Shown here one piece after another: positions 1-64,000 of a stretch of 64,000 bases of DNA. Origin of the DNA: Halorientalis regularis (lineage in GTDB: Archaea > Halobacteriota > Halobacteria > Halobacteriales > Haloarculaceae); NCBI RefSeq assembly GCF_023698535.1, contig NZ_JALJCL010000002.1, positions 186,001 to 250,000 of the forward strand, read 5' to 3'. Numbering within the stretch: the stretch's first letter is position 1; each line of letters opens with the position of its first letter. Both the position numbers and the translations under genes were made by a program. The notes below the pieces were generated by a model, which worked only from the letters and a program-made list of their open reading frames with translations, had not been told where the DNA came from and ran no database searches.

Positions 1-2
1 AC

Positions 3-278
3 GAGAAACTCGCCGCCATCCACGGCTACGACCGGTCGGAGATGATCGGCATGTCACCGCTGACGGTCGTCGCCGAGTCCGACCGCGACCGCGTCCGCCG
101 GAACCTCCAGGTGCGACTGGCCGGCGGCCGCGAGGAACTGAACTACCGGATCGTCGGGAAGCACCGCGACGGCTCGACGCTCGACCTGGAACTCCACGGC
201 GGCCGGATCGAGTACGAGGGTGGCCCCGCGGTGATGGGTGTCGTCGTGAACTGGTCGGAGCGGGACGGCGAGGTGTGA
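3..278 (+). CDS. PAS domain protein, C-terminal fragment (truncated by window edge)
   Basis: The reading frame is open from the first bases and stops at 276-278, so the start lies outside the window. The 91 visible residues look like the second half of a PAS domain and its PAC strand region: a 'GYDRSEMIGM' helix, then 'HRDGSTLDLELHGG' and 'PAVMGVVVNWSERD'. Haloarchaeal PAS domains usually belong to sensor kinases or bacterio-opsin activator-type regulators. This protein ends right after the PAC strands, so any kinase part would have to be N-terminal or absent. The output function cannot be judged from the fragment. Confidence 0.75.
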   Translation, partial: EKLAAIHGYDRSEMIGMSPLTVVAESDRDRVRRNLQVRLAGGREELNYRIVGKHRDGSTLDLELHGGRIEYEGGPAVMGVVVNWSERDGEV

Positions 279-285
279 CCGCCGG

Positions 286-1383
286 TCACCGATCGGTCGC
301 GCGGGCAAGCCCCTGCCGGGCGGCCCGTTCGACCGTCGCGGGATCGAGGTCCGTCTCCGCCCAGGCGGGGAGTCGCGTGTCCGCCGCTGGCGGGGCGACG
401 GCCTCGGCGTACGTGGCGACCTGCTCGCGCTCGCCGGCGGCGTCGAACGCGAACCCGTTGAACGCCGCGTCGGTTTCGTACTGTGCGACGAGGTCGTCCG
501 CGACCGCCCGGTAGCGCTCGCGCAGCCGGTCGTAGTCGGGATCGACGCCCGCGTCCTCGACGGCGTGGAACAGTGCGGTGGCGACCTCGCGACACATGTC
601 GCCCAGGCCCTGCGGGCCGCCGACCGCGCGGTGGTCGTGTTCGTGCCGTCCGAGGTCGACCTGTGCGGTGCCGGAGAAGCCGGCGACGTCGAAGGCGTCA
701 CCGAGCGTCCCGACTTCCAGCCCCCAGCCCCGCTGGGCGCGCAGTTGGCGAACCAGGTCGCTCGTGGCCGCGAACTCGCCGGCCAGCGCGTAGCGGAAAC
801 TCGCCAGGTAATCCACGATGGGCGCGTCGTCGTCCGCGGCGAGGGCCCGGACCAGCGGCGTGTAGAACAGTCGAAAGAGCCGGCCGTACAGCCGGTCGTT
901 CTCGACGCGGGCGTAGTAGCCCTTCGAGAAGTCGTAGCCACGGGCGAGCGGAAAGAGGAGGCGCGGGACGTGGGCCCGCGAGTAGGTCGTCGCGTCGGCG
1001 TCGTGGACCGCGACGTACTCTTCCTGTGTGGCGAGTCCCAGCGCCAGCCACACGTCCCGCCCCTTCCCGGCGGGACCGTTCAGCCCATGCTCGCCGAGGG
1101 TATCCTGGACCTCCGGGGCGTTGCACCACAGCACGTCGGGGCCGAGTTCGAAGGAGTCGAGCCAGCGGGCGACGGTGTCGACACGCTCCTCGCTGGCCCG
1201 GAGCGCGACGATTACGCGGGCGGGGTCGACCCGATCCAGCGTCGTCAACACTCGCTCGGCCGCGAGGCTGGCGTGTTCCCGCTCGGTCAGGGGGACGACG
1301 ACCGCGGCGCTCTCGGTCGGAGCCTCCGGAACGCGGTCGGCGAACGCGTGGAGCGTCGCCACCCGCTCCTGGACGTATTCCAT
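286..1383 (-). CDS. GpgS-like glycosyltransferase (GT81/GT2 type)
   Basis: A 365-residue GT-A fold glycosyltransferase. It carries a 'HDAD' metal/nucleotide-sugar motif at about residues 127-130, an upstream conserved GPAGKG segment near 103-108, and 'YDFSKGYYARV' after the DAD. That arrangement is typical of glucosyl-3-phosphoglycerate synthases, which join NDP-glucose and 3-phosphoglycerate. Overall similarity to archaeal GpgS is by recognition, not alignment. I chose the ATG at 1383 (MEYVQERVATL) because family members begin this way. The frame stays open to 1485, but those extra residues look like non-coding sequence. No GpgP phosphatase is nearby, so a role in glucosylglycerate synthesis is inference. 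It is convergent with the upstream PAS gene. Confidence 0.75.
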   Translation of the reverse strand: MEYVQERVATLHAFADRVPEAPTESAAVVVPLTEREHASLAAERVLTTLDRVDPARVIVALRASEERVDTVARWLDSFELGPDVLWCNAPEVQDTLGEHGLNGPAGKGRDVWLALGLATQEEYVAVHDADATTYSRAHVPRLLFPLARGYDFSKGYYARVENDRLYGRLFRLFYTPLVRALAADDDAPIVDYLASFRYALAGEFAATSDLVRQLRAQRGWGLEVGTLGDAFDVAGFSGTAQVDLGRHEHDHRAVGGPQGLGDMCREVATALFHAVEDAGVDPDYDRLRERYRAVADDLVAQYETDAAFNGFAFDAAGEREQVATYAEAVAPPAADTRLPAWAETDLDPATVERAARQGLARATDR

Positions 1384-1527
1384 CGACGCGTCGTACGGAC
1401 TGGCCCCGAAAAAACCCGCCGTTCTCGGCCGTGTGTCGCTTGCCCGATCGGCCCCAGGACGCGCCGTCGAACGCGCGTCCGACACGTCGGCGCGGGCTTT
1501 TTAACGAGCCCACGAGTATGGCCGGCT

Positions 1528-1698
1528 ATGGAATCCGTCCGCAAGGGACTACGCTCGGGCGACATCGAGAAAGACACTTACGAGCGACTCACCTGTGCGG
1601 CGTGTGGGGAGCAACTCGGAACCGAAAACGACCCCGACGAACTCAACACGATCAGGTTCTGTCCGAGCTGTGACCGCGAGTGGAAGAAAGTCGGCTAG
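1528..1698 (+). CDS. HVO_0758 family zinc finger micro-protein
   Basis: A 56-residue protein beginning MESVRKGLRSGD, with two Cys-x2-Cys knuckles (CAAC near residue 23 and CPSC near 45) forming one zinc ribbon. The 'RKGLRSGDIEKDTYERLTC' opening is the hallmark of the haloarchaeal HVO_0758 family, a zinc-finger micro-protein described in Haloferax volcanii. Its molecular partner is unknown to me. A T-rich box A candidate (CTTTTTAACG, about 1497-1506) sits about 25 nt before the ATG, so transcription is probably leaderless. Its stop codon abuts the stop of the convergent aldo/keto reductase gene. Confidence 0.85.
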   Translation: MESVRKGLRSGDIEKDTYERLTCAACGEQLGTENDPDELNTIRFCPSCDREWKKVG

Positions 1699-2787
1699 TC
1701 ACTCGAAGACGGCGTCGAACGCGCTCGCGCCCAGCGGTTCGAACGTGCCCGCCGCGACGTTCTCCGCGACGTGGTCGGGCGAGCCCATCCCGACCAGCGA
1801 ACTCGTCACACCGGGAGCGCTCCGCGCGAAGTTGATCGCCCGCTGGGCCCGCGTCTCGCCGTCCAGTTTCGCTTCGACCGAGCCGGGCATCTCCGTGGCC
1901 AGCCGCCCCTGCATGATCGACGCGCTCGTGAACACGTCCAGCCCCGCCTCGTTCGCGAACCACAGCGCCGACTGTGGCCCCTCCGCACCGTCGTGTGATT
2001 CGACCGTGAACGCGTCGGCCATGAACACGTTGAACGGCAACTGGATCGCCCGAAGGTGAGTGGCATCGGTGCCCGCTCGATCCGACGCCGCCCGGGCACA
2101 CGAGACGATCTCCGGGAGCGAGAGGTAGCTGTCCGCACCGTCGGCCACCCGGAACGACTCCCAGGAGGCCACGCCGTAGTGGCGCAGGTCTCCCTCGGCC
2201 GCCCGTTCTTCGAGTCGGGTGAACGTCTCTTCTAACTGCTCGTAGACCGCGTCCCGCGACTTCGATTCGAGTTGCGTCTCCGGATTGTGGACGTAGTACA
2301 GATCGACCGTATCGAGCCCCAGGTTCTCCAGCGACCGGTCCAGCTGTTCAGAAACGTAGTCGGGCGCGATGCAGTGTTGCCCGCGAACGAGGTCGTCGGG
2401 ATCGACCAGGCCGGTGCCGAGGTACTCCTCGCGGACGAACTGTCCCGGGTCGGCGGGCCGCTCGCCGTCGAAGGGGACGAACCCGCCCTTGGTCGCGACC
2501 AGGACGGCCTCGCGGTCCACGTCCGCGTCGGCGATGGCCTCGCCGACGACGCGTTCGGATCGCTGACACCGGTAGTTGATCGCCGTGTCGACCACGTTGA
2601 TGCCCGATTCGAGCGCTTCGACGATTGCCTCGCGGTAGTCCTCGTCGGCCGCGTCGGTCGGGTCGCCGAGGTACGTGCCGACGCCGACCGAGGAGACGAC
2701 GCAGTTCCCGAAAGAGCGGAAGTAGGTGCGGGCGAACCGCTCGTGGTGGCGGTCGCGGTAGTCCCAGGTTGCCTCGCGGGTAGCCAT
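1699..2787 (-). CDS. aldo/keto reductase
   Basis: A 362-residue cytosolic NAD(P)H-dependent oxidoreductase of the AKR TIM-barrel superfamily. The catalytic tetrad can be read directly: Asp67 and Tyr72 in 'VVDTAINY', Lys100 in 'VATKGG' and His167 in 'YYVHNP'. A C-terminal 'SSLVGM' segment fits the cofactor phosphate site. The physiological substrate is unknown. I used the ATG at 2787 (MATREATWDY). The frame continues upstream through hairpin element A to 2919, and another in-frame ATG lies exactly at the end of that element, so a longer N terminus is possible but would be proline/alanine-rich and unlike AKRs. The gene lies downstream of the DHH phosphoesterase on the same strand. Confidence 0.9.
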   Translation of the reverse strand: MATREATWDYRDRHHERFARTYFRSFGNCVVSSVGVGTYLGDPTDAADEDYREAIVEALESGINVVDTAINYRCQRSERVVGEAIADADVDREAVLVATKGGFVPFDGERPADPGQFVREEYLGTGLVDPDDLVRGQHCIAPDYVSEQLDRSLENLGLDTVDLYYVHNPETQLESKSRDAVYEQLEETFTRLEERAAEGDLRHYGVASWESFRVADGADSYLSLPEIVSCARAASDRAGTDATHLRAIQLPFNVFMADAFTVESHDGAEGPQSALWFANEAGLDVFTSASIMQGRLATEMPGSVEAKLDGETRAQRAINFARSAPGVTSSLVGMGSPDHVAENVAAGTFEPLGASAFDAVFE

Positions 2788-2848
2788 GCGCGTGGGTAGG
2801 GGCGCGGACTGTAAAGGCGGGGCGGTCGCGGGTGGTGCGACCAGCACC

Positions 2849-2975
2849 AGCATCCGGCGCGCGAAGCGCGCCGGTTCCCCGACCCCGAACGAAGTGAGGG
2901 GTCGGCAGTTTTGCCCCACGTTTTTGCGACCGAGTGGTGGCCGCAGGCCACCCGAGGGAGTAAAAAGTGGGTGGG
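2849..2975 (-). repeat. hairpin-rich intergenic element, copy A
   Basis: Read on the minus strand, this begins directly after the TAG of the DHH gene with CCACCCACTTTTTAC. A hairpin follows (GGTGGCC / 3-nt loop / GGCCACC), then the core GCAAAAACGTGGGGCAAAA (2909-2927), a GACCCC/GGGTC stem, and finally a GGCGCGC-TTC-GCGCGCC hairpin followed by GGATGCT. Copies B (7238-7470) and C (49419-49608) share the same start, core and terminal hairpin. It contains no plausible gene. The T-run after the stop codon could act as an archaeal terminator, and the stems could form in RNA. Function unknown. Confidence 0.7.
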
Positions 2976-4148
2976 CTAAATGTCCCCGCTCATCGCGTCG
3001 AACAGCCGATCCGTCAACTCGGGCATCGTGATGCCGGTCGAGGGGCCGAGTCCCTCCATGTGATCGAGCGAGATCTGGCCGCCGCCCATGCGGGCGTGGC
3101 CGCCGGCTTCGGCCATCGGGATGTCGTCGACGGCGGCCCGGAGCGTCTTGCCCATGTGGACGCGGTCGTCTCGCGAGCGGCCCGAGAGGTGGACGGTGCC
3201 GTCTTTCTCGCCGGCGACGACGACGGCCGTGACCCCCTCAAGCCGGAGGAGTTCGTCGGCGGCCTGTGGAATGGCGTCGGCGTTGTTCACCTCGCCGACG
3301 TTGGCGAACGCGAAGGCGTTGCGGACTTCGCGGTTGGTGATGGCCCTCGCTTTGACTTCCAGCACTTCGGCGTCGACCTCGGGGTTGGCGATGCGGTCGA
3401 GCATGTCCTCGTCGACACCCTCGTAGAGGTAGCCGGCGGCACTGAATTCGTCCGCCGAACAGCCCTTGGTGAGGTGTTTCGTGTCCGACTGGATGCCGTA
3501 GATGAGGCCGGTGGCGAGGTCCGTCGGGAGTTGTTCGGGGCCGGCCTCGTCGTCGGGGTCGATGGTGTCCCAGCCGAGCGTCTGGAAGTATTCCGCGCAG
3601 ATGGTGGCACAGGCACCGGTGTCGGTCCGAACGTCGGTGAACTCCGAGCCGGTGCCCTCGCCGGGGTGGTGGTCGACGACGGCGAAGGGGTCGACACTGT
3701 CCGCGCCGGAGAAGCCCCTCGGCGTGTTGTGATCGACGAGGACGACTTCCTTGGCGGTGAGTTCACTGGCGTCTTCGACGCGCTCGAACTCGAGGTCGAG
3801 GACGGTCTCGAAGGCGCGGTTTTCCTGATGGCGGATCTGACCGGTGTACTGCATCGTCGCGTCGGTGTCGGCGGATTCGGCGAGCGTCCGAACGGCCATG
3901 GCGCTGGCCATGGCGTCCGGGTCGGGGTTGGGGTGCATCAACACCGACACCTCGTCGCGGGCGGCCAAGAGTCGCTCGAGTTTCGCCCCCGTCGGTCGGC
4001 GGAAGCGGGCGACGAGCCAGGCGACGACGACGAGCGCGATCAGCGCAGCGACGGCCGCCGCCACGAGCGATGGGCCGTCCAGGGCGAACGCCGCGGTGGT
4101 ATCGACGGCTGCACCGAGCCCGACGCCACCCGCGGCTGCAAGTGGCAT
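2976..4148 (-). CDS. membrane-anchored DHH family phosphoesterase
   Basis: A 390-residue RecJ/NrnA-like phosphoesterase. An N-terminal transmembrane segment (about residues 27-49) is followed by a DHH domain with HPNPDPDA (72-79), DHNTP (139-143) and the family DHH triplet (159-161). The C-terminal DHHA1-type domain ends in 'GGHARMGGGQIS'. These ligands bind two metal ions in nanoRNases, pAp phosphatases and cyclic-dinucleotide phosphodiesterases; which substrate applies here cannot be told. The catalytic domain would face the cytoplasm. I chose the ATG at 4148; an in-frame ATG at 4190 adds 14 residues. A decayed relative of the same superfamily lies at 5641-6270. Confidence 0.87.
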   Translation of the reverse strand: MPLAAAGGVGLGAAVDTTAAFALDGPSLVAAAVAALIALVVVAWLVARFRRPTGAKLERLLAARDEVSVLMHPNPDPDAMASAMAVRTLAESADTDATMQYTGQIRHQENRAFETVLDLEFERVEDASELTAKEVVLVDHNTPRGFSGADSVDPFAVVDHHPGEGTGSEFTDVRTDTGACATICAEYFQTLGWDTIDPDDEAGPEQLPTDLATGLIYGIQSDTKHLTKGCSADEFSAAGYLYEGVDEDMLDRIANPEVDAEVLEVKARAITNREVRNAFAFANVGEVNNADAIPQAADELLRLEGVTAVVVAGEKDGTVHLSGRSRDDRVHMGKTLRAAVDDIPMAEAGGHARMGGGQISLDHMEGLGPSTGITMPELTDRLFDAMSGDI

Positions 4149-4247
4149 ACTCGCGTTGTGTCGCGCTGGATGAACATGAAGGTTCCCCATCGGTGCAATA
4201 CTCGGAAGGCGCCACCAGCGCGCACGTACCGGTTCTGTACGGCGGAA

Positions 4248-5144
4248 TTATCCGTAGTCGCCGCGCCGATACGCCTCGATTGCCGCCCGGTACCCCTCGC
4301 GGTAGGTCGGGAACGCGAAGTCGTAGCCCCACTCGCGGAGCCGGTCGTTCGAGCACCGCTTGCTCGTCTCGATCCGGCGGACCGCAGCGGCCGACAGCGA
4401 GTCGTCGGCTAGCCGCTCGGCTTTCGTCCGCTTGGGCGGCTCGGGGACGCCACACTCGGCGGCCAGCCAGTCCGCAAAGTCCCACTTCGGGGCCGGTTCG
4501 TCGTCCACAACGAGTACCACGTCGTCGCGGCCGCGGTCGGTCTCCAGCAGGTACCGCACCGCGCCCGCGGCGTCGTCGCGGTGGACCATGTTCAGGTACC
4601 CCTCCGTCACCGGTCCCTCGATGTATCGCTCCAGCCGGTAGCGGTCCGGGCCGTACAGGCCGGCAAAGCGGGCGACAGTGCCGTCGATGCCGTGCTCTCT
4701 GGCCACCTCGGTGGCGATCCGCTCGGCCTCGGCCAGCACTTCGGTCTTCTCGGTCGTCGGGTCGAGTGGCGTCGTCTCGTCCACCCAGTCGCCGTCGTGG
4801 TCGCCGTAGACGCCCGTGCTGGACGTGTAGACCAGTCGCTCCGGCGAGTGGTCGCGGGCAGCGAAGTGTTCGACTGCGGTCCGGAGGCCGTGGACGTAGA
4901 TCTCGCGGGCCGCCTCGGCGCCGCGACCCCCCGAACTGGCCGCGAACACCACCGCGTCGGCGTCGGGGACCTCCTCCAGGTCGTCGGGGTCGGTCACGTC
5001 GGCCTGAACGGCCTCGAACCCCGCGGCCTCGATGGCCTCGACGCCCGCCTCGGAGCGGCGGATACCGACGACCTCGTGATCGGCCGATAGCTGTCGCCCC
5101 AGTTCCAGCCCGACGTAGCCACAGCCCAGAATCGCGACGCGCAT
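4248..5144 (-). CDS. NAD-dependent epimerase/dehydratase family protein (extended SDR)
   Basis: A 298-residue Rossmann protein. The nucleotide-binding glycine motif GCGYVGLELG lies at residues 7-16, and the acidic residue expected after strand 2 is replaced by 'GIRR', which suggests NADP. The active-site region reads 'VYTSSTGVYGD'. The usual Tyr-x3-Lys is not obvious, as in other atypical SDRs related to YeeZ. The substrate is unknown. The true start is the ATG at 5144, two bases after the stop codon of the DUF5791 gene, so the two form a transcriptional unit. The longer open frame upstream is a shadow of DUF5791. Confidence 0.85.
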   Translation of the reverse strand: MRVAILGCGYVGLELGRQLSADHEVVGIRRSEAGVEAIEAAGFEAVQADVTDPDDLEEVPDADAVVFAASSGGRGAEAAREIYVHGLRTAVEHFAARDHSPERLVYTSSTGVYGDHDGDWVDETTPLDPTTEKTEVLAEAERIATEVAREHGIDGTVARFAGLYGPDRYRLERYIEGPVTEGYLNMVHRDDAAGAVRYLLETDRGRDDVVLVVDDEPAPKWDFADWLAAECGVPEPPKRTKAERLADDSLSAAAVRRIETSKRCSNDRLREWGYDFAFPTYREGYRAAIEAYRRGDYG

Positions 5145-5146
5145 GG

Positions 5147-5572
5147 TCACTTCTTGCTCTCGATGTACCCGTGGAGCAGCGCGTACTCGGCGATGGTCAT
5201 CGGGTAGCGCCCCTCGACTTTCTGCTGGATCTCCTTGGCTTCGAGTTGGCTGTCGATCCCCGACTGGATCGCCTCCACGTCGAGGACGGCAGTGCTCATC
5301 CCCATCATGAGGATGTCGCGGGCGTCGGCCACGAGGAAGTCCGCGTCGGGCCGGTCGGGGTCGGTCGCGAGGATCGCCGCCGCCTCTTCGAGGGTCAGGT
5401 CCGGCGACTCGTCGTCGACCAGCGCCGAGAGTCGTTCCTCGTCGATCCCGGTCTCGGCGGCGACGGTCTCGATACCCTGATCGTCGATTATGTCCGTCAG
5501 CACCGCCTCGTAGGCGGCCAGCAGATCCTCGGGGTCGCGGTCCCCGACTGCCTCGAACTCGTCTCTGAGCAT
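5147..5572 (-). CDS. DUF5791 family protein
   Basis: A 141-residue acidic haloarchaeal protein of unknown function. The pattern 'MLRDEFEAVGDRDPEDLLAAY', then 'TLEEAAAILA' and 'DILMMGMSTAVLDVEAI', and the ending 'YPMTIAEYALLHGYIE' match the family I know as DUF5791. It is all-helical in appearance, with no membrane segment and no catalytic motif. The start is the ATG at 5572; the preceding open codons lack a start and are proline-rich. It is the first gene of a two-gene unit with the SDR at 4248-5144. Confidence 0.8.
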   Translation of the reverse strand: MLRDEFEAVGDRDPEDLLAAYEAVLTDIIDDQGIETVAAETGIDEERLSALVDDESPDLTLEEAAAILATDPDRPDADFLVADARDILMMGMSTAVLDVEAIQSGIDSQLEAKEIQQKVEGRYPMTIAEYALLHGYIESKK

Positions 5573-5640
5573 GCACGCTGGTAGGGTATCGTCCCCTAAA
5601 TCAGTGTCAGTTCCCGCAGGCCGAGGCGGCCCGGACGATC

Positions 5641-6270
5641 TCACTCACCCGTCCTCGCCGTCCAGATGCATCGCGTCGAAAAAGCGATGCCGGACCCGGC
5701 GGGCGGCGAAGGGGCCCGGAGCGCGTCGGCGATGTCGACCCGAGAGTCGCTGGCCCGGGCGCTAAGCCGGACGGTCTCGTCGACCAGGCCGAACACCAGG
5801 ACCGTCGTGCTCCCCTCCGGATTCAGGAGGGAGTCGGCGGCCTGTGGGATCGCGCCGCTCTCGCTCGTCCGGCCGACGGTCGCCACGAGGCTCGATCCGC
5901 GGACGGTGCGACTCCGGATCGCCTCGCCGATGGCGTCGAACATGGCGGGGGCGAAGGCCGACCCGTACATCTCCTTGACCAGCGGCACGTCGGCCTGCCG
6001 GAACACGGTGAGAGCGGCCTGGTACTCCCCGGCGGTCGGATGTCGGACGTAGCCCAGGCGCTCGCGGTGGAGGATAGTCGATGTCGGAACGCTGTTGTTG
6101 ACGCCCGGGATCGGGTGGTCGAGGAAGGCGATGCAGTCGAACCCGTCGAGGTCCGTGTCGTCGAGGTGGGCCAGGTCGTCGATGCGCGAGGTCGCCGGCC
6201 GTGGAACGCTCGACTCCGACTCGCCGGCCTCCTCGTCTTGCTGTACGGGAGCTATAGTCTCGATCGGCGG
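5641..6270 (-). pseudogene. DHH family phosphoesterase, decayed remnant
   Basis: One open frame runs from after a TAA at 6271-6273 to a stop at 5641 with no ATG near its 5' end. It reads '...LDGFDCIAFLDHPIPGVNN' and then jumps to 'LGYVRHPTAGEYQAALTVFRQADVPLVKEMYGSAF', '...VATVGRTSES', '...QAADSLLNPEG' and 'VRLSARASDSRVDIADALR'. The order matches haloarchaeal DHH proteins, but the DHH metal motif between GVNN and LGYVRHP is missing. The final GGH segment is lost, and the family ending 'FFDAMHLDGEDG' now sits in the neighbouring frame (about 5649-5690). The N terminus is also absent. This indicates at least two internal deletions and one frameshift. Confidence 0.72.
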
Positions 6271-6481
6271 TTACAGGCCTAAAAGCGTCCTCGCAGGGGA
6301 GCTACCGGCCGGTTGCGACTGGCGGACCCGGAACGAGCAGCCACGGCGTTCGCCGACGTGGTCGCATGCTGATAGAATCGAACAAGACTTTATTGTACGA
6401 CGTGTTGCGTTACGTAGTGTGACGCCGGGCGGTGCCGACCAGCGGGACCGGTGCCGTCCGTGGCAGACGGGGTGAAACACC

Positions 6482-7237
6482 ATGAGTACGCAACAGGAGG
6501 GGACGGCAGCGGACGAACTGACCTACTACGAACTACACGAGTACTTCCCGACGACGGCGTGGCTGGAGACCTACGCCGAACGGCTCTGCGAGAGCGAGGC
6601 ACTCGACCGGGAGATGGACGGCTGGGGCACCGACTGGAACGGTGATTTCGTCTTCGAGATCCGCAACCTCCCCATCTTCGAGAACGCCGTCAACGACCTG
6701 CCAGAGGAACTCTGGCGCAACCTCGGCGACGCCATCCGACAGCTCCCCGACAGCACGCTCGAAGCCGTCATGCAGACCGCACCCGAACAGATCCAGGAGA
6801 ACGTCGAGGCCCGAACCGGGACCCTGCAGGAGCGTGCGTCCGCCGAACTGCTCGAGACACCGCTCAACGAGTCGCCGGAGAAAGTCTGGCCCGGCCTCCG
6901 GAACATCATGCCCGATGTGCTGGACTCGCTGGTCGACGAGCTCGACGAACACGTCACCGACGAGGGCCACGTCTTCGCCTGGCTCAACATGGTCGACGGT
7001 GACTGCCGCGAGACCGCGACCATGCAGTCCGTGGACGAACGCGAGCACCGCGTCCGCCTCACCGGCGAGTACGAGGACTGGAAACGCCTGCTCTCCGGCG
7101 AACTCGGCCTCCTCGACGCCGTGATGGGCGGGACGCTGAACGTGACCGCCGACATGAAAAACACATTGCAGTACATGGACGCCCAGCTGGTGATGGTCGA
7201 CGTGGCCGCGGAAACCGACAAGCGATTCCTCTTCTAG
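6482..7237 (+). CDS. SCP2 sterol-binding domain-containing protein
   Basis: A 251-residue acidic cytosolic protein. The pattern 'WNGDFVFEIRNLPIFENAVNDLPEELW' in the first third and 'LLSGELGLLDAVMGGTLNVTADMKNTLQYM' near the end match haloarchaeal proteins carrying an SCP2 lipid-binding fold. These domains bind hydrophobic ligands such as isoprenoid or acyl chains; the ligand here is unknown. A box A candidate (ACTTTATTGTA, 6387-6397) implies a leader of roughly 60-70 nt, which is unusual in this window. Hairpin element B begins immediately after the TAG. Confidence 0.75.
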   Translation: MSTQQEGTAADELTYYELHEYFPTTAWLETYAERLCESEALDREMDGWGTDWNGDFVFEIRNLPIFENAVNDLPEELWRNLGDAIRQLPDSTLEAVMQTAPEQIQENVEARTGTLQERASAELLETPLNESPEKVWPGLRNIMPDVLDSLVDELDEHVTDEGHVFAWLNMVDGDCRETATMQSVDEREHRVRLTGEYEDWKRLLSGELGLLDAVMGGTLNVTADMKNTLQYMDAQLVMVDVAAETDKRFLF

Positions 7238-7470
7238 TCCCCACTCTTTCCGTCAGTGGGTCGCCGTGGGCGACCCCCCTGCGCAAAAACTTGGCAAAAA
7301 AGCGCGAGTAGCGCGGAACGCAGTTCCGCGGACCGTTCGAGCGGGCGAAGTCGTCCGAAAGGCGGAGCCTTTCGAGATGACGAGAGACGCCACGGGCGTC
7401 TCTCGAACCACCCGCGAGAAGACGCCTCCGGCGCCCGCGAAGAACCGCGCGCCCGCGGCGCGCGGATGCT
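7238..7470 (+). repeat. hairpin-rich intergenic element, copy B
   Basis: It starts at the stop codon of the SCP2 gene with TCCCCACTCTTTCC. A GGGTCGCC-GTG-GGCGACCC hairpin and the core GCAAAAACTTGGCAAAAAA (7283-7301) follow. Then come GCGGAAC-GCA-GTTCCGC, GAAAGGC-GGA-GCCTTTC and GAGAGACGCC-ACG-GGCGTCTCTC hairpins, and a terminal CCGCGCGC/GCGCGCGG hairpin ending GGATGCT (7470). It is the longest of the three copies because it carries more triplet-loop hairpins. The remaining 7471-7717 holds no gene I can support; the region just before 7718 turns AT-rich and may carry the next gene's promoter. Confidence 0.7.
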
Positions 7471-7717
7471 CGCTGGAAGCAGACATTCCACAGTGGTTGC
7501 CGTCGGGAACCGGGGTGTTGCGGGACGGTTCGCGAGGTGGTTGGTTTCGGGACTATCGAAGGTGGACCGACTGCTCAGCGTTCGTGCGTATCGAACGGAC
7601 AGCCAACGTCGGAGGCGGTAATTGAAGGGAGACGTATATCCGATAAAACTTGTGTATGGTTGCTGGTTTGGAAGTGGGCTACTGGTTTTTAATCTTTTAC
7701 CGGTGAAATATGGGTTT

Positions 7718-8122
7718 ATGAACAGAGAAATACCGCGTATTGTACGTGAGGAACTGTGGCGAAGCATTGCGTGGTTCGGTCTGGCGCTTGTCGGTTGGCC
7801 GATCCTCGTCGACGAGCTTGCGTGGCTAGAACAGAATCTGTTCACCGTGTTTGGCCTGCCCGTGGTTACGTGTGCAGTGCTTACTGCTGGGATGATCGGT
7901 ATTCGAACTGTTTCGGGTGCGGAGTTACAATATCCGCTTAGTTCATCAGGCGTCTTGCTCTGGGGCGCCATACTTGGCGTTCTCACCGGGGTGTATCTGA
8001 TTGCAGTTGAGGGCTATAGTCCGTTGCTGGTAGTAACCGGTGAGGTTGCTGCCGCTGCTGCTACTGTTGCTTGGTACTGGTATGCAGGGGTATTCGATTC
8101 ATCGACCGAGCCAGCCGGCTGA
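7718..8122 (+). CDS. small four-helix membrane protein, unknown function
   Basis: A 134-residue hydrophobic protein with four predicted membrane spans: near residues 12-30, 39-60, 73-95 and 100-122. I do not recognise a family. The start is the ATG at 7718 (MNREIPRIVREELW); the frame is open further upstream to 7622, but that part is in AT-rich non-coding sequence. Its codons use noticeably more A and T than neighbouring genes, and it lies between hairpin element B and the formate/nitrite-type channel. This suggests a recently acquired or relaxed segment. Confidence 0.6.
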   Translation: MNREIPRIVREELWRSIAWFGLALVGWPILVDELAWLEQNLFTVFGLPVVTCAVLTAGMIGIRTVSGAELQYPLSSSGVLLWGAILGVLTGVYLIAVEGYSPLLVVTGEVAAAAATVAWYWYAGVFDSSTEPAG

Positions 8123-8270
8123 CCTCTCCGGTCTGTTGGTATCGACCGATTTGAGTCGACGATTCTCGATGTGAATTCGTGCAAGATACGCGCCCTGTGC
8201 GGAGCGGTCACAGGGATTTTACCCGTCGCCGTGAACAAGCGTCTGTGTCCCCTCGTGGACTGTCAAATCC

Positions 8271-9122
8271 GTGAATTCACAGCCTAACGAAGCGGGAGCC
8301 ACCGACGACGACTCAGTAGCCGAGGCGGATACCGAATCGGAACATACCCCCGTCTCGCAGGAGAACGCACTGCGGGCCCAACTGCAGATCGGTCGAGAGG
8401 AGCTGACACGACCGAAGCGCGGACTCGCGCTCTCCGGTCTCTCAGCCGGGCTCGACATCGGGTTCGGCCCCCTGTTCATGACGGCACTCATAACTACTGC
8501 TGCCGGCGTCTGGAGCGAGCCGACCATACGGTTGGGGACTGGACTCGTCTATTCTCTCGGGTTCGTATTCGTCGTTCTCAGTGGCACAGAGCTGTTCACC
8601 GAACACACCACCCTCGCCGTCTTGCCGGTGTTGAACGGGGACGCGACGATTTTCGACCTCGCTCGACTGTGGGGCGTGGTCTACTGCACGAACCTCCTCG
8701 GCGGGGCCGTGTTCGCCGCTGGGATGGTCACGTTCGGTCCAGCATACGGACTAATCGCCCCGACAGCGTTCGTCCGTCTGGCCGAGCCGCTCGTCTCGCA
8801 TTCTGTCGCATCGACGCTCTTCGCTGCGGTCCTGGCCGGGTGGCTGATGGGACTGCTTTCCTGGATGGTCACGTCAGTCAAAGGTTCGGCCGCTCGGATT
8901 ATCCTGGTCGTCGCTATCACTACGATCATCGGGTTCGGTCACCTGCCTCACTCCATCGCCGGCAACGTCGAAGTCGTCGCTGGCTTGCTCGCGTCTCCGT
9001 CTATTACGATAGCTGACTACGGTCGTTTCCTGCTGGTTGCGACGACTGGGAACGTCGTCGGCGGCACCATCTTTGTCTCGTTGCTGAAATACGGCTACGT
9101 TACTGGCGGCATCGAAGAGTGA
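8271..9122 (+). CDS. formate/nitrite transporter (FNT) family channel
   Basis: A 283-residue membrane protein. A soluble acidic N-terminal tail of about 50 residues precedes six membrane helices. The FNT signature is visible in 'GLSAGLDIGFGPLF' (helix 1), 'LSGTELFTEHTT' (helix 2 and the broken-helix loop) and 'GNVVGGTIFVSLLKYGY' (last helix). Family members form pentameric pores for small anions such as formate, nitrite, hydrosulfide or acetate; the substrate cannot be told. The start is GTG at 8271, since no in-frame ATG precedes the conserved region. No formate dehydrogenase or nitrite reductase gene is adjacent. Confidence 0.85.
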   Translation: MNSQPNEAGATDDDSVAEADTESEHTPVSQENALRAQLQIGREELTRPKRGLALSGLSAGLDIGFGPLFMTALITTAAGVWSEPTIRLGTGLVYSLGFVFVVLSGTELFTEHTTLAVLPVLNGDATIFDLARLWGVVYCTNLLGGAVFAAGMVTFGPAYGLIAPTAFVRLAEPLVSHSVASTLFAAVLAGWLMGLLSWMVTSVKGSAARIILVVAITTIIGFGHLPHSIAGNVEVVAGLLASPSITIADYGRFLLVATTGNVVGGTIFVSLLKYGYVTGGIEE

Positions 9123-9282
9123 TGGCAGTAAGCAGTGTTGCCAAACTGGGCGGGTGATCGGTGACCGATGTGCGGACGCTCTCGGCCGACCGATTGGGAG
9201 GTCCACGCGCGAATTGAGCCACTTTTGTTTGCTGATCGTGGTCTCTGTACCGAGTGGATCGGAAAACGAAAAGTGGAGGTTC

Positions 9283-10086
9283 TCAGGCTTCCACTGCCAG
9301 CCCGGCCTCGCGGGCGGCCTCCTCGGCGCTCTGGTCGTCGTGGAGGACACTGGCGACGCCCTGCGTAATCGCCTCGGGGTCGTCGTGCTGGAAGATCGAC
9401 CGGCCCATCGAGACGCCGGCCGCACCCGCGTCCATCGCGCCCCGCACCATCTCCAGGGTCTCCTTGTCGGTGCCTTTCGCGCCGCCCGCGATGACGACGG
9501 GCAGGCTGGTCGACTCGACGACGTGCTGGAAACTCTCGGCGTCGCCGGTGTAGCCGGTCTTCACCAGATCCGCGCCGAGTTCCTCGCCCAGGCGGACGGC
9601 GTGGCCGACGGCCTGGTTGTAGTCCTCGGACTCGGGGTCGATGTCTGGCCCACGCGCGTAGGTCATCGCGAGGACGGGCATCCCGTAGCGGTCGGCCTCG
9701 CTGGTGACCGCCGCGAGTTCCTCGATCTGTTCGCGTTCATACTGTGACCCGACGTTGATGTGGAAAGAGACAGCGTCGGCCCCGGCCCGGATGGCGTCCT
9801 CGACGGTTCCGGTCGTGCGCTTGTCGTTCTCGTCCGGGCCGATAGCCGTCGAGCCGTTGAGATGACAGATGTAGCCCGCACCGTTCTTGTTCTCGTGGAC
9901 GCGCCCCGCGATGCCTTTCTGTGTGAGAACCGCGTCCGCGCCGCCCCGCGTGATCGCGTCGATGGTCGATTCGATGTCCTTGAGGCCTTTGACAGCCCCC
10001 AGTGTGATACCGTGGTCCATGGGGACGATGAGGTGGCGTCCCCCTGTCCCGATCCGGGCCAGCCGCGCTGGGTTCCCCGTACTCAT
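9283..10086 (-). CDS. 2-amino-3,7-dideoxy-D-threo-hept-6-ulosonate synthase (archaeal shikimate-entry aldolase)
   Basis: A 267-residue class I DhnA/FbaB-type aldolase barrel. 'IVPMDHGITLGAVKGLKD' opens the barrel, 'VLAMTYARGPDIDPE' lies mid-chain and 'DLVKTGYTGD' carries the Schiff-base lysine. 'VVIAGGAKGTDKETLEMV' binds the phosphate. In archaea lacking DAHP synthase, this family makes ADH, the first intermediate toward 3-dehydroquinate. Its place directly downstream of trpA in a trp operon, as in Halobacterium, supports that role over a glycolytic aldolase. I used the ATG at 10086. A separate promoter may exist, since the gap to trpA is about 140 nt. Confidence 0.87.
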   Translation of the reverse strand: MSTGNPARLARIGTGGRHLIVPMDHGITLGAVKGLKDIESTIDAITRGGADAVLTQKGIAGRVHENKNGAGYICHLNGSTAIGPDENDKRTTGTVEDAIRAGADAVSFHINVGSQYEREQIEELAAVTSEADRYGMPVLAMTYARGPDIDPESEDYNQAVGHAVRLGEELGADLVKTGYTGDAESFQHVVESTSLPVVIAGGAKGTDKETLEMVRGAMDAGAAGVSMGRSIFQHDDPEAITQGVASVLHDDQSAEEAAREAGLAVEA

Positions 10087-10225
10087 ATTAGGTGAAGGTG
10101 TGGCAAGTACGGACATAAGCGTTGCGAGACTGCGACATCGGGGATGCCGACGAAGCAATCGCTGGCGGTGATTTCGGGACGGAGACACAGTGGGTGTACG
10201 GGCTATCGGCGATCCGTGAGGCAGG

Positions 10226-11071
10226 CTAGTCCCCGCCCGCCTCGGCGCGCTGTTCGGCCCCGCGCAGGGCCCCCTGCTTCAGTTCGCGGGCCTTCGCTTC
10301 GAGGCGGTTCGCGACCTCGGCGACGGGTGTGTCGTCCTCGTACCCGTCGGCCACGATGTCGACCAGCGCGGAGCCGACGATGATCCCGTCGGCCCCGGCG
10401 CGGACGATCCGCGCGGCGTGGTCGCCCTCCTTGATCCCGAAGCCGACGGCCTTGGGCACGTCCCAGTCGTCGATGCGGGCCAGGCTCTCGTCGGTCTGGT
10501 CGCTCACGTCGTCGCGCGCGCCGGTCGTCCCCAGTCGCGCCTGCACGTAAACGTACCCCGAGACCTGCTCGCGCATCCTGTCGAGTCGCTCGCCCCGTGT
10601 CGTCGGCGCGACGATGAACACGAGATCGAGGTCGAACTCGTCACAGGCCGTCCGGAGCGGGTCGGCTTCCTCCGCGGGGAGGTCCGGGACGACGAAGCCC
10701 GTGATCCCCACGTCGGCCGCTTTCTCGACGAAGGGTCGTGGTCCCTCCTCGTCGCCGTACTGGTAGATCAGGTTGTAGTAGGTCATACAGACCAGCGGCA
10801 CGTCCACGGCCAGTTCTTCGACGAACTCGAAGTACCGGTCGGGGGTCATGCCCGCGTCCAGCGCGCGGACGATGGCGTCCTGAATCGTCTTGCCCTCGGC
10901 GATGGGTTCGGAGAAGGGGAGACCGAGTTCGATCACGTCCGCGCCGCCGCGGGCCAGCGCCTCGACGTACTCGATGGAGGCATCGTAGTCGGGGTCGCCC
11001 GCCGCCAGGTAGGGGACGAACGCGGGTTCGTCGCGCTCGAAGGCTGCACCGAGGTCGGGGTTGTTGGCCAT
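10226..11071 (-). CDS. trpA: tryptophan synthase alpha subunit
   Basis: A 281-residue TIM barrel that cleaves indole-3-glycerol phosphate to indole and glyceraldehyde 3-phosphate. '[19 protein letters not shown]' holds the catalytic glutamate of the alpha active site; the second acid is Glu in 'AEG', where enterobacterial enzymes have Asp. Also visible are '[11 protein letters not shown]' and the phosphate-binding '[10 protein letters not shown]' and '[10 protein letters not shown]' loops. Its ATG directly follows the trpB stop codon with no intervening base, so translation is probably coupled, which suits the alpha-2-beta-2 complex. Confidence 0.95.
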
Positions 11072-12319
11072 CTACATCGCACCTCCGGCGGTGTCAAAGA
11101 CGGACATGTCAACGTCCACGTCCAGGTCGCGCTTTTCGGTCTCCTCGATGACGGTTTCGAGGTCCTTGTCGCCCCGGCCGGAGACGTTTATCACTGTGAC
11201 GTCGCCCACTGCGTCGGGATTCTCGTGCAGGTAGCCGAAGGCGTGGGCGGTTTCGAGTGCGGGGATGATCCCCTCCTCCTGTGAGAGGCGGTGGAATCCC
11301 TCCAGCGCGGCGTCGTCGTCGACGTTGGCGGGCGTGACCCGACCCGTGTCGACGAGGTGGGCCAGTTCCGGGCCGACGCCGGCGTAGTCCAGCCCCGCCG
11401 AGACGCTGTGTGACTCCATGATCTGGCCGTCGGAGTCCTGCAGGAGTTTGGTGCGTGCGCCGTGGAGGACGCCCTCGTCACCGGTCGAGAGCGTCGCGGA
11501 GTTGGGGGCGACACCTTCGTCCTCGTCGACGGCCAGCGAGGAGCCGCCGGCCTCGACGGCGATCAGGTCCACCGCGTCGTCCTCGACGAACTCGGCGAAC
11601 GCACCCATCGTGTTCGATCCGCCGCCGGCACACGCGAGTACCGAGTCGGGGAGTCTGCCGAGCCGTTCGCGACTCTGCTCGCGCATCTCGTCGGAGATGA
11701 CGCGGTGGAAGTCACGGACCATCCGCGGGAACGGATCTGGGCCGACGATCGAACCGATGACGTAGTGGGTGGTCTCGACGGTCGTCGCCCAGTCGCGCAT
11801 CGTCTCGCTGATGGCCTCTTTGAGCGTGCCCCGGCCCACGGTCACGGGGTTCACCTCGGCCCCGTTGAGCCGCATCCGGAACACGTTGGGCCGCTGGCGG
11901 TTGATGTCCGTCCGGCCCATGTAGATCTCACAGGGCATGTCGAGGTGGGCGGCCGCCATCGCCGTCGCGGTGCCGTGCTGGCCGGCGCCAGTCTCGGCGA
12001 TGATCCGCTCTTTGCCCATGTACTTCGCCAGCAGGACCTGGCCCAGGGCGTTGTTCAGTTTGTGTGCGCCCCCGTGGAGCAGGTCCTCCCGCTTGAGGTA
12101 GACATCGGTGTCGTAGCGCTCCGAGAGCTGATCGGCGTACTGCAGCGGCGTGGGTCGGCCGCCGAAGTCGCGCAGTCGCTCGCGGAACTCGTCCATGAAC
12201 CCGTCCTCGTTGTCCAGCACGTACCGCTCGTAGGCGTCCGTCAGCTCCTCGATGGCCGGCATCAACGCCTCGGGCACGTACTGTCCGCCGTACTGTCCGA
12301 ATTTGCCTGTCTCGCTCAT
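11072..12319 (-). CDS. trpB: tryptophan synthase beta subunit
   Basis: A 415-residue PLP enzyme that condenses indole with serine. The PLP lysine lies in '[14 protein letters not shown]', the PLP phosphate loop is '[10 protein letters not shown]', and '[13 protein letters not shown]' is the usual TrpB1 segment. It begins '[13 protein letters not shown]', the typical opening of the canonical (not TrpB2) form, so it should partner the adjacent TrpA. I chose the ATG at 12319, whose first bases overlap the trpC stop codon in an ATGA. The few codons upstream belong to trpC. Confidence 0.95.
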
Positions 12320-13101
12320 GTTTGGGTTTCCCACTCGGTGTTCGTCAGCCGTGACGTGTTCTCCCCGACCGATCCGTCCATGATCGCACTGCCGATCAAC
12401 AGCCCGTCCGCGCCAGCGGCGCGCATCCGGGCCACGTCGTCGGTGGTCTCGATCCCGCTCTCGGCCAGTAGCGTCACGTCGTCGGGCACGTCGGGCGCGA
12501 CGCGCTCGAACGTGTCCAGATCGACGTTCAGCTGCGCGAGATCGCGGTTGTTCACACCCACGATATCGGCTCCGGCGTCAAGTGCCTGCTGGAGTTCCGC
12601 CGCGTCGTGGACCTCCACGAGGACCTGGAAACCCCGCTCCCGGGCCGCCGCGAGCAGGTCGTCCAGGTCGTCCGTGTCCGCTTCTTGCAGGAACCGGACG
12701 ATCAGCAGGACGACGTCGGCCGCCACGGTGTCGAGCTGTTCCTCCCGCACGACGAAGTCCTTCCGCAGGACCGGCACGTCGACGGCTGCCCGAATGCGTC
12801 GCAGGGCCCCGGGCGACCCGCCGAAGTGGTCGGGTTCGGTCAGCACCGACAGGGCCGCCGCACCGCCGGCGACCATCTCTTCAGCGAGTGCGACGGGGTC
12901 GTCCGTCCGCTCGCCGTCGGTCGTCGGACTCGTCGGCTTCACCTCCGCGATCACGGGCACCCGGCCGTCGGCCTCGGCGGCCGCGAACGCCTCGGGTACC
13001 GACCGGGCGTCTACGGACACCCGCTCGTCGCTCCCGCCGCGCTCGCGTGCGGCCGCGAGTATCGACTCGACCGCTGGTGCTATCTCGTCACTAGCGTCCA
13101 T
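12316..13101 (-). CDS. trpC: indole-3-glycerol phosphate synthase
   Basis: A 261-residue barrel that closes the indole ring from carboxyphenylaminodeoxyribulose phosphate. The '[15 protein letters not shown]' strand holds the first catalytic lysine, '[15 protein letters not shown]' the second, and '[16 protein letters not shown]' and '[13 protein letters not shown]' complete the active site. It is the first gene of trpCBA. The start at 13101 lies about 26 nt from a box A candidate, implying a leaderless operon mRNA. No trp attenuator-like peptide was seen upstream. Confidence 0.93.
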
Positions 13102-13126
13102 TACTGTACATTGACGGACGGAACTG

Positions 13127-13138
13127 CACATAAGACTT
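13127..13138 (-). promoter_or_regulatory. box A (TATA) of the trpCBA operon
   Basis: On the minus strand the sequence AAGTCTTATGTG lies 26-37 nt before the trpC ATG. Haloarchaeal box A elements resemble TTTATA/CTTAT and sit about 26 nt before the transcription start, so this would give an mRNA starting at or next to the ATG. Confidence 0.5.
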
Positions 13139-13192
13139 GCGTCACGGGGACGGACAGGCTAAAGGGCGGGCACGGGTAACTACCGGGCAGAA

Positions 13193-13855
13193 ATGACGGG
13201 CAGACGAGGGTTCCTGCGGGGAGTGGCACTCCTCGGGGCGACCGGCGCGGCCGGCTGTCTCGGTAACGGCGGCGGGGACGGGGATGGCGACCGGGCCGCG
13301 ACGCCGACGACGGTGGGGCCGGGGACGTTCGAGAATAACTCCGCCGGGCCGGGCGAAGCGGAGAACGAGGGGGCGCTCCCGTCGGCACTCCGGGTCGTCT
13401 CGGCGGTCGGGACCAACGTCGCCCAGCGGCGGATCGGGACGGTCGAGGTGACCGTCGCCAAGGCCGACTGGGTCGAGGAAGTCGATCTGACCGGCGTCGC
13501 CGTGGACTGGACGACGGCCCACGACAGCTACGAATTGGCCGCGCGGTCGACCGATACGGACGCCGACGGCTACTTCGGGATCGAACCGGGCAGGGGCACG
13601 AGCGCGGACGCGACGCTGACGACGGGCGACGAGTGGCACCGACTGGTGTTCGATCTCGGCGACGACAACGAGGAGATCGACGACCGACACCGGCGACTGG
13701 ACGAGGACAGCACGCACTTCGGTCGCGTGTTACGGACGGACGACGTGGTGAGCCTCCGGCTCACGACGCCCGGTGGATCGACCACGACCGCCCGACTCCT
13801 GGCCCCGACCGAGGTGAACGAGATCGAGGGGACCGTCGAGTTGACCGTCCGCTGA
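13193..13855 (+). CDS. Tat lipoprotein with archaellin-like domain (1)
   Basis: A 220-residue exported protein. The N terminus MTGRRGFLRG is a twin-arginine motif, followed by a short hydrophobic stretch and the lipobox TGAAGC with Cys22. A Gly/Asp/Thr linker of about 25 residues leads to a domain beginning 'LRVVSAVGTNVAQRRIGTVEVTVAKA', which resembles the beta-rich outer domain of archaellins ('DLTGVAVDW', '...DDVVSLRLTTPGGSTTTARL'). It has no class III pilin signal, so it should be lipid-anchored outside the cell instead of polymerised by the archaellum machinery. The domain is more divergent than in the next gene. Its role is unknown. Confidence 0.7.
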   Translation: MTGRRGFLRGVALLGATGAAGCLGNGGGDGDGDRAATPTTVGPGTFENNSAGPGEAENEGALPSALRVVSAVGTNVAQRRIGTVEVTVAKADWVEEVDLTGVAVDWTTAHDSYELAARSTDTDADGYFGIEPGRGTSADATLTTGDEWHRLVFDLGDDNEEIDDRHRRLDEDSTHFGRVLRTDDVVSLRLTTPGGSTTTARLLAPTEVNEIEGTVELTVR

Positions 13856-13918
13856 GTGGCCTATCGGCACTCGTCACAGGACCAACAGTTACCAGACAGG
13901 GCTGGCACAGCGGGACAC

Positions 13919-14584
13919 ATGCATCGGCGACAGGTACTCCTCGGGGCCGGCGCTACCGCCGCGACGCTGGCGGTGGCCGGTTGCAACGGGCAGGACGACT
14001 CGACCGATCCCGCGGAGACGGACGGCGAGGACGAAGAAGGCGACTCGGAGAGCACGGCCGCCGAGACCGAGGGCGATACGGCCACTGAGGAAGGGGCCGC
14101 CGGAGACGAGTCACGCGAGACCGACGACCCGCAGGTCACCGACCGGCTGAACGTGATCTCGACGGTCGGACTCGTCGCCGAAGGACAGGTCACCGCGGTC
14201 GAGTTGATCGTCGCGCTCGCGCCGGGTGCCGACCCCATCGACCTCCGCGACGTGGTGATCCAGTGGGTCGACGGCAACGGCACCGACGTCGTCGTCGCGG
14301 CGTCGAGCGACTCGACGGCCACCGGCGTCAACGGAACCTTCCGAACTACGCCGATCAAGGATGCCGACGACTCCGCGCCGGTGCTGAACGAACCGAACGA
14401 CCGGCTGAAACTGTCCATGGACCTCGGCACGGACGACGACGTATCCGGCGCGGACGGGTTCGGCGAGCCGCTGGAACCCGAAGCGGACGCGACACTCCGG
14501 GTCACGACCGGAAGCGGGGCATCCTCGACAGTGCGCCTGACCGTCCCCGCCACGCTGTCGGGCGCGCGGGCCGTCACCCTGTAG
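13919..14584 (+). CDS. Tat lipoprotein with archaellin-like domain (2)
   Basis: A 221-residue paralogue of the preceding gene. MHRRQVLLGAG is the Tat motif and LAVAGC the lipobox (Cys22), followed by a Glu/Asp/Thr-rich linker to about residue 75. The rest follows archaellin ectodomains closely: 'LNVISTVGLVAEGQVTAVEL', 'DPIDLRDVVIQWVDGNG', 'GTFRTTPIKDADDSAPVLN', 'DRLKLSMDLG' and 'ATLRVTTGSGASSTVRLTV', ending 'TLSGARAVTL'. That ending parallels the C-terminal strand of archaellins. I chose the ATG at 13919 because it gives the complete signal peptide. The two genes are 63 nt apart and probably co-expressed. Confidence 0.75.
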   Translation: MHRRQVLLGAGATAATLAVAGCNGQDDSTDPAETDGEDEEGDSESTAAETEGDTATEEGAAGDESRETDDPQVTDRLNVISTVGLVAEGQVTAVELIVALAPGADPIDLRDVVIQWVDGNGTDVVVAASSDSTATGVNGTFRTTPIKDADDSAPVLNEPNDRLKLSMDLGTDDDVSGADGFGEPLEPEADATLRVTTGSGASSTVRLTVPATLSGARAVTL

Positions 14585-14619
14585 CCAGTTTCAAGGCACA
14601 GTCGCCCGTCCGAACGAAC

Positions 14620-15081
14620 ATGAGCGACGTTGCGGGCATCTACGCGCGCGAATCGGCGTATCTCGACCGTTACGTGCAGGTCGGGATCGCACAGGGTCGA
14701 GTCATCTCCGTCTCCTTTCCCGAGTCGCCCGACGAGGGTGCCGAGGACGACCACGACCTCCTGGATCGAATCGGTGCCTACCTCGACGGCGTCGAGGAGA
14801 CCTTCGAGGACGTACAGGTCGCGCTGACGGTCCCGACCGACCAGCGCAAAGTCCTCGAAGCCGTGCGCGAGATCCCCTACGGGCAGGACTCCTCGGTCGC
14901 ACAACTCGTGCGGATGACCCCCGGACTGGACGACGAGAGCGACGACGACATCCGGGCGGTCCGGGAAGCACTCACCGAGAACCCCGCCCCTCTACTCATC
15001 CCCGACCACCGCGTGCGCGACGGCCCCGGCGCGACCCCGCCCGCCGTCGTCGACAAACTCCGCTCCGTCGAAGGGATCTGA
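14620..15081 (+). CDS. MGMT family protein with Asp in place of the catalytic Cys
   Basis: A 153-residue protein related to O6-alkylguanine DNA alkyltransferases. It has an N-terminal ribonuclease-H-like half and a C-terminal winged-helix half starting 'QRKVLEAVREIPYGQDSSVAQL', the DNA-binding part. The active-site PCHRV of MGMT reads PDHRV here (Asp129), so it cannot accept alkyl groups by the known mechanism. Alkyltransferase-like proteins, which have Trp at this place, bind lesions and recruit nucleotide excision repair; a similar lesion-sensing role is inference. The C-terminal 'GPGATPPAVVDKLRSVEGI' is normal, so the gene is not obviously decaying. Confidence 0.75.
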   Translation: MSDVAGIYARESAYLDRYVQVGIAQGRVISVSFPESPDEGAEDDHDLLDRIGAYLDGVEETFEDVQVALTVPTDQRKVLEAVREIPYGQDSSVAQLVRMTPGLDDESDDDIRAVREALTENPAPLLIPDHRVRDGPGATPPAVVDKLRSVEGI

Positions 15082-15162
15082 ACCCGGACCACCGACGGGC
15101 GGTATAAATTTCGATCTGTTCTACCGTGAATTTATTTATGCCTGTTTTACAGACAACAGGTC

Positions 15163-15330
15163 GTGACATCCTCCGCGCCGTGAACGGAGAGGGATCGAAG
15201 ATCCCTCAGGCAGCCGGGCAGGGCCCGGCGACGGCGCGGCTTCCCTGCGTGGGAATACCAGCTAATCGCTGGCAGTGGGTTTCGACCCGAACTCACTGAG
15301 CGTCATCTGCTCTGGTTGGCTCTGCTCGGT
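15163..15330 (-). ncRNA. predicted TnpB guide RNA (omega/reRNA) scaffold
   Basis: For IS605-group nucleases the guide RNA runs from the 3' part of tnpB through the right end, and the guide follows the element boundary. Here the stretch after the tnpB stop folds into GC stems (GGGATC-TTC-GATCCC and GCCGGGC-CCT-GCCCGGC on the minus strand) and ends GGAGGATGTCAC. The next bases on that strand, GACCTGTTGTCTGTAAAACA (15162 down to 15143), would be the guide if the boundary is right. The 5' limit given is approximate. This is inference from family knowledge. Confidence 0.4.
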
Positions 15331-16503
15331 GTGGGTCGTGGTGCTGTCACAGGCACTCCCATCCCGAGGCGAGTCATTGCCTGCCGGTTTCAGCGGCACG
15401 CTCTCTCCCCACGGGTCTGCCCGCTGTGCGATATTGATAGCGCCGTTTATATCGCCCTCAAACGTCGTGACGCGGCACTTGTCGTTCGTACAGTGGAACT
15501 CTCCGCCACTGTCACGATAGCCGATATGACCGCACTCGTGGCACGTCTGGGACGTGTATGCGGCGTTCACGTATTCGACCGGGATACCGGCATCTCGCGC
15601 TTTGTCCTCGATACGGTCCTGCAATCGAGCGAACGCCCAAGCGTGAAGCCGCCGGTTCATGAATTTGCCGCAGTCCAGCGACTCACGGATGTACGTTAGG
15701 TCCTCCATCACCAGCATCGGCTTCTCGAACCCACGAGCGTACTCGACAGCCTGCCGAGACGCCTTCTCGACAATATCGGTCAGTGCGTTCTGGTAGTAGT
15801 CGAATCGTTCATCTATCCGCCACTCGGCGGCGTCACGCTCTTGGAGTCGTTGCAGGGTGGTGTGCATCTCTTTGCGGAGATGCTTGGCACGGCTCCCGTC
15901 ACACACAAGCGGGCGGGTCGGTGAACCGTCTCTGAGGGCACAGCCCATAATAAGCGACGATTCACCAATATCCAGACCGATGTGCGTCACGTCGTCGCTG
16001 TCGGTATCGTAGTCGGAATCCTCGACAGAATACTCGACAGAGACGTGTAGCTTCCATGATGCGCGATTCTGTATCAGTTGGAGTTGACCGGGCAACACGT
16101 TCCCGGCCAGCAGGTCAGCCCACAGTTGCTCCTGTTCGGGGTTGATGCGAAGCGGAATCCAGAAATTCGTCCCACGACCGGGTTGGGGGACTTCCCACAC
16201 ATAGCTGTGTGTTCGGCCTTCCGAGTAGTCGAAACTGGCGGCACGGTTGACCATCCGCGTCGGGTGGTTGGCACTCAATTCCTGTGCGTCGTCCAACGAC
16301 GGCACGTAGTTTTTGAGGGCGTCTTTGACCTGATACGGCAGGTCGTAGGGCGTCACAATGTCGTTGACTGCTGACTGCGTATCAGCGCCAGCCTCGAACG
16401 ATTCATGTAGTCCCTCGTGATACAGGTCGTGGAGTTGCTGTAGCTTTCGCTCTTTGTGGGCTGTCGGCGGCGCGAGTGTCGCTTCGAGCGTCTTAGTCGG
16501 CAT
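15262..16503 (-). CDS. tnpB: RNA-guided endonuclease TnpB (transposase-associated)
   Basis: A 413-residue protein of normal TnpB length. The RuvC-like catalytic residues are present: Asp178 in 'HIGLDIGESS', Glu267 in 'LVMEDLTYI' and Asp351 in 'FEGDINGAINIAQR'. A four-cysteine zinc finger (Cys321, 324, 338, 343) splits the last two motifs in the usual way. The gene is therefore likely catalytically competent. TnpB cuts DNA next to a short target-adjacent motif using a guide RNA from the element's own right end, favouring retention of the element. The start codon overlaps the end of a small ORF upstream. Confidence 0.93.
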   Translation of the reverse strand: MPTKTLEATLAPPTAHKERKLQQLHDLYHEGLHESFEAGADTQSAVNDIVTPYDLPYQVKDALKNYVPSLDDAQELSANHPTRMVNRAASFDYSEGRTHSYVWEVPQPGRGTNFWIPLRINPEQEQLWADLLAGNVLPGQLQLIQNRASWKLHVSVEYSVEDSDYDTDSDDVTHIGLDIGESSLIMGCALRDGSPTRPLVCDGSRAKHLRKEMHTTLQRLQERDAAEWRIDERFDYYQNALTDIVEKASRQAVEYARGFEKPMLVMEDLTYIRESLDCGKFMNRRLHAWAFARLQDRIEDKARDAGIPVEYVNAAYTSQTCHECGHIGYRDSGGEFHCTNDKCRVTTFEGDINGAINIAQRADPWGESVPLKPAGNDSPRDGSACDSTTTHTEQSQPEQMTLSEFGSKPTASD

Positions 16504-16614
16504 CAGTGGCTTCTAAGCCCTTCTCGATTAGCTCGCGGTATGCTCGCGGGTGGCGAAGACCGTTCTCACGGGCATACTCTTTGACCCGTTCGTGTAGGTC
16601 GCCGTCCCGCTCCA
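16493..16614 (-). CDS. small tnpB-leader protein (IS-encoded)
   Basis: A short frame of 40 codons plus stop, starting ATG at 16614 (MERDGDLHERVKEYARENG) and ending in TAA at 16493. It overlaps the tnpB start by 11 nt. A GTG at 16629 would add five residues. Similar short proteins with 'ERVKEYARENGLRHPRAY' before tnpB are common in haloarchaea. The spacing of charged and hydrophobic residues suits a small helical, possibly ribbon-helix-helix, DNA binder that could control the element, but this is a guess. The length and position match other copies, which is why I regard it as real. Confidence 0.6.
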
Positions 16615-16851
16615 TGTCTACGTCGGTTCGCACAGGGCTATGTAAGTAGGCGTGTAACTAAACGCTTACGTGTGGTATTCAGGGGGCCAACAGTCCCAGC
16701 GGTTGTCTCTCGGAGCTTACGCGATTCCCTCCCGCCCTGTTCGCTCCTCGGTTCCGACGCGTCGGAACACTCGTCACTCACGGGAAGGGCGGGATTCCCT
16801 CGCTGTATCAAGATGGTACAGAGACGGAACCGGGACGGTCTTAGTTCCACC

Positions 16852-17754
16852 TCACCCGGCCGCGTCGCCGACCCACTCGACACCGAGCAATTCGTGGACC
16901 ACGAACTCCAGGGCGTTCACGAGGTAGTGGGCGACGAACACCACCAGGAAGCTCCCGGTCAGAACGAACGCCGCCGCGAGGACGAACCCAAGCGACCCGG
17001 TGACGACGACTCCGGCCCGCCCCTGCGCGCCGTGGCCCAGCGCGAACGCCAGCGAAGAGACGACCGCCAGCGCCCACACCGAGGTCCCGAACCCGGCGGT
17101 GGTCGCGCCGATCACCGCCGCCCGAAAGATGAACTCCTCGACGCCCGCGATGATCGGGAGGACCACCAGCAGGAGGACGAGCCACCCGCCGGTCGAGTCC
17201 GGCGCGAGCAGCGACCGCAGGCGCTCGTCGTGTTCGACGCCCACCGCGTCGGCGCTGACCGCACCGATCTCGTTGGCGGCGTACAGCGTGACGCCAAGCG
17301 CGACACCGACCGCCAGCGCCGGGAGGCCGGTCGAGAGCCCCGCGTCGGTGACGCCGAACGCACTCGCTGGAATCCCGAAGTACCACGCGCCAGCGAGCAA
17401 GAGCCCGCCGAACAGCCCCTGGGTGAGCGCGACGTTGGCCAGCAGTGTTCCGGTCGAGAGGTCGCCGGCGGTGGAATCCGCATGCGGACCGTGTCCGTGG
17501 GGCGTCCTGGTCGCCGCGAGTTCGCCGTCCGCCCGGAGTGGTCGCTCGGCGGCGTGGGTGTCGTCGCTCGCCGGCGGGACGAACCGCGGAATCTCGTCGC
17601 TCCGTCTGCGGTCCGGTACGGAAGACGGTGCGTCGCCCGGTCCCGTTCCGTCGGCGTCGTCACCGCGGACGACCTGCTGGGAGAGACGAGCGAGCGCGAG
17701 CAAAAGGGTGCAGACGACGCCCGTCAGGCCGACGAACGCCGCCCACTGCGCCAC
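16852..17754 (-). CDS. CPBP (CAAX/Abi) family intramembrane metalloprotease
   Basis: A 300-residue membrane protein. One N-terminal span (residues 5-25) is followed by a soluble, charged linker to about residue 100 and then six to seven spans. The protease motifs are 'GVEEFIFRA' (EExxxR), 'LAFALGHG' (FxxxH) and 'VAHYLVNALEF' (HxxxN). The family cleaves prenylated proteins or processes peptides within the membrane; its substrate here is unknown. It starts three bases after the lonB stop codon. This lonB-abi pairing is conserved in haloarchaea and suggests joint membrane protein quality control. Confidence 0.88.
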   Translation of the reverse strand: MAQWAAFVGLTGVVCTLLLALARLSQQVVRGDDADGTGPGDAPSSVPDRRRSDEIPRFVPPASDDTHAAERPLRADGELAATRTPHGHGPHADSTAGDLSTGTLLANVALTQGLFGGLLLAGAWYFGIPASAFGVTDAGLSTGLPALAVGVALGVTLYAANEIGAVSADAVGVEHDERLRSLLAPDSTGGWLVLLLVVLPIIAGVEEFIFRAAVIGATTAGFGTSVWALAVVSSLAFALGHGAQGRAGVVVTGSLGFVLAAAFVLTGSFLVVFVAHYLVNALEFVVHELLGVEWVGDAAG

Positions 17755-17756
17755 GG

Positions 17757-19883
17757 TTACTGCGGGCTGGGACTACCGCCGGAGCGTCCGACTTCGCGCT
17801 GTTCCAGCGCCTTGCCGGTGATGTTCTTCAGGCGGTCGACGAGGCCGTCTTTCTCGGGTTCGCCCGCGAGGGCGACCTCCAGGACCTCGCTGATGTGGGA
17901 GACGGGGATGATCTCGATCATCTCCTCGTACTCCTCTTCGATCATCACGTCCTGCTCGTTGGCCTTCGGGATGATGACCTTGTCGAGGCCGGACTTGGCC
18001 GCGGCCTCGATCTTGTGCGTGACACCGCCGACGGGCAACACGTCGCCCCGGACCGACAGCGAACCGGTCATCGCCATGTTCTGCTCGACGGGCACGTCCT
18101 CCAGCGCGGAGATCACCGCGGTCGCCACGGTGATCGAGGCGGAGTCGCCGTCGACGCCGCCTTCACCGGCCTGGACGAACTGGATGTGAACGTCCCGTTC
18201 GGTGATGTCTTCGTCGCTGAACTTCTTGATGATCGCCGAGACGTTCTGGACGGCCTCTTGGGCCATCTCCTTGAGCTGGCCCGTGGCGATCACTTCGCCC
18301 GGCCCCTGCGAGGGCGTGACTTCGGCCATGACGGGGAGGACGATGCCGGAGTCCTCGCCCATGACGGCCAGGCCGTTGACACGGCCGATCACGTCGCCCT
18401 GGTTGACGGTGAGCTCGTAGTCTTTCCGGCGCTCGATGTAGTTGTCCGCGAGCTGTTGCTCGATGGAGCGGCTGCGGCGTTTGGCCTGCAACACGTCCTC
18501 GCGCTCGGTGTACTCCTTGTCCTCGGCGCGGGCGATGTCGCCGGCGACCCGCACCAGTCCACCGAGGTCGCGCAGTTTCAGGGTGAGGTGACCCTTCCGA
18601 CCGGCGCGGCGGCGGGCTTCGAGGATGACCTCCTCGACGGCCTCCCGATCGAAGTGGGGAAGCCGTCCGTCTTTCTCGACTTCCTGGGCGATGAATCGGG
18701 TGTACTTCCGGCGCATCTCGGCCTCGTCCTCGATGGTGTCGTCCATGTACACCTCGTACCCGTAGCCCTTGATCCGCGAGCGCAGGGCGGGGTGCATGTT
18801 CTCCATCGCGTCGAGGTTCCCGGCCGCGATCATGATGAAGTCACACGGGACGGGCTCGGTCTGGACCATCGCGCCCGAGGAGCGCTCGGACTGGCCCGTG
18901 ATCGAGAACTTGCCCTCCTGGATCGCCGTCATCAGCTTCTGCTGACTCCGGATGTCCAGGGTGTTGATCTCGTCCACGAACAGGACGCCCTTGTTGGCCT
19001 TGTGGATCGCGCCGGGTTCGACGCGGTCGTGGCTGGGCGTCTCCATGCCGCCGGACTGGAACGGGTCGTGGCGAACGTCGCCCAGCAGGGCACCGGCGTG
19101 GGCACCGGTCGCGTCCTCGAAGGGCGCGGTGTTCTGCTCGGCGTTGTTGACGAGCAGGTTCGGGATCATCGCGTCGTTGCCCCGCGAGCCGTAGCGGAAC
19201 GCGAGGTAGATGACACCGGCCGCCAGGATGCCCAGCAGGGGTTGCTGGACGATCAGCAGCGCGTAGCCGATGACGATGGCGATGATGATCCACATGAGGA
19301 AGCTGCGCATCTGGTTGCGCTTGCGGGCTTCCTCCTTGTGGGCGTCGACGATCTGGTCCCCTTTGCCGGCGGGGACGGTCCGAACTTTCGGCTCGTTACC
19401 GTCGTCGGGGTTGTGGTAAACGAGGACGTCCTGCAGTTCCTCCTTGGGAAGCAACTGGCTCATCGCCTTGGCGAGCATCGACTTCCCGGTCCCGGGGGAG
19501 CCGATCATCATGACGTGGCGGCGCTGCTTCGCAGCCTTCTTCACCACGTCGCGGGCGTGGTCCTGGCCGATTACCTGATCGACCAGTCGGTCCGGAACCT
19601 CGATATCGTGGGTAGAGTCGATCTTGAGACCGCCCAAGATGTCGTCCTCGGCGTTTTCCTCGTCGACCGGGGCGTCGATCTCGACTTCACTGCCCAGGTC
19701 GTCGATGGTGCCCTCGTTGCCGTCGGGAACACCCGACTCGTCGTCGTCCCCATCGCGGACGCTCTCGATGCCGTCGACGTCGTCGATGTCGTCGACTGCG
19801 TCCTCGAACGCTGCCGGGGACTCCTCGGCGGAGTCAGGTCCCCCGTCTTCGGGGTCGTCGTCGGTGTCCATATCGTTGCTCAT
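17757..19883 (-). CDS. lonB: ATP-dependent membrane protease LonB
   Basis: A 708-residue archaeal-type Lon. An acidic tail (residues 1-80) leads into an AAA+ domain with Walker A GSPGTGKS (128-135). The domain is interrupted by two membrane helices (about 193-230), as in all LonB proteins, and then continues with Walker B 'VLFVDEIN' (about 300-307). The C-terminal peptidase domain has the Ser-Lys dyad: Ser581 in 'DGDSASIT' and Lys624 in 'GGVTHKIEAA'. It degrades membrane and regulatory proteins and is essential in Haloferax, where it controls carotenoid and lipid enzymes. It is the first gene of a unit with the CPBP protease. Confidence 0.96.
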   Translation of the reverse strand: MSNDMDTDDDPEDGGPDSAEESPAAFEDAVDDIDDVDGIESVRDGDDDESGVPDGNEGTIDDLGSEVEIDAPVDEENAEDDILGGLKIDSTHDIEVPDRLVDQVIGQDHARDVVKKAAKQRRHVMMIGSPGTGKSMLAKAMSQLLPKEELQDVLVYHNPDDGNEPKVRTVPAGKGDQIVDAHKEEARKRNQMRSFLMWIIIAIVIGYALLIVQQPLLGILAAGVIYLAFRYGSRGNDAMIPNLLVNNAEQNTAPFEDATGAHAGALLGDVRHDPFQSGGMETPSHDRVEPGAIHKANKGVLFVDEINTLDIRSQQKLMTAIQEGKFSITGQSERSSGAMVQTEPVPCDFIMIAAGNLDAMENMHPALRSRIKGYGYEVYMDDTIEDEAEMRRKYTRFIAQEVEKDGRLPHFDREAVEEVILEARRRAGRKGHLTLKLRDLGGLVRVAGDIARAEDKEYTEREDVLQAKRRSRSIEQQLADNYIERRKDYELTVNQGDVIGRVNGLAVMGEDSGIVLPVMAEVTPSQGPGEVIATGQLKEMAQEAVQNVSAIIKKFSDEDITERDVHIQFVQAGEGGVDGDSASITVATAVISALEDVPVEQNMAMTGSLSVRGDVLPVGGVTHKIEAAAKSGLDKVIIPKANEQDVMIEEEYEEMIEIIPVSHISEVLEVALAGEPEKDGLVDRLKNITGKALEQREVGRSGGSPSPQ

Positions 19884-19921
19884 AGAACCGTTGCTGTTAG
19901 CGAAAAGGAAGGGCTGTCGAC

Positions 19922-19933
19922 TGATATACTTTC
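19922..19933 (-). promoter_or_regulatory. box A (TATA) of lonB
   Basis: On the minus strand AAAGTATATCA lies about 40-50 nt before the lonB ATG. This is a good haloarchaeal box A and would give a leader of roughly 15-20 nt. Confidence 0.5.
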
Positions 19934-20018
19934 TCCCCTATTCCGACCAGTGAGAACAGAAAACCGCAAGACTGCGGCAGTATGTCCGCGGCGTCGGGGG
20001 ACCGCCGTCGACTCGCGG

Positions 20019-20029
20019 ATTTTATGAAA
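20019..20029 (+). promoter_or_regulatory. box A (TATA) of nadM
   Basis: ATTTTATGAAA is centred about 26 nt before the nadM ATG, so the transcript should be leaderless. It lies back to back with the lonB promoter in the divergent 19884-20049 spacer. Confidence 0.5.
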
Positions 20030-20049
20030 GTGCCCGCGTACGTACTCGT

Positions 20050-20583
20050 ATGACACGGGGGTTCTACATCGGCCGGTTCCAGCCGTTCCACGACGGCCAC
20101 CGGGAGATGACCGACCGTATCGCCGAGGAGGTCGACGAGGTGGTCGTCGGCATCGGCAGCGCCGGCGCCAGCCACACCGTCCGGAATCCGTTCACCGCGG
20201 GCGAGCGCATCATGATGCTGACGCGCGTCCTCGACGAACTCGACAAACAGACGTACGTCGTTCCAATCGAAGACATCGACCGCAATTCCGTCTGGGTGGG
20301 CCACATCCAGAGCATGGCACCGGCGTTCGACGTGGCCTACTCGAACAACCCGCTCGTGGTCCGCCTGTTCGAGGAAGCCGGCATCGAGGTCCGCCAGTCC
20401 GAGATGTACAACCGCGGGGATCTGAAGGGATCGCGCATCCGGTCACGGATGATCGAGGGAAAAGAGTGGGAACCGCTCGTTCCCGACGCCGTCGCCGACG
20501 TGATCGACGAAATCGACGGGCTGGAGCGACTCCGACGGATCGCGGGCGACGACGGCGACGACGCAACCGAGAACGACCACTGA
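20050..20583 (+). CDS. nadM: nicotinamide-nucleotide adenylyltransferase
   Basis: A 177-residue archaeal NMN adenylyltransferase that makes NAD from NMN and ATP. 'GFYIGRFQPFHDGHRE' carries the nucleotidyltransferase HxGH-type site, 'VRNPFTAGERIMML' contacts the substrate, and 'DLKGSRIRSRMI' is the second phosphate-binding motif. The length agrees with methanogen and Haloferax enzymes. It is followed after 24 nt by the SAM hydroxide adenosyltransferase gene, and a CinA/PncC gene lies convergently beyond, so the group bears on NAD and adenosyl metabolism. Confidence 0.95.
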   Translation: MTRGFYIGRFQPFHDGHREMTDRIAEEVDEVVVGIGSAGASHTVRNPFTAGERIMMLTRVLDELDKQTYVVPIEDIDRNSVWVGHIQSMAPAFDVAYSNNPLVVRLFEEAGIEVRQSEMYNRGDLKGSRIRSRMIEGKEWEPLVPDAVADVIDEIDGLERLRRIAGDDGDDATENDH

Positions 20584-20607
20584 CCAGCGCGCCGACCCAC
20601 AAACCAA

Positions 20608-21378
20608 ATGATCACGCTCGCCTCCGACTTCGGCAGTCCCTACCCGGCCGCGATGAAAGGCGTCATCCTCCAAGAATCGGACGCCCGCCTCGTCGACGTG
20701 GCTCACGACTTCCCCCGCCAGGACGTGCGGACCGCAGCCTTCTGGTTGCGGGAGGTGCTCCCCTGGTTCCCGCCGGCCGTCCACCTGGTCGTCGTCGACC
20801 CCGGCGTGGGCACCGACCGGGCCGCCGTCGTGGTTCGCGCCGGCGACCACGCGCTCGTCGGCCCTGACAACGGTGTTTGCCTGCCGGCCGCCCGCGAGCT
20901 GGCAGGCGAGGCGGGGATCGAGATCTTCGAGATCGACCTGGGCGACCCCGCGAGTTCGACGTTTCACGGGCGAGACGTGTTCGCGCCCGCGGCCGCGCTG
21001 GTCCACGAGGCCGGCGTCGGGGGGTTCGAGACACGCGAGGAGTTCGAACCAGTCGACTCGGTGGTCGACCTGACGTTCCCGGAGCCGACGGTCGAGGACG
21101 ACCGCGCCGAGGGCGAGGTGCTGGTCGTCGACGGGTTCGGCAACGCGATCACGAACCTTCCCGGCGCGGTCCTCGACGGCCGCTACGGCGGGCGAGTCAC
21201 CGTGAACGGCGAGCGCGCGCCGGTCGAACCGACCTACGCCGCCGTCGAGGCGGGCCAGCGACTCGTCACCGTCGGGAGCCACGAGAACGTCGAACTGGCG
21301 GTCAACCGGGGCCGCGGCGAGGCGGCCTTCGACGTGGCCGTCGGCGATGCAGTGTCACTGGGCTTCGATCAGTCCTGA
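20608..21378 (+). CDS. SAM hydroxide adenosyltransferase (DUF62 family)
   Basis: A 256-residue member of the family that includes SAM-dependent halogenases and SAM hydrolases. It has 'ITLASDFGSPYPAAMKG' at the N terminus, 'VVDPGVGTDR', 'GPDNGV' and 'STFHGRDVFAPAAA' at the SAM site, and the C-terminal barrel 'VDGFGNAITNL'. Lacking the halogenase insertion, it should hydrolyse SAM to adenosine and methionine. It directly follows nadM, an arrangement also seen in other haloarchaea. Its last ten bases overlap the end of the convergent CinA-family gene. Confidence 0.88.
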   Translation: MITLASDFGSPYPAAMKGVILQESDARLVDVAHDFPRQDVRTAAFWLREVLPWFPPAVHLVVVDPGVGTDRAAVVVRAGDHALVGPDNGVCLPAARELAGEAGIEIFEIDLGDPASSTFHGRDVFAPAAALVHEAGVGGFETREEFEPVDSVVDLTFPEPTVEDDRAEGEVLVVDGFGNAITNLPGAVLDGRYGGRVTVNGERAPVEPTYAAVEAGQRLVTVGSHENVELAVNRGRGEAAFDVAVGDAVSLGFDQS

Positions 21379-21881
21379 ATCCGGTCGAGCAGATCCGAGA
21401 GGGCCTGTCTGGCCACCCGTTCTTTGACTTCCGTTCGGGACCCGTCGAACTGGTAGCGCTCGACGGTGGTCGTCGACTCGCCGCTGCCCCACGGCGCTGC
21501 GCGCGCGACGCCGACGAAGACGGTGCCGACCGGGTGGTCCGCGCGGTCTCGCTCGGGTCCGGCCACACCGGTCGTCGAGACGCCCCACGTCGCGTCGGCG
21601 GTGTCGCGCGCTCCCGTGGCCATCTGCCGGCCGACCCGTTCCGAGACCGCGCTCGCCTCGTCGAGGGCTTCACGGGAGACACCGAGGATCTGCTGTTTCG
21701 CGTCGTAACTGTAGGTCACGTACGACCGGTCGAAGTACTCGCTGGACCCCGGCACGTCCGTCACGAGCGAGGCGACCAGCCCGCCAGAACAGGACTCGGC
21801 GGCCGCCAGTGTCTCGCCACGCTCCGTCAGCGCCTCGCCGACCCGCGTCTCGATCAGTGGCTCCTCCGAAAACTCGTGCAT
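21369..21881 (-). CDS. CinA family protein (PncC-type NMN amidohydrolase)
   Basis: A 170-residue stand-alone CinA C-terminal domain. 'LAAAESCSGGLVASLVTDVPGSS' holds the catalytic serine region. 'TYSYDAKQQILGV', 'MATGARDTADATWGVSTTGVAGP' and 'GTVFVGVA' are the other conserved blocks. Such proteins deamidate NMN to NaMN, which fits the neighbouring nadM. I chose the ATG at 21881 (MHEFSEEPLIE); the frame upstream to 21932 is not conserved. The overlap with the convergent SAM hydrolase end is 10 bp. Confidence 0.88.
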   Translation of the reverse strand: MHEFSEEPLIETRVGEALTERGETLAAAESCSGGLVASLVTDVPGSSEYFDRSYVTYSYDAKQQILGVSREALDEASAVSERVGRQMATGARDTADATWGVSTTGVAGPERDRADHPVGTVFVGVARAAPWGSGESTTTVERYQFDGSRTEVKERVARQALSDLLDRIQD

Positions 21882-21959
21882 GGACCTGGCCACAACGCCG
21901 ACGGATTTGAATCCCACGAATGGGCCGAACATGTTCTCTACCGGACTTATTCGGCTCTT

Positions 21960-21973
21960 TTTGGCTCGCCTAA
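21960..21973 (+). promoter_or_regulatory. upstream DtxR-like operator half-perfect palindrome
   Basis: TTTGGCTCGCCTAA matches the perfect palindrome at 21997-22010 in 12 of 14 positions. The centre-to-centre distance is 37 nt. It lies upstream of the box A region of the DUF5059 gene and may be a second regulator site, weaker than the first. Confidence 0.5.
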
Positions 21974-21996
21974 ACTTCGACGGAGTTAAGTATAGA

Positions 21997-22010
21997 TTAG
22001 GCTAGCCTAA
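21997..22010 (+). promoter_or_regulatory. iron-regulator (DtxR/SirR/Idr-type) operator
   Basis: TTAGGCTAGCCTAA is a perfect 14-bp palindrome ending 4 nt before the ATG at 22015. It closely follows the core of the DtxR consensus (TTAGG...CCTAA), the class of site bound by metal-dependent SirR/Idr regulators in haloarchaea. The AT-rich TTAAGTATAG (about 21986-21995) just upstream is the likely box A, so the operator covers the transcription start. Iron-dependent repression is the natural prediction. Confidence 0.75.
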
Positions 22011-22014
22011 AAAT

Positions 22015-24498
22015 ATGCGACCGAACAGGAGACAGGTGCTCCGGACGGCCACTGCGGTGGCCGCCGGACTGGGATTCGCAGGGTGTAGCGGTGGTTCACA
22101 GAACGGCACGCCGACGGATACGGCGACGGACGTGCCCACGGACACGCCGGCGTCGACAGAGGACGACACCGAGGCGGAAACCTCGTCGAGCGTCGGCGCA
22201 GAGGCGGCCGTCGCCGCCGAGTGGACGGCGATGCGAGCGCGACTCGACGACGCGCTCGCCCTCGGCGTCGCGGGCCACGGCGACGCGGGCGCGAGCGTCG
22301 GACAAAGCGTCTTCGCCCGCTTCGAGGGCGCAAACGGCGAGTACGGCGCACACGAGTTCCTCGAAGCCACCAGCGAGGCCAACTACAGCGGCTTCGAGGA
22401 GGACGGACTGGTCGTCATGAACGAGGGGCTGAACGCGGGAGATGTCGAGGCCGCCCGCGACGGCTGGCGGACGGCCAACACGAACCTCCGGGAAGCGACG
22501 ATCACCCGCATCGGCGAGACCGGCGCGAACGCGCTTGCGGTGCTCCGGTTCGGCGCGGCCGTCAACAACGTCGAACTGCTCGCCGCCGCCGGCGACACCG
22601 AGGGCGCGACCGCGGTCGGCCGGGAAGTGCTCGGCTGGTGGGAGACCTCGCCCGCCCACGACGCAGTCGAGAGCGCCGACAGCGAGGCCTACGAACGCCT
22701 CGAAGGCGCGATGGAGGCCGCCATCTCGGCCGCACAGTCCGGAAACGTGGAGAACCTCCGGAGCGCGACGACCACGGCACTGAGCGCGTCGGCCACCGGA
22801 GCCTACGCCGTCGCAGCCAGCGAGCAGGTCGCCGGCGCGGGGCAACTCGCCGCCTACCAGGCACAGGGCTGGGACGCCGCGACGCTCGCCTCCATGGGCG
22901 GTGCCGGCGAGGCACAGGCCCACGCTGCCGTCCTCACGACGTATCGCGCACGCGTTCACGACGCGCACTGGGTCGGCACCCGCGGCGAAACCGACACCGC
23001 CCAGACGATGGCCCAGGACGTGTTCGCCCACTTCGAGGGCGCGACGGCCCACGACGCGCTTGAGGCGGCCGACGCCGAGGCATACGAGGGCTTCGAGAGC
23101 GGCCTGGACTCGCTGATCTCGGCCATCGGCGACGGGAACTCCTCGGGCATCGACGACGCGCTCGCGACGGTCGACGACAACCTCGTCGCCGGTATCGAGG
23201 CGCTGGTCGGCCCCAGCGGGGCCGCGGTTCTGGAAGCCGAGTTCTTCCGGACACGGGTTCAGGACGCCTGGGAGATCTACCGGCTCGGCGACAACGACAC
23301 CGCCGCCGGGATCGCCCAGTCGCTGTTCCAGACGTTCGAGGGGAACGAACTGGGCTTCCACGAGGCCTTCGAGGACGCGGACGCCGAGGCCTACGAGTCC
23401 TTCGAGTCACACCTGGGCTCCCTGCGGACGGCCTTCGAGAACACGAACGACAGCGGCGTCGAGACCCACGCGACGGCCGTGCTCGACGAACTGCTCGGCT
23501 TCGAGACGACCGCCGGATCGACCGGCCGGGTCGGTGCCGGCGAGGCAGCGTACATGGCCGCCCGGATCTTCGACGCCACGGGTGTCGCCGCACTCGGCAA
23601 ACCGGCACGCGCAAACAGCATCGTGCAGGAGACGTTCGCCGGCTTCGAGGCGGGCGCCGGCGGCTTCCACAAAGCGCTGGAGGAAGCCGATTCGGAACTG
23701 TACGAGACCTTCGAGAGCGACCTCTCGGCGGTCGGCTCCGCGGCCAGCAACGGCGGCGACGTGTACGGCACCGCCAAGATGTTCTACGGGAAGGCCGTCG
23801 ACGCCGCCTACGCAGTGGTCGGATCGGGCGGCACCAGCGTCGCGGCCAGCGCCATCACGCCGGTGATGCAGGACGTCTTCGCCGACTTCGAGGGGGCCAC
23901 GGTCCACGAGATGCTCGAAGACGCCGATCAGGGAGCGTACGAGGGTTACGAGGCCGCGCTGGACGAGTACATCAGCGCGCTCGAATCCGGGTCGGGCGTC
24001 GAGAGCGCCGCGACGGCGTACGCCGACGCCTCGATCCGTGCGCAGTTCGCCGTCGTCGGCGCCGTCGACGAGGCCCCCGTCGGTGACGGGAGCGGCGAAT
24101 CCGGCGGTGGAGGCGAGGAGACGAGTCTCCAGGGCGGTCCCAACGTCCAGGACGGCGTGCCCGAGGACGCCGACCACGTCGTGGACATGGAGGCCGTCGC
24201 CTTCGAACCGAAAGAGCTCACGGTAAAGAAGGGCGACACGGTCGCCTGGAAGCACGCCGGTGGCGAAGCCCACTCGGTCACGGCCTACGAGGGGAAGATC
24301 CCCGAGGGCGCGGAGTACTGGGCCTCCGGTGGCTTCGAGTCCCAGTCCGCCGCCGAGACCGGGTGGGAGAACGGCAAGGGCGCCGTCCAGTCCGGCCAGT
24401 CGTACTCCCACACGTTCGAGACGACAGGCACACACGAGTATTTCTGCATCCCCCACGAGATGGCGGGGATGAAAGGCAAGCTCGTCGTCGAGGGGTGA
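22015..24498 (+). CDS. DUF5059/halocyanin lipoprotein, predicted iron-handling protein
   Basis: An 827-residue exported lipoprotein with a Tat-like RRQVLRTA motif and lipobox (Cys24). After a Thr/Asp linker come at least six helical repeats of about 110 residues, each with the same His-Glu motif: AHEFLE (His113), AHDAVE, AHDALE, FHEAFE, FHKALE and VHEMLE. Each is followed by an 'A.AYE.FE' helix. The last ~95 residues are a cupredoxin with copper ligands in 'EAHSV', 'YFCIPH' and 'AGM'. This helical-plus-cupredoxin design recalls EfeO (cupredoxin plus M75), and the tandem iron operators agree. Iron binding is inference. No FTR1 permease is adjacent. Confidence 0.85.
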   Translation: MRPNRRQVLRTATAVAAGLGFAGCSGGSQNGTPTDTATDVPTDTPASTEDDTEAETSSSVGAEAAVAAEWTAMRARLDDALALGVAGHGDAGASVGQSVFARFEGANGEYGAHEFLEATSEANYSGFEEDGLVVMNEGLNAGDVEAARDGWRTANTNLREATITRIGETGANALAVLRFGAAVNNVELLAAAGDTEGATAVGREVLGWWETSPAHDAVESADSEAYERLEGAMEAAISAAQSGNVENLRSATTTALSASATGAYAVAASEQVAGAGQLAAYQAQGWDAATLASMGGAGEAQAHAAVLTTYRARVHDAHWVGTRGETDTAQTMAQDVFAHFEGATAHDALEAADAEAYEGFESGLDSLISAIGDGNSSGIDDALATVDDNLVAGIEALVGPSGAAVLEAEFFRTRVQDAWEIYRLGDNDTAAGIAQSLFQTFEGNELGFHEAFEDADAEAYESFESHLGSLRTAFENTNDSGVETHATAVLDELLGFETTAGSTGRVGAGEAAYMAARIFDATGVAALGKPARANSIVQETFAGFEAGAGGFHKALEEADSELYETFESDLSAVGSAASNGGDVYGTAKMFYGKAVDAAYAVVGSGGTSVAASAITPVMQDVFADFEGATVHEMLEDADQGAYEGYEAALDEYISALESGSGVESAATAYADASIRAQFAVVGAVDEAPVGDGSGESGGGGEETSLQGGPNVQDGVPEDADHVVDMEAVAFEPKELTVKKGDTVAWKHAGGEAHSVTAYEGKIPEGAEYWASGGFESQSAAETGWENGKGAVQSGQSYSHTFETTGTHEYFCIPHEMAGMKGKLVVEG

Positions 24499-24558
24499 CG
24501 CGGTTCAGATTCACGTTCGGTCCCCGTTGCCCGGCCCGCCTTCGGTCCGCATCGGCCG

Positions 24559-25917
24559 TCAGCCCGACGAGTTACCGACGGGCACCTCCTCGAACGGCAC
24601 CACTTCCGCCGCGATGTCGTCGCGCTCGAAGTAGAGCAGTTCCACGGTGACGACCAGCACCGCGATGACGACGACCATGTAGAAGGTGTTGGGCTCACGG
24701 TTCGCGAGGTTCCACAGCATCAGCGGAAAGAAGCCGGCAGCCCCGACGACCCCGACCAGCGGCGGAACGGGATTGACCGCCTCCTGGTCGCGGTGGCGAA
24801 AGGCCAGATAGCTCATCGCGCCGAAGACGATCATAAAGGAGAGGGAGGCGAAGGAGGTGATCGCGCCGAGACCACCGACCGCGGTGAACGCGGCCGTGAC
24901 GGCCCCGATGAGGACGACGACCCGCGCCGGCACGCCGTCGGCGTCGGCCGACCCGATCCGGTCGGGGAGCAGGTCGTCGCTCAACATCCCCTTCGCGAAG
25001 TGGGCCGCCGAGAACAGCGTGGCGTTGATGGCGCTCCCCGTCGAGAACAGCGCCGACAGGGCCAGCACCGTCCCGCCAAGCGCCGCCAGTCCGTAGGGGC
25101 GTAGCATCAGGCTGGCCGCGTCCTTCAGCGCGACGTGGGGATGGGTCTGGAGCGCCCCTGGCACCAGATTCACCGTCACGACCCCGACGAGGACGTAGAT
25201 CAGGACCGCGACCGGGATGGCGACGTAGACGGCTCTCCGGATCGTCGTGACGGGGTCGCTGATCGAGTCCTGGTCGTAGAACAGCAGTTGCCAGCCCTGG
25301 AACGCGACGAAGGAGATAGCCGCCGCGACGATGGGGCCGAACTGCGTGAGGTGCCCGACGCCGAACTGGAGGGTACCACTGCCGCCGTACCCGAAGGCGT
25401 ACGCCAGCCCGAGGACGCCGAACGCCAGCAGGATAGCCACCTTCGCGGCCACGAGGACGTTCTCGACGGTGCCGGTCGTCCGCGCACCCAGCACGTTCAG
25501 GCCGACGAAACCCGCGACCGCCAGCACGGAGAGCAGCGGGCGAGCGGGCAGGCCAACGACCTCGGCGGGCACGGCCTCGAACGCGACCGCGAACTCGCCG
25601 AACGCGAAGGCGTACATCGCCATCGAACCGATGTAGCCAACGAGGAGCGTCCAGCCGGTCATCCCCGCCAGCGTCGTGTTGCCAGTGAAACATTGCACGA
25701 AGGTGACCGATCCCCCGTTGCTGTCGCTGAGGCGGTTCAGAGCGTTGTAAGAGTACCCGGCCGCCAGCGCGACGACACCCGCGAGGACGAACGCCGCCCA
25801 GGTCGCGTATGTCGTAATCCCCGCGACGACACCCATCACGGCGTAGATGCCGCCGCCGATCATGCCACCTAGTGCCATCGAGACGGCTTCGGTCAGGCCG
25901 AGTCGTTCGTCACTCAT
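24559..25917 (-). CDS. APC family amino acid permease
   Basis: A 452-residue membrane transporter with about 12 spans. 'EAVSMALGGMIGGGIYAVMG' is the first helix with the unwound glycine motif that binds the substrate amino group; 'FVAFQGWQLLFYDQDSISDP' corresponds to the sixth helix region. The fold is the LeuT-like APC type, presumably proton- or sodium-coupled; the amino acid is unknown. I chose the ATG at 25917 (MSDERLGLTEA); the upstream open codons are arginine-rich shadow. It is convergent with the iron lipoprotein gene and probably unrelated to it. Confidence 0.87.
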   Translation of the reverse strand: MSDERLGLTEAVSMALGGMIGGGIYAVMGVVAGITTYATWAAFVLAGVVALAAGYSYNALNRLSDSNGGSVTFVQCFTGNTTLAGMTGWTLLVGYIGSMAMYAFAFGEFAVAFEAVPAEVVGLPARPLLSVLAVAGFVGLNVLGARTTGTVENVLVAAKVAILLAFGVLGLAYAFGYGGSGTLQFGVGHLTQFGPIVAAAISFVAFQGWQLLFYDQDSISDPVTTIRRAVYVAIPVAVLIYVLVGVVTVNLVPGALQTHPHVALKDAASLMLRPYGLAALGGTVLALSALFSTGSAINATLFSAAHFAKGMLSDDLLPDRIGSADADGVPARVVVLIGAVTAAFTAVGGLGAITSFASLSFMIVFGAMSYLAFRHRDQEAVNPVPPLVGVVGAAGFFPLMLWNLANREPNTFYMVVVIAVLVVTVELLYFERDDIAAEVVPFEEVPVGNSSG

Positions 25918-26041
25918 CGTACAGGCCGGAGATCGATCGGGACGAAAGAAAGTACGTGGTTCAGTTCCGGTGGGCGGGGCGGCGCGACAGGCCCCGACTG
26001 GGGGATCGCCGTTGCCGGTAGTCCGGCAGCGTCTCACCCGA

Positions 26042-27619
26042 TCACTCGGCGGAGATGACGTCGTCGATGCGGACGATCATCGTGGAGGCCTCGGTCGCGG
26101 ACTCGACGGCCTCCTCCTTGACCGCAGCGGGGTCGAGGACGCCGTACTCGACGGGGTCGCCGATGATGCCCGTCTGGCCCTCGGAGATGATGCCGGCGCG
26201 ACCCTCACTGTCGAACTCCGAACGGAGGTCGACCAGCGCGTCGATCGGGTCCATGCCGGTGTTGGCCGCCAGCGTGCGCGGGAGCACGTCGACGGCGTCG
26301 GCGAAGGCCTCGACGGCCAGCTGTTTGCGGCCCTCGATGCTGGCTGCCTCGTCGCGGATGTGGGCCGCGATGGCGATCTCGGCGGCACCGGCGCCGGGGA
26401 CGACGCCGCCCTGATCGAGCGCGGCGGTCACGACGTCGAGCGCGTCGGTGAGCGCGCGTTCGAGTTCGTCGGTGACGTGGTCGGTGCCACCGCGGGCGAA
26501 GACGGTGACGGCGTCGGCGGCCGCGCCGCCCTCGATGAAGGCCACGTCGTCGTCGTCGAACTTCTCGACGCGGACCTCGTCGGCCTCGCCGAGGTCGTCG
26601 GCTTCGAGGTCGTCGACGGAGCCGGCACGCGAGCCGCCCGTCGCGGAGGCGATGGACTTGGCGTCGTCGTCGCCGACGCTCTCGAAGGCGAGGATGCCAC
26701 GCTTGGCGAGGAAGGCCTTCGCGCGGTCGGCGATGTCGCCGGTGGCGAACACGACCTTCGCGCCCACGTCCTCGATCTTGTCGACGTAGCCGCGCAGCTC
26801 CGTCTCCTCGGCCTCGATGGCCTGGTCGAGCTGGTCGACCTCGGTGATGTTGTACTCGGCGTCGATGCTCGACTCCTTGAGGTCGATGTCGTTGTCGAGG
26901 ACGGCGATGGCCGCGTCGTCGACGGAGCGGGGCATGTTCTCGTGGCCCGGTTCCTCGTCGACGATGACGCCCTCGACGAGTTCGGTCGCGGAGGAGGAGG
27001 CACCGGTCTGGGTCCGGACGGTGATGTTGTCGCGGACGACGCCGGCGTCGGTGTCGACGTGCTGGACGGCCTCGACGACCGTCTCGGCCAGGCCGGCGGC
27101 GTTCACGTCGCCGGTGCCCTTGCCGGTCATCGAGGACTCGGCGACCGAGAGCAGGGTCTCCTCGTCCACGTCGGCGTCGAGCGTCTCGGCGTCGATGGAT
27201 TCCTGGGCCAACTGTGCGGCCTCGTGGTACCCCTCGACGATGGTCGTCGGATGCACGTCGTCGTCGAGCAGATCCTCGGCCTGCTTGAGGAGTTCGCCCG
27301 CGAGAACGGAGGCGGTCGTCGTCCCGTCACCAACCTCCTCCTCCTGGGTCTCGGCGACCTCGACGATCATCTGAGCCGCAGGGTGTTCGATCTCCATCTC
27401 GTCGAGGATCGTGGCCCCGTCGTTGGTGATGACCACGTCGCCGGAATCGGAGACGAGCATCTTGTCCATCCCGCGAGGGCCCAGGGTCGTCCGTACCGCC
27501 TCAGAGATGGCCTTCCCCGCGGCGATGTTGGATGTCTGTGCGTCTTCCCCTTCTGTCCGCTGGGAATCCTCGTTGAGAATGAACATGGGCTGGCCGCCCA
27601 TCCGTCGCTGTTGAGACAT
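26042..27619 (-). CDS. thermosome subunit (group II chaperonin)
   Basis: A 525-residue chaperonin subunit. Equatorial ATP-site blocks are visible: '[12 protein letters not shown]', '[13 protein letters not shown]', '[17 protein letters not shown]' and the C-terminal '[15 protein letters not shown]'. The chain ends '[12 protein letters not shown]' and lacks the Gly-Gly-Met tail found on haloarchaeal CCT1 and CCT2, so it resembles the CCT3 type. I preferred the ATG at 27619 over an in-frame TTG at 27625. A strong box A lies about 31 nt upstream. The gene assembles into eight- or nine-membered rings with its paralogues, which are not in this window. Confidence 0.95.
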
Positions 27620-27643
27620 AGTCAATAATGAGGTGGTCAGCGG

Positions 27644-27656
27644 TTCTATATAAAAG
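27644..27656 (-). promoter_or_regulatory. box A (TATA) of the thermosome gene
   Basis: The minus-strand sequence CTTTTATATAGAA is the best TATA box in the window, centred about 31 nt before the ATG at 27619. Such a strong match fits a highly expressed chaperonin gene. Confidence 0.7.
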
Positions 27657-27794
27657 TTACTATCGGGAGAAAGTGAGCGACGGCGAGCGAATATCGGGAC
27701 CGACCACAGTCTGGGAGGCGGAGAGTCGGATCCGCCGACGGAGTCGACCTCGGGCGGGCAACCGTTATTACAGGGCCGTTCGTTACCACGGTGG

Positions 27795-28616
27795 ATGCTG
27801 GAGCTGGAACACGAGTTCCGCGTCGTCGACGTTCACGTCCGTCTGGAACCCGAGGAGTCGCGACGAGCCGACGCCCGCACGGGCGATCCCGAGACCATCG
27901 AGCGGGAGATGCACCAGGCCGGGGTCGTCCGGTCGGTCGTGTTCCCGGGGCCCCGGGACGGCAGCTACCTCAAGGTCAACAACGCGGTGGCCCGGATGAG
28001 CGTCGGGCGCTCGTTCGTCGCGCTCGCCCGGATCAACGGCGCTCGCGACGCCGGATCGAGTCCGGGCGCGCGCCTGCGAAACCTCGCCAGTTCGCGCGAG
28101 GAGCACCACACCTCACCCGAGGACGTGGAACAGTACGCCTACGACGACCGCTTCGCCGGGTTCAAGCTCCACCCCGCGGCCGACGGCCTCCCCGACGAGG
28201 AGGTGCTGGCACAACTCGCCGACGTGAGTCTCCCGGTGCTGGTCCACGCCGGCCGAGAGTTCCCGCCCCGGGCCGTCGCCGACCACCTGCTGGAATACGA
28301 GTTCCCCGTGATCGTCGAGCACTTCGGCGGCTACCCGCTCGACCGGGAGTTGATCGCGGACGGCATCGCGCTGCTCGACCGGTGGGAATCCTGCTATCTC
28401 GACACGAGTTTCGCCCGCTTTCGCACGCCGCTGGAACGGGCGATCATGGAACACCCCGACCGGATCTGCTTCGGCAGCGGCGCGCCGGCCACCCACCCGG
28501 ACGTGGGCGTCATGGAGATCCTGACACTGGACGTGCCCGAGGACGCGATGGTGAAGGTGTTCTCGAAGAACCCCTCGCGCGTGATCCCGGAGCTGTCCCC
28601 CTCGGGCGGGGACTGA
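27795..28616 (+). CDS. amidohydrolase family protein (TIM-barrel)
   Basis: A 273-residue cytosolic protein of the metal-dependent hydrolase superfamily. 'FRVVDVHVRLEP' stands where the HxH motif normally is, so the second histidine is replaced (HVR). 'FAGFKLHPAADG', 'LPVLVHAGREFPP', 'VIVEHFGGYPLD' and 'RICFGSGAPATHP' correspond to the later barrel strands. In the last of these the usual metal Asp (SDxP) reads SGAP. With two metal positions altered, catalysis is uncertain. It is divergent from the thermosome gene. The substrate is unknown. Confidence 0.75.
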   Translation: MLELEHEFRVVDVHVRLEPEESRRADARTGDPETIEREMHQAGVVRSVVFPGPRDGSYLKVNNAVARMSVGRSFVALARINGARDAGSSPGARLRNLASSREEHHTSPEDVEQYAYDDRFAGFKLHPAADGLPDEEVLAQLADVSLPVLVHAGREFPPRAVADHLLEYEFPVIVEHFGGYPLDRELIADGIALLDRWESCYLDTSFARFRTPLERAIMEHPDRICFGSGAPATHPDVGVMEILTLDVPEDAMVKVFSKNPSRVIPELSPSGGD

Positions 28617-28677
28617 GCTATATAGCGCTCCGTACGTCTCGTAGTCTTTATGACCGACACCGGCAGAGAGTGGGACT

Positions 28678-30171
28678 GTGGGTGGGAGTATCGACTGGCG
28701 GAACCGCTACGTGCTAGCCCTGGCTGGGGTCGTTCTCCTCGGAGCCGCCCTGCGGCTGTACGGCCTCGGGGTCGAGAGCATCTGGGTCGACGAGGCGATC
28801 ACCCTCCGGTTCGTCGAGAACCACGGCCCCCTCGAACTCCTGTGGGTCATCCCGAGCGAGCAACCCCACCTCCCGCCGTACTACGTGCTCCTGGACGTCT
28901 GGACCGAACTCGTCGGCACGAGCGCGACCGCCGTCCGCTTCCCGTCCGCGGTCTTTGGCATCCTCACCCTGCCCCTGCTGTACCTGCTAGGCCGTGAGCT
29001 GTTCGATCCGAAAACGGGGCTGGTCGCGACGCTCGTGTTCGCCGTCGCTCCGTTCCAGCTCTACTACGCCCAGGAGACGCGGATGTACAGTCTGTGGACG
29101 CTGTTGACACTGCTCTCTTTCCTCGCCTTCCTCTGGCTCCGACGCCGCCCGACCCGTCGCCTGGCCGCGAGCTACGTCGTCGCGACGCTTTCGACCGCCG
29201 CGGTCCACCCGTTCGGCCTGCTCGTCGTCGTCACTCAGGGGGTCGTCCTCGTGATCGACCGTCTGCTGGCCGGTGACGGCAGCGCACTCGACGGACCGAC
29301 GACACGCGAACGGACCCAGGCCGCCTGCTGGGCGCTTCTGGCACCGATTCTGGTTGTCGGCCTCCTGAAACTCGAGTCGGCCGTCGCCGGCTTCAACTTC
29401 ATCTCGCCGCCGGGCCTCGAACGGGTCGCCGGCACCGTCGTCGAGTACTTTACGACCGCGAGCGGAGCGGCCGAGCTCGTCGTCGGACTGCTCGTCACCG
29501 TCGGCGTCGCCCTCGCGCTTCGATCACGGCCGCTCGGGCGCGAACGTCGCCTCCTGCTGGTCTGGGCGCTCGTGCCGATAGTCGGACTGGTCGCGGTCTC
29601 GTACCTGGTGACGCCGCTGTTCTGGGATCGGTACACCATCACCGCCGCCCCGGCGTGGGCCCTGCTCGCGGCCCGCGGGTTGACGAGCCTCGACCGTGAC
29701 CGATTCGGCCTCGGCCTCGAACGCCGCCACGTCGGCTACGCACTGGCCGGCCTGCTGGTCGTCTCTATTCTGCCGGCGACCGTTCACTACCACACGACCG
29801 ATCAGAAGGAACAGTGGGACGAGGCCGTTCCGGCCCTCGAAGCGGCGGCGGAGTCGGACGATCTGGTCCTCGTGATCGACCGGGCGGGGCTGTCGGCGTT
29901 CGAGTACTACCGGACGCGAAGTGACATCACTGTTCGACCGATTCAAGCCGGGTGGGGGTCGAACGGGAGCTACGTCACGCCGAACGCGACGCTCCGGAAC
30001 GTGACCGCCGGCCACGGCCGGGTGTGGCTCGTCCTGACACACCTCTGGTTCCTGCCGGGCGAACGGCAGCGGATGCTCGACGTGGCGAGCAAGGGGCGGC
30101 AGGTGGTTCGTCACCGGGAGTACGAGAGCATCGAGGTCTACCTGCTGGCCCGCGGTCAGCGCCAGTCGTAG
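28678..30171 (+). CDS. glycosyltransferase family 39 membrane protein
   Basis: A 497-residue protein with about 11 membrane spans. The 'ESIWVDEAITLRFV' loop carries the catalytic acid of the GT-C fold (DE after the first span), and 'YYAQETRMYSLWTLL' is typical of the PMT/ArnT-like GT39 group that uses lipid-linked sugars. The C-terminal outside domain is mostly soluble and contains N-glycosylation sequons (NGS, NAT, NVT). It should glycosylate surface proteins or lipids. The start is GTG at 28678. A TATA-like GCTATATAGC lies at about 28617-28626. It overlaps the convergent GT2 gene by 16 bp. Confidence 0.85.
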   Translation: MGGSIDWRNRYVLALAGVVLLGAALRLYGLGVESIWVDEAITLRFVENHGPLELLWVIPSEQPHLPPYYVLLDVWTELVGTSATAVRFPSAVFGILTLPLLYLLGRELFDPKTGLVATLVFAVAPFQLYYAQETRMYSLWTLLTLLSFLAFLWLRRRPTRRLAASYVVATLSTAAVHPFGLLVVVTQGVVLVIDRLLAGDGSALDGPTTRERTQAACWALLAPILVVGLLKLESAVAGFNFISPPGLERVAGTVVEYFTTASGAAELVVGLLVTVGVALALRSRPLGRERRLLLVWALVPIVGLVAVSYLVTPLFWDRYTITAAPAWALLAARGLTSLDRDRFGLGLERRHVGYALAGLLVVSILPATVHYHTTDQKEQWDEAVPALEAAAESDDLVLVIDRAGLSAFEYYRTRSDITVRPIQAGWGSNGSYVTPNATLRNVTAGHGRVWLVLTHLWFLPGERQRMLDVASKGRQVVRHREYESIEVYLLARGQRQS

Positions 30172-31058
30172 ACCGAGACGGCGCGGTCGGTGCGGTCGGC
30201 CCGGCCGTTGGGGTTGCGCGCGGGCGTCCGGTCCCGCCAGCGCGCCTGGACGCCGTCTTTGAGGCCGACCGCGAGTCCCGCGAGTACGTCTCGGCCGTTG
30301 CCGAACCACTGTGAGGGTTCGATGGAACCACCGGCGACAGCCCGGAGCCCACCGCCCGCGTCGCGGACGGCGTGGCCGACGAGGCGGCGGACGACGGTCG
30401 GCCGGAGGCCGTAGTTCTTCGCCAGCCGGTAGGCCAGCGAGCGGTACTTCCAGCGCCAGTCCGTGTCGGTCACGCCGCCGTCGGTGCCGTACTCGCCCCG
30501 GACGGACATGTCCCCACGCCAGGTCACCTCGTAGTCCCGTCCGGCCAGGCGGTGGGCCACGTCGCGCGCGCCGCCGGTGCGGAGGTACTCGTCGAACCCG
30601 TCGATGGCGTCCAGTGCCGTCCGGGTGAAGGCGGTGTTGTCGCCGTTGAAGTACGTGACCGTCCGGCTCTTGATGCTCGTGGACTCGACGCTCTCGGTCG
30701 TCATACCAGCCTTGAGTTCCTGGTGGGTCGGGCCGGTGACCACGTCGGCGGTCTCGATGCCGGCTTCCAGGGCCGACTGCCAGTCGGGTTCGACGGCGAG
30801 TTCGTGGTTGACGAAGGCGACGACACCGCCGCTGGCCCGGTCGAGGCCGGCGTTGCGCGCCACGTTGAGCCGGCGGTCGGCGATCTCGACCAGCAGGTCC
30901 ACGTCGTCGCGCTCCCGAACCATCCCCGTCGTCCCATCGGAGGACGGGCCGTTGACGACGACGACCTCGGCGTCGGACGCGTGCTCGGCGAGGGCGTCTA
31001 AACAGCCCGCCAGCCGCTCGCGTCCGTTGAGTGTCGGGACGACCACCGAGAGATCCAT
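30156..31058 (-). CDS. glycosyltransferase family 2
   Basis: A 300-residue GT-A enzyme. 'LSVVVPTLNGRERLAGCLDAL' is the typical opening, and 'ADRRLNVARNAGLDRASGGVVAFVNHE' is the nucleotide-sugar region, where the usual DxD is 'NHE'. 'VTYFNGDNTAFTRTALDAIDGFDEYLRTGGARDVAHRL' is the acceptor region. No membrane spans are seen, so it acts on the cytoplasmic face. The replacement of DxD makes the donor and metal use uncertain. I used the ATG at 31058; one three codons earlier is also possible. The product is probably part of surface glycan or lipid-linked sugar synthesis. Confidence 0.85.
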   Translation of the reverse strand: MDLSVVVPTLNGRERLAGCLDALAEHASDAEVVVVNGPSSDGTTGMVRERDDVDLLVEIADRRLNVARNAGLDRASGGVVAFVNHELAVEPDWQSALEAGIETADVVTGPTHQELKAGMTTESVESTSIKSRTVTYFNGDNTAFTRTALDAIDGFDEYLRTGGARDVAHRLAGRDYEVTWRGDMSVRGEYGTDGGVTDTDWRWKYRSLAYRLAKNYGLRPTVVRRLVGHAVRDAGGGLRAVAGGSIEPSQWFGNGRDVLAGLAVGLKDGVQARWRDRTPARNPNGRADRTDRAVSVYDWR

Positions 31059-31097
31059 ACTCTCCATTCTCCGCCGGACCCCTAAAAACTCGCGCCG

Positions 31098-31805
31098 TCA
31101 GGGGACCCGGGTGTGCCAGTACGAGACCGACGCCAGACGCTTGCCCAGCGGCGAACTGATCAGCGTGGTGTCGATGTCCCGGAACACGCTGGCCAGCTCG
31201 TTGGGTATCTCACGGTAGAGCCCGTACGGGAACGCGAAGTCGTGATCGTCGTCCACGAGGTGGAGCCCGGCGCTGTCGAGCAACCGGGACACCTCCCAGC
31301 GCGAGTAGAGCCGCGACCCCATCGGGAGCGCCCAGTTGTACAGCGAGCGCGTGGTGAAGCGGTTGAACGTATCGAAAAAGACCTGGTTGCGCGAGACCCG
31401 CCGCATCTCGCTCAGGAAGGATGCGGGCTGGTCGGCCAGATGGAAGAATCGCATCGCGATCACCGAGTCGAAACTGTCGTCGGGGAACGGAAGCCGTCCG
31501 GCGTCGCCCCGCATCAGGTCCATGTTCTCCGCGACGCCTGCCCGTTTGGCCTTCTCACGGCCCTGCTGGAGCATCGGCCCCGAGATGTCGAGGCCGACGA
31601 CGTTGGCCCCGCGCTCGGCCAGCATGACCGTGAACCGGCCGGTCCCGCAGGCGATCTCCAGCACGTCCCTGTCCTCGACCGGGCCGATGGCGTCCAGCAC
31701 GGCCTGTTTCTCCCGCCGATCGATGAGCCGTCCCCCCCGAGAGAACCGCTTTTCCTCGTACTCCTCGGCGATGTCGTCTTCCTGATACCACTCCTGTCCC
31801 TTCAC
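31098..31805 (-). CDS. class I SAM-dependent methyltransferase
   Basis: A 235-residue methyltransferase. SAM motif I reads 'VLEIACGTGRFTVMLAERG', motif II region 'VVGLDISGPMLQQGREKA', and 'GDAGRLPFPDDSFDSVIAMRFFHL' completes the binding site. Relatives begin 'KGQEWYQ.D..AEEYE.KRFSRGGRLID', so I chose the GTG at 31805; an ATG at 31856 is also in frame. The family resembles UbiE/Coq5-type enzymes acting on small molecules or lipids. Substrate unknown. It lies upstream of the GT2 gene on the same strand with a 39-nt gap. Confidence 0.88.
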   Translation of the reverse strand: MKGQEWYQEDDIAEEYEEKRFSRGGRLIDRREKQAVLDAIGPVEDRDVLEIACGTGRFTVMLAERGANVVGLDISGPMLQQGREKAKRAGVAENMDLMRGDAGRLPFPDDSFDSVIAMRFFHLADQPASFLSEMRRVSRNQVFFDTFNRFTTRSLYNWALPMGSRLYSRWEVSRLLDSAGLHLVDDDHDFAFPYGLYREIPNELASVFRDIDTTLISSPLGKRLASVSYWHTRVP

Positions 31806-32078
31806 GGTTTGTGCCTGAATGCAACTCGCAGTCCATAAAACGATACTGAAACACATCGCTCGACGGCGCCGAAAACCGCCCAATGATACCTATTCGAATA
31901 CTTCTGCCCCAGAATAGGAATCTGACGACTGGAACCGATAGACGAAGATACGGTATCGGTTCCGGCAATTTGTGTCGGCAGACTTTGTATAAGGTTGCAT
32001 AATACGCACTTATTTGTTCCTATTGTTTTGTCATACATATAGCCAAGTTTTACCCGTCGTGTTCGGCCACGTGCAGGT

Positions 32079-32366
32079 ATGAGTACGACGCCGGACGAAA
32101 GTACCCATACCGAGAACAGTGAAGAGAGCCCACTTGCAGACCCGGATTTCCGCGAGCGGTTGCGCGAACTCCCGCCCAGCGCCAAGCTCGTCGCGAAGGT
32201 GCTGGAGGGTGACGCGCCCCTCTCGCAGGGGCAGCTCGCCGAGGAGTCGCTGCTGCCCGACAGAACCGTACGCTACGCGCTGAACCGCCTGGAGGAGTCC
32301 GATCTCGTGGGGTCACGGTACAGCTTCCACGACGCACGCAAGCAGGTCTACTACCTGAGTCACTGA
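32079..32366 (+). CDS. small winged-helix (MarR/TrmB-type) transcription regulator
   Basis: A 95-residue DNA-binding protein. An acidic tail of about 25 residues precedes a winged helix: 'PPSAKLVAKVLEGDAPLSQGQLAEESLLPDRTVRYALNRLEESDLVGSRYSFHDARKQVYYLS'. The recognition helix is 'PDRTVRYALNRLEE'. It lacks any ligand-binding domain. Such small regulators are abundant in haloarchaea and often act on neighbours; the MBL hydrolase 39 nt downstream is the nearest candidate. The 31857-32078 upstream spacer is AT-rich and holds no other gene. Confidence 0.82.
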   Translation: MSTTPDESTHTENSEESPLADPDFRERLRELPPSAKLVAKVLEGDAPLSQGQLAEESLLPDRTVRYALNRLEESDLVGSRYSFHDARKQVYYLSH

Positions 32367-32405
32367 CCGCAGGCTCTTTTACCCGGCGTACCTCAGGGGT
32401 GGGGT

Positions 32406-33179
32406 ATGGACGTTTCCCGGGTCCCCGTCGACACCGCCACGCGCGGCCCCGGCGGTGCGACGAACGCGTATATCCTCGGCAGCGACAGCGCCGTCCTTAT
32501 CGATCCGGCTGCCCGGACGGACGACCTCGACGACGCCGTCGACGCGACCAGCGTGGACCACGTCGCGGTGACACACCACCACCCCGACCACGTCGGCGCA
32601 GTCGCGGAGTACGCCGACGCCTGCGCCGCGACCCTGTGGGCACGCGCCGGCCGCGTCGACGCCTTCGAGCGCGCTACCGGCGTCGCGCCCGACCGGACGT
32701 TTCGGCCGAGCGACCGCATCGCGACGGGCGACGGCCACGTCGAGATCGTCGACACGCCCGGTCACGCACAGGAACACGTCGCGTTCACGTGGGATCGGGG
32801 CGCGGTCGTCGGCGACCTCGCGGTCGCGGTCGGCAGCGTCGTCATCGGCCCACCGGACGGCGACATACGGGCGTACCTGACGAGTCTCCGCCGGCTTCGC
32901 GCCCGCGGCTTCGAGTTGATCTATCCGGGCCACGGTCCCGTGATCGAGGACCCCGACGCGACGCTCGCCAGACTGATCGACCACCGGCTCGACCGCGAGC
33001 GGACGGTCCGTCGCGCTGTGGCCGAGGGTGCCCGGACCGTCGACGAGATCCTCGACGAGGCCTACGACAAGGACCTCACGGGCGTTCGCGACCTCGCGCG
33101 TGCGACCGTGCGCGCTCACCTTCACAAGCTGGCCGTCGAAGGGGACCTCGACTTCGACGGCGAGCGGGCCGACCCCTAA
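32406..33179 (+). CDS. metallo-beta-lactamase fold hydrolase
   Basis: A 257-residue cytosolic hydrolase of the LACTB2-like branch. The metal site is 'VTHHHPDHVG' (HxHxDH), 'DTPGHAQEH', 'VVGDLAVAVG' and 'IYPGHGP'. A C-terminal helical domain (about residues 185-250) ends in a winged-helix-like 'DLARATVRAHLHKLAVEGDLDF'. The substrate is unknown; LACTB2 relatives are RNases or thioesterases. A box A candidate (GGCTCTTTTACCC, about 32372-32384) is placed for a leaderless mRNA. Its stop overlaps the convergent moxR stop by four bases. Confidence 0.87.
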   Translation: MDVSRVPVDTATRGPGGATNAYILGSDSAVLIDPAARTDDLDDAVDATSVDHVAVTHHHPDHVGAVAEYADACAATLWARAGRVDAFERATGVAPDRTFRPSDRIATGDGHVEIVDTPGHAQEHVAFTWDRGAVVGDLAVAVGSVVIGPPDGDIRAYLTSLRRLRARGFELIYPGHGPVIEDPDATLARLIDHRLDRERTVRRAVAEGARTVDEILDEAYDKDLTGVRDLARATVRAHLHKLAVEGDLDFDGERADP

Positions 33180-34123
33180 ACTGTCGGCACCGGAATCTCG
33201 TCGAGAATCTCCCGGACGATGCGCGCCGTCTGCACGTCGTCGACGCGCGCGTCGGGCGTGAGGACCAGCCGGTGGGCGAGCGTCGGTTGGGCGACCCACT
33301 TCACGTCGTCGGGCGTGACGAACTCGCGGCCCTCGATCACGGCGCGGGCGCGGGCGGTCTCGAACAACCGCTGAGTCCCGCGGGGTGAGACGCCGACTTC
33401 GACGCGGCGGTCCTCACGGGTCGCGCGGGCGATGGCCGCCATGTAGTCGAGCAGGTCGTCCTCGACGCGGACGGCCTCGGGCGCTTGCCGGACGGCCTCC
33501 ACGTCACCGGGGGCCAGCACGGACTCGACGGTCGGACTGAGCGCGTCCCGGCCGCGGCGGCGCTTCAGCAGTTCCACTTCGCCGTCCTCGTCGGGGTAGC
33601 CGATGGCGGTCTTGACGGCGAAGCGGTCGACCTGCGCTTCGGGCAACTCGAAGGTTCCCTCCATCTCGACGGGGTTCTGGGTCGCCATGACGAAGAACGG
33701 CTTGGGGAGCTGGTGGGTCTCGCCGTCGACGGTGACCTGCCCTTCTTCCATGGCCTCTAGCAGCGCCGACTGGGTCTTCGGTGGCGCACGGTTGATCTCG
33801 TCGGCCAGCACGACGTTGGCGAAAATCGGGCCGTCGGCGAACTCGAAGGTCCGGTCGCGCTCGTTGTACACGTTCGTGCCGGTCACGTCCGAGGGGAGGA
33901 GGTCGGGCGTGAACTGGACGCGGGAAAAAGAGAGGCCAAGCGCCGTGGCGACGCTGCGGGCGGTGAGGGTCTTGCCGGTGCCGGGCACGTCTTCCATGAG
34001 GACGTGACCGCGGGCGACGATGCCGAGGAGGACTGTTTCGAGGAACTCGTCGTCGGCGACGACGGCCGACCCGACCTCCTCGCGAACCGATTCCAGGGCG
34101 GCACTCGCATCGGGGATCTCCAT
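33176..34123 (-). CDS. MoxR family AAA+ ATPase
   Basis: A 315-residue AAA+ chaperone-like ATPase. Walker A is 'EDVPGTGKTLTARS', Walker B 'VVLADEINRAPPKTQSALLEAM', sensor 1 'FFVMATQNPVEMEGTFELPEAQ', and sensor 2 'VSPRGTQRLFETARARA'. MoxR proteins help mature metalloenzymes or surface complexes together with DUF58 and vWA-domain partners, which usually lie next to them. Here the downstream neighbour is the convergent MBL gene, so the partner genes are missing. The ATG at 34123 is preferred to an upstream GTG at 34138. Confidence 0.92.
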   Translation of the reverse strand: MEIPDASAALESVREEVGSAVVADDEFLETVLLGIVARGHVLMEDVPGTGKTLTARSVATALGLSFSRVQFTPDLLPSDVTGTNVYNERDRTFEFADGPIFANVVLADEINRAPPKTQSALLEAMEEGQVTVDGETHQLPKPFFVMATQNPVEMEGTFELPEAQVDRFAVKTAIGYPDEDGEVELLKRRRGRDALSPTVESVLAPGDVEAVRQAPEAVRVEDDLLDYMAAIARATREDRRVEVGVSPRGTQRLFETARARAVIEGREFVTPDDVKWVAQPTLAHRLVLTPDARVDDVQTARIVREILDEIPVPTV

Positions 34124-34228
34124 GTCCTGTCCATCCACGTCTCTGCATTTAGCCGTTGGGTCGCTGAAAGGTCGCTACGTCTTCCGAATCGAAACGGATA
34201 AAGACCAACCGGTGGAACGTTTGGGTGA

Positions 34229-34313
34229 GCCGAGGTAGCCTAGCCTGGCCAAGGCGGTTGCTTCGAGAGCAACTGTCCTCACGGACTCAGGAGTTCAAAT
34301 CTCCTCCTCGGCG
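34229..34313 (+). tRNA. tRNA-Ser (anticodon CGA)
   Basis: The acceptor strands GCCGAGG (34229-34235) and CCTCGGC (34306-34312) pair perfectly, with discriminator G at 34313. The anticodon stem is GTTGC/GCAAC around the loop TTCGAGA, so the anticodon is CGA, reading UCG. A long variable arm (TGTCCTCACGGACTCA) marks a class II tRNA, and the T-arm is AGGAG-TTCAAAT-CTCCT. No intron is present. The CCA end is not encoded. Five further copies of its 3' twenty bases follow. Confidence 0.95.
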
Positions 34314-35032
34314 CTTCTGCCGACACAACCCGACGAGCGCCGCGAGTCGGTACTGTCGGCAGAGCGGCGAGTGGAGTTTGAATCAGGGAGTGGAGCGAAG
34401 CGGAACGACTGTGGTTCAAATCTCCTCCTCGGCGTTCTCCACGAGCCAACACGGCGAGTGGAGACGCTGTACGGAGATTTGAATGAGAGAACACGCACGC
34501 TCGACCGAAGGGAGAGATCGTGTTCGCGTGGTTCAAATCTCCTCCTCGGCGTTCTCCGGCGAGCTATCCGCGAGCGACCGCAGAGCGGTCGCTCGCATCA
34601 CCGAAGCCGGAACGCAACTGGAGATTTGAAGTAGAGCAGTCGCAACCCGCGCAACGAGCGAAGCGAGTTAGCAGGACCGTCTGCGCGTGGTTCAAATCTC
34701 CTCCTCGGCGTTCTCCACGAGCCAACACGGCGAGTGGAGACGCTGTACGGAGATTTGAATGAGAGAACACGCACGCTCGACCGGAGGGAGAGACCGTGTT
34801 CGCGTGGTTCAAATCTCCTCCTCGGCGTCATATTCGCGGCGCAATACGGTGAGCGAAGCGAACCGTCAGCGCCGCGAATGACCCGCAGGAGATTTGAGCA
34901 GACGAGTCGCAGCCCCGGACCGGCCGAGCGAAGCGAGGGCGCACGCCCGGAACGTCTCGGCGAGTTCAAATCTCCGCCTCGGCGCTTCTGCCGACACAAC
35001 CCGACGAGCGCCGCGAGTCGGTACTGTCGGCG
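34294..35032 (+). repeat. array of tRNA-Ser 3'-end repeats with inverted T-arm copies
   Basis: The 20-mer TTCAAATCTCCTCCTCGGCG (T-loop to acceptor end) is in the tRNA at 34294 and recurs at 34415, 34532, 34691, 34808 and, with one change, 34965. Spacings are 121, 117, 159, 117 and 157 bp. The units 34415-34531 and 34691-34807 are almost identical. Every unit contains GGAG(A)TTTGAA, the reverse complement of the T-arm, and at least one further stem. About 50 bp after the tRNA (34311-34361) recurs exactly after the last copy (34982-35032). No believable gene lies between the tRNA and 35121. Confidence 0.85.
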
Positions 35033-35120
35033 TTCTCCGGCGAGCCATTCGCGTCACCGCTTTTCAAAAACCCACGAAGGAAGGCGGTGTAATCAAGAGG
35101 CGGCGAGTGTATGTGAGAGC

Positions 35121-36449
35121 ATGGCAGAGACAGATGCGGGCGGCCCGGAGGGGCCGGACGGCTGGCCGGTCGTCGGGAACACCTTCCAGTTCGCGCGCGA
35201 TCCGTTCGCGTTCTACGAGCGGTGTGCGGAGTTGGGGGACGTGGTGCCCTACGAGGTTGGCGGAATGACCTTTTACCTCGTCACGCATCCCGACGATATC
35301 GAGCGGATTCTCTCGACGGAACACCGGAAGTTCGAGAAGGGGGCTTTCCAGCGCGAGCAGTTGAGCGGGGTCCTCGGCGAGGGGTTGCTGACCAGCGAGG
35401 GCGAGCGGTGGCGCGAGCAGCGCCAGCGCATCCAGCCGACGTTCGGGCCGGAGAAGATCGACTCCTACGTCGAGATTATGACCGACTGCGCCCAGGGGGC
35501 CGGCAGGCGGTGGTGGGACGGGCGGCAGGTCGCGGTCGACGAGGAGATGCGCCGCATCACCGTCCAGATCCTCGCGCGGTCGCTGTTCGGGACCGACATC
35601 GGCGACCACGTCGAGACCATCGCCGACGCGATGGGGGATATCGGGGCCCAGGCCGAGGCCCCGGCGGCGACGGCCCTGCTCCCGGAGTGGGTGCCGACGC
35701 CGTGGGATCGCCGGGCCCAGCGCGGCGTCGACGCCATCGACGGCGTGATCGCGGACCTGATCGAGCGGCGTCGGGGCGACGCCGAGGGGCGCGACGACCT
35801 GCTCTCGACGCTGCTGGTGGCTCACGACGAGGGGGAGATTAGCCGGGGGACGCTCCGGGACCAGCTCGTCACGTTCCTGCTGGCTGGCCACGAGACCACC
35901 TCACTGGCGCTGACCTACACCTGGTATCTGCTGGCGGAGAATCCGGACGTGCGGGAGCGACTGCACGCGGAAATCGACGACGTGCTGGGTGATGGGGTGC
36001 CGACGATGGCCGATCTCGGAAACCTCTCGTATACCGAGCAGGTCGTGACCGAGGCGATGCGGTACTACCCGCCGGTCCACCGGGTCGTCCGCGAGGCCAG
36101 CGAGGACGTGCAGTTACGCGGTCGGAACGTCGAGCAGGGGGCGATCCTCACGATGCCCCAGTGGATCGTCCACCGGGACGCGCGGTGGTACGACGACCCG
36201 CTGGAGTTCCGACCCGAGCGGTGGGCCGCGGACCGTGACCGCCCGGACTACGCCTACTTCCCGTTCGGCGGCGGGCCGCGGCGCTGTATCGGGATGCGCT
36301 TCGCGAAACTGGAGGCCCAGCTCATCCTCGCGACGCTGGCCAGGAACTTTCGACTCGAACTGGTCGGCGACGGCGGGCCGCTTGACCTCACCTCCGGCGT
36401 GACGGCCTCACCGACCGAGCCCGTCGAGATGGTGCCCCGGGTCCGCTGA
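35121..36449 (+). CDS. cytochrome P450
   Basis: A 442-residue soluble P450. The I-helix oxygen-activation motif is AGHETT (residues 255-260), the K-helix ExxR is EAMR (311-314), the PERF-like segment is 'RPERW', and the heme-binding loop is 'FPFGGGPRRCIGMRFAKLEAQ' with Cys389. It resembles the CYP174/CYP102-like haloarchaeal group. The substrate is unknown; carotenoids, lipids or fatty acids are plausible. No ferredoxin partner is adjacent. The start is the ATG at 35121. The frame is open back through the tRNA repeat array, but that part is not conserved coding sequence. Confidence 0.93.
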   Translation: MAETDAGGPEGPDGWPVVGNTFQFARDPFAFYERCAELGDVVPYEVGGMTFYLVTHPDDIERILSTEHRKFEKGAFQREQLSGVLGEGLLTSEGERWREQRQRIQPTFGPEKIDSYVEIMTDCAQGAGRRWWDGRQVAVDEEMRRITVQILARSLFGTDIGDHVETIADAMGDIGAQAEAPAATALLPEWVPTPWDRRAQRGVDAIDGVIADLIERRRGDAEGRDDLLSTLLVAHDEGEISRGTLRDQLVTFLLAGHETTSLALTYTWYLLAENPDVRERLHAEIDDVLGDGVPTMADLGNLSYTEQVVTEAMRYYPPVHRVVREASEDVQLRGRNVEQGAILTMPQWIVHRDARWYDDPLEFRPERWAADRDRPDYAYFPFGGGPRRCIGMRFAKLEAQLILATLARNFRLELVGDGGPLDLTSGVTASPTEPVEMVPRVR

Positions 36450-36452
36450 GGA

Positions 36453-36614
36453 CGCTCACTTCGTTCGCTCGACATCGCCCTGCCCGCGGGTCGGCTCCGC
36501 CTCCCCGCTCGCTCGTTCCGAGGCCTCACTCTGTTCGGCCTCGCCCTGCTTCACGGCTCCTCTCGTCGCCGTTTCGCTTCGCTGTCTCGCTCACTTCGTT
36601 CGCTCGACATCGCC
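36453..36614. repeat. pair of 27-bp direct repeats flanking ~108 bp
   Basis: The 27 bases beginning CGCTCACTTCGTTCGCTCGA and ending CATCGCC occur at 36453-36479 and again at 36588-36614. The second copy overlaps the last codons of the small membrane protein gene (its C-terminal DVERTK). The sequence between is CT-rich and carries further partial matches (CACTCTGTTCGGCCTCGCC). The repeat lies just after the P450 stop codon. It may be a duplication scar or a decayed intergenic element. Confidence 0.65.
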
Positions 36615-36842
36615 GTTCACATCACCAGTCCGATCCGCCGCGAACCCGGTCCGGAAGGCGATGTAGGCGAGGACGCAGATGAACAGGATCGGGGGCAGGA
36701 TCATGAAGCCCCAGAGTCCGTCGAGTCCCCATCCGAGGAGGAGGATTACGTCTGCAATCCCGAGCGCGAGAAAGGGCAAGATCCAGAGTGCCGCCCGCTT
36801 GCGACTGACCCCTCCCTCGTCGTCGGAGAGCAGTTCGTCCAT
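36591..36842 (-). CDS. small two-span membrane protein, unknown function
   Basis: An 83-residue protein with two membrane helices (about residues 19-36 and 43-66), a charged N terminus (MDELLSDDEGGVSRKRA) and a hydrophilic tail. Similar short proteins with a 'PLNxxxxP'-like second helix are frequent in haloarchaea, but I do not recognise a named family. The final residues are encoded inside the direct repeat at 36588-36614, so the original C terminus may have been replaced. It is convergent with the P450. Confidence 0.6.
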   Translation of the reverse strand: MDELLSDDEGGVSRKRAALWILPFLALGIADVILLLGWGLDGLWGFMILPPILFICVLAYIAFRTGFAADRTGDVNGDVERTK

Positions 36843-37000
36843 ACCACACGTTCGGCTTTCGAGGTAAAAAGCACCGCGTTGTCTACCCCAGCCGACCCCC
36901 CAGTTTGTTAATCGTATCGACTTCGGTTATTAAGGAAAGGCAGTACGGGACGGGGTAGTAACAGCGCCATTAATAAGTCCAGTGTGGCTACGTTTTCGTA

Positions 37001-39310
37001 ATGACCGACGGCACAGTGGACGGCGACCGGGACGCGGGCGACGGGGTTCGGCTCCGGCTGGAAGTGCCGGAGATGGACTGTCCGTCGTGTGCCGGGAAAG
37101 TCGAGAACGCGCTCGACGGCGTCGACGGCGTGACCGGGACGGAGTTCAGCCCGGCGACGGGCGTGGTCACGCTGACGGCGGCGTCGAGCGAGGGCCGGGA
37201 GGCGGCCGTCGAGGCAGTCGAAGCGGCCGGCTACGAGGTGACCAACGCGTCCGAGGCCGGTTCGGAGCGTGCGGTACCCGCGGCTGCGGAACCGGTCTGG
37301 CAGACGACGCGAGCCAGGAAGACCGCCGCCAGCGGCGTGTTGTTGCTGGCTGGCCTTCTGCTCCGGTTCCTGCCGCTGGGGCTGGACGTGGCGGTCGCCC
37401 GTCCCTTCGGCCATCCGCTGTTCGCCGCCGACGGACTCTTGCTGGTGGCCGTCGCGGTCGGCGGCGAGGTGATCGTGCGGAGCGGCTACTACTCGGCGCG
37501 GAACCTGAGCCTGGACATCGACTTCCTGATGACTGTCGCGATACTCGGCGCGACGGCGGTGTCGCTGTTCACGCCCGAGCGGTTGCTGATCGAGGCGGCC
37601 TCGCTGGCAGTCCTGTTCAACGTCGCCGAGTTGCTGGAACGGCACGCCGTCGACCGGGCGCGGAACTCCCTGACCGAGCTTCTGGAACTCGCGCCCGAGC
37701 GTGCGCTGGTGCGCCGGGACGGCGAACTGACGGAGGTTCCCGCTGGCGAGGTCGCGGTGGGCGAGACGGTCGTCGTCGAACCCGGCGAGAAGGTGCCCCT
37801 GGACGGCGACGTGATCGAGGGCGAGAGTGCGGTCAACGAGGCCCCGATCACCGGCGAGAGCGTGCCCGTCGACAAGACCGTCGGCGACGAGGTGTACGCC
37901 GGGTCGATCAACGAGAGCGGCTACCTCGAATTCGAGGTGACTGCCGGGGCCGAGGACACCACGCTGTCCCGGGTGATCGACCTCGTAGAAGGAGCCCAGG
38001 AGCGCAAGACCGACCGCGAGCAGTTCGTCGACCGCTTCGCCAGTTACTACACGCCAATCGTGGTCGCCGCCGCCATCCTCACGGCGACCATCCCGCCGCT
38101 GGTGCTGGGCTGGCCCGGGATCGAGTGGCTCGTCAACGGCATCACGTTCCTCGTGATCGCCTGCCCCTGTGCCTTCGTCATCTCGACGCCAGTCACGGTG
38201 GTCTCGGGCGTAACGAGCGCGGCCCGCAACGGCGTCCTCGTGAAGGGCGGCGACCACCTCGAGGCAATGGGCGAGGTCGACGCCGTCGCCGTCGACAAGA
38301 CGGGGACGCTGACGACCGGCGATCTGGGTGTCACCGATGTCGTTCCCCTCAACGGGAACGACGAGGCCGGCGTACTCCGCTGTGCCTGGGGCCTCGAAGC
38401 CCGGAGCGAACACCCCATCGCCGCGGCTATCGTCGGCCACGCCAGCGCCGAGGGCGTCGCGGACGGCGACCGCGAGGTCGCGGACTTCGAGAGCCTGACC
38501 GGGCAGGGCGTCCGGGCGGAGCTGGGCGGCGCGACCCACTACGCCGGCAAGCCCGCCCTGTTCGAGGACCTGGGCTTCGACCTCGGCCACGTCCACTTCA
38601 CGACCGACGCCGGCGAGTTGCCCGCCGACGCCCGCGACCAGTGTGCGCGCGCGGGCTGTCTCGACCTCGTCGAGGACACCATCCCGCGACTCCAGTCCGA
38701 GGGCAAGACCGTGATCCTCGTCGGCACGGACGAAGAAGTCGAGGGGCTGATCGCCGTCTCCGACACGATCCGGCCGAACGCGGCCCGCACCGTCGCGGCC
38801 CTGCGCGAGCAGGGACTGACGACGGTGATGCTCACCGGCGACAACGAGGGGACCGCCCGTGCCGTCGCCGAGGAGGTCGGCGTCGACGACTTCCGGGCCG
38901 GCCTGCTCCCCGCGGACAAGGTGTCGGCCGTCGAGTCCCTGCAGGCCGAGTACGGCGAGGTCGCGATGGTCGGCGACGGCATCAACGACGCGCCCGCCCT
39001 CGCCACGGCCGACGTGGGCGTCGCGATGGGCGCGGCCGGCTCGGACACGGCCATCGAGACCGCCGACGTGGCACTCCTGGGCGACGACCTCTCGCGACTG
39101 CCCTACCTCTCGAAACTCGCCAGCCGGGCCAACGGTGTCATCCGCCAGAACATCTGGGGCTCGCTGGGCGTGAAGGCCGTCCTCGCACTCGGGATTCCGT
39201 TCGGCCTCGTCGGCGTCATCCACGCCGTCCTGATCGGCGACGTGGGGATGACCAGCGCCATCACCGGCAACGCGATGCGGCTGGCGCGACTGGAGCCCGA
39301 GGACCTCTAA
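37001..39310 (+). CDS. heavy-metal P1B-type ATPase (Zn/Cd/Pb-type)
   Basis: A 769-residue metal efflux pump. An N-terminal HMA domain has Cys27 and Cys30 (MDCPSC). Eight spans follow, with the transport motif CPC (388-390), the phosphorylation site Asp432 (DKTGT), the 'SEHPIA' nucleotide motif and 'GDGINDAPA'. Near the end, 'VKAVLALG...AVLIGDVGMT' shows the Lys and Asp-x-Gly typical of P1B-2 pumps, which export Zn, Cd or Pb rather than Cu. No metal regulator gene is adjacent. An AT-rich CATTAATAAG at about 36968-36977 could be box A. Confidence 0.92.
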   Translation: MTDGTVDGDRDAGDGVRLRLEVPEMDCPSCAGKVENALDGVDGVTGTEFSPATGVVTLTAASSEGREAAVEAVEAAGYEVTNASEAGSERAVPAAAEPVWQTTRARKTAASGVLLLAGLLLRFLPLGLDVAVARPFGHPLFAADGLLLVAVAVGGEVIVRSGYYSARNLSLDIDFLMTVAILGATAVSLFTPERLLIEAASLAVLFNVAELLERHAVDRARNSLTELLELAPERALVRRDGELTEVPAGEVAVGETVVVEPGEKVPLDGDVIEGESAVNEAPITGESVPVDKTVGDEVYAGSINESGYLEFEVTAGAEDTTLSRVIDLVEGAQERKTDREQFVDRFASYYTPIVVAAAILTATIPPLVLGWPGIEWLVNGITFLVIACPCAFVISTPVTVVSGVTSAARNGVLVKGGDHLEAMGEVDAVAVDKTGTLTTGDLGVTDVVPLNGNDEAGVLRCAWGLEARSEHPIAAAIVGHASAEGVADGDREVADFESLTGQGVRAELGGATHYAGKPALFEDLGFDLGHVHFTTDAGELPADARDQCARAGCLDLVEDTIPRLQSEGKTVILVGTDEEVEGLIAVSDTIRPNAARTVAALREQGLTTVMLTGDNEGTARAVAEEVGVDDFRAGLLPADKVSAVESLQAEYGEVAMVGDGINDAPALATADVGVAMGAAGSDTAIETADVALLGDDLSRLPYLSKLASRANGVIRQNIWGSLGVKAVLALGIPFGLVGVIHAVLIGDVGMTSAITGNAMRLARLEPEDL

Positions 39311-39311
39311 C

Positions 39312-40100
39312 TCACTCCCCCTCGAACTCGGGCTCTCGGTCCTCCAGCATCGCCGCGAACCCCTCGCGGTGGTCGTGGCTGTCCCAGACCTCCCGTGACC
39401 GTTCGTACTCCATGTCCAGCCCCTCCGCCAGCGTCACGTCGAAGGCGCTGTTGAGGCACTCCTTGGCGCGGGTCATCCCCATCGGAGCCCGCGTCGCGAG
39501 TTCGTCGGCGTACGCGCGGGTCGCCTCGCCGACCGTCCCCGGTTCGACGACCTCGTTGACCAGGCCGAGCCGCTCGGCCTCTTCGGGGTCGATCGTATCC
39601 GATTTCATCACCAGTTCCTTCGCTTTCGCGAGCCCGATCAGCCGGGGGAGTCGCTGGGTGCCGCCGCCGAACGGGAAGATCCCGAGTTTGGTCTCCTTGA
39701 GGCCGTAGGCGGCGTCGGCACCGATGATCCGGAAGTCGAAGGGCAGGGTCAACTCGAAGGCCCCGGCGATGGCCGCTTTCTCGATGCCGACGACGGTGGG
39801 CACCGACAGGTCGGCGATACCGTCGAAGACGCCCCGCAGGCCGTCGTAGATCTCCTGGTGGCCGTCCATGTCGGCCTCGGCCATGAGCTCCAGATCCATC
39901 CCGGCCGAGAAGACGGGACCGTTCCCGAGCAGCGTCATCACGCGCACGTCCTCGCGGTCGTCGACGGTCTCGACGGCCGCCCGGAGGTCGTCGAGGACCG
40001 TCAGGTCCATCGCGTTGCGCTTCTCGGGCCGGTCCAGCAGGACGTCGGCGCGGTGGTCCTCGAACGAGACGGCGACCGTTCCTGCTCCGATGGATTGCAT
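39312..40100 (-). CDS. enoyl-CoA hydratase/isomerase family protein
   Basis: A 262-residue crotonase-fold enzyme. The oxyanion-hole segments are 'GNGPVFSAGMDLELM' and 'GIEKAAIAGAFELTLPFDFRIIGADA'. 'GLKETKLGIFPFGGGTQRLPRLIG' is the usual region around the catalytic glutamates; the first reads 'LGIFPFGGG' and the second acid position is Gly or Thr, so hydratase activity is not assured and isomerase or other activity is possible. I preferred the ATG at 40100 to a GTG at 40112. The stop lies 1 bp from the convergent ATPase stop. Confidence 0.87.
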   Translation of the reverse strand: MQSIGAGTVAVSFEDHRADVLLDRPEKRNAMDLTVLDDLRAAVETVDDREDVRVMTLLGNGPVFSAGMDLELMAEADMDGHQEIYDGLRGVFDGIADLSVPTVVGIEKAAIAGAFELTLPFDFRIIGADAAYGLKETKLGIFPFGGGTQRLPRLIGLAKAKELVMKSDTIDPEEAERLGLVNEVVEPGTVGEATRAYADELATRAPMGMTRAKECLNSAFDVTLAEGLDMEYERSREVWDSHDHREGFAAMLEDREPEFEGE

Positions 40101-40142
40101 GGAGGCATTCACTGCCGAGACGGGTAAAAAAGCTCGCCCGCG

Positions 40143-40304
40143 TCACTCGCGCGGGACGCTGAGATCGGCAATCACACAGCCACACTCCGGACAGGTCTGG
40201 GGCTGGCGGTCCGCCTGCATGCGAAGCCGACAGCCCACGCACTCGTAGACGAACGGTCGGACGGGGGAGTAGGGGTCACCACGAGGGATGTGTGCTAGTT
40301 CGTG
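40143..40304 (-). pseudogene. rubrerythrin-like zinc-ribbon ORF without a recognisable start codon
   Basis: Between stop codons lies a 53-codon frame reading 'AHIPRGDPYSPVRPFVYECVGC', then 'QTCPECGCVIADLSVPRE'. The paired CxxC knuckles and the '.L.VPRE' ending are typical of the haloarchaeal rubrerythrin-like zinc-ribbon micro-proteins. No ATG, GTG or TTG precedes the conserved part; the position expected for a start, just before GCA-CAC-ATC, is CTA. Either the start was lost by mutation or an unusual one is used. It lies in the 333-bp gap between the enoyl-CoA hydratase gene and the BFN gene. Confidence 0.5.
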
Positions 40305-40433
40305 TCACACTTGCTTGAATACGGACCGACGTTCACGGCCGGTGACAGTGGTCGGGAACGGAGGGCGGGGACGACGTGACCCGCGCCACCGGGCGCGGGA
40401 TATCTTTTCATACCCACCGGTCGTACTGTAGGT

Positions 40434-40871
40434 ATGAACGAGGCCACCGTCGAGGGCGTCGGTGTCGGCGTCGGCGACGAAGGCTCGGGCGCGCCGGTCG
40501 TCGTCCTCCGTGCGCGGGACGAACTCCTGCCGATCTTCGTCAGCAGTGACCAGGCCCAGTCGATGCAACTGGCCATCGAGGGCGAGCCGTTCGACCGACC
40601 GCTCACACACGACCTGTTCGTGGAGGTGGTCGCCGAGTTCGGTGGCGCTATCGACAAGGTGCGCATCGACGACCTCGCCGACGGAACCTTCTACGCCAAG
40701 ATCGACGCCGAGCAGTACCACGGCGGCGAGCGCAAGGAACTGGTCTTCGACGCCCGCCCCAGCGACGGCATCGCCCTCGGTCTCCGGGTGGACTGCCCGA
40801 TCATGGTCTCCGACGAAGTCCTCGACGCCGCCGGCCGCCCGCCCGAGGAGTTCGACGTCGAGGGCACCTGA
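40434..40871 (+). CDS. bifunctional nuclease (BFN) domain protein
   Basis: A 145-residue protein made of a single BFN domain: 'PVVVLRARDELLPIFVSSDQAQSMQLAIEG', 'RPLTHDLFVEVVAEFGGAIDKVRIDDL', 'TFYAKI' and 'ELVFDARPSDGIALGLRVDCPIMVSDEVLDAAG'. The last block with its DARPSD is the family signature. Plant and bacterial relatives have been reported as nucleases or stress-response factors; function in archaea is open. A box A candidate (GATATCTTTTCATAC, about 40397-40411) lies about 25 nt before the ATG. Confidence 0.9.
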   Translation: MNEATVEGVGVGVGDEGSGAPVVVLRARDELLPIFVSSDQAQSMQLAIEGEPFDRPLTHDLFVEVVAEFGGAIDKVRIDDLADGTFYAKIDAEQYHGGERKELVFDARPSDGIALGLRVDCPIMVSDEVLDAAGRPPEEFDVEGT

Positions 40872-40946
40872 CGGGACGGTACTCCCAGCGACTGAGAGAC
40901 GGCGACCGTCTTTTTTACCGCACGGCGAGAACCTCGAAACGAACCC

Positions 40947-41429
40947 ATGGGAGACCGCGACTACGACACGATTCTGGTGCCGACCGACGGGAGCGACGGT
41001 GCGCTGGCAGCGGCCGAACACGCTATCGGGCTGGCCGAGCGCTACGACGCGACGATCCACGTCCTCGCAGTGGTCGACGTGGACGACGTGGCCCTGACCA
41101 CGCCGACCGACACCGATCTGGGCGACCTGAAGTCGACGCTACGGACACAGGCACAGGCCGACATCGACGAGATCGTGAGCTTGGCCGGGGCCGAGGGACG
41201 CGAGACCGAGGAGGCCACCGTCCCCGACACCGAAGAAGCGATCCTCGTCGGCGTCCCCCACCGGGCCATCGTCGACTACGTCGAGGACGAGGGGATCGAC
41301 CTGGTCGTGATGGGAACGCACGGACGGCAGGGCCTCCAGCGCGTTCTGCTCGGCAGCGTCGCCGAGCGCGTCGTCCGGACCTCCCCGGCCCCCGTCATGA
41401 CGATCCGCCCCACCGACGGGGCGGAGTAG
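40947..41429 (+). CDS. universal stress protein (UspA family)
   Basis: A 160-residue Usp. 'YDTILVPTDGSDGALAAAEHAIGLA' is strand 1 with the nucleotide-contacting Asp, and 'VVMGTHGRQGLQRVLLGSVAERVVRTSPAPVMTI' carries the ATP-binding G-2x-G-9x-G(S/T) motif, so this is an ATP-binding type. A T-rich box A candidate (GTCTTTTTTACC, about 40907-40918) suggests a leaderless mRNA. The stop is immediately followed by the stop of the convergent coaD gene. Confidence 0.92.
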   Translation: MGDRDYDTILVPTDGSDGALAAAEHAIGLAERYDATIHVLAVVDVDDVALTTPTDTDLGDLKSTLRTQAQADIDEIVSLAGAEGRETEEATVPDTEEAILVGVPHRAIVDYVEDEGIDLVVMGTHGRQGLQRVLLGSVAERVVRTSPAPVMTIRPTDGAE

Positions 41430-41900
41430 TCAGTCCCGGACGTGGCCGTGTTCGTCGATTTCGCCACGGACGATGCGCGTCGAGGAGATGCGCTCGCCGT
41501 CCGCGGCGAGGACGTAGGGCGCGACGATTCCCTCGATGGGCTCGAACCCCCTCTCGCGCCGGCCGTCGTTGATCGCCGCCAGTTCCGGGGCCGTCTCGGG
41601 TGAGACGACCAGCGCGTCGATCTCCGGCTCGTCGCTGACGATGCCGTGTTCGTCGGTCAGCTTTCGTATTTCCACGTCGCGGCCCCACTCGTCGAGATCC
41701 GCGATTGCGGCCTCCAGCGCGGCCCGTCGCCGTTCGAACGGCGGGACCGCACGCGTCCGCGACGCCTGCGCGAACGCGTCGCTGGTCAGGCCGACGATCA
41801 ACCCCTCGTCCCCGTACTTCAGCGCCGTCCGCAGGAGGTTCCGGTGGCCGTCGTGGAGCGGACCGAAGGTTCCGGCGACGGCGACGCGAGTTCCGGTCAC
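41430..41900 (-). CDS. coaD: archaeal phosphopantetheine adenylyltransferase
   Basis: A 156-residue nucleotidyltransferase that makes dephospho-CoA from 4'-phosphopantetheine and ATP. 'VAVAGTFGPLHDGHRNLL' carries the (T/H)xGH-type site, 'VGLTSDAFA' and 'LVVSPETAPELAAIND' line the substrate pocket, and 'ISSTRIVRGEID' is the C-terminal phosphate loop. This is the archaeal/eukaryotic-like PPAT family, distinct from bacterial CoaD at the sequence level. It covers coenzyme A synthesis. Confidence 0.92.
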   Translation of the reverse strand: MTGTRVAVAGTFGPLHDGHRNLLRTALKYGDEGLIVGLTSDAFAQASRTRAVPPFERRRAALEAAIADLDEWGRDVEIRKLTDEHGIVSDEPEIDALVVSPETAPELAAINDGRRERGFEPIEGIVAPYVLAADGERISSTRIVRGEIDEHGHVRD

Positions 41901-41963
41901 AGCCAGCCTTCGCGCGCCAGGTACTTCAACGGCGACGACCGGGAGTCAGTGGGTCGGGCGCGA

Positions 41964-42107
41964 TCACAGCCCGACGAGGTCGTCCAGTTCCACGTCGTCG
42001 AGACGGCCCCCACAGACCGCACACTCGCCGACGTGTTCGGGTGCCGATCCGCCTTCCATGTGCAGGTTCCCGCAGTCGGTACACACCTCGAACTCTGCCT
42101 GAAGCAT
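41964..42107 (-). CDS. zinc-ribbon micro-protein
   Basis: A 47-residue protein starting ATG at 42107. It has two CxxC pairs, CTDC (residues 9-12) and CAVC (about 33-36), separated by 20 residues, and an acidic C-terminal tail ending LDDLVGL. Similar haloarchaeal micro-proteins are common but mostly uncharacterised. The open frame upstream of the ATG is not conserved in character. It lies 63 nt upstream of coaD on the same strand and may be co-transcribed with it. Confidence 0.7.
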   Translation of the reverse strand: MLQAEFEVCTDCGNLHMEGGSAPEHVGECAVCGGRLDDVELDDLVGL

Positions 42108-42256
42108 ACGCTCGGGTGTGGCGTCGCCCGTCGGATGTGTTTTGTGGCGGTCCGATCGCTCCCGGGTGCTCGACACGCCGAACAGCCGGCGTCGGTATCA
42201 ACGCCCGGAGACCAGCGGCGTCGGTCTTATCCGTCGCGGAGCCGAAGTAGTCGGGT

Positions 42257-42724
42257 ATGAGCTGGGACCTGGAGGCGCGACTCGACGAGACGTTCGACGG
42301 GGACGTACCGGACAGCGTCGACGAGGCGGCGCTCGACCGGCTCAAGGCCGTCGCCTACGTGATGGACGAGAGCGTCCGCGTCCCGGGCACGGAGGTCCGG
42401 ATCGGACTCGACCCGCTGGTGAGCGCGGTCCCCGTGGTGGGTGACGTGATCAGCGGCGGCCTCTCGCTGTACATCGTCGTCGAGTCCGCGTATCTCGGCG
42501 TCTCGTACGCCACGCTGGCGCGCATGCTCGCCAACATCGCCATCGACGTGGGTGGCGGTGCCATCCCGTTCGTCGGGACCGTCTTCGACGCGTTCTGGAA
42601 GTCCAACAAGCGCAACGTCGAGCTCCTGCTCGACGAGTTGGGTGAGACGGACCAGCCGGATGCGGTCACGGAGACGAGTGAGCCCGAACCGGTGATGATC
42701 GAGGTCGACGAACCGGCCGACTGA
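42257..42724 (+). CDS. DUF4112 family membrane protein
   Basis: A 155-residue protein. After about 45 polar residues the conserved DUF4112 core reads 'IGLDPLVSAVPVVGDVISGGLSLYIVVESAYLGVSYATLARMLANIAIDVGGGAIPFVGTVFDAFWKSNKRNVELL'. It has two hydrophobic helices linked by a short loop and ends in a charged helix and an acidic tail. The double 'PVVGD/PFVG' glycine-proline turns are the family mark. Function is unknown; relatives are found in many prokaryotes. It is 47 nt upstream of the AMP phosphorylase gene, which has its own TATA box. Confidence 0.85.
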   Translation: MSWDLEARLDETFDGDVPDSVDEAALDRLKAVAYVMDESVRVPGTEVRIGLDPLVSAVPVVGDVISGGLSLYIVVESAYLGVSYATLARMLANIAIDVGGGAIPFVGTVFDAFWKSNKRNVELLLDELGETDQPDAVTETSEPEPVMIEVDEPAD

Positions 42725-42739
42725 GGCGGCCCTCTCCCG

Positions 42740-42752
42740 ACACTTATATTCT
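42740..42752 (+). promoter_or_regulatory. box A (TATA) of the AMP phosphorylase gene
   Basis: ACACTTATATTCT is centred about 26 nt before the ATG at 42772 and lies just after the DUF4112 stop codon, so the phosphorylase should have its own leaderless transcript. Confidence 0.6.
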
Positions 42753-42771
42753 CGCGCCGACAGGCTGAGCC

Positions 42772-44253
42772 ATGAAACTGCAGGCCCGGGAGATCGACAT
42801 CGGCACCCGGACGCCGACGGTGATCCTCAACGGCGACGACGCCGCCGAACTCGGTGCCCACCCGCTCGACCGTGTCGAGATCGACCACGACGGCGGCACG
42901 GTCGTCGGGATCGTCGAGTTGACCGACGAACTCGTCGCCGAGGGCGAACTGGCGGTGACGCGCCCGCTCGGCCACATCGAGGGCGAGGTCACGGTGACCA
43001 TCGCGCCCAACCCCAGTTCGGCGTCGTTCGTCCGGAAGAAGCTGGACGACATCGAACTCGAAGCCGGAGAGATCGAGGCCATCGTCACGGACATCAAGTA
43101 CGACCGGCTCAGTGACGTCGAGTTGAGCGCGTTCGTCACGAGCATCTACACGAACGGCCTCTCACGGGCCGAGATCGTCAACCTCACAGAGAGCATGGTC
43201 GCCGCCGGCGAGACCATGACCTGGGATCGGGACCGCGTGGCGGACAAGCACTCAATCGGGGGCGTCGCAGGCAACCGCGTGACACCCGTCGTCGTCCCCA
43301 TCGTCGCCGCGGCGGGCGTGACGATCCCCAAAACGTCCTCGCGGGCGGTCACCTCCGCCGCCGGCACCGCCGACACCATGGAAGTGTTCTGTGACGTGGA
43401 GTTCGGTCTCGACGAGATTCGCGGGGTCGTCGCCGAGACCGACGGCTGTATGGTCTGGGGCGGCGGCGTCAACCTCTCCCCGGTCGACGACAAGATCATC
43501 CGCGTCGAGACGCCGCTCTCGCTGGACCCGCCGGGACAGATGATCGCCTCCGTGCTCTCGAAGAAAAAGAGTGCTGGCTCGACCGAAATCGTCATCGACA
43601 TCCCCTACGGCGAGGGCTCGAAGGTGCCCAGTCTCGACGCCGCCCGCGAGATGGCCGAGGACTTCGACCGCGTCGGTGACGCGCTCGACATGCAGATCGA
43701 CTGCGCGATCACCCGGGGCAACCAGCCCATCGGGGCCGGCATCGGCTGTGGCCTCGAAGCCCGGGACGTGCTCGCCGTCCTCCAGGGCGAGGGTCCCGAA
43801 GACCTCCGGTCGAAAAGCGTCACCCTCGCAGACATCCTCCTGTCGTCGTGCGGTTGCGACGAGTCGGCCGCCGCCATCCTCGACGACGGCCGCGCGCTCG
43901 CAACCTTCCGCGAGATCGTCGCCGCCCAGAACGGCGATCCGGACGTGACGACCGACGACCTCCCCATCGGCAGCCACACGGCGACGGTCGAAGCCCGACG
44001 CGACGGTCGCGTTAGCCACGCCAACAACCGGCTCGTGAACGAGTGTGCGCGCCGCGCTGGCGCACCGAAGGACAAAGGTGCGGGGGTGGACCTCACCGCG
44101 AGGGTCGGGGACACCGTCGCAGCGGGGGAGGCGCTGTTCACGATCCACGCCGAGACCGCCGAGAAACGCGACGCGGCCGTCCGGTACGCCCGCGAGAACC
44201 AGCCCGTCCGCGTGAGCCCGCCCGACGAGGCGCTGGTCGAACGGTACGGGTGA
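42772..44253 (+). CDS. deoA: AMP phosphorylase (archaeal DeoA family)
   Basis: A 493-residue enzyme. It starts the archaeal NMP degradation route by phosphorolysing AMP to adenine and ribose 1,5-bisphosphate, which in haloarchaea is thought to serve nucleoside salvage through R15P isomerase and RuBisCO. An N-terminal ~85-residue extension precedes the thymidine phosphorylase-like core: 'DRVADKHSIGGVAGNRVTPVVVPIVAAAG' (phosphate site), 'KTSSRAVTSAAGTADTMEVF' and 'ITRGNQPIGAGIGCGLEARD'. The C-terminal domain ends 'NQPVRVSPPDEALVERYG'. The partner isomerase and RuBisCO are not in this window. Confidence 0.93.
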   Translation: MKLQAREIDIGTRTPTVILNGDDAAELGAHPLDRVEIDHDGGTVVGIVELTDELVAEGELAVTRPLGHIEGEVTVTIAPNPSSASFVRKKLDDIELEAGEIEAIVTDIKYDRLSDVELSAFVTSIYTNGLSRAEIVNLTESMVAAGETMTWDRDRVADKHSIGGVAGNRVTPVVVPIVAAAGVTIPKTSSRAVTSAAGTADTMEVFCDVEFGLDEIRGVVAETDGCMVWGGGVNLSPVDDKIIRVETPLSLDPPGQMIASVLSKKKSAGSTEIVIDIPYGEGSKVPSLDAAREMAEDFDRVGDALDMQIDCAITRGNQPIGAGIGCGLEARDVLAVLQGEGPEDLRSKSVTLADILLSSCGCDESAAAILDDGRALATFREIVAAQNGDPDVTTDDLPIGSHTATVEARRDGRVSHANNRLVNECARRAGAPKDKGAGVDLTARVGDTVAAGEALFTIHAETAEKRDAAVRYARENQPVRVSPPDEALVERYG

Positions 44254-44437
44254 CTCGCAGTCGGCTCAGTCGGCCGCCGTATTACACCGACCGCAATCTG
44301 TCCCGTAACTGTCGAGGCCAGCGTGCGAGATACAGAGGTTCAATCTTGCACGAAGGTACCTGGAAATGATAAGGAAGAAAGATATCGACAGGATACGACC
44401 TAAAGTATCCAGCCACGCCGCAAAAGTGGTCGTTCGT

Positions 44438-47400
44438 TCAGGTGGACCTCAGGAGTTCCACGACGAATACCGCGCCCATCGGATCGTTGTCCTCGGCGTA
44501 AACGCTGCCGCCGTAGCGGTCAACCAGCGTCTCGACGAGGTACAGTCCAAGTCCAGTGCCTTCGCTGTCGAGTCCCATCTCTCCCTGCTGGAAGATTTTC
44601 TCTTTGCGCTCATCAGAGATACCCGGCCCGTTGTCAGCGATACGTACAGCAACGATGTCGTCTTCTTGTGTCGCGGAGACGCTCACTTCTGGAACCTCCT
44701 TGTCGTTGTGCTGGATGGCGTTTTTCAGCAAGTTCCGGAACACCGACTTCAGCATCCCGTCACCCAGCACTTCGATGTCTGGAATTGTTCCATCGATGCG
44801 AACCAGCCCCTCCTCGTAGTTCGACCGAACGTTGTCTACCTCACTTTCGAGTGCTGGCCGGAGTCGAACCGGTGTCAGGTCGACATCTGACTGGAGCATC
44901 ACTCTCGTCACATCCCGTGCTGTCGTGGTGATGTCGATTGCGTCCCGCGTCGCATCGAGGACCTGTTCGACGTACTCGTCACCCTCGGGGTCAACGCAGG
45001 TGGCCAGCATTTCCGCGTAGGCTAACACGAGCTGGAGGTCGTTGCGGATGTCGTGGCGCACGACCTGATTGAGGATTTCGAGGTTGTCCCGTTGACTCTC
45101 GAGTTTGTGCTGGTACTCTGTGAGATCTGTCACATCGCGAGCGTATCCCAGAACCGCGTCTTCTCCGCTCTCGGGGACCTGATACGGAATCTTCGTCGTC
45201 TGGAGAATACGCGTCTCGCCGTCGGCTGTCGTCAGTTCCTCCTCGGGGACGAACTTGGCTTCGCCGGATTCGATTACTTCGATGTCGTCCTGTCGGAACT
45301 CCTCGGAGTCCTCAACTGACGGAATGACCTCCGTCTCGTGGCGTCCTTCTACGTCTTCGGGTTCCATCCCGTAGAACTTGGCCGTCGTCTCGTTGGCCAG
45401 CAGATACTCGCCCTCTCTGTTCTTGACGAATATCAGGTCCGGCACGAGGTCGATTATCTTTCTGAGTTTCTCCTGGGTCGCTTCGAGAGCTTCCTCGTAC
45501 TCTTTGCGCTCGGTAATGTCCTGTGCGACGGCCACGAGCTTTTGCGGTTCGCCGTCACTGTCGGTAATCGGTGAGATTGTCTGGTAAAGGACTATCTCCT
45601 CACCATCAGCTCGCTTGTCGACTATTTCCCTTTCCCAGTGGTTTCCGCCACCCACAGTTTCCCAGAGTTCTTCGTAGAAGGCGTCCTCGTGTTCGCCTGA
45701 TTTGAGCAGTCGGGGTGTGTCACCGATCACTTCGTCCTCGCTGTACCCGGTGATCTCCTCGAACGCCGAGTTGATGTACTCGACGCTCCCGTTCGTGTCG
45801 GTTATGTACACCGCGTGGCCGGTCTGTTCGACGGCCTCGCGGAACTGCTCGAGTTTCCGCTCTCGGCGCTTGCGCTCGGTGATGTCCTGGAACGTCCCGT
45901 GGACGGCAGCGATTTCGTCATCCGCGTAGCGCGGCTCTCCACGCGTGCGAACCCAGCGGACCTCGTCGTTATCTGCTCGTATAATCCGCAGTTCGAGGTC
46001 GTATGGTTCACCCTCAGTCGTGAGCCGGTTGAACGCTTCCCTGATCGTGTCTCTATCCTCTGGGTGATAGAACTCGATCGCGTCTTCGGGCGTCGGGTTC
46101 GCATCCAGCGGTAGTCCGTGAATACGATGCACTTGTTCGGACCACCGCAACGTCTCAGATTGCAGGCCGACTTCCCAGCCACCGATGCTGGCGACTTCCT
46201 GTGAGTCTTGCAGAAACTGGCTAGTCCGCTCGAGTTCCTGTTCGCGTTGCTGACGTGTGAGTTCCATCCCGATCCACTGTGCCATAATCCGAACGAACGA
46301 CTCCTCGGCGTCTGTGATTGGCGTCTCACGCGATTCTGGACGGGAGAAATTCAGGGTTCCGTACCGTCGGTCATCGACGAAGACTGGTACCCCAACATAG
46401 GCCTCCATTCCCCGATTCTGATACGCTGGGTGGTCTTTGACACTACCAGCATCTGCGCTGTGAAACACAACTGGTCCGTCCGCGTCGTAGACGAGTGAAC
46501 AATACGTATCGGTGAGATCGAACGTATCTCCGGGTTCGACGGCATCGCCAGCGGCCACGACATTTCGGACTGTGTACTCGGAGCCGTCGATCTCTGAGAG
46601 GATTCCGATATCGAGATCGAGATACGACGCTCCCAGATCGAGCAGGTCAGTTATCTGCTGATCGACTGTTCGCTCGGCATCAGTTACTATTTCGGTGAAC
46701 GATTCCAGGGCGTTGTTCTGTTCTGTAATCTGTTCTCTGCTCTCTTTGAGTTCTTGCTCTCGGCGCTTGCGCTCGTCGATGTCGAGATGGATGCCGACGG
46801 CACGGACCGGGTCGCCATTGTCGTCACGCTCGACGACCTCTCCGATGTCACGAATCCACTTCCAGTTCCCGTCGACTGTCTTCATCCGGTGTTCGCTATC
46901 GTAGTACTCGGTTTCGCCGGCCAGGTGACTCTCCAGTGTGGCCTCGACTTCAGAGATGTCATCGGGGTGGACTCGTTTCTCCCATGCGTCGAGGTGGTCG
47001 CCGATGTTCGCCGGGTCGTACCCCAGCATCTCGGCCCACTGGTCGTTGAACTCCACCTCGTCGGTTTTGACGTTCCAGTCCCACACGCCCAGTTCGGCGC
47101 CCTCGACTGCGAGTTCCAGCCGGTCTTTGAGTTCCTGTATCTGGCGCTCGCGCTCTTTCCGCTCGGTGATATCTCGTCCGAGCGCGAGATATTGTGGCTC
47201 GCCCAGAACTTCGATTTTCGACACCCAGACCTCGGTCGGAAATGTCGAACCGTCCTTGCGCTGGTGTGTTCCTTCTAGCTTGAGCGTCTCTCCGATGTCC
47301 ATCGCTGCCCACGTCTCCTGTGCCGTTTCCGGGTCGAGTCCAACCTCGAAGTCCGTGACGTTCATTTCGAGTAGTTCGTCGCGAGTATATCCGAGATTCT

Positions 47401-48271
47401 CGACGTTTTGATCGTTGACATCCAGAATATTGCCGTCCGCGTCGTGAATAGCAATGGCGTCCGGAGCCTCGTCGAGCAACGCTTGGAGCCGCGTTTTGGC
47501 CTGTTCGAGTTCCCGTTCTCGGTTTTTGAGTTCGGTAATCTCACGTCCGGACCCGACGATGCGCTCGACCGTCCCGTCGACGACCACCGGCGTCAACTTG
47601 GTCTGCCAGATTGTCGTCTCGTCGGTGAGGTCGAGTTCCTCCTCGTAGACGAGTGTTTCCCGACGTTCGATACACTCTCTATAGTTGGCCGCCAGTTCCG
47701 ACCCGATTTCGTCGCCGAATACCTCGGTCGGCGTCTTCCCGCGGACTTCCTCGATGGACTTGCCGGTAAACGCTTCCTCGCGTTCGTTGAACCGCTGGAA
47801 GCGAACAGTTCCGTCGTCGTCAACATCGAGCAAAAAGAGTGCGTCCTGTACGTGATCAAAGACTGATTCGTACTCCCGTTTGAGATCGTTCAGGGTCGCT
47901 TCTCGTTCATTTTGCTCGGTGATCTCACGACAGAATGCGACGACTGCGGCTTCCCCATTGTAGGATATCTGATTTACAGAGAACTCGATTGGAACTCGAT
48001 CACCCGACTTGGTTTCGAGAGTGACCTCGTACTGATCCGGGGCGTCTTCGCCGCTCGTCCGAGCACTGTGATACTGCTCAACGAGGGCTGCATCGTCGTC
48101 TGTGACAAGCATCGTTTTCGGTGCGCCCACGAGCGTTGCCTCCGCGTATCCTGTCATTTCCTGCAGAAGTTCGTTCGCGTAGACGATTTCGCCGTTTTGA
48201 GCAACGAGGATGCCGTCGTTACTCTCTTCAACGATTGACTCGTAGGGGACATCGTCCATCGTCGAATTCAT
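44438..48271 (-). CDS. large multi-PAS/GAF sensor histidine kinase
   Basis: A 1277-residue soluble kinase. I count about seven PAS domains, each introduced by patterns like 'NGILVAQNGEIVYANELLQEMTGY' and linked by coiled 'ERKERERQIQELK' segments, with one GAF domain between the fourth and fifth ('LDLGASYLDLDIGILSEI'). The kinase core has 'LNQVVRHDIRNDLQLVLAYAEML' (phosphoryl His), 'LLKNAIQHND' (N box), 'ADNGPGIS' and 'GTGLGLYLVETLV'. It has no membrane span. A GTG at 48331 is in frame, but the ATG at 48271 fits a box A about 22 nt upstream. The sequence is AT-richer than its neighbours. Confidence 0.92.
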   Translation of the reverse strand: MNSTMDDVPYESIVEESNDGILVAQNGEIVYANELLQEMTGYAEATLVGAPKTMLVTDDDAALVEQYHSARTSGEDAPDQYEVTLETKSGDRVPIEFSVNQISYNGEAAVVAFCREITEQNEREATLNDLKREYESVFDHVQDALFLLDVDDDGTVRFQRFNEREEAFTGKSIEEVRGKTPTEVFGDEIGSELAANYRECIERRETLVYEEELDLTDETTIWQTKLTPVVVDGTVERIVGSGREITELKNRERELEQAKTRLQALLDEAPDAIAIHDADGNILDVNDQNVENLGYTRDELLEMNVTDFEVGLDPETAQETWAAMDIGETLKLEGTHQRKDGSTFPTEVWVSKIEVLGEPQYLALGRDITERKERERQIQELKDRLELAVEGAELGVWDWNVKTDEVEFNDQWAEMLGYDPANIGDHLDAWEKRVHPDDISEVEATLESHLAGETEYYDSEHRMKTVDGNWKWIRDIGEVVERDDNGDPVRAVGIHLDIDERKRREQELKESREQITEQNNALESFTEIVTDAERTVDQQITDLLDLGASYLDLDIGILSEIDGSEYTVRNVVAAGDAVEPGDTFDLTDTYCSLVYDADGPVVFHSADAGSVKDHPAYQNRGMEAYVGVPVFVDDRRYGTLNFSRPESRETPITDAEESFVRIMAQWIGMELTRQQREQELERTSQFLQDSQEVASIGGWEVGLQSETLRWSEQVHRIHGLPLDANPTPEDAIEFYHPEDRDTIREAFNRLTTEGEPYDLELRIIRADNDEVRWVRTRGEPRYADDEIAAVHGTFQDITERKRRERKLEQFREAVEQTGHAVYITDTNGSVEYINSAFEEITGYSEDEVIGDTPRLLKSGEHEDAFYEELWETVGGGNHWEREIVDKRADGEEIVLYQTISPITDSDGEPQKLVAVAQDITERKEYEEALEATQEKLRKIIDLVPDLIFVKNREGEYLLANETTAKFYGMEPEDVEGRHETEVIPSVEDSEEFRQDDIEVIESGEAKFVPEEELTTADGETRILQTTKIPYQVPESGEDAVLGYARDVTDLTEYQHKLESQRDNLEILNQVVRHDIRNDLQLVLAYAEMLATCVDPEGDEYVEQVLDATRDAIDITTTARDVTRVMLQSDVDLTPVRLRPALESEVDNVRSNYEEGLVRIDGTIPDIEVLGDGMLKSVFRNLLKNAIQHNDKEVPEVSVSATQEDDIVAVRIADNGPGISDERKEKIFQQGEMGLDSEGTGLGLYLVETLVDRYGGSVYAEDNDPMGAVFVVELLRST

Positions 48272-48286
48272 GTTCGCGTGACGTTC

Positions 48287-48299
48287 GGATAAATGTTCG
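48287..48299 (-). promoter_or_regulatory. box A (TATA) candidate for the large sensor kinase
   Basis: On the minus strand GAACATTTATCCG is centred about 22 nt before the ATG at 48271, which supports that start and a leaderless mRNA. Confidence 0.45.
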
Positions 48300-48331
48300 A
48301 AGGGTATGTCAGTTCGATTAGGAGATTTCAC

Positions 48332-48706
48332 TGTCTCTAGTGGCGTTTTTCCACCGTGTCAGCTACAGAATTGATGGTTTTACTCTTCCTTCCCCACCCG
48401 ACAGGAAGTGACAATGGGGCAACACTGACACCATCGTCCGTGGCAGTTGATCCATCGGAGGAGACTCAAAGCGATGGTGAGTTGTTGCACACCGCTGTAC
48501 CAGCCGATTATGTCGTGCTAACCTAATATCTGTGGTACGAGAGACGCGCTGTGTATCTTGCACTGCTGCTTCTGATGAGTTCGAATCCCGTCAGAACGCA
48601 CGTGACCGACTCAGAGGTTGGAGTCAGCCGACAGCTAGGCCTGTTTCGGGCTCTTCGATTCCGAATGTAATACTCACAGGTGAAGAGTGAAACATTCGGA
48701 GATCGA
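48332..48706. other. AT-richer intergenic region with no recognised feature
   Basis: This 375-bp stretch between the kinase and pilin genes holds no convincing reading frame on either strand, no tRNA and no clear repeat. The short frames present have neither conserved motifs nor the acidic composition of haloarchaeal proteins. It probably represents non-coding DNA in an acquired or relaxed segment. Confidence 0.5.
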
Positions 48707-49252
48707 CTACGTCGCAGTCAATGTTTGCTTGATTACGACCGAGTTTGTCGGCGTGTGAACGACGCGAACTGTAATGCTCTCACCACTATCGAGTTCGCAT
48801 TCGGAACTGGCTAATCTAAACGTCGCTGTTTCGCCTGCCTGCCACTGACCGCCTGCTTCACCAATCGGTCCGCTCACTGAATTATATGAGTTGTCGAAAA
48901 TATCGTCGCCACGAACGTACTCGCTCGTCGGTACCGGGTCGCCTCCACTTGCCGGTAAGTTCACCAGTCGACCGGATTTCCCACAGGCTTCCTGTGCATC
49001 AACAGCGATCTCGAGGTTAGAAGCTGACAGAGTGTCTCCTGCGATATGCGTGATGTTAACTTTCCCGCCATCGTTCCCATCTTGTGTTACAAGTTCACCG
49101 CTTGATTGACCAACGATAGGGCCGGGTTGATTGGCTTCGTCAGTAAACCCAAGCGCTAAGACAGAGATTATCGCGGCCAGTATCACCACGATAGCAACCA
49201 TCAAAATGTTAGCTATGACTGGTGAAGCGGCCCGTGACGAAGATATCACCAC
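48707..49252 (-). CDS. type IV pilin-like protein (PilA N-terminal motif)
   Basis: A 181-residue secreted subunit. The N terminus 'MVISSSRAASPVIANILMVAIVVILAAIISVLALGF' is the class III signal and alpha-1 helix of haloarchaeal pilins (compare RAVSPVIGVILMVAITVILAA), with cleavage expected between Ala and Ser before PVIAN. The rest is a beta-rich head with two cysteines (about residues 90 and 152) that could form a disulphide. It uses GTG as start and has AT-richer codons than average. No pilus assembly genes (pilB/pilC) are adjacent, so it probably uses the cell's general Pil machinery. Confidence 0.82.
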   Translation of the reverse strand: MVISSSRAASPVIANILMVAIVVILAAIISVLALGFTDEANQPGPIVGQSSGELVTQDGNDGGKVNITHIAGDTLSASNLEIAVDAQEACGKSGRLVNLPASGGDPVPTSEYVRGDDIFDNSYNSVSGPIGEAGGQWQAGETATFRLASSECELDSGESITVRVVHTPTNSVVIKQTLTAT

Positions 49253-49418
49253 CGTGTGTACTAAGCCATAGGGGCACTAATCAATTCGTATTATTTGTCT
49301 GAGAGTGCTGCACACGCGCCCTCTATTCAGTAGCGTCACCCGAATACCATCGGAATCTGGAAGGAGCTGCAGCGATCCGTTGGATATTTCAGCTAACTGG
49401 TGTTGGCGGAGTATGGTT

Positions 49419-49608
49419 AGCATCCGCGCGCCCTCGGCGCGCGGTTCACGAGACTCGCGCCGCCGGCGCGAGTCCCGTAGTTTTTCCCCAGAGTTTTGCA
49501 ATGGTGAGGGAGCTTTGCTCCCTCGTACCATGCGAACGGGCGGCTTCGCCGCCCGTGAGCAGACGGGGGGTTCGCCGTCGGCGAACCCCCCGCAGTAAAA
49601 AGTGGGTG
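49419..49608 (-). repeat. hairpin-rich intergenic element, copy C
   Basis: On the minus strand it starts at the TAG of the LeuA-type gene with CACCCACTTTTTACTG, as in copy A. Four triplet-loop hairpins follow or flank the core GCAAAACTCTGGGGAAAAACT (49480-49500): GGGGGTTCGCC/GGCGAACCCCC, GGGCGGC-GAA-GCCGCCC, GAGGGAGC-AAA-GCTCCCTC and ACTCGCGCC/GGCGCGAGT. The end is CCGCGCGCC-GAG-GGCGCGCGG followed by ATGCT. From that ATG a 48-codon frame runs to 49277, of unknown reality. The rest of the 49253-49418 spacer holds nothing else I recognise. Confidence 0.7.
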
Positions 49609-51243
49609 CTAGTCGTCGGCGAGCACCTGCTCGGGTTCGTTCTCGATCAGGCGGTCGATGGCTTCGACCATGGCCTCGACCGAGGCCCGCGTGATGTCGG
49701 CGTCGGAGACGGCGACGGTGACGGAGTTGTCGCCGCGGGACATCTCCACTTCGACGGTGACGACGGCGTCGGTGCCGCCGGTGATGGCGTCGACGTGGTA
49801 GGAATCGAGCGAGGCGTCGGCGGCGTGGCCGAGCGCCTGCTGGACGGCGGAGACGGCGGCGTCGACGGGGCCGTCGCCGTGGCCCGACGCGACGCGTTCC
49901 TCGCCGTCGACCTCGACCCGCACGGAGGCGGTCGGGGTGCCCGACCCGCTCGCGGCGGTCATCTCCAGGAGCTTGACACGGCGCTCGCGGTCCTTGCCGA
50001 CGACCTCCTCGGCGATGGTGAGCAGGTCGGCGTCGGTGACGCGCTTGCCGCGGTCGCCGATGGCCTTGACGCGTTCGACGACTTCGTCGATCTCGTCGTC
50101 GTCGGCGTCGATGCCGTGTTCGGCGAGGGCGGCCTCGACGCCGGCGTGGCCGGCGTGTTTGCCGAGGACGAGCCGGCGCTCCCGACCGACCTTCTCGGGC
50201 GGGTAGGGTTCGTACATGGCGTCGTCCTTCAGCGTGCCGTCGGTGTGGATGCCGCTCTCGTGAGTGAAGGCGTTCTCGCCGATGACGGCCTTGTTCGGGG
50301 CCAGCGGGACGCCCGTCGAGCGGGAGATCAACTGTGCGAGGTCGTACACCTCGGTCAGGTCCATCGGCTCGACGCCGTAGCCGTGATCCAGCGCGATGGC
50401 GACCTCTTCGAGGGCGACGTTGCCAGCCCGTTCGCCGATGCCGTTGATCGTGCCGTGGACGAGGTCCGCACCCGCGGCAATCGAGACCAGCGCGTTCGTC
50501 ACGGCCAGTCCGAGGTCGTCGTGGGTGTGGGTGCTCGTCGGGCCGAGTTCGGTCATCGGCTCGATCCGTTCGAGCGTGTCGTCGGGCGTGGCGTGGCCCA
50601 CCGTGTCCGCGTAACAGATGCGGTCGGCCCCGGCGTCCATCGACGCGCTCATGAGTTTTTCGAGGTAGTCGACGCGCGCACGGGAGCCGTCCTCCGCGAT
50701 GACTTCGACCCAGAGGTCGTGGTCTTTGGCGTAGGCGACCAGTTCCTCCGTGTTCTGGACGTTCTCCTCGTGGGTCGTCCCGACTTTCGTCTCGATGTGC
50801 TTGTCGCTGCCCGGGACCACGATGGTCACGCCGTCCACGTCGCAGTCCAGCGCGAGGTCGACGTCGTTTTCGATCCCGCGACAGAAACTCGTGACCGTCG
50901 CGTCGAGGTCGAGGTCGGTCACGCGTCTGATCGTCTCGCGCTCGCCCGGCCCGGTGCAGGCGCTGCCGGCCTCGATGAAGTCGATCTCTGCTCGATCGAG
51001 TCCACGGGCGATGCGCGCTTTCTCCTCGGGCGTCAGCGACACGCCCGGCGCTTGCTCGCCGTCGCGAAGCGTCGTATCGAGGAACTGTACGTCGTCGACG
51101 TCACTCAGGTCCCGGAGCTGTGGGTGGCTCCCGAAGAAGCTACTCTCTGTCACAGTGTGTCCACCATCAGGCAGAACCGAGAATTTCGCGCCCAGCCGCC
51201 TTGCGGCGACTTCCTCTACCTCCGTCGGTGTATGGTCCGACAT
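49609..51243 (-). CDS. 2-isopropylmalate synthase / (R)-citramalate synthase family protein
   Basis: A 544-residue acyl-CoA condensing enzyme. The DRE-TIM barrel has 'VQFLDTTLRDGEQAPGVSL', the metal and substrate residues 'STHTHDDLGLAVTNAL' and 'GTINGIGERAGNVALEEV', then 'HESGIHTDG'. The C-terminal ~120 residues ('VRVEVDGEERVASGHGDGPVDAAVSAVQQALG') form the LeuA regulatory dimer domain that binds leucine or isoleucine. Whether it makes isopropylmalate (leucine) or citramalate (isoleucine) cannot be decided here; no leuBCD or ilv genes are adjacent. The N-terminal 30 residues are not conserved, so a later start near 'TESSFFGS' is possible. Confidence 0.85.
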   Translation of the reverse strand: MSDHTPTEVEEVAARRLGAKFSVLPDGGHTVTESSFFGSHPQLRDLSDVDDVQFLDTTLRDGEQAPGVSLTPEEKARIARGLDRAEIDFIEAGSACTGPGERETIRRVTDLDLDATVTSFCRGIENDVDLALDCDVDGVTIVVPGSDKHIETKVGTTHEENVQNTEELVAYAKDHDLWVEVIAEDGSRARVDYLEKLMSASMDAGADRICYADTVGHATPDDTLERIEPMTELGPTSTHTHDDLGLAVTNALVSIAAGADLVHGTINGIGERAGNVALEEVAIALDHGYGVEPMDLTEVYDLAQLISRSTGVPLAPNKAVIGENAFTHESGIHTDGTLKDDAMYEPYPPEKVGRERRLVLGKHAGHAGVEAALAEHGIDADDDEIDEVVERVKAIGDRGKRVTDADLLTIAEEVVGKDRERRVKLLEMTAASGSGTPTASVRVEVDGEERVASGHGDGPVDAAVSAVQQALGHAADASLDSYHVDAITGGTDAVVTVEVEMSRGDNSVTVAVSDADITRASVEAMVEAIDRLIENEPEQVLADD

Positions 51244-51312
51244 TGTACCCGGGAGTAGGCCGATGCTCGCGCTTTAATCTATTGGATTCGACACAGCGGC
51301 CGACCGCGCGAC

Positions 51313-51768
51313 TCACTCGGTCGCGTCGGCGGCCGGTTCGTCTTCGGCCGACTGCTCGTCGTCGGTCGGTTCCCCGTCGTCGGGCGACGCCTCGCGCTCG
51401 ACGACCACGCGGTCACCGACCGCGACGCCCTCGGCGCTACCGGCGGCGAGTTCGACGATGGTGTCGGCCTTGGCGACGCCGATGCCCGTCCAGGGCGAGA
51501 GCGTCGCCGCCTTCACCACTTCCTCGTCCCGCAGCCAGAGAACGTCGAGGGGGGTCCGGACGAACAGCATGTGTATCACGCGCCGGGGTATCGTGTCGAG
51601 CAACCGGTAGACGAACCCGGGATCGCCGAACTCGAAGACCAGCGCGTAGTCGTCCGACACCGTGGACTGGCCCATCAACCCGACGGTCTGTGAGACGAAC
51701 GAATCGGCGAGGTCGACGGTCGTCGCCAGCGCTCGCCGCTCGCCCGCGGCCTCGTGCACGACGCGCAT
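51313..51768 (-). CDS. DUF192 family protein
   Basis: A 151-residue protein. The DUF192 core reads 'LADSFVSQTVGLMGQSTVSDDYALVFEFGDPG', 'RRVIHMLFVRTPLDVLWLRDEEVVKAATLSPWTGIGVAKADTIVELAAGSAEGVAVGDRV'. The 'GLMG', 'IHMLFV' and 'ELAAG' blocks are the family marks. A very acidic tail of about 25 residues follows. Function is unknown. The start is the ATG at 51768; the long open frame further upstream is non-coding shadow. It shares a divergent spacer with the first 7TM kinase gene. Confidence 0.87.
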   Translation of the reverse strand: MRVVHEAAGERRALATTVDLADSFVSQTVGLMGQSTVSDDYALVFEFGDPGFVYRLLDTIPRRVIHMLFVRTPLDVLWLRDEEVVKAATLSPWTGIGVAKADTIVELAAGSAEGVAVGDRVVVEREASPDDGEPTDDEQSAEDEPAADATE

Positions 51769-51954
51769 ACCCCTCGCTCGCCCGGTGCCGACAAAACGTT
51801 TTGGTCCGTTTCCACGTGCGGACGCAGCCCCGACCGAAAGCCGTCCCATCGCCCGGCCACGGGCTGGGAGACACGACCCTCGCACACAAGGGCAAAGTTT
51901 CAAGCGTGAGAACTGGAGCGGATAGTTAAAACTGGAGTATACAAAAAGCGAACC

Positions 51955-53700
51955 ATGGCCAGTGAACTCTCCGGCGTGGTCCTGGCGTATCTCGGACTCC
52001 CGCCAGTGGCGGTGCTGCTGCACGTCGGACTGGGCTACTGGATCTACCGGAATCACTGGGACAAGCGCGGCACGAGGTGGTTCGTGGGGATGCTCGCGCT
52101 CGGCGGCGTCTACACCGCGGTCACGTCCGTCCAGCTGTTTCTCTTCTCACAGGAAGCGAAGGCCCTCTTCACGACGGTGGGCGGATTCTTCGGCCTGACG
52201 TCATACGTCGCCTTCGCTGGCTTCGCGGGGACGTACACGGAGACGCAGTACCACCGGCATCCAGTGGTCGTCGTCATCCTGGCGAGCATTCCGGTGGGCT
52301 ACCTCGTGATGGCCCCCTTCCAGACGGTCGGGAATATCTGGATTACCGACGTCTGGATCGAGACCGAGCCGTTCCGGTATCTGGCCTTCGAACCGGGACC
52401 GGGACTCCTGTTCATCATATTCCTGTCGTACGTGGTCGGCTTCTACAACCTGTACAAACTGGTCGTGTATCTGCTGTCGACCTCGAAGCGCGCCACGAAA
52501 CAACTCGCCCTGCTGATGGCTGGTTCGCTCAGTATCTTCGTCATCGCGACAGTGAGTAACCTGGGGTGGTTCCCCGCGGAACACTTCTACCACGGCGCCT
52601 ACGCCACGATTCCGTTCATCCTGTTGACCACACTGGCTCTGTTCCGATTCGATCTGCTGAACGTCCAGCCGGTTGCGCGCAACGCCGTCGTCGAGAACCT
52701 CCGGGACCCCGTCCTCGTCCTCGACGACGAGGGCCGGCTCGTCGACTACAACGCGGCCAGCACCCGCATCTGGCCCGACCTCGACGGCCACGTCGGCGAG
52801 CCCTTCGAGGCCGCCTGCCCCACGCTCGCCGGGAAAGTCGATCCGGCCGACGAGGACGAGGAAGCGAACCGACTCACCCTCCCGACCGACGGCCGCGACC
52901 GCCACTATTCGGTCACCGTCTCACGCGTCGCCCGGCGCGACGGCGACGACGAGTGGCTCTCGGTTCTCCTGCGGGACGTGACGGCACTCGAACAGTCCCG
53001 GTGGCAACTCCAGACACAGAACGAACGCCTCGATCAGGTCGCTTCGACCATCTCCCACGACCTGCGCAACCCCATCAACGTCGCCGACGGCTACACCGAG
53101 ATCATCCAGCGCATGATCGACGCGGACGGTCTCGACGCCGAAGAGGGGGAGCAGGCGCTGGACCACCTCGGCGAGATCCAGACCAGCCACGACCGGATGG
53201 AGGCGATCATCGACGACATCCTCACCATCGCCCGCGAGGGCAAGACCGTCGAAGACACCGACACCGTCTCGCTGGCCACCGCCGCCCAGGACGCCTGGGC
53301 CAACGTCGACACGAGAGACGCTACCCTGACCGTCGACGGTGACCGCACCCTCCAGGCCGACCGCTCGAAGTTCCTCTCGATCCTCGAAAACCTGTTCCGG
53401 AACGCGCTCGACCACGGCCCCGACGACGTGACCGTCGAGGTCGATGCGACCGCGGACGGCTTCTCCGTCGCGGACGACGGCCCCGGCATCCCCGCGGAAC
53501 ACGCCGACAGCGTCTTCGAGTACGGCTACACCACCACCGACGAGGGCACTGGACTCGGCCTGTCTATCGTCGAGACCATGGCCGAGTCCCACGGCTGGAC
53601 CGTCGAGTACGACGCCGACTCCGAGCAGGGAGCACGCTTCGTGTTCGGCGACGCCAGCAGCGAACCCGTGACCGAGACGGCGTCGCCCGTCGTCGAGTGA
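51955..53700 (+). CDS. 7TM-domain sensor histidine kinase (1)
   Basis: A 581-residue membrane kinase. Residues 1-230 form seven membrane spans of the 'histidine kinase N-terminal 7TM' type. A PAS-like domain ('ENLRDPVLVLDDEGRLVDYNAASTRIW') follows, and then a kinase core with phospho-His in 'TISHDLRNPINVADGY', N box 'FRNALDHGPDD', 'DDGPGIP' and 'GTGLGLSIVETMAESHGW'. The signal is presumably sensed in the membrane or outside. The adjacent paralogue at 53787 is nearly identical in the catalytic part but diverged in the 7TM part. No response regulator is nearby. Confidence 0.92.
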   Translation: MASELSGVVLAYLGLPPVAVLLHVGLGYWIYRNHWDKRGTRWFVGMLALGGVYTAVTSVQLFLFSQEAKALFTTVGGFFGLTSYVAFAGFAGTYTETQYHRHPVVVVILASIPVGYLVMAPFQTVGNIWITDVWIETEPFRYLAFEPGPGLLFIIFLSYVVGFYNLYKLVVYLLSTSKRATKQLALLMAGSLSIFVIATVSNLGWFPAEHFYHGAYATIPFILLTTLALFRFDLLNVQPVARNAVVENLRDPVLVLDDEGRLVDYNAASTRIWPDLDGHVGEPFEAACPTLAGKVDPADEDEEANRLTLPTDGRDRHYSVTVSRVARRDGDDEWLSVLLRDVTALEQSRWQLQTQNERLDQVASTISHDLRNPINVADGYTEIIQRMIDADGLDAEEGEQALDHLGEIQTSHDRMEAIIDDILTIAREGKTVEDTDTVSLATAAQDAWANVDTRDATLTVDGDRTLQADRSKFLSILENLFRNALDHGPDDVTVEVDATADGFSVADDGPGIPAEHADSVFEYGYTTTDEGTGLGLSIVETMAESHGWTVEYDADSEQGARFVFGDASSEPVTETASPVVE

Positions 53701-53786
53701 GCGTCACGGGTGTCACACACCGGCCGACCGCTTTCGGGACCTGTAACTGGACGGGACTCTATATTTGTCGATTGCTATCTACCGAC

Positions 53787-55544
53787 ATGGGCGTCTCGGC
53801 GGTCTATCTGGCGTACGTCGGCCTGCCGGTCCTGACGGCCGTCATCGGCGTCGGCTTGATCTACTGGATCTACCGGTTACAGTGGGATCGGCCCGGCGCG
53901 AAGACGTTCGTCCTGCTCTTGCTCGTCGGGAAGGTGTGGGTGCTATCGCTGGTCGCACACATCGTCGTGTCCGATCCGACACTGCAGTGGACGGCCGCAA
54001 TGGTCGAGACGAGCGCCGCCTTCGGCTCGTACGGCCTCTTCGCGGTGTTCGTCTCCCAGTACACCGGGTCGGGATTCCACCGGCACCCGGTCGTACAGGT
54101 CGCGCTCGCCGTCCTCGTCGGCGGGGTCACCGTCCTCTCTTTCACCAACTGGGCGCACGGACTGCTCTACCAGCGACTCGTTCCCCACCGGACGCCCTTC
54201 ACGTACTACGAGTTCGTCTACGAGCCCGGCTTCATCGTGTTCATCGTCCTGCTGGCGGTGGTGATCGGCTACGCCTGGTCGGTACTGGTGAAGTACCTGC
54301 TCTCGACCTCCCAGCGGTCGGAGGTGCAGCTGGTTCTCCTGCTCGCAGGCGGGCTCGCCATCGCCGTCGCGCAGGTGCTCGGGAAGACCGGCGTCTTCCC
54401 GGCCGAGGGGCTGGCCCACGCCGCCTACGGGGCGCTCCCGTTCAACGTCCTGACGACGGTGGCGCTCTTTCGGCTCCGCCTGTTCGACATCCAGCCGGTG
54501 GCGCGCAACGCCGTCGTCGAGAACCTCCGGGATCCCGTCCTCGTCCTCGACGAGGACGGCCGGCTCGTCGACTTCAACGAAGCTAGCACCCGCGTCTGGG
54601 ACGGCCTCGACGCTCACGTCGGCGACCGGTTCGGCGTGGCCTGTCCGGAGCTGGCCGAGGCGGTCTCGTTCCCCGAGGCGGGCGAGGAGACCGCCGGGCG
54701 GCTCACGCTCCAGGTCGCGGACGCGGAACGGCATTACTCGGTCAACGTCTCGCAGGTCGGCCGCGGCCGCGACGACCGGCGCTGGTACTCCGTCCTGTTG
54801 CGGGACGTGACCGCACTGGAGCGATCTCGCTGGCAACTCCAGACACAGAACGAACGCCTCGATCAGGTCGCTTCGACCATCTCCCACGACCTCCGCAACC
54901 CCATCCAGGTGGCAGACGGGTACGTGGAGATGCTGGACGACATGGTCGACGCGGACGGGCTGGACGCCGCCGACGCCGACGAAGCAACGGAGTGTCTGCG
55001 AAAGACGAGCGAGACCCACGGCCGCATGGAGGCGATCATCGACGACGTACTCACCATCGCCCGCGAGGGCAAAACCGTCGAATCGACCGAACGGGTCGCC
55101 CTCTCGACCGTCGCCCGCGACGCCTGGGCCAACGTCGATACCGGCGCGGCGACCCTGACCGTCGCCGAGGACCGCCGGCTCCAGGCCGACCGCTCGAAAC
55201 TGCTGACGATCTTCGAGAACCTTCTCCGGAACGCACTGGATCACGGTCCCGACGACGTGACCGTCGAGGTCGGGGCGATCGACGACGGCTTCTACGTGGC
55301 AGACGACGGCCCCGGCATCCCCGCGGAACACGCCGACAGCGTCTTCGAGTACGGCTACACCACCACCGACGACGGCACCGGCCTCGGCCTGTCTATCGTC
55401 GAGACCATGGCCGAGTCCCACGGCTGGACCGTCGAACTGGAGCCACCGGACGGCGAGGCGGCGTCCACTGGCACCCGCTTCGTCTTCACCGGTGTCGGCG
55501 GTGGCCCGGTCGTCGACGACCGGGAGTCACAACCCACCACCTGA
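53787..55544 (+). CDS. 7TM-domain sensor histidine kinase (2), tandem paralogue
   Basis: A 585-residue protein with the same plan as its upstream neighbour: seven spans (1-235), PAS-like domain, kinase core ('TISHDLRNPIQVADGY', 'LRNALDHGPDD', 'DDGPGIP', 'GTGLGLSIV'). The 7TM half is clearly diverged, whereas long DNA stretches of the kinase half match almost base for base (for example from about 54834 against 52984, and 55313 against 53488). The start is the ATG at 53787; the open codons upstream are not conserved. It converges on the transducer gene. Confidence 0.92.
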   Translation: MGVSAVYLAYVGLPVLTAVIGVGLIYWIYRLQWDRPGAKTFVLLLLVGKVWVLSLVAHIVVSDPTLQWTAAMVETSAAFGSYGLFAVFVSQYTGSGFHRHPVVQVALAVLVGGVTVLSFTNWAHGLLYQRLVPHRTPFTYYEFVYEPGFIVFIVLLAVVIGYAWSVLVKYLLSTSQRSEVQLVLLLAGGLAIAVAQVLGKTGVFPAEGLAHAAYGALPFNVLTTVALFRLRLFDIQPVARNAVVENLRDPVLVLDEDGRLVDFNEASTRVWDGLDAHVGDRFGVACPELAEAVSFPEAGEETAGRLTLQVADAERHYSVNVSQVGRGRDDRRWYSVLLRDVTALERSRWQLQTQNERLDQVASTISHDLRNPIQVADGYVEMLDDMVDADGLDAADADEATECLRKTSETHGRMEAIIDDVLTIAREGKTVESTERVALSTVARDAWANVDTGAATLTVAEDRRLQADRSKLLTIFENLLRNALDHGPDDVTVEVGAIDDGFYVADDGPGIPAEHADSVFEYGYTTTDDGTGLGLSIVETMAESHGWTVELEPPDGEAASTGTRFVFTGVGGGPVVDDRESQPTT

Positions 55545-55549
55545 TTCGG

Positions 55550-57244
55550 TCAGTCGTCGGCGGGGCGGGACGTGCTACCGGTGGCGGCCGCGTCGGGTTG
55601 GAGGGACGCGTCCGGCAGCTGGAACCGGCCCAGGAGATCGGTCAGATCGGTCGCTTCGGTCGACAGGGATTCGGTCTGGTCGGCGACCGTCGAGACCGAC
55701 GCGGTCTGCTGGCGGGCGGCCGCGGCGACGGTCTCGGCCTCTGCGGCGGTCTCCTCGCTGATCGAGGCCACTTCGTCGACCATGTCGACGACTTCCTGGG
55801 TGGTCTCGGCCTGATCGTCGGTCGCCGTCGAGATCTCCGCGACGCTCGTGTGTAACTCGCCGACGACCGCGACGATGTCCTCGAAGTTCGACAGCGTTCC
55901 CTCGACCGTCGCGATGCTGTCGGTCACCTGTTCGTTCATCTCGCGAGCGGTCGCGGCGGTGTCGTCGGCCTCGCGCTGGACCTCGGCGATGAGTTCGGAC
56001 ATTTCGTCGGCGGAGTCGCGAGCCTCGTCGGCCAGTGCCTTCACCTCGTCGGCGACGACGGCGAACCCCTCGCTGTCCTGGCCGGCCCGGGCGGCCTCGA
56101 TGGAGGCGTTCAGCGCGAGCAGGTTCGTCTCCTCGGCGATGGCCTCCACGTCGGCGACGATCTCGTCGATCCGGCCGATCTTGGTCGCGAGTCCGGCCAC
56201 GTCCTCGGCGGTGCGGTCGATGCGTTCCTCGACGCGGTCGAGTTCGTCGATGGCGTCCGCGGCGGCCTCCCGGCCAGAGCGCCCCCGCTGAGCGGCTTCC
56301 TCGGCGGTCTCGGCGACCTCGTCGGCCGAGGCCGCGATCTCCTCGACCGTCGCGGAGAGCGTGTTCATCTCCGTCGCGATCTCCTGGAGCCGGTCGCTCT
56401 GTGTGGCCGCCCCCTGGGAGATCTCCTCGGTCGAGCCGGCGATCTCGTCGCTGGCGCGGTCGATCTCGGCGACGGAGGACTGCAGGTCGTCGCTCGTGTC
56501 CGCGACCGCGCCCGCGAACGCCGCCACGTCGCCGATGGTGTCGGCCAGCGTCCCCAGGAGCTCGTTGTAGTTCTCGACGACGGCCGCGTGGCCCTCGTCG
56601 TCGGTCTCCAGTTCGACCGTCGCGGTCAGGTCACCCTCGCGGGCCTGCTCGGTCGCGTCGGCGAAGGCCGCGGCCATCTCCTCCAAGTTCGCCGACCGTG
56701 CCTGGAGTTCGGCGGTCATCTCTTCCAGTTCCGTCGTGTAGCCGTCGAGTTCCTCGGCCATCGTCGACAGCGACTCGCCGAACTCACCGGGAACGTCCTC
56801 GTCCAGCGCCGGCGCGTCGAACTCCTGGTGAGCCAGGGCGTCGGCCTGCCGGGAGACCGTGGTGAGGTACTCGCTCATGTCGGCGACGGCGTTGGTGAGC
56901 GACCCTACCTCGTCGGGCTGGTCCGAGCGAGTGGCAGTCACGTCGAGGTCGCCGGCCGCCACGGCCGCGACCGTCCGTTCGAGGGCTTTGATCGGCGCGA
57001 CGAGATCCTCGCGGGTGATCAGAAGTGTGTTCAGGAAGGCGACGACGGCCGCGGCGACCAGCGCGCCGACCAGCGCGACGCGAACCAGCCCGGAGACCAG
57101 AAACGGGAGGACGGCCTGGGCCAGCGAGATCGAAAACTGGATCGCCACCGCGGCGACGACCTTCCGCTCGACGGAGCCGGTCACACCGAGCCGATCCATA
57201 GAACCCCACAGCAGGGACCGATACCTGTCGAGAACTGCGTCCAT
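55550..57244 (-). CDS. methyl-accepting chemotaxis (Htr) transducer without an outside domain
   Basis: A 564-residue transducer. Two membrane helices (about residues 28-52 and 55-78) are separated by only a few residues, so there is no extracellular sensor domain. A HAMP domain ('[22 protein letters not shown]') and a second HAMP-like unit follow, then a long coiled signalling domain with the hairpin tip '[27 protein letters not shown]'. This layout recalls HtrI/HtrII, which sense through a membrane partner. No sensory rhodopsin gene is visible; an unidentified membrane receptor or a cytoplasmic signal is possible. Confidence 0.9.
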
Positions 57245-57459
57245 GTGTCTCGAAGATCAGCGTGGGCACGGTTTAACCGCCCGCCAATTCTCAGAATGTG
57301 AAATTTTCGCCTTTTCGTGCTATTTGCTTCCTCTTGAGTGTCTTGAAGCCGAATTCAAATATTCAGATATGATTTCGTTGCGTCACGGGTCGTCGGTACA
57401 CGAGCCGAACCGGTGTGACGATCGGGCGATTGAAGCCGTCGTGGGCCCAGGGACGGGGT

Positions 57460-58014
57460 ATGGAGAAGACGCCGACCGGGACCGCCGTCGGGGTCGACGA
57501 CCCCTACGTCCACGTCGACCGGTGTGACCACCTCACGGACGCGGGAAAGTGTCGCTTCGCCGTCGAGCAGGGCGACCGCGACCCGGCTTTCGCCGACGCC
57601 CGCAGCGCCGAGGATTTTCAGTGTCCCGTGGCTGGCGACCTCGACGAGGAGGGACTGACCGGCCCGTGGGAGTGGGCCGACTGCCCCCACTTCCGGTGTC
57701 GTGACCACGAACGTGAGTGCGCCCGCTGTGGACTGGAAGCCCGACGGCTGGCCCACTCAGACGAGCGGCCCCTGCTGGAGGAACACCACCTCTCTTACAC
57801 CGATTCGGCCGAGGAGGACGGCGATCCGAGCCACGAGATCGCCGTCGTCCTCTGTCGCTGGTGTCACGCGAAGGTCCACGACTCGTGGGCGCGCATCGAC
57901 GACGACGTAAATCCCGACGCGGAGGCCATCGCCGAGGCCGAATCCCGGCGCGCCCGGGAACAGGACGAACTGAGCTTTTCGTCGGCGGCCGAACGATTCG
58001 ACCGCGACGGCTGA
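57460..58014 (+). CDS. DUF7097 family HNH/zinc-finger protein
   Basis: A 184-residue cysteine- and histidine-rich protein. 'RCDHLTDAGKCRFAVE', 'DFQCPVAG', 'WEWADCPHFRC' and 'ECARCGLEARRLAHSDERPLLEEHHLSY' come first, then 'HEIAVVLCRWCHAKVHDSWARIDDD'. The EHHLSY and LCRWCHAKVH blocks look like an HNH core with a structural CxxC zinc site. I know this haloarchaeal family as DUF7097; nuclease activity has not been shown as far as I know. The start is the ATG at 57460. The upstream spacer (57245-57459) shows no other feature. Confidence 0.78.
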   Translation: MEKTPTGTAVGVDDPYVHVDRCDHLTDAGKCRFAVEQGDRDPAFADARSAEDFQCPVAGDLDEEGLTGPWEWADCPHFRCRDHERECARCGLEARRLAHSDERPLLEEHHLSYTDSAEEDGDPSHEIAVVLCRWCHAKVHDSWARIDDDVNPDAEAIAEAESRRAREQDELSFSSAAERFDRDG

Positions 58015-58056
58015 GTTTCGGGCGACTTATCCGTCCCGTCGGTCTCTATCCTCGCA

Positions 58057-58605
58057 ATGACGCGTATCGACGTGGTCGACAACCACGGTCAGTTCACCCA
58101 CCTGGAACACCGCGCGCTCCGTGACCTGGGCGTGGACGTGGAACTCATCGACAACACCACCCCGCCGGCGGCGGTGGACGCCGACGGCCTCGTCCTCTCG
58201 GGCGGCCCGGACATCGACGATATCGGCAACTGTCCCGACTACCTCGACCTGGACGTGCCGGTGCTGGGCATCTGTCTCGGCATGCAGATCATCGCGGACG
58301 AACTCGGCGGCCGGGTCGACGCCGGCGACTACGGCGGCTACGCCGACGTGACCGTCGAGATCACCGGCGACACCGATCCCCTGATCGGCTCGCTCGCACC
58401 CGAAACGCGGGTGTGGGCCAGTCACGCCGACGAGGTAAAGGAGGTCCCCGACGGGTTCACCCGAACCGCAAAAAGCGACGTGTGCGGCGTCGAGGCAATG
58501 AGCGACGCCGAGCGGGACCTCTACGGCGTCCAGTGGCACCCCGAGGTCTCCCACACCGAGGAGGGGGAAGCCGTCTTCGAGAACTTCCTCGAAATCTGCG
58601 AGTGA
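58057..58605 (+). CDS. guaAa: GMP synthase glutaminase subunit
   Basis: A 182-residue class I glutamine amidotransferase. 'VLSGGPDIDDIGNCPDYL' is the oxyanion region, the nucleophile Cys lies in 'VLGICLGMQIIADELGG', and the His-Glu pair in 'YGVQWHPEVSHTEEG'. In archaea the glutaminase and the ATP-pyrophosphatase of GMP synthase are separate proteins that pair in response to substrate. The ATP-PPase gene is not here. A box A candidate (GACTTATCC, about 58023-58031) lies about 28 nt before the ATG. Confidence 0.92.
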   Translation: MTRIDVVDNHGQFTHLEHRALRDLGVDVELIDNTTPPAAVDADGLVLSGGPDIDDIGNCPDYLDLDVPVLGICLGMQIIADELGGRVDAGDYGGYADVTVEITGDTDPLIGSLAPETRVWASHADEVKEVPDGFTRTAKSDVCGVEAMSDAERDLYGVQWHPEVSHTEEGEAVFENFLEICE

Positions 58606-58742
58606 GCGGTCTCGGGGCCGTCGATCCGCCATTTGTTGCCATAGCGGGCCTGAGAGGTCTCATTTCCGACCCGCATGTGAACAATTCCCTACAGTCAAGA
58701 AGGCATCAAGAACTATAGCGGAGGGGCATCGAACCAGCAACA

Positions 58743-60641
58743 ATGACCCAGACCCAGGGCGATCTCGCCGGGCTCTCGCGGTTCATCTTCCGCGCGCCCA
58801 ACTGGTACTCGACCATGACGTTCGCCCTCGTGATCGCCGCCGTCACCGGTGTGGCCGTGTTCGACGGCCGGTACGTCCTCGGCGACGCGTGGGAAGGGAT
58901 CTTCTTCGTCGGCCTGCCGACCATCGCCGCGAGCGTCCTCACGCCGTACGTCGACGGCCGACTCGGCGGGCAGTTGACGCCCAACCGCGCGTCACTGCTG
59001 GCGCTGACCTGTGAACTCGTGACCGTCGCGGTGCTGATGGTCGCGGGCCTGCTCGTCCTCGTCACGGGGCCAGTCCAGAACCTGGTACTCACAGAGCCCG
59101 CCGTCGGCGCGCTCGGCCAGCAGTTCGTCTTCGACGCGCTCTTGCTGGCGCTGGCCTCGATCTTCGCCATCCGGCTGTTCGTGATCGTCGCCGTCTCCAG
59201 ACACTCCCTGCCGGTCGCGGCGATCCCCGCCAGCATCCAGACCGTCGCTGCTGCCGTCCTCCTGTTCATCTACAGCGGCACGCTCCGGTTCCTGGAGGTC
59301 GGTGGCCCGATCATGAACTCCTATCTCTCCCGGCCACAGGCGGCCCCGCCGGAACTGACGGTGGTCATCCCGCGGGACTTCGTGTTGCTGGGCATCGTCT
59401 GTCTCGTCTACGGCGGCGGCGTGGCGCTTTTCCTCCGGGCTATCGACTCCCCGTGGCGGCGCAGTCTCGACGTGTCCGTGCTGGATTTCGTCCGCGGGTT
59501 CATCGGCCACATCGCCGAGGGCACCCGGGAACTGGAGGACTTCTTCGAGGAGATTGGCGAGGAGGCGATGGTCCCGGTCACCGTCCTCGTCTTCCGGACC
59601 GAGAACGGCGCGGAGAAAGCCCGCTTCGTCCTGCCGATGATCCACCCCGGTCCGATGGGCGATATCGGCGGCGGCAACCTCCCCGAGCGCGTCGCCCGTG
59701 GGGCCGAGGGACTCGCCTTCCCGCCCCACGCGACCGCCGGCCACGACTTCAACCTCGTGACCGAACGGGAGGTCGACACCATCCTCGAGGCCGCCGACAG
59801 CGCCATCGGGGAGATCGAGTTCACCGACGAGGCCACCGTCTCCGTCCGGGCCAGCGAGGGGGACGCGAAACTGGTCGGCCAGGCCTTCGGCGACGACGCC
59901 CTGACCGTGGCGACCTACGCCCCCGAGTTCGCCGACGACGTGGAGTACGCAGTCGGTCTCTCGGCGGCCGCCGAAGCCCGCTCGGCCGGCCTCGACGACG
60001 TGATGCTCGTCGACGCCCACAACAGCAACAACGGCCTCGAAGGCGAGGATCTGGGCCACGTCACGCCCGGGAGCAGGCGCTCGTTCGACATGATCACCGG
60101 GGCCGGCGCGGTCGGGGAGCGACTCGTCGACGCCGAGCGGGGCCAGCCGAACCTGGGCGTCGCCTGGGACGAGACGCCCTGGGAACCCGAAGACGGGATC
60201 GGCCCGCTCGGGGTCCGAGTGGCCGTCCTCGAAGTCGGCGACCACCGCACAGCATACGTTCTGGTCGACGGCAACAACATGGAACCGGGCCTGCGCGGGA
60301 CACTCGTCGACGCCATCGAGGGCGTCGACCACGCCGAGGTGATGACGACTGATACCCACATCGTCAACACCGTCGAGGCCGACAACCAGGTCGGTGCGGC
60401 CATCGACGACGACGAACTCGTCGCCATCGTCACCGAACTGGTCGATCAGGCCGCCGACGACCTCGAACCGGTCGAGGCGGGCATGGCCTCCGAGCGGGCC
60501 GCGGTCACCGTCTTCGGCAACGACCGGACCGAGACGCTCGCCTCCCACGCCAACGCGATGATCTCGATGGGCGCGACGCTGGCCGCCGCCGTCATCGTCG
60601 CCGTCCTCGCCATCTCGGTGTTCCTCTTTGCCCTCGCGTAG
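58743..60641 (+). CDS. DUF2070 family membrane protein
   Basis: A 632-residue archaeal protein. The first ~240 residues contain six to seven membrane spans. A large soluble domain follows ('EAMVPVTVLVFRTENGAEKARFVLPMIHPGPMGDIGGGNLPERVA', 'PHATAGHDFNL', 'LVDAHNSNNGLEG') and a final span ends the protein (608-632). The conserved HPGPMG, AGHD and DAHNSN motifs look like a metal- or phosphate-binding site, but no activity is known to me. Similar proteins are widespread in Euryarchaeota. It is transcribed alone, 137 nt after guaAa. Confidence 0.88.
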   Translation: MTQTQGDLAGLSRFIFRAPNWYSTMTFALVIAAVTGVAVFDGRYVLGDAWEGIFFVGLPTIAASVLTPYVDGRLGGQLTPNRASLLALTCELVTVAVLMVAGLLVLVTGPVQNLVLTEPAVGALGQQFVFDALLLALASIFAIRLFVIVAVSRHSLPVAAIPASIQTVAAAVLLFIYSGTLRFLEVGGPIMNSYLSRPQAAPPELTVVIPRDFVLLGIVCLVYGGGVALFLRAIDSPWRRSLDVSVLDFVRGFIGHIAEGTRELEDFFEEIGEEAMVPVTVLVFRTENGAEKARFVLPMIHPGPMGDIGGGNLPERVARGAEGLAFPPHATAGHDFNLVTEREVDTILEAADSAIGEIEFTDEATVSVRASEGDAKLVGQAFGDDALTVATYAPEFADDVEYAVGLSAAAEARSAGLDDVMLVDAHNSNNGLEGEDLGHVTPGSRRSFDMITGAGAVGERLVDAERGQPNLGVAWDETPWEPEDGIGPLGVRVAVLEVGDHRTAYVLVDGNNMEPGLRGTLVDAIEGVDHAEVMTTDTHIVNTVEADNQVGAAIDDDELVAIVTELVDQAADDLEPVEAGMASERAAVTVFGNDRTETLASHANAMISMGATLAAAVIVAVLAISVFLFALA

Positions 60642-60729
60642 TTACCGAATCTGATAACCCGACGGGACGTTTTAAGCCGCGGCCAGTCCGAGCGTCGGGA
60701 AACGGCGGGCGACCGCCGGGGATCCGACG

Positions 60730-62913
60730 ATGCAACTGCCACTGGCACCGGAGAACACGAGCACCGCGACCAGCCGACCGGCGCGCTGGGTGGTCTACGG
60801 TGTCTGCCTGTGGCTGTGTCTGCTCGCGGTCTCGGGACCGGCCGCGGCGGCAGGTGTCGACACCGGTTCGGCCGCCACGAGCGTCGCGCCGCCCGCGACC
60901 ACGCTGGCCCAGGAGGACTGTTTCGGACCGGACACGTTCGAGGCTGTGGCCGGCGACACCGTGCAGATCTCGACCAGTTGCAGCGGCTACCTCCTCGTCG
61001 GCGGCGACAAGACGGTGGAATCCTCGTCGAACCGGAACTTTCTGGACCTGCTGTACGTCTCCGGTGGGACGACGTTCACCGTCAACACGCGCCTGCTGGG
61101 CACCGACCAGTCGGCCTACTCCGGGGGCGTCGTCAGCTACGCCCAGCAGTACGGCGCGGACACCGCACCCGAAGACACCACGGAGTTCGACGGGTTCGAG
61201 TTCGTGAACGAGGACGGCGAGGAAATCGCCGACACCCTCGAAGAGTTCAACGAACAGGTGGGCATCAGGCGACTCCCGCGACCGGTCCAGCCCGCCCGCT
61301 ACCGGTTGCTGGCGGGAGCCAACGAGACGCTCGTCCTCGGCGACGACGGCGTCCCCTACCTGGAGGAGCCACTCGACCGGTCGAACCTCAGGCTGACCGA
61401 ACCGAGTTTCGAGGGCGACCTCGAACGGAGCGTCGCGCCCGAAGGCGGGGCCGACGAGGACTTCACGCCCGCGACCGACCGGGGCCGGGTCGCGGCCGGC
61501 GACCGCGTGCGGATCAGCGGCTTCTCGACCGCCGGCTACCGGGGGACGCTCACGGCCATCGACGCCGACGGGCTCGATCAACTCCGCACCCTGCTCGACT
61601 ACCCCGAGGGCGTCAACGTCACCATCGAACACCTGAATCCCGGGACAAACCAGGAGCCCGAACAGGTCACGTTCGACAGCGCGGACGCCCAGGACCTGTT
61701 CGTGGACTTCGCCGACGGCGAGTCGTCGTTCTCGATGGTCCTCGACACCTCGGGGGGCACCTGGTTCGGTCAGCGGTCGGCCCCCGGGGATCGGTTCCGG
61801 GTGACCTACGAGTTCGAGGGGACGGTCGGCGAGGAGTATCGCTTCCCCGGCGGAAGCGGGTTGCCGGGACCGTTCACGGCCCAGTCGACCGCCGATCCGG
61901 ACCGCAGCGAACAGTACCCCTACTTCGATATCGAGGAGACGACCGTCGAGTCGACGACGACGTTCACCGTCGTCGAACCCCGGATCGAGTACAGCCGGGA
62001 CCAGTTGACGAGCGACGGCGCGCTGATCGTCGGTGAGAGCGGACAGTACCGGCTCACCGGGACGACGACGTACGCGCCCGGGACCGACATCGAGATCCAG
62101 CTCATCTCCCGGGACGACCCGCCACCGACGAAGATCCGGATCGACGACGTGTCCATCGCGGCCGACGGCGACTTCCGGACGCCAGCCGTCAGCTTCGCCG
62201 AACTCGACCCCGAGTACCCGGTCGAAGCGGAGCTGTTCTTGCGCGACCGGCTGGTCGACCGTCGGCCGGTCGTCATCGCCGACGATCCCGACAACCCGGC
62301 CGAACTCGCGCTGGTCAGGGCCACCTCGTCGGTGACGATCACCGAGGGCGAGTCGCTGTCGGCACTCAGCGCCACGGTCGAGAACACCGGCGTCGCAAAC
62401 GGGAACGCCAACGTCAGACTCCGGATCGACGGCGACCTCTGGGGCAACCGGACGGTCACCGTCACACCGGACGGGAACCGAACCCTCAGGTTCGACAGCT
62501 CCTACCCCGCGTTCCCCCCTGGAGAGTACCCCTACACCGTCAGACTGGCCAGCAAGGACCGGACGCTCTCGGGCACGCTCGTGATCGAACCGCGGGCGAC
62601 CCCCGAGCCGACGGCCACCGCTGAACCCGACACGCCGAGTACGGCTCGGCCACCGATCACGACAGCGGACGACACGCCACAGTCACCGCCGACTCGAACC
62701 GTGACCGCGACGGCGACACCCGGCCCGACGACCTCCGTCGCGACGAACGCCTCCGCGCCGAGTGAGGACGGGGGGTCACTGCTCGGCGGACTCGTCGGCT
62801 ACGTCACGTCGGTCGTCCCCTACACGCTGGGCTCGACGGTGTTCGTGATCCTCGCGTACGTGGTCGCGCGGGCGGTCGTCGCCCGGCGCGGCGGCAGCGA
62901 GAGCGCGTCCTGA
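60730..62913 (+). CDS. secreted surface protein with BGTF/CARDB-like domains and a C-terminal anchor
   Basis: A 727-residue protein. A long Sec-type signal peptide is cleaved around 'GPAAAAG' (about residues 38-43). A beta-rich body follows, with the BGTF-type block 'RIEYSRDQLTSDGALIVGESGQYRLTGTTTYAPGTDIEIQL' (about 415-455) and a CARDB-like beta sandwich ('SVTITEGESLSALSATVENTGVANGNANV'). A Thr/Pro-rich stalk (about 625-680) and a membrane span with a basic tail (702-720) end the protein. Many NxS/T sequons fit an N-glycosylated cell-envelope protein. It lacks a PGF-CTERM sorting signal. Ligand unknown. Confidence 0.82.
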   Translation: MQLPLAPENTSTATSRPARWVVYGVCLWLCLLAVSGPAAAAGVDTGSAATSVAPPATTLAQEDCFGPDTFEAVAGDTVQISTSCSGYLLVGGDKTVESSSNRNFLDLLYVSGGTTFTVNTRLLGTDQSAYSGGVVSYAQQYGADTAPEDTTEFDGFEFVNEDGEEIADTLEEFNEQVGIRRLPRPVQPARYRLLAGANETLVLGDDGVPYLEEPLDRSNLRLTEPSFEGDLERSVAPEGGADEDFTPATDRGRVAAGDRVRISGFSTAGYRGTLTAIDADGLDQLRTLLDYPEGVNVTIEHLNPGTNQEPEQVTFDSADAQDLFVDFADGESSFSMVLDTSGGTWFGQRSAPGDRFRVTYEFEGTVGEEYRFPGGSGLPGPFTAQSTADPDRSEQYPYFDIEETTVESTTTFTVVEPRIEYSRDQLTSDGALIVGESGQYRLTGTTTYAPGTDIEIQLISRDDPPPTKIRIDDVSIAADGDFRTPAVSFAELDPEYPVEAELFLRDRLVDRRPVVIADDPDNPAELALVRATSSVTITEGESLSALSATVENTGVANGNANVRLRIDGDLWGNRTVTVTPDGNRTLRFDSSYPAFPPGEYPYTVRLASKDRTLSGTLVIEPRATPEPTATAEPDTPSTARPPITTADDTPQSPPTRTVTATATPGPTTSVATNASAPSEDGGSLLGGLVGYVTSVVPYTLGSTVFVILAYVVARAVVARRGGSESAS

Positions 62914-62917
62914 AAAA

Positions 62918-63157
62918 TTACTCGAACAGGTCGTCGACGGCGGATCGCGCGGTCAGCGCCGCGTCGTCGGCGACCTGTTCGGGGTCGCGCGTGTCCGAAG
63001 GTGCGTTGAGGTATACGTCCACTTCGAGGACCCCGTCCTCGAAGGTGACGGTCACGTCGAGATCGGTGACCTCGGACTGTTTGTACCGTTCGAACACGAC
63101 CCCCTCAGCCGCATCGGCGGCCGTCTCCACGACTTCCTCGTCGGTGGGCTCGCCCAT
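62918..63157 (-). CDS. DUF3194 family protein
   Basis: A 79-residue acidic protein. It begins 'MGEPTDEEVVETAADAAEGVVFERYKQSEVTDLDVTVTFEDGVLEVDVYLNAP' and ends 'VADDAALTARSAVDDLFE'. This small alpha/beta protein is encoded next to prefoldin beta in many archaea, and here it starts one base before the prefoldin stop codon. The strict pairing suggests a link to protein folding, but no function is known to me. Confidence 0.85.
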   Translation of the reverse strand: MGEPTDEEVVETAADAAEGVVFERYKQSEVTDLDVTVTFEDGVLEVDVYLNAPSDTRDPEQVADDAALTARSAVDDLFE

Positions 63158-63158
63158 C

Positions 63159-63548
63159 CTATGCGCCGCCTGCACCGGGACCCATCGGGCCGCCACCGCC
63201 GCCGGCACCGCCGAGCATCTGCTGAAGCTCCTGCTGGAGTTCCTCGAACTGCTCTTGGACGCGCTCTTCCTGCTTTTCGAGCGTGTCGACGCGCACTTCG
63301 AGGCTCTCGACGGACTCCTCGAGGTCGTCTTTGGCTTCGGCGTACTCGGTCTTGACGAGCAGTTCGCCGACCTCGCGGTACATCGTGGTGTCCTCGTCAA
63401 CGTCGTCGAGTTCTTCGAGTGCGTTCTGGGACTCGGTCAGCTGTGTCTCGGCCTGCTGTTTCTGGGCGGCGACCTGCTGTGCCGTCTCCTGAAGATCCTG
63501 TAGCTCCTCGATTTTCTCCTGTGCTTCCGGCGGCAGATTACCCTGCAT
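63159..63548 (-). CDS. pfdB: prefoldin subunit beta
   Basis: A 129-residue subunit of the hexameric prefoldin that delivers unfolded proteins to the thermosome. It is almost entirely coiled coil, with '[38 protein letters not shown]' as the first helix, a beta hairpin around '[15 protein letters not shown]', and a second helix to the Gly/Met/Pro-rich tail ([17 protein letters not shown]). I chose the ATG at 63548 ([12 protein letters not shown]), the usual start of the family. It overlaps or abuts DUF3194 downstream. Confidence 0.93.
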
Positions 63549-63691
63549 ACCCAGACCCTCGGCATCCGGAGTGAAAAACCCACGCATCTCACCCCTCTGG
63601 CAACGGCGACGGCGGACCCGCCGATCGGGGGCCGAGCGGCAGCGAGGAACGGAGGGCAGCGGGGTCGGGCGGCGAGCGGGCGGCCGAGCGA

Positions 63692-64000
63692 TCAGGATTC
63701 GACCTGCCGACCCTCGTCGACGGCCTCAATGTGTTCGGCCCACTTCTCGACGGTCGGCTGGCCCCAGTAGCGTGCGGTGTTGCTCCGCGGGTCGTAGTCG
63801 ACGATGCCCGCTTCGTCGAGTTTCGGCAGATGCCGATGGTGGAGGTTGATCGCGAGCCGGTCGCGTTCCTCGTCGCTCGCGTCCGGTGCGAGCGCGTCGA
63901 CGAGGTCCGAAAGCGTCGCCACCTCGATGCCCGTCCGCCGCAGGAACAGGCAGACGCGGCGTCGGCAGTCGTTCGAGAGCAACTCGAACACGTCGTCGAT
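63692..64000 (-). CDS. haloarchaeal winged-helix regulator (DUF7344 type), truncated by window edge
   Basis: The frame is open to the last base of the window and reads '[37 protein letters not shown]...[51 protein letters not shown]'. '[17 protein letters not shown]' opens the winged helix and '[17 protein letters not shown]' is the recognition helix and wing, the layout of many haloarchaeal DUF7344/DUF7342-like regulators. The true start is beyond 64000. Targets are unknown. Confidence 0.8.

Follow-up and report, generated by a model that had tools for sequence, protein, structure and literature searches.

Hairpin units carrying tRNA 3'-end copies follow tRNA genes across the class Halobacteria

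The tRNA-Ser(CGA) gene of Halorientalis regularis is followed by five tandem units, each ending in a copy of the tRNA's own 3' end that faces an inverted copy of its T-arm. Such units belong to a family of structured repeats located at the 3' ends of tRNAs that occurs in about 99% of the sampled species of Halobacteria and is apparently undescribed in the open literature searched. They share one anatomy, are specific to the tRNA that they follow and covary with it, copy a sharply bounded block of it, and stand in polarised arrays that turn over among congeners. Our preferred reading, held tentatively, is that the array is a member of a family of gene-less, recombination-driven cassettes anchored at tRNA 3' ends, and we favour it over an essential RNA. 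The family bears on how tRNA genes end and how tRNA-linked islands start, and on whether folded single-stranded DNA recombines in archaea.

Results

An array of five units behind tRNA-Ser(CGA)

Within the window, the 64,000-nt stretch of the H. regularis genome analysed here, the array occupies 34229-35053 and is made up as follows.

34229-34313, + strand: tRNA-Ser(CGA), the anchor gene; the copied block is positions 53-73 (34293-34313)
34314-34434, + strand: unit 1; hairpin 1 at about 34315-34364, inverted T-arm 34373-34382, loop to 34413, tRNA 3'-end copy 34415-34434
34435-34551, + strand: unit 2, 117 nt; hairpin 1 34436-34464, inverted T-arm 34473-34483, tail copy 34532-34551
34552-34710, + strand: unit 3, 159 nt; hairpin 34570-34596, inverted T-arm 34620-34630, loop with GCGAAGC-type tip, tail copy 34691-34710
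34711-34827, + strand: unit 4, 117 nt, near-identical to unit 2; inverted T-arm 34749-34759, tail copy 34808-34827
34828-34984, + strand: unit 5, 157 nt; hairpin 1 at about 34835-34876, inverted T-arm 34888-34898 (one mismatch), tail copy 34965-34984 (one mismatch)
34985-35053, + strand: terminal remnant; the start of unit 1 repeated (to 35031), fused to a piece resembling the start of unit 3

The tRNA's final 20 nt recur at 34415, 34532, 34691, 34808 and 34965, and none of 100 shuffles contained any match. Inverted T-arm matches in the array number 10 against 0.24 expected, the arm at 34373 reading GGAGTTTGAA. Unit 3 contains a 12-bp stem (34570-34596), the two 117-bp units are part of a 142-nt repeat of 99% identity, and a 70-nt direct repeat joins the two ends of the array (34291-34360 and 34962-35031, 99%). 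The end itself is a mosaic, 35027-35053 matching 34546-34572 at 93%. All of the repeats and stems described in the original prediction were thus found and its entries were accurate; it overlooked hairpin 1 of every unit and the many further loci reported below. Four units of the array fold strongly as RNA (z = -3.0 to -6.1) and the foldbacks formed by inverted arm and tail copy do so as DNA (z = -3.0 to -4.0). The neighbouring genes are ordinary, with a MoxR-type AAA ATPase and a metallo-beta-lactamase-fold protein upstream and a cytochrome P450 downstream. Elsewhere in the window, a leuA-Halobacteria RNA leader (RF03001) was recorded at 51178-51229 on the - strand with 61.9 bits.

Unit anatomy

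Each unit runs from a pyrimidine and T-rich stretch through hairpin 1, a linker, the inverted T-arm and a variable hairpin loop to the tail copy, and a T-rich stretch follows each tail copy as it follows the tRNA itself. The units contain no genes and have a median length of about 119 nt, with a median of 38 nt for the hairpin loop; at tRNA-Leu(GAG) of two congeners we saw unusually long units of 265 and 423 nt, with a common leader and no obvious genes. Hairpin 1 is conserved in structure (z about -2.6 over 70 units) and often has a GAACAAnnCGTGAG-like loop, which is similar at many different tRNAs. The copied block is exactly tRNA 53-73, with identity of 1.00 at position 53, 0.18 at position 51 and about 0.5 just past position 73. 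Full identity to the unit's own tRNA was found in 138 of 227 tail copies (61%), the acceptor part being kept about as well as the T-arm. Loop tips vary, and 140 of 180 have GNA-type triloops and GA/GA tandems. The GNA-type tips hint at folding as DNA, a hint of little weight since comparable hairpins are seemingly frequent in the rest of the genome; away from the tRNA units, imperfect palindromes bearing GA/GA tandems and a GNA or GNNA tip also occur (L013 1940-1990, L014 1700-2400).

Distribution within the genome and across the class

When the source genome was searched with the array DNA, matches were returned from the 3' flanks of other tRNAs, and the identical unit plan was read behind Gly(GCC), Lys(CTT), Met, Gly(CCC), Ser(GGA) and others, with three units of 108 nt that differ in one base behind Lys(CTT). 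A parser run over all tRNAs called 47 units behind 24 of 62 tRNA genes by loose criteria, a first listing of which contains a few false calls within a tRNA cluster, and 24 units behind 15 tRNAs by strict criteria; the tRNAs concerned cover many isoacceptors. Many tRNA genes have no unit at all. Only 2% of loop pairs from different tRNAs of one genome are alike, from which it follows that units seldom move from one tRNA to another. Tail copies lying over 300 bp from a tRNA are rare, with 8 cases among the loci examined. Separately, no units occur in a densely packed group of about 20 tRNA genes, some with weak scores (G000:C4:112978-117203); comparable clusters lie in G637 C22 and at G002 2635124-2637763, and these unit-free clusters look virus- or plasmid-like.

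Across the class, a foldback pattern (GATTYGAR, a gap of 22-52, then GTTCRAATC) was present in 389 of 394 Halobacteria genomes, and the reversed pattern, used as a control, matched none of the 394. In a sample of the phylum, 52 of 53 haloarchaea had the pattern. Outside the class it is at chance level: about 17 of 242 genomes of the phylum gave one or two matches, several of which resemble ordinary tRNA sequence. A separate scan found the feature in genera including Natrinema, Natrialba, Halorubrum, Haloarcula, Haloferax and Halobellus. Of the 34 matches listed for three complete genomes, 33 lie 20-281 nt downstream of a tRNA and on its strand. The original prediction had allowed for a duplication confined to one locus, should such arrays be absent elsewhere; that possibility is ruled out by units standing behind many tRNAs of the same genome, class-wide and nearly always adjacent to a tRNA. 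Among 35 tRNA flanks read in the five pattern-free genomes, just four held anything unit-like, which indicates that the feature can be almost absent and is dispensable.

Match to the local tRNA

The inverted arm follows the local tRNA. At base 57, A is matched by T in the arm in 147 cases and G by C in 18, with 9 mixed A/G cases, and at Gly(CCC), where the T-loop is unusual, the arm reads GAATTGAA. Pairing at T-stem positions 62-64 was 0.68 versus 0.42 when permuted, a level reached by 1 of 4000 permutations, in a test that sampled one unit for each of 28 tRNA types and that, like our other covariation tests, controls shared ancestry in part only. Complementarity drops outward from the core (0.77, 0.69, 0.53, 0.40), and pairing between linker and acceptor strand is weak but tRNA-specific, at 3.88 pairs against 3.32 with swapped acceptors. 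Covariation of the foldback with the tRNA suggests that a folded single strand matters, be it in recombination, as RNA or in templated repair.

Two other readings of the pairing were tried and rejected. Ungapped mimicry of the full acceptor stem gave no signal past the T-stem, and gapped or folded pairing was weak. In cases of disagreement between a copy and its tRNA, the inverted arm is complementary to the copy 24 times and to the tRNA 37 times. This split does not cleanly separate self-pairing from tRNA-pairing, and antisense action in trans against the tRNA was set aside as the main role.

Turnover and polarity

Congeners carry 0 to 5 units at tRNA-Ser(CGA), in which hairpin-1 modules and loop modules are newly combined, and in one congener the tRNA is followed by hairpin 1 only. 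Arrays of at least two units are polarised, the last copy being worse than the first in 24 and the opposite holding in 4. Neighbouring units were more than 90% identical in 9 of 82 cases. At Glu(CTC) of the source genome, units 1 and 2 carry A57 and their own tRNA G57, while the tRNA of a congener (G079) carries A57; this variant suggests that units and tRNA genes exchange sequence. About 1.6 kb behind tRNA-Gly(CCC) (L013, C5) there is also a 1.5-kb segment ending in a longer partial tRNA-Gly copy, which, beside one hairpin unit, looks like an ordinary integrative-element scar.

Discussion

The exact and sharp-ended blocks, the intact tRNA, the polarity, the turnover and the dispensability are in keeping with cassettes that enter or leave by recombination at the T-loop. 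Each cassette would bring its own copy of tRNA 53-73, so that gain or loss would leave the tRNA gene complete, and its T-rich stretch and hairpin 1 would probably serve as a replacement terminator. The recombining form may be a folded single strand, whose arms would be the T-arm, with part of the acceptor strand, and its inverted copy, exchanged at the 5' edge of the T-loop (G53/T54) by an enzyme whose existence we infer. New units would then enter beside the tRNA and push older ones outward, and direct repeats would allow units to be deleted or duplicated. It should be considered that homologous recombination and templated repair alone could yield the polarity and the turnover, and that, against the cassette reading, the conserved structure of hairpin 1 is equally expected of a functional RNA. 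No dedicated recombinase could be linked to the units, tyrosine recombinases occurring in array-rich and array-poor genomes alike. Plasmids and phages gave no unit match with a mosaic consensus query, which makes for a weak test, and viral contigs gave none for one loop family, a looser pattern having given matches. That haloarchaea own a dedicated single-strand recombination system, with the T-arm as platform for tRNA-matched hairpin cassettes, integron-like without integron integrase or cassette genes, is a bolder proposal that we regard as quite improbable.

A functional trailer RNA is the alternative that we rate highest, although on balance it seems rather unlikely. The array would be co-transcribed with the tRNA and cut at every tail copy, the foldback mimicking the acceptor/T-arm top half with its processing site, and either the freed hairpin RNAs or the pairing itself would tune tRNA maturation or serve as small RNAs, a role of the sort claimed for the rtT RNA of E. 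coli tyrT. Units always downstream and on the tRNA strand, the T-rich stretch shared by copies and tRNA, the strong RNA folding, the tRNA-specific pairing that extends into the acceptor and a precedent in E. coli annotated as the small RNA RttR all fit such a trailer. Unit number at a given tRNA nevertheless varies among congeners, many tRNAs have no units and some haloarchaea almost none, no Rfam family covers the units, and hairpin formation does not require a T-loop exactly identical to that of the tRNA. Given the turnover and the near-absence in some haloarchaea, any RNA role is unlikely to be essential. The original prediction left both a processed RNA and serial att scars open; the RNA side has the conserved structure in its favour.

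The scars fare worse. Proviruses or plasmids using the tRNA 3' end as attB would leave identity blocks resembling the 53-73 block, and the segment behind tRNA-Gly(CCC) ends as such a scar might; gene-less units of about 120 nt on a conserved two-hairpin plan, an inverted T-arm that is conserved and covaries with the tRNA, and the rarity of big inserts between copies make simple large-element scars very improbable as the source of the arrays. Unlikely too, if far from so remote, is a neutral by-product, in which palindromes behind highly transcribed tRNAs undergo replication slippage, gene conversion and the template switching that perfects imperfect palindromes, so that arrays form, shuffle and stay matched to their tRNA with neither a dedicated enzyme nor a benefit. 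The outward fading of complementarity, the near-identical tandem units, the mosaic end of the window array and the variable tips with their GNA-type triloops and GA/GA tandems are all consistent with it. Set against these is the recurrence, behind many different tRNAs in almost all of the class, of one unit plan with identical block ends and similar hairpin-1 loops, together with the lack of this plan in other classes of the phylum.

Comparison with known systems

Bacterial REP/BIME and other palindromic families are short imperfect palindromes found in many copies behind active genes; unlike these, the haloarchaeal units are tied to the 3' ends of tRNAs, and each is matched to its own tRNA. 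Archaeal elements that target tRNAs (SNJ2, pNOB8/SSV types) resemble the units in preserving an intact tRNA by means of an exact copy of its 3' part, and the units do restore the tRNA 3' end at the junction. Such elements are however kilobases long and carry an integrase gene, whereas the units measure about 120 nt, include an inverted T-arm, hold no integrase or cargo between tRNA-end copies, and seldom have distant copies.

Integron arrays share more of the layout. The haloarchaeal arrays are likewise polarised with folded sites, place their boundary at G/TT beside a folded arm, and have foldbacks that, like attC, are imperfect hairpins, unpaired over an internal patch and variable at the tip. 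Integron cassettes differ in that the units hold no genes. Membership was rejected because no integron integrase (TIGR02249) scored above cut-off in any of 117 haloarchaeal genomes and because the units read GTTCRAA (GTTCAAA), which does not fit the attC R' box consensus GTTRRRY (PMC7923331); the layout is nonetheless alike.

The closest likeness is with the 178-bp distal repeats of E. coli tyrT/tyrV (rtT/RttR RNA, tpr), which also stand in tandem behind a tRNA and each end in its 3' end. The original prediction knew of no described system with this layout, which in view of these repeats is not entirely correct; of the haloarchaeal family itself we found no description among open-access papers. 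Reading the tyrT repeats directly (NC_000913 1286300-1288000), we see GGGGAAGGAT facing ATCCTTCCCC in each repeat, around a hairpin-rich loop with haloarchaea-like GAGCGNCAGCGAG tips, and perhaps a hairpin 1. Both systems therefore have an inverted arm opposite each copy of the 3' end, over different tRNA positions: in E. coli it spans T-stem and acceptor and not the T-loop, and the copies include the encoded CCA and begin about 4 nt later, leaving the T-loop start uncopied. The rtT RNA is reportedly processed to a small-RNA product, and RttR is annotated at the locus; the H. regularis array had no Rfam match to rtT RNA (RF00391), its tRNA alone giving a match at E up to 5. The E. coli type is a single locus in enterobacteria, with no tRNA-by-tRNA family as in haloarchaea. 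Within the open-access literature searched, the haloarchaeal units are a class-wide new form of a kind known from this one bacterial locus, and the puzzling tyrT repeats gain hundreds of loci for comparison.
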